This document shows positions 1 through 64,000 of a stretch of DNA of 64,000 bases, piece after piece. This DNA comes from Polytrichum commune (taxonomy: Eukaryota; Streptophyta; Polytrichopsida; Polytrichales; Polytrichaceae), in assembly GCA_950295325.1 (NCBI GenBank), contig OX485808.1, forward strand, positions 25,254,527 to 25,318,526. Reading direction: 5' to 3'. A model generated the notes under the pieces. That model had not been told where the DNA came from, did not search any database, and was given only the letters and a program-made list of their open reading frames with translations. A program made the translations under genes and the position numbers. Within the stretch, counting starts at the first letter, position 1. Each line of letters starts with the position of its first letter.

Positions 1-1850
1 ATGTTGAGTTGGCTACTACAGGTGCTTGTTATGAGGTGCTACTAGTTGTATATTGGAGGGGGTATTGGTTGTGTTAGAGTTGTTGACATATGTGAGTTTT
101 TGGTGTTTTAAGTTAATGCGCGCTTAAACCCACATAAATCATGTTGTTTTTGTTAATTGTTTATTGTCCTCCAATTGCCATTCATGCTAAAGCGCAATGA
201 CTAACTTCTAATACTTATTGTGAGTATTATGGTATTACTTGGGCATGTGGGATTTGGGAATGAGTCCCAAGCTTGCTCCAACTTGAAACAATTACAAATG
301 ACATTCATTCAATGTTAACCCGGCAAAATAAAAGAACCTTGTCTCATTACCTTTCGGAGACTATTTATTTTGTGAATTTTGACATTATATTGACTTTGAC
401 ATTGGAGTGTTGTCTACGTGGTTGTTTTGTAGGTTCTAGTGGCAATTACATGTTGTGAATGTTTGAAACATGCATGGAAATAGTGTAGTTAAGAGTTGTA
501 GCCCAATCGCAAACTTTTAAATTGCACACAATATTATGTTAAATTGACTTGTAATGTATTAGCCAAATGATGGCTTTTAAATGAAAACAAGTAACTAAAC
601 TTGGGTCGGCATTGACACGATTAAATCACCAATTTGCTCTCCATTGTTCATGTGTCTTGCCACCCTCTTTGTTTGAATTGTCTTTGTCTCGCCACACTTG
701 TTGTACTTGTTGTTTTCAATGGAATTGTGTAGCCAACTAATGAGCCATTCCAATACTTAGCAAAATGCCTAATGTGCATATGCACCAACCGCATCTAGAG
801 GCCTCCAACTACAATGCCCCTTCAGATGTGGTTAGTGGAGCTGCCCTTGGACTTCTATCCTCGCCAAATGACATTCTTCTTAAATTAGATAAAAAAAAGT
901 TGGTTCTAGATATGTTGATGATGTTTGACTAAGTTATGGTGAAACCAATTAAGTGCAAGTTAGGCTTAGGTAGGAGGAGTTGAAACCCGGGATGCACCTT
1001 TCATTAAAACCAAGAATCACGTACGTTCGCAACATACTATAAAAAAAATCCCTATATACATGATTTGTCTTGTAAATTTTATGTAATACATGTGCGCTTT
1101 CAATGATTAAAATATAAGTGAAAATATGTATACATAATAACTTACATTTATATATAGTCATTAACATTAGTATACAAATTCAGTTTTGAACAACAATCAA
1201 CCCCTATCCTATGTGTAATGCAAAACCCTAGTATTTACAATAAAGTTGTTGAAGACTTTTTCATCCATGAATGTAAGTTATGAGCATCTAAGTCGATAAT
1301 ATATATCATAAAAGGTAATGCAATTATTGTTTCTAGGTCTACCATCAAATGATCAGATTAGGTCCTCACTTGTTGTTTGTTTCTTTTTGATACCAACATA
1401 AGCCAATATAAAAACTTATGCTATAAAGCCTACTGACACTCCCATACAACTACAAATATTATATATATATATAGGAATATCTTCCATACTGTACATGATT
1501 ACAATTTATAAAATTTGTAGCATATGTATACATAGTACAACAAAAGTTCAAATTAATATCACTTTTGTGTACTCACGTATATTCATACATGTTTAGTATA
1601 GTGCACTTCAACCTTGAATGTCCTAGCATTGCAAATCCAAACCCAAGGTGCCACAAAAATCCCAAGTTTAGCCCACTTTAGACTCATGACATTATGATGT
1701 GTCCTCATTCTTAGGGTTTGCCTTGAAGTTCATCTTGTCGAACCAAAGTCTTGATATATGATGTTATATACCGTATCGCAGAAAACATAATATACGAACC
1801 TCATAATTAGAGATCACATGGTTAGAACTTGATTTATGTGTTGAATGAGG
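1..1850. other. AT-rich non-genic DNA
   Basis: I see no coding region, RNA gene or clear repeat here. Open frames are short, lack family resemblance and have no splice context. A short AT run lies near 1,460. Confidence 0.5.
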
Positions 1851-1858
1851 GCACAATC

Positions 1859-2330
1859 AAGGCCACTTCACACATGAACCAAGGGCCATGACCATGTGAC
1901 TGTTAGGGCCCTTGATTCTCATCCAAAGGCATACTATTGACATAATTTGTTGGAATTTGTGTCATGCTTATTTCTTGGAGGTGGGCTTGATGCAAAATTT
2001 AGCATGCCGTGCAACATTATTTATAGTCTGCCATGTAAGAATCCATGTAGACTTTTTCGTCCATGATAAATTAGTCCTTCCTTACCATTGGTCTTCACTT
2101 TACTATTCATATCCTAAGCTCATGGCTTTGAATGTAGAATATGTACAAAACTTGGAATCACATTTACGTTCACATTTAAGCTTAGAACGGCGATGAAATT
2201 GTTCAACCCTAAGCCGAGGAACTCCTTCCCGAGGCATCAAAAGCCATGAACCTAGGAGCCATTCCCATGGCACCCCTCCCTAGGTTGAATCTCATGCATT
2301 CCACCAACACCAACTTAAAATGCATGCCTA
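1859..2330. repeat. Diverged E-family MITE-like copy
   Basis: The left part (GGCCACTTCACACATGAACC, then a GACCATG and GGGCCC block) and the inner block around 2,030-2,070 (CATGTAAGAATCCATGTAGACTTT) match the E-family elements at 3,566-4,088 and 49,126-49,625. The right terminus is not clear, so the end is approximate. The open frame at 1,912-2,196 lies inside this repeat and is not treated as a gene. Confidence 0.5.
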
Positions 2331-2399
2331 GAGGTCTCAAAGTGTCACGTCCCCTAATTGTCAAAACGATACTATCCATCAACATAAGTAGAAAAATTT

Positions 2400-2830
2400 A
2401 ATGAGAATTATTTACATTATGACATTTAGCGAAGTACATTGGGATACTTGAGATGATAGTTTTATGTTTTAATATGCAAGGGGAAGATATTATTGAGCAT
2501 ACTCATGGCTAGACTAGTGTCATGTGTTTACATTTTCGTATGCAAGAGGAAGATATCCTTGAGTATACAAATGTCAAGTGTCATTTGTGTACACTTTTAG
2601 TCAACTTGTAGATCATTGTGTAAGATAGGCATGCACCACATAACACTATTGAACATACTCATGTCAAGATATTAGTAAGTGCACTTGAATGTCAAGTGTC
2701 ATGAGATGACACTAATAGTGAAGTTGTTGATCATTAGTGTAGCCTAAGGTACGCCTCAAAATAGGGTAAGTAACATTGTTACACATTTGGCATTGAATAC
2801 CATAAATGGTGTAGTTATCTTTCATTAAAT
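2400..2830 (-). repeat. C-family repeat, inverted copy
   Basis: Blocks such as ACATTGGGATACTTGAGATG, GATAGTTTTATGTTT and GTGTCATTTGTGTACACTTT are the reverse complement of blocks at 5,150-5,350. The right end (CATTGAATACCATAAATGGTGTAG) matches the end of the copy near 5,465 and that at 48,810-48,832. It is a non-coding interspersed repeat with no transposase seen. Boundaries are approximate. Confidence 0.5.
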
Positions 2831-3565
2831 GGTTCTATAATTTACTATAATAGCATATTATCACCCTAAATCCCATACTGGCCTATGCAAAGCTAGCTTG
2901 GGCCCATCACTCTAGTAGCTATGACAAGCTAGAAATTTGGGTTTTAATAGCTCAATACTATAATAATTTTTGAGCATGATACTTTAAGCCTTAACAAACA
3001 TGGGGGATGATTATACCCCCGATTCCAACACATTTGAGGAGTTTTTTGTGGCATAATTGAGCAAAATCCTAGTGTTTCCAAGTCCAACCGGTTAGCACAT
3101 GCTGTGAAGTTCCGAAGGTTCTTTATTGCTTTGAAGTATATTATTCATAGATTTCTCTACAACGAACGGTGATTTTCCTGAAGTCTTGAACTTCGATCGG
3201 TAATTTTTCAAACTCAACTGGTTCATCTATAACCACATTGTTTTGTTTCATTAGTGTGGGTGGGGAATTCATGTGCATTGGAATTTAGTGTGGCCCACAA
3301 TAATTTTATTGTACTTGCCTTGGTTAACATTAGTATTTTTATAGTACTCGCCTTGCCTTGATTTCTCATCCAAATATGCAAATGAAAAAGCTCACACTAA
3401 TTTTTCACATTAGAAATTATAATTGGCCTTTCAAATTATATAAAAAAATTACTTTGGGTAATTGGGAATTAATATGGCCCACACTAATTAGACAAAACCA
3501 ATGTAGAGGTCGGCTCTCCCCATTCATTGCTGAACTCATGTTTTAGCCAACTCGAGGAGAATTTG

Positions 3566-4088
3566 AGGGCCACTTCACACACAAGCCAAGAGGCGTGACC
3601 ATGAAATTGTGAGAGCCCAAAAGAAAGTGTCTAACAGCCATCCCAAGACACCTCAAAATCATGTAATGTGGTCACAAATCCTCAAGTGCAGTGTGAAGTC
3701 ACGTGTGACCGGGCCCTCAATCAAAATGCTATTTCAATGAATTTCTATTCATGCGGATCCTCACAAACGATAAAATAAAACAAATCAACAACTTGTGAGC
3801 ATTTGGAGTACCATGGTCTCCCAATGGTTTTGTGTTAAGCCTACCTCCAAGAGGTGGTTTTTGAAAATACTCCAAGTGACCATGAAACATAATCCATTGG
3901 ATGCCTTGTAGGAATCCATGCCATGCAGACTTTACATCCATCATCTTGCATTCACATACTCACTCCGTTGGTCCCTCAAGCGTAGTATGAAGCAGCGAAC
4001 TTGGAGCGGCTCCGCCGTTTCCACCAATGAGAGTGCTTGAAGTGTAAAAATGGTCACGGGCTGTCAGTCTCGAGTGTGAAGTGGCCCT
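3566..4088. mobile_element. E-family MITE (523 bp) with AGGGCCACTTCACAC ends
   Basis: The element begins AGGGCCACTTCACAC and ends GTGTGAAGTGGCCCT, a perfect 15-bp terminal inverted repeat. Related copies lie at 49,126-49,625 and, inverted and cut by the window edge, at 63,556-64,000. No transposase frame is present, so it is non-autonomous. The copy at 49 kb is flanked by TTA on both sides, which fits the 3-bp target duplication of PIF/Harbinger elements; this copy does not show a clean duplication. Confidence 0.75.
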
Positions 4089-5100
4089 GGCGATGGCTTC
4101 CAAGACAAGGCTTCCCGAACAATTCATGTATCATTTCCAATCTTCAAAGAGAAAGGAATAAAGTTATCCACATCCACAGAGGCCGGCTTGGATGCATGCT
4201 GTGCTTGTTACTTGGTTTAGGGTTCCTTTCATTTTGTCCTCCCCAAATGCTGGCCCTGAAGCAGGCCGTGCAGGTGGCCAAGCCATCCCTTCCGCAAAGT
4301 CTTTGCATTTTGCCTTGCAACCGGGTGCGGGTCAAATTCCTCCGACTACCTCCCTTTCCATGGCTTTTGGCCCTTTCTATGTTATTCTAACTTAGAGCTC
4401 TTCGCAAGTCTCCAAAAAGATGTGGGATACTTTTAACTTGAACGTTTGTTGTGGCCGAACCCTACCCCACACATGGTTGACCGACTTCACATGGCCCAAA
4501 AAGAATTGTCAGCCAAATTATATTTCACAATAAAGAAGAAGTAAACCTCAATAGGTAGGTGGGTAGCAAAGTTGGTTGGTTGGATGGATGGCTAGGGTTT
4601 CGTGGTGTCTATGTAACCTCATCTATTTGCGAAGGTGAAAATGCAGTGAATTATGTAACAACATGTGAATGGTTACTTTGAGATTGTATGTGGTGGCTAT
4701 TATTAACCTAAACACTTCCCTTAACCAACATTCCTTACCCAAAAGTTTGTTTTTTACTTGCATGTCAAGGTTTTGCTTGACAACAAATTTTGCTTTGATG
4801 CTACTTTGTTGGATTCCAGTGGATGTTACTTGCATTGTTATATATGATTTTAGGCACTCTTTGAACATTATTTTTATTTTTATTTTTATTTTTGTCTTGG
4901 GACACTCAACGAAATTAATTTCCCATCAATTTAGGCACCTTCAAAATCAATTATTTTTGGCCCAAGCTGCCTCAGTATCAAGTCTTTGAAGTTGATTTGG
5001 GGCTTCTCACGGTCCATATATTTTCCAGGATATCTAATTGTGACAACTATAGTAGTCATGACATTGTCATGTGGGGGTAGTGTTTAAATTGAAAAGAAAT
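4089..5100. other. Non-genic interval
   Basis: No gene recognised. Both strands carry open frames of about 100 codons around 4,150-4,990, but neither has family resemblance or splice context. Confidence 0.4.
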
Positions 5101-5139
5101 CAATTTACGACATGTTTTGTTGTCAAATCATTTCAATTG

Positions 5140-5468
5140 TGTTATGAGATGTATAGATGTGTTACATAATGATCTATGAGATGACTAAAGTGTACACAAA
5201 TGACACTAGGCATTAGTTTACTCAAAAATATCTTCCTCTTTGCATACTGAACTGTAAACACATGACATTTTCCATTAGTATACTCAATAAAATATCCTCC
5301 CCTTGCATACTCAAACACAAAACTATCATCTCAAGTATCCCAATGTGCTGCACTAAATGTCATGATATATATTCCTTTTCACTTCAAGAAGTTACTTATG
5401 TTGACAAATGGTATCATATTGGCAATTAGTGAACGGGACACTAAATACCCTAAACGGTGTACTATATT
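5140..5468 (+). repeat. C-family repeat, direct copy
   Basis: This is the counterpart of the inverted copy at 2,400-2,830. Shared blocks include TACACAAATGACACTAGG, AACTATCATCTCAAGTATCC and a terminal ACACTAAATACCCTAAACGG. It carries no coding potential. The 48,640-48,832 interval is a further partial copy. Confidence 0.5.
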
Positions 5469-5980
5469 CATCCGTAAAAAAAAAGTTACTGCCCATCGAG
5501 AAGGGCAAAGTAAGAACAGAAAAAGAAAAAGTCACACAAAAGAGACTGTAGGCTCAGTCCCATGCTCAGTCCCCTGGTACGTGAACCCTCAGAAACCACA
5601 GGATAGCAAGATTCTACCGGCAAACTAGATGTACTACATAAGAACATCAGATTTCAACGTTAAGTGTCGAATGTACATAATGGGTACATAGGGCGCAAGC
5701 ATGGAGTTGGCCTGGCCCCAGGGAGAAGGAGCTCAGTCCTCTACAAAAGAAACCTTGGCGATCACTTCTTCCTCCTCCCAATTTCCACTCATTCCGATCC
5801 TCCCTACCCACCTGTCACTTGCATTGTGACAAAATGCCATTCAAATGATTCCTTCGAGGGTTTTTCATTCGGAAAACCGCAGAAACTGAGTCAGTTGGGG
5901 CGAAAAACAGAGCAGAATTTGGTTCAGTAGGGAGGGAAGGGTCGAGAAATTCTGTTTGGGAGGTTGGTTAAAGGCGAAAC

Positions 5981-6009
5981 GAGAAGAAGAAGAAGAAGAA
6001 GAAGAAGAA
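5981..6009 (+). repeat. (GAA)n microsatellite
   Basis: About nine uninterrupted GAA/AGA triplets. It lies about 1.8 kb upstream of the metallo-beta-lactamase start codon, in or near what may be its 5' leader or promoter. Confidence 0.9.
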
Positions 6010-6214
6010 TTTTTTTGTAGAGGACTTTTTCCTTCAGAGAAATCTCTGCAATTGGGGCAATTGCCGAGGATTTTTGATGTTTCAACCCACCTTCTTTTTA
6101 CCCTGAACAGGTAGCCAAATTTTGAGTCATACAGAATTTTTGTGACTTGACTGTAATGTGTGATGCCCTCATTGTGATGATGTTTCAGTCATTGGCCTCA
6201 GTGCAGAAAATATT

Positions 6215-7790
6215 TGGTTGAGGGCAAAGTATTAAGGTCGGTTGTTAGCAGTTTTGGTCACTCTGCAGCTGCTGCTGATGCATTGGAAGAGGACTTCGGT
6301 ATAGGCTATGTTGCCTGATTCTCCTTTGTTGAGTTTCATTCTTCTTAGTTACGTTTAAGATATCTGAGAAGGCAAACAGTTGGGAGCAGTTTTGATCACT
6401 TTGCCCCTCTCAAGTCACTTGCTTGTGTAATATTGCATTGCAAAGCCCCGTTTGAGAAGGGAGTTGCTGCTGGGTACCAAAATTCTGGAGCTCAGGATGC
6501 AATGTGCATTGGGACAGGACTTCGATGTCTATGTTGCATGATTCTGCTTTCTGAAGTTTCATTCCCTTAGTTACATTGAAGACATCTGAGAAGGCAAAGA
6601 GTTGAGGGCAGTTGTTAGCAGATTTGGTCTATATCACGAGCTTGTGCAGCATCACATTGCAAAGCCCTATCTGAGAAGGGAGTTGTTGCTGGGCACCGAG
6701 CATCTGCAGCTCATTATGCATCGTGCGTTGGGACGGGACGTCGATGTAGGCCATGTTGCCTAATTTTGCTTTAATAAGTCTCACTCCCCTTAGTTACCTT
6801 TTAAGACATCCGAGAGGGCAATAACATCGCATTGTTTATGGCCTCATCTGGAAGGGAGTTACTGCTGGGCACCACAAATCTGCAGCTGATGGTGCATTGT
6901 GCGTTGGAACAGGACTTTAATATCTAGGTTGCATCATTCTGTTTTTTCAAGTATTATTTCGTTAATGATAATTGAGAAGGCAATAACGTCGCATTGTATA
7001 GCCCCATCTCAGAAGGGCATTGCTGCTAGGCACCCAAAATCTGCAGCTGATGATGCATTGTGCATAGGGACAGGACTTTGATGTAGGCTATGTTGCCTGA
7101 TTCTGCTTTTTCAAGTTTCAGTCACTTAGTTGCGTCTAAGATATTTGAGAAGGCAAAGGGTTAAGGGCAGGTGTCAGGAGTTTTGGTTACTCTGTCGCTT
7201 CTAATTCACTCGTTTGTATACCATCTCATTGCAAAGTCCCATTTGCTGGGCACCAAACCTCTACAGCTGATGATGCATTGTGCATTGGGACAGGACTTTG
7301 ATGTCTATGTTGCATGATTCTGCTTTCTCAAGTCTCATTCCCCTTACTTAAGTTTTAGATATCTGAGTAGGCAATGGATTAAGGGCAATTGGTAGCAGTT
7401 GTAGTCACTCACGTGCATAGCCCCATCTGAGAGGAGCTGCTGCTGCTGCTACTACTAGGCACCAGAAATCTACAGCTGATAATGCATTGTGTGTTGGGAC
7501 AGGATTTCGATGTCTGTGTTGCATGATTCTGCTTTCTCAAGTCTCATTCCCCTTAGTTAAGCTTAAGATATCAGAGAAGGCAAAGGATTAAGGGCAAGTG
7601 TTAGCAGATTTGGTCACTCACTTGTATAGCCCCATCTGAGAAGGGACCTGCTGCTGGCCACCAAAAATCTGTAGCTGATGGTGCATTGTGTGTTGGGACA
7701 GGACTTCAATGTCTAAGTTGCATGATTCAGCACCTTCGAGGAACTTGGAGGAACTTCATCGCCCTTAGTTACATCTAATTAAGATATCTG
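6215..7790 (+). repeat. Degenerate tandem array, about eight units of 160-226 bp
   Basis: Each unit carries GCATTGGGACAGGACTT-like sequence, then GTTGCATGATTCTGCTTTCTC, TTAGTTA, ATATCTGAGAAGGCAAA, AGCCCCATCTGAGAAGGG and CAGCTGATGATGCATTGTG. The anchor (cattgg) falls at 6,281, 6,507, 6,726, 6,902, 7,063, 7,283, 7,492 and 7,691. The array ends about 55 bp before the start codon of the next gene. A plausible acceptor (CCTCACAG at 7,831) directly follows it, so it may sit in a 5'-UTR intron; that last point is inference. Confidence 0.85.
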
Positions 7791-7846
7791 AGAAGCAGTC
7801 GTGGAATCAACATCGCCCACACATCCTCACAGGTAGAAAGAGAGAG

Positions 7847-10800
7847 ATGGCAGCAGGAGTGGGGAATGTGCAACTGAGGGTGGCATTGATCGTGAAGAAT
7901 GCGGACCCCTCGGAGTTGTTCCAAATCTTCGTCGTGCGGCAGGACAGACCCAAGAGCAACAGCGGTGGCGAGGAGGAGGGCGATGACGGCGACAGTGAGC
8001 TATGGGAGCTGCCGTCCAGCCCTCTGGGGCGGCTGAGTGGGCGGGCTGACGCGGATGAGCGGCTGAGCAAGGCGGTTAGCAATGTCAAGTTCAATTTTGA
8101 GTGCTTGGGTCTCAATGGCTTCGATATCCACGACGCTGTGGCTCAGGTCACCTCATCGCCCTCTCACATAAAAATAATGTATCAAGAAGCTCTTCTGTTT
8201 GTTTGTTTGTCCACCTCGGACAACCTGATGGTTGGTTGGTTCTGGGAAGTATGAAAAATGGCCATGAAGAGAGAGAGAGAGAGCTTGTCGGAATCGTTCC
8301 TTCCACATGAGATCCATGATGATGCCATTTAAGCATTGTAAGCCCGGTAAAGAGTTCAATTTCTCAAGTCGAAAGCTCAAAGTGTGGACTGAAGTTGGGC
8401 GAGGAAGCTCATTTCTTCAAGCTCTCAACTTCTCTAGTGTATAAGAAGGCCAGGCCAAACTCGAGTTCTTGTCACTCGCTCATTAACAGCAACTTTTATT
8501 GAGGGAGGAGCTTTTTCACCACAACTTTCAGTCAGGTTCTCCAGCTACCAACCCTAACCCTTGAGCTCTAACAGAAAAGGAACAAGTACAATGCAATAGC
8601 AATGGCAATAGGGAGAAGAGTGAACTGATGATGCTCGAATAAATGTGCAGATCCAAGCATGCATATATCCGACAGGTGGTCCCTGCAAATCATGGCGCTA
8701 TTGGAAGTACGTTCAGGAGCCCGCATTTGGCCCTGGCCCTCCTGTCCACACCATTGTGTTCATCACAGAAACCTATACTTATGATGCTTGCTTCTCAGGT
8801 AGAGTCACTCTGACTTCCATGAGCTTGCTGCTCCACAATTTGTCGCTTGTCTAGTTTGTACAATGTGGGTCTGAACGTGCTATTGTCAATTATGGTCTCT
8901 GATTTTGTTAAGTTCATCACAGAAACCTTCACATATGTTGCTTCCTTCTCAGGTAGAGTCAATCTCACCTCCACAACAGTGCAGCTCCACATTTCTTTCT
9001 TGTGTGTTTTGTACAAAGTGGGCGCGAATGTGCTTTTGTCAAATATGGCTCTGAGTTTGTTAAGTTTCTTACAGAAACCTACACATATGATGCTTGCTTC
9101 TCAGGTAGAGTCAATGTGACTTCCACAAACTTGCAATTTCACGTTTCTTGCTTGTCTACTTTGTACAATGTGGGCCCGAACGTGCTACTATAAATAATGG
9201 TCTCTGAGTTTCTTAAGCTTCTTGAGTAATTTGGAGGATTACTATGAAGATTTCCATGTAGGTGTAGAGTGACGTATCAAATGACGAGTATGCAGTCACT
9301 GATTTCTTGTATCTCCTATGGATTTGGTAATGCCTGGTAGATGTGGTCACCATGGTCACAGAATCTCAACCTGACACAGTGATCTCAGAGATAAAAAGAT
9401 GAATGTGTGGCTAGGTTCTGATTTGAGATGCGTGATGCAGGAAACGGGCATTGGGTGGACCCACATGAAGCATATAACAGACTAGTGGATGCAGATTTGA
9501 AGAAGGAGCGAATTGGCCCCCTGGCCATGTTTGCCTTTTCCTCTCACTTCCCTGCAGGGTTGTCTTTCAAGTATAACCTCAGTGTACATGGGCAGGTAAT
9601 AAGAATTGTTCCAGTGTAGGCAATATACACTTATTATACTCAGTGTTTTGACATCAGAGTAAATGTGGCAGTATTGAAGATGTAATTTTGTAAATCATAG
9701 TAGTCTCATTACTATGATGATAGTTGATAAGCATGATATCTGCTGCTACAGGAGTATCCTCCAGGCATATTTGTTGCTCCCATGGATTCTATGGCAGGGA
9801 AGCCTTTCAGCAAGACCAATATGGTTGTCTTTGCACCAACAGCTCCTTTAACACATACAATCGACACCAGTGTGGCCGTAGCATGCGGTGATGCGTTGAT
9901 CTGCGACCCTGGGTGCTATCCTGTTGCTGCACATGCTCAGGTTTGTATTGGTCAGGCGAAGAGATTATCAGGACTTGTCTATTCCTGATTGGATACAAGG
10001 AGGCCCATTATCACCCATAATGGATGATCTTGCCATCGCATGACCACTACTTCCAGTAATGGACATGTGTTGGCCTACTACTGGTTGTAGTATCCACCTG
10101 TACCTCCCTCCCCACTAACCCAGCTGGGTAGGTTGGGTGCCTACTACAGGCCGTAACATGGCTCTCGCATCCATTACCTAGTTTGTAGTGGTCAGATCAA
10201 GAGATTATGCAGACTTGTCTATTCTTGATTGAATACGAGGAGGCGCATTATCACCTGTAATCGATGACCTTGCCATGGCCTGACCACTACGTCCGGCAAT
10301 GGACGCATGTCACCCTGGCATCAGCTGTATTAGGCCACTCAGTATCTACCTCGCTGCTACTTGGGTGCCTACTACATGCCGTGACCGGGTTCTCGTATCT
10401 TTATCTAGTTTGTAAATTCTCTTCAACAACATGTACATGAAGACAAAAAGATGTGAGTTTGAGTTGCAGTTTACAAAGAGAAGAATGAGTAAAAATAGGC
10501 AATTATGGTATCTGAACTTCTGCAATTTGGTGACGAGCAGCTTGCAAAGGTTGTGAACGAGCTGCCAAAAAAGCTTCTGGTCTTTGTCACACATCACCAT
10601 ATGGATCATGTTGATGGTGAGCTTCCTCTTGTCCAAGTCTATTATTATGGTTACCCATTTTCACCAAAGGACATTATTCTCTTTCCAACAGAAATGTGCA
10701 TCCCTTATGTCACTTGGAGGTTTTCAGTCTACTTGGAGTTCGTGAAGAGCATAAGTTGAATGCTTACAGAATTGCTTGTCAAAACCTCTTGTAATGACAT

Positions 10801-13800
10801 GGGTACGTTGAGTCTCAGTTTCAGAAACTTTCATTTTCATTTTTAGTATGGGGACTTTATCATCTGCAATGTGGTAATACACGCAGGTTTGCCGACTGTG
10901 AGGCAGAACAATTCACAGGCCATCATCATTGCGCACAAGAAGACAATCGAGCGCATGTGTAAAGGTAATTTCATTTACCAAGTATTTACCTAAGGGACTG
11001 GAATTGAGTTGACAAATTAATCTGAGAGCCATTTCTATCCTTAAAGAAGCTTCCTTTAGCTTTTGTTGAGACTCGGACTTTTTTCATCTAAACGTGGGCT
11101 GAGTAGACAATTAACATGGTACTTGATCAAGTAAAATGTTGAGAAGGCAAGATCATCATTTAAGGATTGTTGTCATTGCCGTTCTAGCTCAACAATTTTA
11201 ACTTGGTCAAAATATGACTACTTTGCATATCTTTACATCATGATTAGCATATGGAATTTCAACATGAGAGTTCTGAAGTACTTTTAAATTCTGAATTCTG
11301 AATCCTGATTTCTGAATTTCAACATGACTTTGATAGGATTCAAAGGTGCATACATTGTACACAATCATAGTTGCTCTGATATCAGAACTTTGTATAAAAT
11401 GAGCTGAAAATTTCCGGGTTCTGCTCTAAATGTTATCAGTGTGTGAAATCTGATTGTGTTGGGGTAAAGTATTTCATATGAAGCATGCAGTGGCCTATAT
11501 AAGGTTTTTGATATTAAATGAAATATTCACACAAGACATCAATAAAGAGGTACAGTCGAGATGTTTTTTGACTTTCAGATATTTGTCTCTTTTGCTAACT
11601 GTAAATGTTTGAGGACCAGCAGCCACTGCTGGGTTGCAGTGCATTGCAGTTGAGGGAAACTCAAAATTGCTGATTTCTGGCCAGGAACTTGAAGTTGTTT
11701 CCGCTCCAGTATGTTCTCCTCCATCACTTGTTCCTTGGAACAGTTGTGTAAATTCTCTTCTGTTTGCAAATGGATTTATAAATATCTGTTGGAAATTATG
11801 TCGTCTTCCACCCAAAAAAACCCGTGATGGAGAATCAAAACTGCTTTTATTGCAAAGTGCAGGGTCACACAGATGGGCATCTAGGGTTACTTCATCGTGC
11901 CACAGGCACACTCCTAGTTGGTGATCATTGTGTTGGGTGAGCTCAATCTTCTGTTACACCATATAGACATGTCAGCTTATATTGACTACAAATACTTCTG
12001 ATTTATATTGTCAAACATCACACCTAGTGTTTTATAGTGTAATGTGCCTATAATATATGTATTAATCTTATGTAACAATCTCATCGTTTTAGTATAATGT
12101 GACACACAGAATGAAAGAGAGTAAGAAAGTAATGTAATTATTATGACATCAATTAAAATTGATGATTCTATTTCTACATTTTGCTACTTTGAAATGATAA
12201 TTTTGCCTCTGGAAGTTTGTGATGTGAGTGTTTTTCTGTGGTTGGGTGCAGAGAAGGGTCTTCTTTGTTAGATTCCACTTCAGGAGGCAACATGGAGGTT
12301 TGTTTTAATAAGATCCATCAAAAACTTTTCATAATATATTTCATCTATTGTTGCATTTAAAATTTGTCAATATCCTCTCAAAACTGAGATTGTACACTTA
12401 TAATCAAATAGTATATTTCAAGCCTTTGACAATTCTGTAGTGAAATGGACTTGGTCTGATAAGAAATTCGAATTGTCTGGTGACCCCTTCATGTCTTTTT
12501 GGTATTGTTCCACTAGAACTGTACCCAGGCCACCAAAGTGTACTGAACTGCTGCGTGATGCAGGACTACTTGGAAACATGCGATCGATTTTTGGAACTTG
12601 CACCAAAAGTCATTGTGCCGGCGCATGGACACCCCAATCTATGGCCAAAGCATATGCTTAAAGGATATATCAGGTAAACTGTCTTTACCATTTAATGATC
12701 TCATGAGATTTAGACATTAAAAACCTCACCCTCAAATTTATTGGGTGGATGAATTCCCATTGGGATTATTTCGCTTAGGGACCATTTTACACTTTGACCA
12801 TGAAATTGTGAGGGCCCATGACTCTCATTGGAAGTTTGTACCATGGAGCATTGAAATTGAATTTTGTGTGGTCATGGGCCTTCATTGTATTGTAAAAGGC
12901 TGAGTGACCAGGGTCTCAACCAGATGCTATCTCATTACCATCCTATATATGTGGGTCCTTCTACACATGACGCTATAACAAATCAAGGGTTGTGAAACTT
13001 TGAGGTGGGCTTGACTTGAAATCCGGTAGATCATGAAACGTTGTCCATTACATGATACTGTGTAGGACATATGTAGGTTTGTTCGTCCATTTAAACTTCC
13101 TTGGTCACTTAGGGCCTCAAGCTCTAGTTTAAAGTGAAGTGGGGACAGTCTTGGCATTTTTTACCAATTGAGAGATTCTAGACTTCAATGGTCACAGGCC
13201 CTCAAGCTCTAGTACAAAGTGCCCCTTAGCTCAACTTGTGTTTTAGCTGAAGTAACAGTAAATACATCAAACCCTTGAGTATGCTCAAAAATATCAAAAT
13301 AATTTTGTATCTCCAGAAATAATTGTAACAACGACATTGCCATTTTTTGTGCTTTTACTGATTAATCATAAGGAGGCTCTTTGCTTTTCTTTTCTTTTCT
13401 GCAGGCACAGGGAAGGAAGGGAGGCAAAAATTCTGAGTGCAATACAGGGAGGGGCAAGGACAGCTTATGAGGTGGTTTCCCGAGCATACAATGATGCACC
13501 TTCTGCCGTATGGCCATTCGCATTGATGAATGCGAAGTTGCACATCGAGCATTTGAATGCACTGAACAAACTTCCCCTTGTAAGGCTCATTGCCCTCTGC
13601 CGAGATACTAATAGTTTTTAAATTTAAGATGCAGGATTCCGTGAAAATGAAATATACCTCTTAAAGTAAGGTAAGCTGGCCTCAAACAGACATTTTTCAC
13701 CTGCACCCACTTCTTGTAGGATATGAAACACTAAATTAGTGCAAGACGATTAGCAAATCCAAATTGTGACTGTAGCCATTTCTTCATACTATTTGGAGCT

Positions 13801-14722
13801 CATATGGATATCTTATAGGTATAGTATAGGTGCCCGAACTATGTTGACTATTGAACCTAGAATGGTTAACAAATTTTAAGTACATAGTCCAATCTGTTCT
13901 ATTTGATCCATTCTTAGATGCAAACCTAAGCATACACCACACAAATATAGTTGTCTGTTTAAGATTAGTAACCGAATTAGGCCTTACCTCAAGCAGGCTT
14001 AATTGTGCTTACCTATCGTAATCAGACACCTATATTTGAGTAGTGGTGCGTAGTTAGGTGTGGAACTAAGAACAGACACCCAAGAGACTCATGTTTGAAA
14101 GAGATTAGACTATATGCTCGAAATTTTCTAAGTATTCTAGGTTCAATTGATAAGATAATTGGGGGAGACCTACATGATTATTTGCGAAGAGAATCTTGAC
14201 TTCTATAGTGAACTAGATACTCATAGGACCTCCAAAAATTATGAGGAAAGTGGCTACAACCTTGATTTGGATTTGTCAATCATCTCATACTAGGTAATTG
14301 CGCAGTTAATATCCTAGAAGAAGTGGGTGCAGAGCTTAAAGTGTCCGTTTTAGGCCCACTTACCTTAGAATTGTGCGCAGAATCTATTTTACTTGTATGT
14401 ACCTACAAAATTTCTGAATTCTTTTACATCCTATCGCCTACAAGGCATCATATTCTGCACGTTAAACCACTATTACGCCAATTTTTTTTGTCGCTGCTAT
14501 TTAAGTGGGACTCACAATTCTCAAATTTCTTGCCAGGATTTTGACATGGATACATTTGAGCGAAGCACCAAAGCTCCCTTCCTGTTGAGATGCTTTCCAG
14601 CTGCTGCGCGTTTGGCATTGCGGAGACCGTTTATGTCCATGGCACATTCTCCACTTGCAGGAAGCTTGTCAGTAATTGTTATTCTGGGTGCGGTTGCCTG
14701 CTTGTGGACAAAAAAAAAATGA
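7847..14722 (+). CDS. LACTB2-type metallo-beta-lactamase fold protein, membrane-anchored (12 exons, 540 aa)
   Basis: Probable metal-dependent hydrolase or nuclease of the plant family that includes Arabidopsis At4g33540, related to LACTB2. Exons: 7847-8146, 8651-8798, 9441-9595, 9752-9940, 10541-10616, 10887-10964, 11623-11708, 11863-11936, 12252-12297, 12564-12673, 13405-13579, 14537-14722. All junctions are GT-AG and in phase; they sum to 1,623 nt. The N-terminal about 200 residues are the plant-specific extension ([17 protein letters not shown]). The metal site is complete: HHHMDH at 282-287 (ligands His282, His284, Asp286, His287), GHTDGH with His346, GDH with Asp365, and PAHG with His405. 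A hydrophobic segment at about 517-536 followed by WTKKK suggests a C-terminal membrane anchor. Length fits the family (about 520). The start ATG follows a likely 5'-UTR acceptor and opens the conserved N-terminus. Substrate is unknown. Confidence 0.93.
8759..9217 (+). repeat. Three tandem 152-154 bp copies spanning the exon 2 donor
   Basis: Units begin near 8,759, 8,913 and 9,065. Each contains the last codons of exon 2, the donor (TTCTCAG|GTAGAG) and intron sequence through CTTTGTACAATGTGGG. Copies 2 and 3 each keep an acceptor-like CACAG or TACAG exactly 30 nt before the copied donor (8,923-8,952 and 9,075-9,104). These 30-nt segments are open and phase 1-1, so either could be spliced in without breaking the frame. 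Confidence 0.9.
9941..10407 (+). repeat. Tandem duplication (period 240 bp) starting at the exon 4 donor
   Basis: Unit 1 starts at the donor (CAG|GTTTGTATTGGTCAGGCG) and unit 2 at 10,181 (GTTTGTAGTGGTCAGATC). Shared blocks include GACTTGTCTATTC, GCATTATCACC and GGGTGCCTACTACA. Unit 2 is somewhat shorter. All of it lies in intron 4 of the metallo-beta-lactamase gene. Confidence 0.85.
12774..13229. mobile_element. E-family-related MITE in intron 10
   Basis: The element begins CTTAGGGACCATTTTACACT and ends AGTACAAAGTGCCCCTTAG, giving imperfect terminal inverted repeats. Inner blocks (GAAATTGTGAGGGCCC, GTCTCAACCAGATGCTA, GTGGGTCCT) match E-family elements at 3.6 and 49 kb, but the copy is much diverged. 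It is non-coding. Confidence 0.6.
13667..13993 (+). mobile_element. A-family MITE in intron 11, direct copy
   Basis: It begins TAAGGTAAGCTGGCCT and runs through the A-family core (CACCCACTTCTTGTAGGATATG, TTGACTATTGAACCTAGAATGG, CATAGTCCAATCT) to GAATTAGGCCTTACCT. It directly abuts an inverted copy, so the two could form a long hairpin in the pre-mRNA. Confidence 0.8.
13994..14368 (-). mobile_element. A-family MITE in intron 11, inverted copy
   Basis: Full-length copy in the opposite orientation to its left neighbour, with blocks ACACCTATATTTGAGTAGTG, TATGAGGAAAGTGGCTACA and AGAAGTGGGTGCAGAGCTTA. It ends TAGGCCCACTTACCTTAG. The right end lies 168 bp before exon 12. Confidence 0.85.
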
Positions 14723-14769
14723 GCTCGTAGTTTTAATCTGTTGTTATTAGCTTTTATCAGGCACAACAT

Positions 14770-17700
14770 TTTATAACGTATTGGAAGACTTCATTTTTTG
14801 TTGAACGATAAATGGGGCTCTTGTATTTTATTGTATCATACAGCATAATCCTGAATGACAGGGTGATTTTAGGTGCGGTTAGGTGGAGGCATATGTTCTT
14901 GTGACAGAAACACTTGAAATTGACTCAGGACTGTTGTAAGTGAAAATTCAGCGGTCTTGAGTCTCACTAGTTGAGCAACTAAATGGCAGAATGAAAGGAT
15001 TTAGTTGAAATAGAGGTTAGCTGAAGGCACTACAGTTTGGGTAATGGTTGGGTGTTCCTTTTAGAGTTTTGAAGGTAGAAAAGTAGGGTTGAAGTACAGA
15101 GCTCTCATCCGCACAGGAAGACTAAATGCTTCTGTACTTTTCAGCATTGATAAGCTGCAAAAAGTGTTGATTATATGTAAGATGGGTAGTCTCTGACATT
15201 GAATTGAACATATAAAATATTTCTTGACTTTTATATAACATTGATATTGATTAGAATTTTTTAACAAATTCTGTAGTCATTGTGAAGGTATTTTGTAATC
15301 TTCTGTTGAGCTAAATATGTGTCATTTACTGATCATTTAGTTTGCTACTTGTTACAAAATGTGAATGCATAGGAAAGGTATCAAACACACCAATTTAATC
15401 TTCTGCATTTAAAAAAGTTTGTTGTAACTTGTACTCTATATTTTTAGTCTCTTGTGAGCCATATGGACCTCAGGGAAAGGTCAGGTTTGTGAAGGCTATT
15501 CCACATTACAAATATGGGTAGTCCAAATATGAAGGCCCCATGTCAATTGCTCTATAGTATCTTACGAAACACAACCAAATGAGGCAAAATTATTGTGAAA
15601 TATGGGTGAAGGATTATAAGGCTTGCTTGTTGCATAAGAAGGCATGATCTTCTTTTATCTTGTGTCGTGCAAGAGCATAACAACACATGGTGCATTCTAT
15701 GAAGATTGTACCCAAAATATGACACAATAACAGTTTTGAGGCCTAGGAGTATGACCACTAATTGCTTTTAAATATATTTTAGTTGGTGTTAAAAACTATT
15801 TAGAAATACAAGTGCTCTAATTTATACCATGAACATCATTTTTCTAACCATGGTAGCAAAAGATGATAATATGCACATTACATGAAAAAATAGATTACTT
15901 TATTAAAAGATATTAACAAAAACCGTTATCACACTGTGTAAGTCCAAATGGTAATCCACACGGATCGAAGACTATTAAAATATTGTAGAGTGCAACTTTG
16001 ACACCAAACTTGTTGTGTATATCCAACAAACATTGTAAGATGACTTTGAATAATAAGCTTCTATAATTTTGGGGGTTAGTGCCGTATGATCATCCCATGC
16101 ATGAAGTGCATATGAAGTAGGCACACATTGTGATCTATTATGGACATCTAAAATAAAGGGTATTATGGACACATACCATATGTTGCATAAAAATGAATAA
16201 TTGTATACAATAAAGAAAGTGGCAGCATAGCATGACATGAATTTGACATATGTTTATACATTGAAACAATGTACCACCTCATGGCAAAGACAAGTAAATG
16301 GAGGGTCCAACATAGTTACGGCCATGAATTTGCAGCCAATTTTGGAATACCACAAAATTGTCAACTTCTAGCCAATGTCATGAAGAAGCATGCCAATTTT
16401 ATATTTTCTGTTTTCATGATATAAATATAAGATGTTATAAACAAGTGAGACATGTCACTTGTAGACTCACATTCTTACAATCATGAGGTTTTAAAATATA
16501 ACAGTCACCTACTCTATATGTCACATTTTTGTGAATTTTTAGGCGCAAGCACGGTCAAGTACACATCTCCAGTACCCTGCATAAGTTTAAGTGAAATTGA
16601 ATTAAAACTATATACTAACTTTGAATTTTGTGAAGGAAAAACTCATAGACATTTGAAAAAACACATTGATCTACAAAGCCAAGCAATTTATGTTGACCAA
16701 AGTTTTTTTTCAAGAAAAGTCTACATATTTTAGAAGACGGTGCAAGTAATGTGCAAATAGGTGATATTGAGCAAGTGATTGTCTAAATTTGTTTAAAATA
16801 TGATAAAATTGATGTTTTTCTACAAAAAAAAACAATTGTGGTGCTACCCTCAAGTTCATAATGAATTCAAGGAATATGAATTTAAATTCAACTACAAAAT
16901 ATTTAATGTCGTAAAATCTACTTCCAAAACCATATTTAGCCATTACCTTTTGAGCATCACTTTTAATGATAAGTTTTGAGTATCTTATCTTGCAATTTTT
17001 ATGTTTGAGTATCTAACACAATAATAAAGGTTGCCATGAAAAAAAATCCCAATTTAAACAACACTTTGCTACTACGTTTAGGCATTTGACCAAAAACTTT
17101 ATGGTTTTGGTATACCCAAGCACTTTTTGCATACTTGACCATGCTTGCTCCCTTCGGTATTTTATGACATAATATAATTTCTATTGAAACTACCTAGGTA
17201 GGATATTATTGTTATTCGTCCCTTATTGGAAGTATTAGTATTTGGTCATTTAAGACACCATTATCGGTATTAGCCAACTAAAGCAGTGCCTCTACTCATT
17301 CATGAGATGTAAGGTAGATGGGTCTTAAATAGTTATTTTTTCAGCTAGCCCCTAGGGCTGGACTCTTCATTGGAAACTTAAATGATGTGCTTGGGTGACT
17401 ATGAAAGCAAACCCCCTATATGTGAGAAATTTATAAAGAAAAACAAATGTATACGTACTAATGGTAGGCTTGAAAATGGACTGAAGTATTTATATCAAGC
17501 TTTTTACTTTAATGTGATAAATCATAAATGCCTCCACTACATACAAAAATATAAAGTATGAAAAAAATAGGCCCTTAATATGTATACAAGTAATTGACAC
17601 TCCCCAGTGAGAAATTTATTGAGGATTTGTCAATCCATAAGATGTAGCTTGTAATAATGTGAACTTAAAACACATGTCATTGAAGCTAAGGCAAGAATAG

Positions 17701-18070
17701 CATCTAAAATCACCATTCACATGATCAATTAATTCACATATATCCACTTTGACCCAATTTGGAAAAACCTAAAATCTAGATGCAAACCCTAATAAGAATG
17801 GACAAGGTAATTATTGGAGAATTAGCATATCACAACAATGGAGGAACATAAGAATTAGATGAAATTAGAAGATCTATCATCAAAAAACATCCTCCAAACC
17901 TTAGGGCTCTTCTGTACATATGCCTTAACTTCAAAACTCTCAATAGCCTATTTAATGTTCACATTAGAGAAAAACAATACATCTTCGTTATGTATACAAC
18001 GTACATTAATGCCTCAAATAATACCCCTTTCTACACTCATGTTAGTTCGTACATGGTATGAAGAGTCCAC
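14770..18070. other. AT-rich intergenic DNA after the metallo-beta-lactamase gene
   Basis: I recognise no gene, RNA or clear mobile element here. The first about 100 bp (TTGTATTTTATTGTATCA near 14,820) may hold the 3' end of the upstream transcript, since plant polyadenylation regions are U-rich like this; I cannot fix a site. Confidence 0.5.
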
Positions 18071-18074
18071 CCCT

Positions 18075-18412
18075 GGAACCTAGCCCACTTCTCCTAGGAT
18101 ATGTAACATACAATTAGCACAAGATGATGAGCAAATCCAAATCGAGACTAGAGCCACTTTCCTCATAACCTCAAAGCTCACATGGATAGTTTAATCATTA
18201 CTAAAGTGACGATTCTCGTGCTCATTAAATGGTCACGTAGGTCTCTCCAATTACGCTGATTATTGAACCTAGAATGATTATCATATTTAGTCCGATCTCT
18301 CTTTAAGCATATATCTCTTTGGCATTTGTTCTTGGAGCCACACCCAACCATATACCAACTCAAATATAGGTGTCCAATTAAAGACAAGTAACCGAATTAG
18401 GCACGTCTTCCT
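18075..18412 (+). mobile_element. A-family MITE copy
   Basis: Core blocks are GATGAGCAAATCCAAATCGAG, AAAGTGACGATTCTCGTGCT, GATTATTGAACCTAGAATG, CAACTCAAATATAGGTGTCC and AGTAACCGAATTAGGCACG. The 5' terminus is worn. Confidence 0.7.
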
Positions 18413-18688
18413 TCTTCAACTTCACTCCCATCACTTGCCCCCAAAGGCCCAAATCTTGTGAAACATTGAAAGGCCAAGTGGTAAACTCCCTCAACAACAC
18501 CCCAACTTCATCTCACTCACATGCAGCTCTGGCTTACCATGAATCTATCTGCAAGTTTTGGGCCTCTCCCGCTTCACTTCATCATGTTCACATTGGGAAC
18601 TTGAAACTCGGGATTCCTTGATTAATCCAAGTTGTGCACAATTTTTCTCACAAACTTGTTGGTCCCGTATCGGAACTTCTTTCATTAG

Positions 18689-19018
18689 CACTACACTAAA
18701 ACGGATATTTAGTGGTTGATTATGTTTAATGTTGTTACCACCCTACCCTACTCAACAATCATTTTCAACTCCCTCACAATTAGTGTTAGACATAAATGTG
18801 TCGCTACCTTTCCCTACTCCCACCTCCCTTCTTAACACTAACTTCAAATATATCTTTACTAACACTAAATCCAACACATGTACCTATCACATATTACCAT
18901 AGTTGATATTTAGTGTTTGAGTTCACATTCTGTGTTACTTACTTTCATAGGGTTATTGACATTTAGTGTCTGCGTTTGTATTTAGTGTATCAAACACTAA
19001 ATATCATTTTTAGTGTAC
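18689..19018. mobile_element. MITE-like element with ACACTAAA ends (330 bp)
   Basis: It begins CACTACACTAAAACGGATAT and ends ATATCATTTTTAGTGTAC, an inverted repeat of about 24 bp with few mismatches. The interior is rich in TTTAGTGT and AACACTAA subterminal repeats. No coding region. A worn relative may start at 47,906. Confidence 0.65.
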
Positions 19019-19083
19019 ATATATTGCCCCTCTCCCCACGCTTGCAATTAGAAATTAGAAATGGAAGGAAAAAAAAAACATGG

Positions 19084-19238
19084 CATAACATTACTTAGCG
19101 ATGTGGGCCCTCAAAACATAACATTGGGATGTTGGAAGCTCAGTATGAATCCAAGTCTCCCTGCGCAGTTTTTCGAGCATCTGACTATTATATTATGAGG
19201 GCCTACATAACAAAAGTTGAACGTTGAGTAATGTTATG
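19084..19238. mobile_element. Small MITE, CATAACATTAC ends (about 155 bp)
   Basis: Ends are CATAACATTACTTAG and GAGTAATGTTATG, inverted to each other. Copies with the same ends lie at 20,731-20,992 and 22,791-22,937, and a fragment near 53,420. Confidence 0.65.
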
Positions 19239-19340
19239 TAGATCCGCATCATGACATACGTGACGTATTCTCCAGCCACATGGATCAAGTGCAAACTTGT
19301 GACGCTACTAGTGCACAGGAGAAGTCCATGTAATGAAGGG

Positions 19341-19364
19341 TTTTTTTTTTTTTTTTTTTTTTTT
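19341..19364 (+). repeat. Poly(T) tract of 24
   Basis: A run of 24 T. It could be the tail of a retroposed sequence on the minus strand, but no retroposon body is recognisable beside it. Confidence 0.9.
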
Positions 19365-20485
19365 GGGTATACGTGTGCATACAAACACTCTCCATTTCTC
19401 AAGCATATAAGTGTTGCAATGACTAACCAACATGACCTAGATGGATAGATCCAAATACAGGCTTCACGAGACAACGACCATGAATGAAGACCCTCTTCGC
19501 TTGTAGGCTATTGTCACCGAGAGAGGAGAGCTGGGCATTTCTTGGTAAGAGCTAAGCTTATATTCAAGCATAGTCATATTCAGAAAACATCCTCCATACA
19601 GAGGCCATTCCATTCATATACATATCTTTGTACTCTTAACAAAAAACCGGGTGGGTGGGTGGGATCCCTCCTCACTTCAATACAATACATGTCTTAGTAA
19701 CTCTATCATATGGTGTAACCATAGGTTAGCACCATCTATCTATGCAACCTATACTCCTCTACCTCTACACCCCTTGCATTGTTTGACATAACCTTGTTTG
19801 TACTAAACAACTTATAGTCAAAAACTTGAGAGGACCTTTGTCATCATATGCACTTCAAAATATAACCCAACTTTCAATATATGTGTAAGTATTCACTTTC
19901 TTCATCATGGAATACATACAATATATGAGCACAAAGTGTATGAACCCGAAAAAAAGATAAGCAAAACCTAAGGATGTCGTTCAAAATTGTGAAGGGTCTG
20001 CCTCACTTGTGCCCATGCAACCAACCAACAAAAAATGAGGATTAGTCACGTACACAAGGTGAATAACAACATAACCCAATTGTTATCTATGTCACACATT
20101 CATATAACAATACATCTATTGATTTTGCATTACCACATACTCCGTAGGAGAGTATTTTACCTGTTCCTTTGCCATTGAAGTTTCTTGTGGGGCCGGATTG
20201 AAGCACCTAGCCTGAATCACCCACTAGTTAACCTCCTCTACCCTAATCACAGAGTTTACCAAAGATAAACGCCTAGTGCAGTTTAACCTTTGAGTGAAAG
20301 GGTACTTTCTCAAGCCCTTGCTCTTATTATACATTTAGGTTTTCAACCTTGTCCGTAGATGTAATGATCAGAATCTAAGGCGAACAATAGTTAGGTAGAG
20401 CTCTTTTAAACCCTAGGGTACTTACCCTTCAAAGATTATATTTACTAAACTCAGTATTTATTGTATGGCAAGGTAAAAATAGAGT

Positions 20486-20511
20486 ATATATATATATATA
20501 GAGAGAGAGAG
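20486..20511 (+). repeat. (TA)n(GA)n compound microsatellite
   Basis: A short run of TA repeats directly followed by GA repeats. Confidence 0.85.
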
Positions 20512-20730
20512 GTTGCTTTCATCTGACTTAGTGGTCAAGAGACGAGCTTGCTTGGGAGTCCGTTCCTTTGTCCACATGAAAATTGCTAATTGTCTGTTGA
20601 TTTGACTCCGGCCAATTAGTCTAGTAGGATCCAATTGCAAGGAATTAACAATAGATTGGGGTAGATTTTCATGGCCATATTGAATTTCATCCTCACATTC
20701 ACTTTGAATTTGAGGAATATTCTATAGAAT

Positions 20731-20992
20731 AATGTCAGTTTTACATAACATTGTTATGGATATGAATAATGTTATGGCACTCATGTGGTAGGTGCAATTG
20801 AACATAACCGACGCAAATTTCATGGTGGAACATTTGTGCCTCCCTTGTTTGTCTCTCACTTCATTTTCATTGACCTAATCTATGGTGTTCCTTGTGGCAT
20901 GATTCAAATTAAATTACACCCCTAGTACCAAGGCTTATCAAGGAAGGGAAGGAGGGGGCCGTACCATAAGTGAACATCATAACATTACTCAG
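20731..20992. mobile_element. Small MITE, CATAACATTAC family
   Basis: Left end AATGTCAGTTTTACATAACA, right end CATCATAACATTACTCAG; both carry the family terminus in opposite orientation. Non-coding. Confidence 0.5.
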
Positions 20993-21177
20993 CCGTTTGG
21001 GTTAGTTTCCCTCGACCTCGGAATAAAGAAATTATATTATGTGGTCCCTTTTGACAAAGTAGTGATATTTGGTTACACTACATACACTCAGGCTGACACA
21101 TGGCATTTGGGTGGAGTTATACTCCCGACACTATTCATAAGAAGGAATGTTCATCCCGGCATTATTCATTGAAAAGA

Positions 21178-21342
21178 TTATTAAGCTAAGAATGGTTAGC
21201 ATAGTTTAAGCATGTAGTCCAATCTCTTCTAAATACATGTCTTTTTAGGTACCCGTTGTTGGAGCCACATCTAACCACAAAACACTCAAATATAGGTTTT
21301 TGATTAAGAGAATTAACCAAATTAGGCATGTCTACCTTAGTC
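21178..21342 (+). mobile_element. A-family MITE, 3' half only
   Basis: Blocks CTAAGAATGGTTAGCATAG, GTAGTCCAATCTCTTCT and AAATTAGGCATGTCTACCTTAG-like sequence give the right half of the A family. The left half is missing. Confidence 0.6.
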
Positions 21343-21399
21343 TTTTCAAAGCCCTATGAGATGGCAAACCTATTCCAATCTTTGTTTTGCATTTATCAT

Positions 21400-22780
21400 C
21401 TTGCCTCAAATTTTGAAGAAAACCCACTTTTATAGCTTGCAAATATGCAAGCTACACGTTTTCTTATGGCTAGTCTTGGTACTTAAATGATGTGCCACTA
21501 GGGTATTCCATCTAATTGAAGTTTTTCGATGAAATAAAATGGCTCAATAAAGTATTCATCATTTGCATGCATCATGGCATGGATTTCCACCACCTTTATC
21601 TTATCACTAAATTTTTTTTGCAAATTATCATCACTGATCTCAAAGTGAATAATATCTTTAAAAGAATCAAAACAGTTTGTCATGCTTTGATGTTGCCATT
21701 GCTTAATGTAATCAATGCGTTTTAGATAGTTTTTGAGGTTGCATGTGTGCTTGCAAGTCTCAACCCCACATTGATTTATTAGATGTAATGTCTTGCACAT
21801 TACACTAGTGTCTCTATTTTGCAGATAATGTGTTGTTCAATTAGTGTGTGTAACACATTAGATCATGTTAATTAAAGTGATGACAAAAGTTCATTATAAT
21901 GATTGCCACACTAGATAGAGGAAAGAATTTAGACATAACCATGTACGCCTTTTTATATTGGAAAGGTTGGGGACTTGAAGGAAAAGTGGCTTGTCATTGG
22001 CAAGGAGCCTACTCATCACGCTTGTTCACGCAAATCCACTTTACACTCAGCTTGCAGCTTGAGAACTTGAATTTTAACATACTCACAATGCTTAAATGAC
22101 GCCTTGATAGTCCCATGTGGAACACCTATAGAGAACTTGTGGTCAAATGCTAAGCTACTTTAGGAGGTATCAAGATTTTGAGATTTTGTTTTGTGGAGTC
22201 CAAAACTAAATGTATTGATCTTCAAGCTTGTCATAGATTTTCTTTCTTAAAAAACCATTGTCCCCTTTGATATCTTATTTTGAGCACAACCACTATACAA
22301 TTGCCCAAACTTTTGAACACATTTCTACACTTGCGCATTGTTCCAAAACAAACACACGACAACCTTAAAACACAAAATTGGAGGTAATTGGGACTAGCCA
22401 AGTAAATGGATTTTTGTAAGGGGGAAACTCTTAGAGGATTTCTTGGATCTTCTTAAAGAAGACATGTTCATATAGATGTTAGCATCATCTTCATATGTCT
22501 AAGAAACAAATTATTTGATTTTATCACTTCTGTGCACATATTTTATCTAGGCATTATTTGATCCTCTCATAACTTGTGTAACCTCCAAATAGATTTTGAA
22601 ACAAAATCAATAAATGAACTCAAACATTGTAAACCTTCCGAATAGAAGAAATGAGTGTTTTCCTTATATCACTTGCAAAGATGGTAGAATCCTTTAAAGA
22701 AAGGGGGATTGACGCCCCATTTTTTGTGACTCCACGAATCACGAGTAAGTCTATAATTCAAAACTCTTTCTTCCTACAAA
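21400..22780. other. Intergenic DNA, nothing recognised
   Basis: No supported gene. A minus-strand 100-codon open frame (21,498-21,800) is noted among the rejected items because it has no recognisable domain or splice partners. Confidence 0.4.
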
Positions 22781-22790
22781 AACAAACTCC

Positions 22791-22937
22791 ATAACATTAT
22801 TCATCCCATATCTTTAGTTGGGTGGGACACGCAATCTTAGGAGTATAATTACAACATCTTGCAAAATTTTACACTCCACACTACAATGTTAGTATGATGA
22901 TGTAAAACGACCCATACTATGTGTGAGTAATGTTATG
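22791..22937. mobile_element. Small MITE, CATAACATTAC family (147 bp)
   Basis: Ends ATAACATTATTCATCCC and GTGTGAGTAATGTTATG are inverted repeats matching the copy at 19,084-19,238. Confidence 0.65.
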
Positions 22938-23749
22938 TCAATTGCGTTTCTTTATTTAGTAAAATCTGACACAAGACACATGGGAACACTACCTATGAAT
23001 AGCAAAGCCCTCTAAAGAGGCACCAAATTCCCAATTTCATGCCTCCTTGACTGTTGCGGATAACTCACATGTTATGTCAAACTTTCAAAGTTAGGTTTTG
23101 GCTATTTAACTCTTAACTTCATAAAGCATATTGTGGTTTCTTTATATCATCTAAAAAGTAAGCTTTCTAGAGCTCATTTTTTATTGTACCTAAAAGAATA
23201 GTTGTTGTTAATCATTTTCAGATCACATAGATACAATAGCAATATTTAGTGATTTTAATGGTTTTTTAATAATCAATTTGGAATCATTAAACTTCAAGAA
23301 ATTATGATAAATATATGCAATACAATTATAGTCCAATTTTCAAGATTAAATCAAGAATAAATATGCACTTTGAGGTAAGAAAAAGAGTCCTTAGGAAACT
23401 ATTAATTTTCAATCAAAATATTATGAAGTTATTCTATATAGTGTTGTATAAAAAAGGAAAATAAGGTCATTTTTGGCTTTTCAAATCTCTTGTGAACGAC
23501 CATCTTTTCATATTGGAATGGGATCATTGCCATTGACAATAAAATATCATGAGGAACACAATGATACCCATTGTGACCTTCCTATCACCTTCCTTTTGGA
23601 TGAATTTACCTTCAAGAGTCATTCATAAGCCCAAAAAGGGCCACTAAGGAAGTTAAGGGTTGATGATATTGTATGTGAAGAAGACATCTCAATAGTGGTT
23701 CAAGCTTACCTAATCCAAATGTATTGCAAATGTGAGATGATCTAAATGG

Positions 23750-23962
23750 ACAACATTAATTATCTCAATTAGCGTGTGTTATTATTTGGAGTTACCTAGT
23801 ACAATAACATCTTACTTAGGAGTTCAATTTTTACTTATAGGTTGTTTTGGACAATATAGAACATATGGCTTTGCTTGGTAAAATATTATATTCTCATTAA
23901 ATTGTTATAGCACTGCGTAACTCCAAATAATAACACGCATGAATTGGGATAATCAGTGTAGT
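23750..23962. mobile_element. B-family MITE with about 40-bp terminal inverted repeats
   Basis: The left arm (ATTATCTCAATTAGCGTGTG TTATTATTTGGAGTTA) is mirrored by the right arm (TAACTCCAAATAATAACACG CATGAATTGGGATAATC). Relatives lie at 49,672-49,854, 53,958-54,202 and from 61,113. No coding potential. Confidence 0.8.
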
Positions 23963-24118
23963 GTGATCACTTGCAAGTATTGCAATGTGCATGATTGTTG
24001 CATCATAAGTGGTTTCCAAGAATTGTAATTTAAGGTGTGTGGCCCTATTATGGACACTCCAAATCTCAAGCTAATTTGGGCCCATTACACCATACTGGAA
24101 ATTGCTTCATCCTGTTAG

Positions 24119-24206
24119 TGATTGTGAACCTAGAATGGTTAACATAAATCGAGCCCTTAGTCCAATTGCATTGTAACACATGTCTTTTTTGATGTCCAGT
24201 CTTAAT
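24119..24206 (+). mobile_element. A-family MITE fragment
   Basis: Only the middle part is left: GATTGTGAACCTAGAATGG, TTAGTCCAAT, ACACATGTCTTTTTTGATGT. Confidence 0.5.
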
Positions 24207-25023
24207 TACAAATCTTGCCATAACATTCTACAACATTGATTACCATTTGCTTTGCCATTGTTAAGTATCACCTAGTGCATTACATTGTAGATGAACAATA
24301 GGGAATCCATGGGAACCGTGGATCTTCCTCGGTTTGTGCATAGTTGTTCACACATCTCGCCCCTATTGCGAAGTATTTTAGATTTAGGGCCGCTTTATAC
24401 TACGGTGAAGAAATTGTACTGGTTGGTCAATGATTGGTATGGTAGACCAGATAGAAAACAAAAATCCTCAAGTTGGAGTTCTTTGGATGCCAAGGGTCTT
24501 GTCCGAGGGTTTGAGTTTACCCAAGAAACTTGACCTCTAAAGAGCTCCCCTAACAGAAATTGTTGCCATGTTAATTTTCAACCATGCTTTAAGTTCTCCA
24601 TCAGAGGAGCCTTGACTATAGCGTAAATGTTGGCTAGCGAAGATCCATTTTGTAGCCAATCATATTGATCCATTCTCCTAATATTCTTGACCAATTTCAG
24701 CGTAGTCTAAACCGACCCTTAGACCAAAATCTTAACGTGTCAAGAATAAATCTCTACAAACTCAAGATCAACTAGCTCCATGCGCAGGGGTCCGCCAATC
24801 AAGCTCACTCCATTGAAAAAATGTTATGGTTGCCATTTACCGACTCAAATATACACTACCATCATATGAGACTTGGGCAACACGCCATGAATTGGTGAAA
24901 GAATATGCAAATCTACCTTAATCGTAGATTTACTAAATTTTCATTGATGGGTGGCAATTTTCATCGACACAATACATGTTGCCGAAGTCTCATATGCTTG
25001 CAGTGATAGGTGCCCAGCTAGGA

Positions 25024-26089
25024 AGAGAGACCACATAGTAAAGTAATCACCCTTTATTTGGTTACTTTTCTCTTCATGAGAGGAAAAGCAAATATTGAGA
25101 AAGCAATTGCTACCAGTTGTTGTGGGTTCATCAGGAATACTGAGGCATGGCAATGCTCTTGTCTTCTTGAAAGAGGAGCACCCTGGTCTTATACTTGGAA
25201 TTTGGAGCTTGAAGTTATTTAGAGGCTATATTGTGATTCTCTCTTCTCACTGGAGTGCATCAAAGTCAGTGTCTTTCACATCAAAATGCATCCAAATGTA
25301 GGTGCCCTCTATTTTTTGATCCTACTTTCTTCCGGCTATGGTGGTGGAGAAATTGCTGTGTTTGCAGAATTTTTCTGTCGGTAACCTCCGATGTTGAAGG
25401 TGAATGATGATAAACCTCTGTTTCTGTTGCTTTTTTATTTTTGATTTATTTCTTTGTTTGTGGGTATTGTTCATTTTCTTTTAACAGTGTCAACAATAAA
25501 CATCTGTTCGATTGAGCAGTCCGATGTTCATTGAGGTTTTGGGGTTTTGGGTTCTAGGAAAAGAGACCACATACTAAAGTAATCACCCTTTATTTGGTTA
25601 CTTTTCTCTTCATGAGAGGAAAAGCAAATATTGAGAAAGCAATTGCTACCAGTTGTTGTGGGTTCATCAGGAATACTGAGGCATGGCAATGCTCTTGTCT
25701 TCTTGAAAGAGGAGCACCCTGGTCTTATACTTGGAATTTGGAGCTTGAAGTTATCTAGAGGCTATATTGCGATTCTCTCTTCTCACTGGAGTGCATCAAA
25801 GTCAGTGTCTTTCACATCAAAATGCATCCAAATGTAGGTGCCCTCTATTTTTTGATCCTACTTTATTCCGGCTATGGTGGTGGAAAAATTGCTGTGTTTG
25901 CAGAATTTTTCTGTCGGTAACCTCTGATGTTGAAGGTGAATGATGATAAACCTCTGTTGCTGTTGCTTTTTGTATTTTTTATTTATATCTTTGTTTGTGG
26001 GTATTGTTCATTTTCTTTTAACAGTGTCAACAATAAACATCTGTTCGATTGTGCAGTCCGATGTTCATTGAGGTTTGAGGTTTTGGGTT
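25024..26089 (+). repeat. 536-bp direct tandem duplication upstream of the ABC gene
   Basis: Two copies (about 25,024-25,553 and 25,560-26,089) are nearly identical with a handful of substitutions and small indels, so the event looks recent. Each copy carries GAGACCACATA, GGAAAAGCAAATATTGAGAA and GTCAACAATAAACATCTG. The second copy ends about 580 bp before the ABC start codon, so the duplication may include its promoter or 5'-UTR. The repeated 68-codon open frame in it has no recognised domain. Confidence 0.93.
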
Positions 26090-26098
26090 TGCCCTAAT

Positions 26099-26109
26099 TT
26101 TGGCGGGAA
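26099..26109 (+). promoter_or_regulatory. E2F-like motif TTTGGCGGGAA
   Basis: The string matches the classical E2F consensus (TTTSGCGSS). It lies about 570 bp before the ABC start codon and just after the duplicated block. Function is inferred from the motif only. Confidence 0.3.
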
Positions 26110-26671
26110 GGGAGTCTTAAGTGGCACAACAATAATGCCATGTATGTAGTCTGACTTGAAGATCTAAAGAGTGTAAGGATCCAAAGTTTTGGTCCGACCT
26201 TAGTATTTGAGTTGGGACAACAGAGAATCACAAAGACATTGAGTAGATAATAAAAGTAGGAATAGGTTGACAGATTTCAGGGCATTAGCTCAGGGTTTAA
26301 GAGTGCAAATTCCACATCAACTTGAAATACTGGAACAAGAACAAGAACAAGAGTGTCTTCATTCAACAATGTGAACTTTGGGAAATCCTTATTCTCAATC
26401 CCAAAAAGAAAGAATGTCAATTAGGACAAGCAAAGTATGGTAAACTCTGCACTTTCTTTCTATTTTAGATTCTGGGCTAGTTATCCAACATTCTGATCGT
26501 CAAAAATGACATGCAAGTGAATTTGACAGGATAATTCTCACTTGATGCTGTTATTATATGTATTTGGTGATCATGTCAACCCGGTTTCAAAAAGACCATT
26601 CAATTTTCTTGACCAATTTCCATCTGTCACAGAGGCTCTAGAAGCTGATCAAATTTAAGAAAAAAGCGAAG

Positions 26672-46257
<19,586 letters not shown>

Positions 46258-48640
46258 CTCTGATGTGCAACCTCCTTGCAGATAACCACCCAATTCTGAA
46301 CGAAGTACTGAAGCTTGTGATGATTTGAAAAATAACTGACTCAAAATTGGTCTCTAATAAGTCGTCTAGTCGGAGCTCATCAATCATATAGTACTTTCAT
46401 ATTGTCATTGTATGTGCAGAAAGCATGTGTCCTATCCAAGCATGTGTACAAGCAAAAGAAATTGAAACACGGGACGGAACTACAGAACTCATAGGAACTC
46501 AAGTAACCAAATGTGTATGTATTCGATATCTTCTCAACTACTTAGATGCAGTTGTCTAAGCTCTCATTTGAATCAACTTGTTCACAATGTCTTCATGGAA
46601 TGGCTGCTGATGTCACGTCTTTTTGAAATCTAACCACTTTCATGTGTCGAATTATGGAGACTGATCAGATACATTCTATAATCTCTATAATCAGATACAT
46701 TATTTAATTTCTTCCACTAATCATGTACACAGCCACATAGACAAAATAGTGACCTTATTGGAGTCCCTATTGTGCGCACCTTTCAACTGCACAGATCAAT
46801 TTAATCATTGGGTCAGTTTAGGAATTGCCTCCAGTTAGCAAATATGAATCACACAGATTGTCATTTCAAGTCTTGTTAGAAAAGTTGAGATGCAAAAGTT
46901 ATAGGAGGTGAAAGTGGAGATTCTCTATCTCTTCAATGATCACATAGGTCCTTTTGATTGCATTAACAACTAATCTAGAATGGAGTATGTATTTTGAGCA
47001 CATAGTCCAATCTCATCATAACAAATGTCTTTTGAGTGTCCATGCTTCACTATGTATACCTATATCATTTAAATAGGAATTGTTAAATTGACCATGTAGT
47101 TCGTTAAAATGATCACAAAGATGCATCGTGCAGTGAAATGACCCATCATTGATTTTTCATTGCACACATGAAGAGGAGTAAGGTATCAACTTTGTGTTAG
47201 AATTAATAAACTTGGCCAACTTGGATGACAAGTCATAGCCTAGTCGACACCTTACATATTGATTGTGGTTGTTTTAACCAATGTGTGGTTGATTTGACAA
47301 TGTCCTTAAAATACATATGTCCAATCAAGAACAGTGATCACCACATAAAACCCACGTACTCTACAATATATATGGGGGTTACCAATGTGAGATAAGGGTT
47401 TTTTGAAATAGGGGCACTAGGAGTGAGAAGACAAATACAATAAATTGATCTAATAATCTATCAATCAATCAATTGGTTTAGGGTTTTTCGTTACCATGGA
47501 AACCATAGGGAGGAAGACCCTAGCATGGAAACCCTAGTGTCACATTGGGGTTTACTTAAATTAACATGTAGATTGTCGTTCACAATTGAGTAGGAAAACA
47601 AGTCTCAAGTAGGTTAGTCACTGAAAGTGCTCAAATCTTTGAGTAATCAATATGGGGTTTGCATGGTCTTGCCACATCACAAACCTTCCAATTTGTTCAA
47701 TTGTTGCATTGAAATTACACCTAGTGGTGTATGACATGATTATACTAAAATAAATATGTTTGTATACATAAGTAAAAATATAACAATCTGGCATATTAGA
47801 ATATTGAACTCATGTACTTTTATTGATATTAGTTGGAAAACTTTGATGTTATTTCAATGATTGATCATTTGAACATAATATTTTTGCCTCTAAAAATTTG
47901 TGATGCACTACACTAAATATGTTATTTAGTGTCATATGGTATTAAGGTCACTAGAATACTTTTTGTATGACACTTCTTATGAATAAGTTGACAAATATTG
48001 TGATGGAAGATGGATGAGTTCATCCACTAGCCAAAACCCTACCTTCTCTTGTCACCAACTTGTGATGCAATATTGTGATGGATGATTGAAATTTGGATGA
48101 ATAATCGCTTGGAAAGTGACAGTAATTGCAACATTTTAAATCTATAATCCCCAAAAATAATTTACAAGGAATGACAAATAATGTTAGGTGACACTACACC
48201 ACGGTTTACAATTAGTATTGAGCGAGACAATGAGAATTGGTGACATTGAATATCATATTATGCAGTGTATTTCAATGCCCTATTCTTGTTCACTTACAAC
48301 TTCTACCGTTGCTTAGCATAACATGTGTGCCAGTGCTTGTAGGTTTAAATTAGGATAGATGGTAGGTTGTTAGGTTTGAATAGGGATACATAAACGGATG
48401 ATGATAGACACATACACAAACATGAGACACACTACAAGCTCATATCCTCACACAAGAGAACACAAGACTCACACTTAAAGTTCAAAGTCCAAGAACACTT
48501 CCACCAAATTTAAAAACTCACCAAGCAATTCATAAAAGCTTAAGATTGATATTAAACTACCAAAAAATAAATAAATCACGAGGACTTCTCCATTACATTC
48601 AATTAGTACAATCACAAGCTTGCACTTGAACCATGTAGAC
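46258..48640. other. Intergenic DNA after the ABC gene
   Basis: No gene recognised. A fragment of the A family (CACATAGGTCC...GAGCACATAGTCCAATCTCAT) lies at about 46,935-47,055. A worn relative of the ACACTAAA element may begin at 47,906 (CACTACACTAAATATG). I could not place a polyadenylation site with confidence. Confidence 0.5.
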
Positions 48641-48832
48641 TTGCCATTAGTATGCTCAATAAATGTCATAATATAAATAAATTGAATCACTTTGAAAAAT
48701 TACGTATGTTGATGAATAATGTCATATTGGCAATTAGCAGACGTGGCACTTTGAGACCTCTAGGCATCTAGTTTAGGCCCTTTACAAATAATGTAACGTG
48801 ACACTCAATACCATAAACGGTGGAGTGCTAAT
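48640..48832. repeat. C-family repeat fragment
   Basis: Shares AATGTCATAATATAAATA, GTATGTTGATGAATAATGTC, ATATTGGCAATTAG and CATAAACGGTG with the copy ending near 5,468. Confidence 0.5.
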
Positions 48833-49125
48833 GAATGTAGTCTCGATAGGGGACCCGAGAAGCTAGATGTCACAAAGACCTAGAGCCCGAGAGAGTGACA
48901 TATACTATGTCAGGCAAGAAAGCTTGAAAGGAGAAAGTGAGAGCGAGGACATAAATGAAGACAGCAGCCGTCCTCGTTCGGAGGTCCATGTACTAAGTCA
49001 AGTCCTGACACCCGAAGAAGAAGAAGAAGAAGGAGATGGCCGGCTGGAGCTTCACTTCAGTCGTGTGTGGGGTTGTATTGAGTAATTGCGGTAAGGTAGG
49101 CGTGTGGTTATTCAAATTCCAACTT

Positions 49126-49625
49126 AGGGCCACTTCACACACGAGCCAAGAGCCGTGACCATGGGATTGTGAGAGCCCGAAGGAAAGTCTCCGAAGGCCG
49201 TCCCAACACACCTCCAACATCATGTAGTGCGGTCATGGATTCTCAAGTGTAATGTGAAGTCATATGTGACGGGCCCTCAACCAGATGCTACTTCAATGGA
49301 TTTCTATTCATGCGGGTCCTCACACATGATAAAATAGAGTAAACTAACGGTTGTGAGCGTTCAGAGTGCTATGGTCTCCTGGTTTTGTGTTAGGCCTACC
49401 TCCAAGAGGTGGTTTTTGAAAATAGTCCATGTGATCATGAAACATGATCCATTTGATGCCATGTAAGAATCCATGTAGACTTTACATCCATCTTGCATTC
49501 ACATACTCCATTGGTCCCTCAAGCGTAGTGTGAAGCGAACTTGGACCGGCTCCACCTTTTCCACCAATGAGAGTGCTTGAAGTGTATTGGTCAAAGGCTC
49601 TCAATCTCCTGTGTGAAGTGGCCCT
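49126..49625. mobile_element. E-family MITE (500 bp) inserted in an A-family copy
   Basis: Ends AGGGCCACTTCACAC and GTGTGAAGTGGCCCT. TTA flanks GGGCC...GGCCC on both sides, consistent with a 3-bp TTA target duplication as in PIF/Harbinger MITEs. Close relative of 3,566-4,088. Confidence 0.85.
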
Positions 49626-49671
49626 TACTCTCTCTCTACACCCACTTCTTGTAGGATACGAAACACACAAT

Positions 49672-49854
49672 TACACTATTTATATCAATTAGTGCGTGTT
49701 ACTATTCAGAGTCAATATCCTACTCGGGAGTTCGGGTTTTACAAACAAAACTTCAACAGGTTGTTTGGACACATAAATGACTTGCTTGCTAAAACACTAC
49801 ATTCTCCGAATAGTAACACGCATTAATTGGGATGATTAGTGTAGTGTATGTATT
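49672..49854. mobile_element. B-family MITE inserted in an A-family copy
   Basis: It starts ACACTATTTATATCAATTAG and ends ATTGGGATGATTAGTGTAGTG. Terminal arms of about 40 bp are inverted (TGCGTGTTACTATTC against GAATAGTAACACGCA). It interrupts the A-family string ACACACAATTAGTGC. Confidence 0.8.
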
Positions 49855-50227
49855 GATTAGCAATTGCAAATCGTACTCGTAACCATTTGCCTCATCATTT
49901 TTGGAGCTTGTATGAATGTTTTATACATTATCAAAGTGGAGATTCTTGTGCTCATTGAGTAGTCACACAAGTTGCCAAACTCATGTTGACTATTGAGTCT
50001 AAAATGCTTAGCATATTTTGAATGCATAGTTCCATCTTTTTAAAATATGTGTCTATTTGGTCTTCCGTTTTCATATCCACACTTAATCACGTGGCCATTC
50101 AATCATAGGTGTCCGTATTATTGTTATATTGGATTAACACACATGGCATGTGTTATGCATTCAAATATGCGAGCCTTTGTGACTTGTCTTTGTTTGTTGC
50201 CTTGCACTAGTAGAAAACATGGTCCTA

Positions 50228-50580
50228 AATAAGGTAAACGGATCTTGAATGGACGCATCTAGCTCTACACCCACCACTCGTAAGATATGAACACAAATTT
50301 AGTGTGCGGTGATTAGCAAATATCCATGATGTTCTTGTAGATATTTTTCTATGATGTTTTTCATAGTGGGTGTGAATATATTATGCATTATCAAAGTGAA
50401 GATCCTCACTTTTTTATCAAATGATCATATATTAGGTCCCTCCAATTATGATGACTATTGAACTTAGAACAATTGAATTTTTTTAACACATAATCAAATC
50501 GCTTTTGGTGTCCATTCTTAGATTCACGTCTACCCACGCATCACCCAAATTAAATGTCCAAATTAGGCTTGCTTAACCTA
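50228..50580 (+). mobile_element. A-family MITE copy
   Basis: It begins TAAGGTAAACGGATCTT and ends TAGGCTTGCTTAACCTAA, with the full interior including CTACACCCACC, GATGACTATTGAACTTAG and TTGGTGTCCATTCTTAGAT. Confidence 0.75.
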
Positions 50581-51799
50581 ACAAAAAACTGGACATAACC
50601 TTCACACAAAAGTGTCCGCATCAGTAGTGTGAAAGTGGGCAAGGCAAATGAAGGTCCATGTCAAATGCAGGCTATGGGTAGAGAGACTTCTTCCATGTGC
50701 TCAATGGGTTGTATCATGCATGCCTCGTACCGAGTACCTTAAGGCTTATATAGGCTCGTTGGGGTTTAGGTGGGGAGGGGGAGTGAAGTTTTGTACTTCT
50801 ATAATGGTTGAAGGGTATTGGATTTAGTTATCTTGTTCAAGTGTGTCTTTGTGGTAAACGACATATGATCTTTGGTAAATTTGTAGTCACGTGATTTATT
50901 CTATTTGTTTTATACATTATCAGCACAAATTTGATGGGGATTTTGTTAGGTATCACATGTTTTAGAATTATTTGCTTCACAGATTATAGTTTCTTCCGCC
51001 AACATGAAGCACATCTACATATGTGCTCTTCTTCTCATATATGACGTTCTACTAAAACACTACTAACAATATTAATCTTTGATAAAGCAGTTGCTTTTCC
51101 AAGTGAAGAATTGTTCCAGCAACTTTATTGTGGTTGTTCTTTTCTTTCCACCCGTAGAGTACTTCATTCATAACCTTCGTTTTCATCTAGAAGACCCTCA
51201 TAAATGGTCGGAATTGGTGGATGTCCTGGTACTATTGCATCTCATCATCCACTTCCCTCTCTTTGATTATGTAGTTCAAAGTAGTGTTGTCATATCAACT
51301 TGTCACAAAAGACATTGCACCCGTGCATATGAATTGATATCTTGGATGAACACAACTCCCATACACCCAAGCAATCATGCAACCATATGCACATGTCCAT
51401 GCGTACCCTAATATGCATGTATGCTCATGCCCATGCTCATAACCCACCCACCCCACCCCACCCCCCCCTCTCCCGTGGAAGCCACCGCCATGTCAGCTTG
51501 GAGTGCTTTAAGAAGGAAAAATGAGAAGTCTTTTCTTTTTAATTAAATTGTCCTACTTTGTCCAATTGCATATGTCATGTCGCCACCTCATTTCTCCCAA
51601 GTGGCATGCTCCCCTTTTGCACTTGTAGTCTCCCACCTTTCCACATCGTTTCCTCTTTCTTTTGTCACATGTTTGTTTTTGCAAGCAAATTGGCATATGC
51701 TTTTGTTTTTGTGGAAAGTTAGTTGGACATGTGTCCAATTTCATAGACTCCCACCACCACCACAAGCTCCATTGTACATAGTGATGTACATATGTATTA

Positions 51800-51917
51800 T
51801 AAGTGATCATTATAGGTCATCGCAATTACATTAACTATTCAAGGCTAGTGTTTGTATTGTGAGCACATAGTCCAATCTCATCATAACACATGTCATTTGG
51901 GTGACCATTCTTACTAC
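51800..51917 (+). mobile_element. A-family MITE fragment
   Basis: Middle part only (TGAGCACATAGTCCAATCTC, TAACACATGTCATTTGGGTG). Confidence 0.5.
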
Positions 51918-52359
51918 AAGCATGGCCATAAGTTACATCACTCAAAGATAAGCATGATTAATGAAGAAAAGTACTAAGGTAGATGTCCTCATTTGGTGTT
52001 TGATCTCAAACAAACACCTATAAACCCCAACCTCCATAATGTCACTCCCTCTTTTATATCTCAAAACCCTAGGGAATGGTTGTGCTCAATGTAAATATTC
52101 ATCCGTGTTGTCACATTTCCCTCTCATATATCATGTGTTTTGACATAAAATAGTCCACCAATGAATTCAAACCACACGCTCACATGCATCATGTCATCAT
52201 CATTGTCATTATTATCATTATTACAATGTTGACTTTGTGTATTCCATAATGTCACATGCTACACTAATTCGCTATTATCACACATCCAACTTAACATTGC
52301 AAACCTCCTTAATATCATGTGCACTTTGGTTGCCGCGTGCATGATATTAGGGAGGTTAG

Positions 52360-52682
52360 AGTGTATTTGAGTGATTTATGGTTGGGTGTGAATCCAAGAA
52401 TGAACACCAAAAAGGCATGTCGGTCAAAAGATATTGGACTACATGTTCATATTCTGGACACAATAATCAACATATTTGGGAGGACATGTTAAACGTATTA
52501 TAACTCGAGAACTCTTCACTTTGACAATGAAAATGATAATCATATGAGCTTTGAAAAGTATGAGGAAAGTGGCTAAGGCCACAAATTGGATTTGCTAATC
52601 ATCATGCAATAATTCTTTGTTTCATATCCTACAAGAAGTGGGTGCAGAGAAAACAGTGTCCGTTTAAGACTTGCTTACCTTA
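52360..52682 (-). mobile_element. A-family MITE copy, inverted
   Basis: Blocks TTTGAGTGATTTATGGTTGG, GAACACCAAAAAGGCATG, GAAGTGGGTGCAGAG and the end AAGACTTGCTTACCTTA. Confidence 0.72.
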
Positions 52683-52777
52683 CACATATATGACCATCCA
52701 TATATATATATATAATGTGAAGATAGGTGCTCCCTACATACTCCTTACATAAACCATAAATGGTTTTCTTTTTCTTT

Positions 52778-53070
52778 TAAGATAGATGTGTTTGTTTTGG
52801 TGGTATGTGGTTTGATGTGACTCCAAAAATGGATACCAAAAAGACATGTGTTTAAAAGGGATTGTCACTACATGGTCAAAATATAATAACCATATCAGGC
52901 TCCATAGTCAACATAATTGGGAGGAGGAACCTATAACATGATTAAATGAGCATGAGAACCTTTGCCTTGATAATGAGTAAGAAGTTGATATAAGCTCTAA
53001 AATATAATGAGTGAAGTGACTACGACCTCAATTTAGATTTGTTAAACATCTCATACGTGTGTGTTTCATC
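52778..53070 (-). mobile_element. A-family MITE copy, inverted, worn ends
   Basis: Blocks ATGGATACCAAAAAGACATG, GTCAACATAATTGGGAGG and GTGAAGTGACTACGACCTC identify it; the termini are lost. Confidence 0.68.
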
Positions 53071-53464
53071 ATAACAGTGTTATGTGGGAGTGACAATATT
53101 GCTGGACATATTGGAACTCAATAGGACTAGAGACAAGATTGTACAAGCAAGTTACACATACACAAAGGCACATGAAGAATGCTTGGAGTGAGATCGTCTC
53201 CTCCACCCCTTGCCTTGCTCTTTATTGCTCATGGTCACCTTGGTTGATACGAACAATATGGGATAATTCCTCTCCCACTACGGACTAGCCTTGTGGGCTT
53301 ATGACAACCTACTACTTCTAGTAGTACATTTTCCATGACTACGAGCAACCTAATGCTCCACCTTCAACAAGACATTCAAATCGAATGTGAAAAATACATA
53401 AGAATATTGTCAGTCCCACATAACATTGTTAAGGATCTAAAGAATGTTATGATACCCTAGGATA

Positions 53465-53489
53465 CAACAACAACAACAACAACAACAAT
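53465..53489 (+). repeat. (CAA)n microsatellite
   Basis: Eight uninterrupted CAA triplets. Confidence 0.9.
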
Positions 53490-53957
53490 CCATGTATCCC
53501 ACGTCATCATATTCATGGAAGCGCACGCATGACGACCACCACCGCCGACAACCCACCTTCCATCATCCATGATTTAGATACGAGGAGGAGGTGGAAGCCA
53601 CATGCATATATATTGAAGTGCAATAGCGGAAAAACAGTTTTAGCGGTGTCATAATATAAGTGGCCACCTGCTATGTATGTATGATAGTAGAAGAGGTTGA
53701 AGGTGAAGATGAGCATGTAGAATGTAATACTGTATATATGTTGGGGGTTCGGGCAGTAGGGTAGGTGTGTGTGTGCACAGAAGGATTGCAGCTTTGACTG
53801 GAGGCAGCATGTGGACCATACGGTAACAACAATTATGAAGCAAAAAAGGGGCCTTCCTTCCCCACTCGCCACGTGTGCTGCTGACCTGGCATGCCTCATG
53901 ACAGCTCCCCCTGCCCTGCCCTGCCCTGCTCCTGACATTGGGAATTCGGGTACACCG

Positions 53958-54202
53958 GTATGGTGTTCCCAATTGGTGTGTGTTACTATGGGGAGTTACA
54001 GATTGCTCTACCTACATGCATACTTAATGAGACTGTCATATTTCACCAAGCAAACTCACTCATAGTTTATGATGCCCGAACGCATGATATTCGATTATTG
54101 GTACAATGATCTTGGTAAGAACTTGATCTCATGATTAAGATGTTATTGCACTGTGTTACTCCAAATAGTAACACACACTCGTTGGGATTATCGATGTAGA
54201 TA
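53958..54202. mobile_element. B-family MITE copy
   Basis: Left arm CCAATTGGTGTGTGTTACTA and right arm TAGTAACACACACTCGTTGG are inverted; the ends match the copies at 23.8 and 49.7 kb. Confidence 0.72.
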
Positions 54203-56040
54203 TTTTTTTCATGGTGTAATTAGGGTTTAGGGTTTACATAAGGGTGTAGGTCATGATTAACTTTAGGTCTAAAACGACCCTTGAATGGACCTAACTTTCG
54301 GACTCATGATTGGGCCCAAGCTTGAAGTGCATTACAATACACAATCATATGACTAAGTTCGCTTCTTATATTTGCATTCCACATGAGCCTCCAACATCTT
54401 ACCTTCGTGGGAAAAAAGAAGCTTGCACTGGTATAAATAATGAAGGTTGATGTTATGAAAAATATTCTGAGTGAATAATGTCAAGATGAACAATGCTTCA
54501 TACGAATAGTGCCAGGAGTATAACTTCACCCAAAATTTCAAGTGTCACCATGTGTTTATGAGTAGTAATTGAATAATTATGTGGCACCCATATATTTAAA
54601 GCGTTTGAATGCAGGGTCCAGTGAACTAACCCAAACAGCTAAGTAATGTGAATTCTTTGTCAAAGTAGTGGAATGAAGAGAAAAGAAAAATCCCCTTTTG
54701 AGTGGGCATTGCCAAGTTTGGCAAGAAAGTTATGCCACATTAGCGTCACTTTGTTGTATTCCTACCTTAGATTTGGGCCTACACCCTAGTGTAAGAATCT
54801 TCACACCCCTATTTCTACTCTTGACCAGGATCATCGATTTGTATGTGGAGTCTTTTTGGCCTTGGACCCTCCCTATTGTGAGCCCAACCCTAGTGTAACT
54901 TTACTATCTGGAGTTATGTGATGTAATAACTTGTGAACTCAATTTCAACTTTTGCCAAGGGAAGTGTATTATGTTGCACAATGTTTATACTACTTCTATG
55001 TACTTCAAAAATCTTCAGTTGTTTTAAAGAATAGTCACACTATTGGAAATAGCTTTATTATTCTAATCTATTATCTAATTGAGAATTAAATTGAAGATAG
55101 GGTAAAAATATGACAATCAAGTACATGAAGAAATTCAACATACAATTCTACACAATATTCAATATGTTTAGTCAACATTGTACATATGATTGTATTTTTC
55201 TACCTTTCAAATTGTATTGAACAAAGGGAGTTTTTGAGGCATGGGAAACAAGTTTGTTTTAAGGCCTAGCTATGAATCGATTATGAATCTTTGCAATCAC
55301 AAACCTTGTGTATTGTGTTTTGGCATGTCAAGATGTTCAATCTCCAGCTCTTCAACCTTATATATGTGATCTTCAAGTGATTTGTAACCATTTTTTGTTC
55401 ATTACAAACAACATTAGGGCATCAAAAATCTCTCATTTGAAGTTGCCCAAGTTTTTTTTAGTTTTTTTTTATAATAAATGTCATTTGATCTTTAAGGGTT
55501 AATGCTCAACACAACTATGATATACCATGGCCTAGTTAACATTTGATGTCGCTAAAAAAAATTGCTCAATGCATTGTCGGTTGCCATAAGGGGTCCCGGA
55601 TGTAAGATGAAGATTCTTCGAACAAGGGCAATAGAAGCAAAGAAACAAATAATCTATTATTGTTTGTCAATTCATCCAACCATGTGAACCACATGGTGGG
55701 AAGTGCCATTTGAAGATGAACTTGAATTCATATATGAATACGTAGTTGCTAAGTAGAGAAACGACTCCCGATTAGGTTGATCATCACAACACTTACGAAG
55801 GAATGCGGGTCTTGGTGAATTGGAATAAAAAGAAAGACAAGGAGCAGATGTGATCATATCTCTTCAAGTCTTGTTCAAATGTCTTTGTGTATATGTAAGT
55901 GTTTGTGCAATCTGATCTTTAGTTCTATTATGCTTCAAAAGGTTATGGGTCCACTCATGCAAGTTGTGGAATTAGAGATTTGATTATCGCATGATTGGAA
56001 AGTGGATTTCGAGTAATTATAGGATTCGGAGGAGCCTTTG
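54203..56040. other. Intergenic DNA, nothing recognised
   Basis: No gene or clear repeat. Two joined TTTAGGG-like units occur near 54,225; too few to be an interstitial telomere tract. Confidence 0.4.
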
Positions 56041-56044
56041 GGGT

Positions 56045-56400
56045 GCTTCATGTTGGAGGTGCATTGGCTTCAGTATGGTCGGCTCGGACTTTCAAATGTG
56101 AATAGTGTTCAGACAATTCAAAGCAGGTAGATGTCATGAACCTTAGCAAAATACATTGTCTCATATTTTTGTTGGTTTGGAAAACTTGCATTGAAGGTAA
56201 ACAACATAGAGCAATATTTACAAATGATGGGGAAAGACGAACAATTAAGCCTTTGAAGATTGTTCATTATGACGTGTGAGGCCCTATGAAAATCACATCT
56301 ATGAGTAGCACAAAGTATTTGTGATTTCCAATGATGATTTTTCGAGGAGGTTTGAGTGTACATGTTGAAGTCTAAAGAAGATTTTTTTACAAAATTAAAA
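56045..56400 (+). pseudogene. Decayed Ty1/copia pol fragment (gag-pre-integrase to integrase start)
   Basis: Translated pieces resemble the copia gag-pre-integrase region (GRLGLSNVNSVQTIQ, then CIEGKQHRAIFTNDG) and the start of the integrase core (KIVHYDV, then GPMKITSM and NDDFS-like sequence in another frame). Several stops and frame changes break it, and neither LTRs nor reverse transcriptase are seen nearby. The 3' side runs into a short repeat end (AAGTGACACTAAAGAACAT) shared with the element at 61.9 kb. Confidence 0.65.
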
Positions 56401-56639
56401 AATCATAGCATTGTGTGATTCCACATTGTAAGTGACACTAAAGAACATAATGGTGAAGTGCGATCACATGTTCGCACTTGAGCTGTGTATGTGAGGAGTA
56501 TTTCTTGAAGGCATGGGTTTCTTTTTCTTTCCTCGTTTGCTACTATGCCTCTTCAACATGGAAGAATGGTAGTATAGTGTACTAAATTTTTTAAGGTATT
56601 TAGCATCACATGCCCTGATTGAGGCATATGGTAGGTCAT

Positions 56640-56715
56640 ACACATCCAACCCCATACCACTCAAATATAGGTGTTCTAATAAGAAATATAAGTGAATAAG
56701 GGTTGTCTATCTTAC
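56640..56715 (+). mobile_element. A-family MITE 3' fragment
   Basis: ACCACTCAAATATAGGTGTTC followed by GAATAAGGGTTGTCTATCTTAC, the right end of the family. Confidence 0.5.
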
Positions 56716-57309
56716 ACACAAGATTACAAGTCCGCGACCATTCCATTCTAGGATCTCTCATTTGATCGAAAAGGCGGAGACCGCCCAAGTGCACTTCATA
56801 CTAGAAGGTGAAGGCCTAAGGTCCCAAATTTTCATCATAGATCCAAACTTGCATGAGATCCTACATGACATGCTGCTATATATTATGTTTCGTGGTTTGC
56901 TAGAATTTGTGTGAAGCTGAACTCCAAGAAATAGACATGACATGAATTCCAACATACATGTGGTACAACCTTTGGATGAGGATCGAGGGGCCTCACAATC
57001 ACACATGATCACGACCCTTGGCTCGTGTGAGATATGTCCCGAGGTTAGCACTTGCCCTAAACGCCATTTGAAATGCAGGGCGTCCATAAAGGATTTGACA
57101 AATGGAGTAGGAGGTATTTATAGCCACATAGGGTGTAGAGTAGAGTAGGCCAGACGTACTACTAGAGCCATAGCCAATGCTCCACAAATGTACGTGACAT
57201 GTACATCTGAGGGCTGCCCCATGCAATATTTATCGCTAGGAGTAGATGCTGCTGACTAGGCTGCTTTGATATCCCCACGCCAGGCAGGAGGGAGTCTGTC
57301 ACCCCATCT

Positions 57310-57410
57310 GCCCGCCCGCCCACCCGCCTGCCCGCCCGGAAAGGTGTGGGAGAAGGACAGCGGAGTCATTCGTCTGTGTTTTGTGCCTGCCCGCCCGCCC
57401 GCCCGCCCGC
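57310..57410 (+). repeat. (CCGC)n-rich tract in two blocks
   Basis: CCCG tetramers fill 57,310-57,339 (with two changes) and 57,387-57,410 (perfect), about 50 bp apart. This is a sharp GC island in AT-rich DNA. Confidence 0.85.
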
Positions 57411-57569
57411 AGTAATTAACATTGGAGGTGGCATCTCGGGCGCCCCCTTCAATTTTGAAGTTTGTAAGCGGCTAGTAACAATATTAATAACGGCACTTTA
57501 GGCTCCCTGCCCAGAACGAACGTGGTGCCCTCCAATTCAATTCAATTCAAATACGGTTTCTGTTGTTTT

Positions 57570-57582
57570 GGGGGGGGGGGGG
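57570..57582 (+). repeat. Poly(G) run of 13
   Basis: Thirteen G in a row; the exact count may be affected by sequencing. Confidence 0.85.
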
Positions 57583-57810
57583 TAGGTTTTAATCACATTT
57601 TGGCAGCATGACTCATGGATGCAGCAGGTGTTTGACATGAAGGGGGGGAGATGGGGGCTACCTTACTTCATGTGGTGGTGGCATGATATATAGGAGGAAA
57701 AAGGTGGGAAAAGTCAAATGTCAAAATAAAATAACTTACCCATTTTACGTCCCATCAATGTGCGAGTCATTCGTCCTTCCAAAACAATTGTCCACTACGT
57801 AATTAAGGTG

Positions 57811-58333
57811 TACATTTACACCGTTTAGGGTATTTGATGTCACCTAGTATTTGGAGTTGCATTGTGCTATAACTTTTTAATATTATAGATCCAGTTTTTA
57901 TTTATGAACAAGGGTCAAATCGCGTGTGGTACTAATTCCCGACACACACACTATCAAAACTAGTGAGAGCTGAGAATTTTATTGAGTGATACTAAATTCA
58001 TGAACACGCGCTCATTTACCACGCTTCAAGAAATTAGTGTGCACTAAGATGTTTGCAGAGTGCACAACATGTTTTGGTGAGTTCAAATAGGCTTCTTCTT
58101 CTTCTTCGTCTCCTCGTTTTCTGCCACTCAATCTTGAGGCATATTCTAACACTAAGAAAATGAAGAGAGCTTGTAATTGAAAGTTTCCGGAGCTTCAACA
58201 CTTCAGTTCCAAAACACTAGATCTTCTAGTGACACTAATTTCATAGCATAAAGAAATTTAGTATCAACTTCACTAATTTCTCACATGCACTATTATCCCA
58301 CTCTCACCAAATGGGATAATCAATGTAGTTGTA
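57811..58333. mobile_element. D-family element
   Basis: It starts with TACACCGTTTAGGGTATTTG and ends ATGGGATAATCAATGTAG. Interior blocks (GTTTTGGTGAGTTCAAATAG, then TTCTTCTTCTTC) are the reverse complement of 61,600-61,660. The left terminus relates to the C/D ends and the right terminus to the B ends, so it may be composite. Confidence 0.5.
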
Positions 58334-58977
58334 GTCATACTTAACCTTTCATGCACTGCAACTACTTATGATTGCATGCACACTTTCTTCAGTTCATGTT
58401 GCATTGTCAGTGGGCGTCACCACTGCATCCATCACTAGTATACTACATATTGTAATACTATAGAAGTGAACCAATGACATGCAACATTTTCCATCTTTTC
58501 TAAATTGATTGATTTGTCAATGACTTGACCATGTGATCCTTGCAATGGTAGATGATGCTAAAACCATCGCTTTAAGTGTTGTGTATGTTTGTAGACTATT
58601 ATCAGATTGATGAATAAGTAAAGCATTTCTCGTTTCTAATTGGAAGGGGGTTATAACTCACCAAATCATGCCTTATGTGAATTTCGAATGAAAAAAGTTA
58701 GAATGGTTCAAAGTTTATGGGTGGATGACTCAAAACTATCATGAAAGTTTGATGTTAAGGCGGTGGACATTTCCAAAACCAATATGTATTTATTGTGCAA
58801 GATTTCACAGTGTTGGTTTGAGTTGGGGTGATGATTTTAACATTCTCTAGTTCACTAAGCGTTACTTACACTTGTTATAGACATAATGTTTGTGGGCACT
58901 TTTAACTCCACAAATATTTGTGACCATTGGATTGGCTCGGGAGAAGTGGGTTGAAAGTGTCCATTTGAACCATGCTG

Positions 58978-59640
58978 AAAGTAAACATGCTTAATTTGGT
59001 CTCTCATCTTAAATGGACGCTTACATCGAGTGTTGTGTGGGTAGTGGTGCATCTAAGAATGGACATCAAAATGCCACGTGTTTAGAAGAGATTGAACTAT
59101 GTGCTAAAAATTTGTTAACCATTTTAGGCTTATTAACCAACATAATGGGAGTTCACTTGATCGTTTTGTGGTTCTGACACTTTTGACTTTGAGAAATCAT
59201 AGCACCACCCAAGGTTGGCACCACGTGGTTTTTTACAGTTGGGTTTTTCATAGTTTAAAAAAAAAAAAACCCAATCATCTAAGATCCAACAAAATCCAAT
59301 TTTATTCGGTTTTATTGCAGATAACTTGAGATTATAGGGCAAAGGGCCCAATGTTTGCCAATGGTGGTGAAGATTGCCAAGTGCCAAATCATGGAATCAA
59401 ACCATGGTTTTATTCGCATAATTTGGTTTTTGTGCATTAAAACCAAAAACCCAATGCATCAGCTGGAAAAAAATTTGGTTTTTTCCACCCTCGGCACCAC
59501 CATGGGAGCTAAAACAAATCCACAAATTATTGCTATAATCTCATATCACATTTGAGGATCCAAGAAAAGTATTAGCTTTGAAATCCAAGTTGGAAAATTA
59601 TCGCACACAACAAAAATGATAGTAAAAAATCCATTTAATC
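58978..59640 (-). mobile_element. A-family MITE plus extra block, split by an insertion
   Basis: The A part (TCTTAAATGGACGC, GTTGTGTGGGTAGTG, TTTAGAAGAGATTGAACTAT) covers 58,978-59,204. The extra block known from 45,945-46,105 resumes at 59,504 (ATGGGAGCTAAAAC...GAGGATCCAAGAAAAGTA). Between them lies about 290 bp (59,212-59,503) bounded on both sides by GCACCACC. Confidence 0.6.
59212..59503. mobile_element. Insertion of about 290 bp flanked by GCACCACC
   Basis: The sequence interrupts an element that is continuous at 45.9 kb. GCACCACC occurs at both borders and could be an 8-bp target duplication, the size made by hAT elements. GGTTTTTT/AAAAAACC-rich ends are loosely inverted. Family unknown. 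Confidence 0.5.
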
Positions 59641-59949
59641 TACACATTTACCTTACAAATAGGAATGTCTTGTTTTGCGTGTGTGATGAGTTGCACCTAC
59701 CTTGTTATTACAAAGGTTAGTATCATTGAGTATTTTTCTTTATTTATTTTTCTTTCTTAAAGCTTCCGTGAGACCAAACTGCACCAAACATAATAAGGTG
59801 ACATCTTAATTTTTCCTTTAAAACCAGGCTTTAAAAAATGGGTCAAAAAAACCAATGAGGTAATGTGGTTTGGCAAGTCACAACTAGCTCCATGTCAATT
59901 TTCACATACACAACCTATACCATAATCAACATACTAGCCATAGTAATTG

Positions 59950-59961
59950 CCCCCCCCCCCC
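59950..59961 (+). repeat. Poly(C) run of 12
   Basis: Twelve C in a row; the count may be affected by sequencing. Confidence 0.85.
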
Positions 59962-60056
59962 TCTTGCGGGTGACCTATCTCCAAATTTTAGAAATTATTT
60001 TGCATCTTATCGTCAACTTCAAATTTAGATACTATAAATAATAAGTGAAATGGCAT

Positions 60057-60200
60057 AAGGTAGACATGTTTCAAGTGGCTTGTTTTCTTGATTGGACCTC
60101 TAGATTTGATTGGTGTGTGGTGTGGTGAGGATCAAAGAGCAAACATCATAAAGACGCATGTTTAAGATAGATTGGACTATGACTTCAAATATTAATAACT
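60057..60200 (-). mobile_element. A-family MITE fragment, inverted
   Basis: TAAGGTAGACATGTTTCAAG then GGTGTGTGGTGTGGTGAGGA and AGATAGATTGGACTATG. Confidence 0.5.
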
Positions 60201-60513
60201 ACTTTACACCCAATAATGAACACAAATGAGAGACCCATGTCTCCAATTTAAAAGCAACAACATGCACTTCCAATAACCATAATCAAATCAAGGAGGTCTT
60301 ATTTTCAATCCGGTTTCTAGATATGTTTCCTTGTGGATTTGCTAATGCAACTCAAGTTTTGTTGTGTAAATCTAATCGGAAGAAGTTGGAGAACATGAAA
60401 AATGAACCAAACAACACCCACATTCCTTAATTCAACTTGCATGGTGGAGCCAACATGCAGTTGCTCACAAAACCAAAGACAAACAATGGTTAGTATCATA
60501 GCCTTTAGGGTTG

Positions 60514-60889
60514 GTTCACACGGGGTCCCAAGTCCTAAGTCCCAAGTCACTTGAGGTTATTTTGTGCAACCTCAATGGATGAGAGAATGAAAGTTGGGAC
60601 TTACCACTTCACATGGGACCCCAAGTCCTAAGTCCCAAGTAGGACATGGATGCCTATATGGCAACACTTTTTGGAGTAACACTTGGGACTCGTGTTGAGA
60701 GTTGGGTGAAGCAAAAAGCAAAAAGCTAGACCCAACTCTCAACACATCCCGCAAATATTTTTGCATAAATCAATCAAGATCTGGCCCTAAATTAACGATA
60801 GTCAATCACATTTCAATGGTTTTGTGAGGCTCAAAAGTTGGGACTTGGCCTCCATGTTGGGACTTGGGACCTGGGACCTCATGTGAACG
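60514..60889. mobile_element. MITE-like element with GTTCACA/GGGTCCCAAGT ends
   Basis: The left end (GGTTCACACGGGGTCCCAAG TCCTAAGTCCCAAGT) is inverted at the right end (ACTTGGGACCTGGGACCTCA TGTGAAC). The left motif also recurs at about 60,608-60,640. A central hairpin (GTTGAGAGTTGGGT against ACCCAACTCTCAAC) lies at 60,697-60,745. Confidence 0.65.
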
Positions 60890-61112
60890 GGAACTTACTT
60901 CTGCTGGGTTTGTGACGACCTTATTATTAGGGTAATGTGAAGGAATGGAGCTTGGCCCAACTCCCAGGATCCAAAGCAGCACAAAAGGAGGAAGTAAAAG
61001 TAAAGGAGCCCCCACAGCTGTCCATAGTGCTAGGACACTTGCTGTGGGTTACCCTCGTCCTCCATCAGTGTCCTCGTCACTTTGATATGTCAAAACAATA
61101 AGTGACATGTAG

Positions 61113-61975
61113 ACTACACTAAATTATCCCAATTAGTGTGTGTTACTCTTTGGAGTTATGCACTGCTATTGCTATTTCATGTGAATGTGATTTTTTTAAA
61201 AGAAAACTAATTTATGTTTTATAATGTCCGAATAACCTATTGGATTTTCGTTAGTAAAAATTGAGCTCCTAAGTAAGTTATTATTACATCATGTGACTTA
61301 AATGGTGTACTCAATGTATTGTACATTGTTCATGGTATTTAGTGTCACTTACAATATGGAATTACGCAATGCAATCATTTTTTCCTCTAGAATTCAATTT
61401 TCACTACAATTATTATCCCATTGAGTGGGGGTGGGGTGACAATCTGTGTGGGAAATTAATGAAGATGGTACTAAACCTCTTTATGCCATGAAATTAGCGC
61501 CAAGGTTTCGGGATTCCAAAGTGTCAAAGTGTCGGAAACTCTCAATACAAGCTCCCTTCAATTTATGTATTAGGAGATGCCTCATGAGTGAGTGACACTA
61601 ATTGAGAAGAAGAAGAATAAGCCTCTTTGAGCTCACCAAAACAAATTATGCACTCTACAAACACCTTAGAGCACACATTGGTTATATTGAAAGGTATGGG
61701 AATTGAGCATGCATTCATGAATTTAAGATCATTTGGTAAAAATTATAGCCCTCACTACATTTGAGATTTAGCGAGATAGTGCATGCTTTAGGAATCAATA
61801 CCACATGTGCTAATTGGGATAATCAATGTAGCAAAGGTTGAGTAGGTTGCTTGGATGTAAGAGAACATAAACAACTTTACTTTGTAGGCTATTATAATCA
61901 TAGTGAATAGTAATAGCATTGTTTAGCTCCGAATGGTAAGTGACACTAAATACCATAATTGGTGTATCCACGGTG
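61113..61975. mobile_element. Composite of B-type and D-type termini
   Basis: B-type ends occur at 61,113 (CTACACTAAATTATCCCAAT) and 61,833 (ATTGGGATAATCAATGTAG). D-type ends occur at about 61,335 (GGTATTTAGTGTCACTTACA) and 61,970 (GGTAAGTGACACTAAATACC). The pairs overlap, so one element has inserted into, or been deleted against, another. The order of events is not resolved. Confidence 0.5.
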
Positions 61976-62328
61976 TAGTAAAATAGGCACTATAGAAGTT
62001 AATCCAAGTCCACATACAAAGTTAATTATAAAGAGACTATAGAGGGGAGGGCTTCTTTTTTATTCCAACAAAATATGATAAATTCTGACCACCCACATAT
62101 GAGTTTTAAACAATTGTCTTGCATTAGTGGAAGAAATATATAAATCTATCATCATGGTAGATTTGCAAATTTTCAAGTGATGTAAGCTAAATGTTTAGTG
62201 GCATATGGCAATTGTGGGACTCATATGCTTGTAGTGTCTTGCTTTAAATTAGTCCACATATCAATCCTAATGTTGAATACTATGTGGAAACTACATTCCA
62301 ACACTAGTAAAGACAACATAGAACGTCA

Positions 62329-62358
62329 TGACGAGAGAGAGAGAGGGAGAGAGAGAGA
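62329..62358 (+). repeat. (GA)n microsatellite
   Basis: GA repeats with a single GG interruption. Confidence 0.88.
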
Positions 62359-62399
62359 CAGATCGAACATCAAAACCTTGACCCCCTATAGATTTGTGG

Positions 62400-63550
62400 C
62401 CGATTCATCTCAAGTGACTTGGAAGTAAATATGCCAATAGCAGGTATGTATTCACCTACATGTAGGCTACCCATCGCGGTGCACAACCATGGCGCATAAT
62501 TGTGACCGTTGTAACTACTAGTTGGCCACACATGATAGCTGCAAACATGGCCTAATTGTTGTCATTGACCTCCACCCAGACCTTAGCATCACAACCACGC
62601 ACATGGTTGCAACGATCAAGATTTGGGGTTGCATATGAAACTACAAGTGGTTGGCAACCACTGCAAAGTGTATGGCAAGCCAACATGAAAACATCATCAC
62701 CGCAAGATTTGCAACATGGGTGGGCCAAAAATTGTGAAACATATGCTTTCCTCGATGGACAACCGAGAAGGAATGACACCACAATACACACAATGGTGGA
62801 GACAACAACCATCACGAGCCTCCCGGATGACATAGTTGTCCACGAGTCAACATATGATTGCGCAACCAATCCCCCATCCACAAATGGTGGCATGTAATTT
62901 TTTCATATGTTGCATGGGCATGAATGACATGGCAATACCAACATAGGAAGAGCTTGCCAACGAGGTGGTGGCATGGTACTTTTTTGTCGCAATGGCCGAA
63001 TGTGTTGTCCTTTTTCCTTCCGGTGTTGGTTGATTTCACAACGAAATTTTGCTTCAAACTAATATAGTCCAAGCTATTATTGACCCTAGAAGCTCCCACT
63101 GCAATATCGCGTCCGACATATTGGGCATTGCATACAACATGTATGCAATTTCATTATGCCCCCCATATTCCTCTACTCATTTTAACATTGCTTTGCCGCC
63201 TTGCTTGCATGTTATTGCTTTTTTCCCTCGTACTCCACACACATTGCCACATCTTCTATAGGGATGATGTACTCCGAACCCCACAGAGTGTCCATGTTTA
63301 CAACTTGCAAGAACTTGTATATGGAATTTGATTTGTCAGGTCATTCCACTCTATATGAATTGCTATATGGCAAATTATGGAGAATGTTTCACAATTTGTC
63401 AAAATTTACATTAGACCCACCTTCAAGAGGTAGGCTTGACACAAATTCTAGTAGATCGTGTGAATTAAAAACATCATACAGCGTTTGGATGGGAGAATAT
63501 ATAAGTTAGGGGCGGCCTCACAATTACGTGGTCACAGCCGTTGGCTCATG
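62400..63550. other. Intergenic DNA with overlapping open frames of unknown meaning
   Basis: At 62,552-62,897 both strands are open for 113 codons in nearly the same interval. The minus-strand frame is Cys-rich (CCKSCGDD, CHTLCSGC). No family is recognised and no splice partners are seen, so I do not call a gene. Confidence 0.3.
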
Positions 63551-63555
63551 TGTTA

Positions 63556-64000
63556 AGGGCCACTTCACACACGGGACTAAGAGCCTGTGACCATTACACT
63601 CCAAGCACTCTCATTGGTGGAAAGGACGGAGCCGGTCCAAGTTCACTTCACACTACGCTTGAGGGACCAACGGAGTATGTGAATGCGAGATGGATGTAAA
63701 GTCTACATGGATTCCTACATGGCACTGAATGGATCATGTTTCAAGGTCACTTGGACTATTTTCAAAAGCCACCTCTTGGAGGTAGGCCTAACACAAAACC
63801 AGGAGAATATGGCACTCCTAACGCTCACAACCGTTGGTTTATTCTATTTTATCATGTGTGAGGACCCGCATGAATAGAAATAGCATTTGGTTGAGGGCCC
63901 GGTCACATATGACTTCACACTACACTTGAGGGTCCGTGACCACACTACGTGATTTTGGAGGTGTGTTGGGACGGCCTTTGGACGCTTTCTTTTGGGCTCT
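63556..64000 (-). mobile_element. E-family MITE, inverted, cut by the window edge
   Basis: It begins AGGGCCACTTCACACACGGG and runs through the E-family interior in reverse (ATGGATGTAAAGTCTACATG, CCTCTTGGAGGTAGGCCTAA, GTTTTATTCTATTTTATCATG-like). The other terminus should lie about 50-80 bp past position 64,000. The open frame at 63,683-63,877 is part of it. Confidence 0.8.

What the first reader, a model, noticed from the sequence alone, without database searches (positions are those of the whole stretch)
8759..9217. Tandem triplication creates two candidate 30-nt in-frame microexons
Seen: three 152-154 bp copies span the exon 2 end and donor of the metallo-beta-lactamase gene. Copies 2 and 3 each keep CAG|AA...TTCTCAG|GTAGAG with exactly 30 nt between (8,923-8,952; 9,075-9,104). 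Both are open, phase 1-1, and would add [10 protein letters not shown] and [10 protein letters not shown] in series after the native [10 protein letters not shown]. The acceptor of copy 3 (TTTCTTACAG) looks strong. Inference: this may be a new alternative-splicing cassette caught early, adding 0, 10 or 20 residues just ahead of the conserved region.
Basis: partly seen in the sequence, partly recalled or inferred. Interest (0 to 1): 0.72.

Follow-up and report, generated by a model that had tools for sequence, protein, structure and literature searches.

The report
Tripled exon end with microexon candidates
In what looks like a plant enzyme gene, the end of one exon and the start of the next intron were copied three times in a row, leaving two short exon-like pieces that could add 10 or 20 amino acids if the cell splices them in, which only RNA data can show.

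Summary
Three copies (8757-8911, 8912-9063, 9064-9216; 80-84% alike) carry the end of exon 2 and its donor into intron 2 of an intact, modelled 12-exon, 531-aa metallo-beta-lactamase-fold gene. Copies 2 and 3 each keep CAG|30 nt|GTAGAG, open, phase 1-1; +10 and +20 residue products stay in frame. "Caught early" fails: copies differ by 0.24-0.28 per intronic site. Whether the pieces are used is an even bet: inert decoys 0.42, some inclusion of copy 3 0.40. For inclusion: copy 3's acceptor scores like the native one, its 30 nt carry no change of their own while three fall in its acceptor tract (scatter 9e-5, post hoc; rotation 8 of 153). Against: copy 2 has three amino-acid changes and a weak acceptor; two would-be introns are shorter than any of the gene's 11. 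A third reading: TTCTCAG|GTAGAG in each copy could act as a zero-length exon, leaving the native mRNA. No RNA and no relative was available. The nearest precedent read is a potato gene (PMC4974935), duplicated on the acceptor side; here it is the donor side.

The parts
7847..14722 (+). host gene: modelled 12-exon metallo-beta-lactamase-fold protein, 531 aa, intact
   Evidence: spliced model in frame with one terminal stop; Pfam Lactamase_B E 3.1e-9; PDB 4ad9 (beta-lactamase-like protein 2) E 1.2e-13
8651..8798 (+). native exon 2; its last 42 bases belong to copy 1
8757..8911 (+). repeat copy 1 (exon 2 end, donor, 113 bases of intron 2)
8912..9063 (+). repeat copy 2
9064..9216 (+). repeat copy 3
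8923..8952 (+). candidate microexon of copy 2 ([10 protein letters not shown]); acceptor 1.47 bits
9075..9104 (+). candidate microexon of copy 3 ([10 protein letters not shown]); acceptor 3.96 bits; no change of its own in 30 nt
8799..8922 (+). would-be intron of 124 nt if the copy 2 acceptor is used
8953..9074 (+). would-be intron of 122 nt between the two candidates
9105..9440 (+). would-be intron of 336 nt to native exon 3
8946..8958 (+). TTCTCAG|GTAGAG of copy 2: possible zero-length-exon (recursive) site, acceptor 4.48 bits
9098..9110 (+). TTCTCAG|GTAGAG of copy 3: the same, 3.49 bits
9441..9595 (+). native exon 3 (acceptor GATGCAG|GA, 3.72 bits)

Best explanation
An old intragenic tandem triplication copied the last 42 bases of exon 2, with its donor and about 113 bases of intron, twice into intron 2 (shown by the sequence). 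Each extra copy thereby inherited a native-quality donor, and a CAG that was only coding sequence in exon 2 now has a branch-site-like motif and some T-rich sequence in front of it, so that it looks like an acceptor (shown as sequence only). I infer, by a narrow margin over partial inclusion of copy 3, that the spliceosome joins 8798 to 9441 and passes over these pieces, which are inherited decoys decaying slowly; copy 2 in particular shows no sign of constraint.
For: The triplication itself. Random placement of copy 3's 15 substitutions leaves AG, GT and an open frame in 56% of trials, so intactness needs no selection. Copy 2's three exon changes are all non-synonymous, and its exon is no more spared than the repeat at large (77 of 153 rotations). 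Copies 2 and 3 differ at 3 of 30 exon sites against 24 of 102 intronic sites, p 0.13; a conserved 39-column block this good somewhere in the repeat has P 0.16. Two would-be introns (124 and 122 nt) are shorter than all 11 native introns of the model (154-957 nt). The candidates lack the GCAG of 9 of the 11 native acceptors. Very short exons are spliced less efficiently, and skipping of microexons is said to be less common in plants than in animals (passages of PMC8831610). Tandem duplications also lie in intron 4 and upstream of the gene, so local duplication is common here.
Against: The donor GTAGAGTCA is kept 9 of 9 in both extra copies. With the donor included, copies 2 and 3 differ at 3 of 39 sites against 24 of 102, p 0.033. 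Copy 3's acceptor is strengthened by 2.5 bits while its exon has 0 of 30 own changes (scatter 9e-5, post hoc; rotation 8 of 153), and it ranks 2nd of 35 AG examined by either matrix. One native acceptor of the gene (9751) also ends in CTACAG.
Confidence: 0.42

Rival explanations
1. Partial inclusion of copy 3. Most mRNA joins 8798 to 9441, but a fraction includes 9075-9104 and so gains ten residues ([10 protein letters not shown]); copy 2 is used little or not at all. Almost as likely in my judgement as the decoy reading.
For: Frame, phase and intact host gene. Donors 8953 and 9105 equal native donor 8799 and share first place among 55 GT examined in intron 2. The copy 3 acceptor ranks 2nd of 35 AG examined, just above native 9440 (3.96 against 3.72 bits) with the recalled matrix, and 2nd below native with the gene-weighted one. 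CTGAT lies 20 nt before the copy 2 acceptor, CTGAG 20 nt before that of copy 3, CTGAT 19 nt before the native one. Copy 3: 0 of 30 own exon changes, 3 of 11 in the acceptor tract, all leaving T or C. Exon plus donor 3 of 39 against 24 of 102, p 0.033. The model has a native 46-nt exon. The native acceptor also has a nearer AG, 13 nt upstream, that is passed over in the model.
Against: No RNA, no relatives. The scatter test was framed after seeing the pattern; rotation gives 8 of 153, and 16 of 153 for the exon alone. Would-be introns of 124 and 122 nt are shorter than any native one. AAG 10 nt upstream (and a further AG 19 nt upstream in copy 3) and TTCTCAG 30 nt downstream compete.
Confidence: 0.4
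2. Zero-length exons. Each TTCTCAG|GTAGAG works first as acceptor and then as regenerated donor, so the intron is removed in two or three steps and the mRNA is the native one.
For: TTCTCAG of copy 2 ranks 1st and that of copy 3 4th of 35 AG examined (4.48 and 3.49 bits). Joining exon 2 to it recreates the exact native donor. The pieces would be 154, 152 and 336 nt; the shortest native intron of the model is 154.
Against: With the gene-weighted matrix these sites fall to 6th and 10th of 35. The intron is only 642 nt, far from the long animal introns in which the process is best known (recalled; abstracts in the listing only).
Confidence: 0.13
3. Assembly artefact: repeated reads joined wrongly.
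For: Tandem copies are a known source of assembly error (general knowledge).
Against: Copies differ at about 20-24% of intronic sites and by small indels, far beyond read error, so an expanded single copy does not explain them.
Confidence: 0.03

Closest known systems
Intron gain by tandem duplication across an intron-exon boundary, potato RdRp gene (PMC4974935; abstract and results section read)
   Same: A plant gene; an intragenic tandem duplication crosses an exon-intron boundary, most splice signals are inherited, and one missing site is recruited from previously coding sequence. That gene also holds a further intronic tandem duplication (83 bp) that did not change its structure.
   Different: There the acceptor side was duplicated and a cryptic donor recruited, with 106 RNA-Seq reads across the new junction. 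Here the donor side was duplicated and a cryptic exonic AG would be the acceptor; three copies, 30-nt pieces, no RNA.
AGGT tandem-duplication model (Rogers; Hellsten et al.), as described in PMC4974935
   Same: Each copy holds AG|GT at the same place, so splicing between copies there would leave the mRNA unchanged.
   Different: The AGGT here is a native exon-intron junction, not an exonic segment.
Plant microexons (PMC8831610, passages; PMC10808074, abstract)
   Same: Size under 51 nt, in frame, in a plant-like gene whose model has a native 46-nt exon.
   Different: Those described are supported by RNA data; these are local duplicates with no RNA support.
Tandem exon duplication with alternative splicing (animal examples in the listing)
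   Same: A duplicated coding piece inside an intron, candidate for alternative use.
   Different: Only the exon's 3' end is duplicated, so the acceptor is not inherited from a real acceptor, and copies could be used in series rather than as alternatives.

Membership tests
Intron/exon gain by tandem genomic duplication | Tandem copies spanning an exon-intron boundary | tested here: met
   boundary from the gene model
Intron/exon gain by tandem genomic duplication | New splice junctions used in mRNA | not testable with these tools
   no RNA data on hand
Intron/exon gain by tandem genomic duplication | Absence in relatives showing a gain | not testable with these tools
   no plant collection held; one scan each of genome contigs and viral contigs confirmed no relative
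Plant microexon (under 51 nt) | Length, AG and GT bounds, frame kept | tested here: met
   30 nt each, phase 1-1
Plant microexon (under 51 nt) | Selection on the coding piece | tested here: inconclusive
   copy 3: 0 of 30 own changes, rotation 16 of 153; copy 2: 3 of 3 changes non-synonymous, rotation 77 of 153
Plant microexon (under 51 nt) | Inclusion in RNA | not testable with these tools
   none available
Recursive splice site | Acceptor immediately followed by donor | tested here: met
   TTCTCAG|GTAGAG at 8952/8953 and 9104/9105, as sequence
Recursive splice site | Stepwise lariats | not testable with these tools
   none available
Metallo-beta-lactamase superfamily | Profile match and metal-binding motif | tested here: met
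   Lactamase_B 37.5 bits over cut-off 22.7; [10 protein letters not shown] in the model (motif recalled)

The most novel reading that the evidence does not exclude
A boundary-crossing triplication on the donor side made a working plant microexon whose acceptor was converted from coding sequence: the CAG inside exon 2 became a 3' splice site in copy 3, then gained a better pyrimidine tract by three substitutions while the 30-nt coding piece was held unchanged, giving a metered insertion of 0, 10 or 20 residues.
Probability: 0.2. Interest if true: 0.6.

Novelty: new variant of a known kind. Interest (0 to 1): 0.33.

Why it matters
Few recently gained introns are proven (so PMC4974935, abstract). 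If copy 3 is spliced, this would show how duplication of an exon's 3' edge can supply a complete new exon, with its acceptor made from coding sequence, and copy 2 beside it would serve as an internal comparison. If it is not spliced, the locus is a natural test of why strong-looking sites are ignored.

Tried and rejected
Whole-genome search of the window's own assembly: none held. Relatives: the search for related loci with 143 residues spanning exons 2-4 in genome contigs (274 pattern stretches, none confirmed) and with exon 4 alone in viral contigs (40 stretches, none confirmed); these are not plant collections, so the misses say nothing about age. RNA gene in the repeat: Rfam on the whole window gave 0 matches at gathering score. 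Read-through of exon 2 to the donors of copies 2 or 3: rejected, in-frame stops soon after the native donor. A fourth, decayed copy in 9217-9445: best match 26 bases at 69%, E 0.18, not accepted. N-terminal 201 residues: no Pfam family at max E 10 and one PDB hit at E 0.32, taken as chance, so the structural place of the insertion is unknown. I did not send the spliced protein to structure prediction, because it is not a contiguous translation of the window as that tool requires. The first gene models were partial or had wrong exon 7 and exon 10 acceptors; the model with all exons had internal stops and was corrected by reading the frame. Paper searches; some searches listed only 10 of 71, 10 of 25 and 12 of 21 papers found. 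I saw no donor-side case in those listings, which is not proof that none is in print. The 45-column count (copy 3: 1 of 153) used a length read off the data and is not used as evidence.

Full report
Observation. The window holds no N. Intron 2 of a metallo-beta-lactamase-fold gene begins inside a three-copy tandem repeat. The gene can be modelled as 12 exons from 7847 to 14722 with consistent phases, giving 531 residues and one terminal stop. Pfam finds Lactamase_B at 245-308, E 3.1e-9, and the best solved relative is 4ad9, beta-lactamase-like protein 2, E 1.2e-13, over residues 278-475. The first 201 residues match no Pfam family and no PDB chain beyond chance.

The repeat. The copies are 8757-8911, 8912-9063 and 9064-9216. 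TRF reports period 152, 3.0 copies, 80% matches; self-BLAST gives 80.3% and 83.8%. Copy 1 holds the last 42 bases of exon 2 and 113 bases of intron 2. Copies 2 and 3 repeat the same content inside the intron. The 30-nt pieces, 8923-8952 and 9075-9104, lie between CAG and GTAGAG, are open and are phase 1-1; including either gives 541 residues and both 551, with no internal stop.

Age. In the intronic part (columns 52-155) the pairs differ at 23 of 102, 21 of 103 and 24 of 102 sites, Jukes-Cantor 0.268, 0.238 and 0.282. The three pairs are nearly equidistant, which suggests copies made close together in time. With recalled plant neutral rates of 5 to 7e-9 per site per year this is roughly 17 to 28 million years. 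The phrase "caught early" therefore does not hold.

Splice signals. The donors are identical in all three copies over GTAGAGTCA, score 3.26 bits and share the top of 55 GT examined in intron 2, the native one among them. Pairing with the U1 5' end, through a one-base bulge, gives -8.4 kcal/mol in all three, against -2.9 to -9.5 for the other ten native donors (U1 sequence recalled). Acceptors were scored with a recalled, approximate Arabidopsis matrix and with the same matrix weighted to this gene's own introns. Of 35 AG examined (about 8821 to 9440, native included), the first matrix ranks 8952 (4.48), 9074 (3.96), native 9440 (3.72), 9104 (3.49), 9261 (2.79) and 8922 (1.47). The second ranks native 9440 first, 9074 second, 8922 fourth, 8952 sixth and 9104 tenth. 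Of 297 AG inside the gene's 11 introns, native acceptors left out and candidates kept in, 3 score above the copy 3 acceptor, 25 above that of copy 2, and 5 above native 9440. Nine of the 11 native acceptors end in GCAG, unlike the candidates; one, 9751, ends in CTACAG. A CTGAT lies 20 nt before the copy 2 acceptor and 19 nt before the native one; copy 3 has CTGAG at 20. Both candidates have an AAG 10 nt upstream, whose use would add 40 nt and shift the frame, and copy 3 has a further AG at 19; but the native acceptor too has an AG 13 nt upstream that is passed over in the model. The would-be introns of 124 and 122 nt are shorter than all 11 native ones (154 to 957 nt).

A further rival. In each copy the end of the 30-nt piece reads TTCTCAG|GTAGAG. 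It is a fair acceptor followed at once by the native donor. Splicing exon 2 to it would recreate exon 2's own end and donor, so the intron could be removed in steps and the mRNA would not change. This competes directly with inclusion of the 30 nt. The AGGT duplication model (as described in PMC4974935, results section) rests on the same geometry.

Is either piece under selection? Intact sites alone say little: random placement of copy 3's 15 substitutions keeps AG, GT and an open frame in 56% of trials (indels ignored; the 15 include two columns where all three copies differ and copy 1 was taken as ancestor). Copy 2 has three changes of its own in the 30 nt, all non-synonymous (Y to F, D to V, C to S); copy 1 has two, both synonymous, as expected for the native exon; copy 3 has none. 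Copies 2 and 3 differ at 3 of 30 exon sites against 24 of 102 intronic sites (p 0.13), and with the donor included at 3 of 39 (p 0.033). Copy 3's own changes in the exon (0 of 30) against the intron (10 of 102) give a one-sided p of 0.068. Copy 3 has three changes in the 11 bases up to its acceptor; all leave T or C and the score rises from 1.47 to 3.96. Scattering its substitutions at random gives no exon change in 3.2%, such an acceptor in 0.7% and both in 0.009% of 200,000 trials. That test was framed after seeing the pattern. Rotating the observed substitutions around the repeat, which keeps their clustering, gives no exon change in 16 of 153 rotations and both features in 8 of 153; for copy 2, 77 of 153 rotations have as few exon changes. 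A shuffle of conserved columns gives 0.008 for this fixed 39-column window and 0.16 for any such window. The case for copy 3 is suggestive, not firm; for copy 2 there is none.

Verdict on mechanism. Inert decoys (0.42) and inclusion of copy 3 in a fraction of transcripts (0.40) are about equally likely, with stepwise removal at AG|GT at 0.13. I put the decoy reading first because it is simpler and marginally likelier. The bold reading, a selected microexon in copy 3 with an acceptor converted from coding sequence, stays open at 0.2.

Known kind. [quoted passage not shown] The present locus is the mirror image: the donor is inherited and the acceptor would be recruited from exon sequence. PMC8831610 (passages) says that microexons are spliced less efficiently, lean on signals in flanking introns, and in plants show intron retention more commonly than the skipping seen in animals; PMC10808074 (abstract) uses under 51 nt as the size limit and describes a plant regulator. 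Passages of PMC8469720 on stwintrons show a related stepwise-removal geometry in fungi. Seven paper searches, three of them with only part of the papers listed, showed no donor-side case; that is no proof of absence.

Limits. No RNA, no relative and no plant genome was available. The matrices are approximate and recalled. The gene model rests on reading frames and splice consensus, not on RNA. The place of the insertion in the folded protein is unknown.

Noticed in passing
9941-10414: Intron 4 of the same gene also begins with a tandem duplication (124-nt core 84% alike, spacing 240) whose first copy starts exactly at the exon 4 donor. The second copy keeps GTTTGT but with CCTA before it instead of CTCAG. 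Thus two of the 11 introns have a duplication at their donor; whether that is more than chance was not tested.
   Followed up: partly
6262-7795: Complex array of about 210-220 bp repeats (TRF periods 219 and 209; BLAST 65-71% alike) just upstream of the start codon at 7847.
   Followed up: no
13666-14367: Intron 11 holds an inverted pair (13667-13813 and 14215-14367, 74.5% alike), and parts of 13667-13991 recur near 18084, 26854, 35710, 40297, 45003, 52683 and 59144 on both strands: possibly a dispersed element with long terminal inverted repeats.
   Followed up: no
38252-44799: Exon-like ORFs of an ABC transporter: ABC_membrane at 38252-38581 (E 2.2e-8) and a weak ABC_tran at 44470-44799 (E 0.031, below cut-off); 2 of the 6 window ORFs scanned.
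   Followed up: partly
30303-30630: Another tandem duplication, period 139 (87% and 76% matches in two overlapping TRF rows).
   Followed up: no
12252-12297: Exon 9 of the modelled metallo-beta-lactamase gene is only 46 nt, so the gene would already rely on one microexon-sized exon.
   Followed up: no
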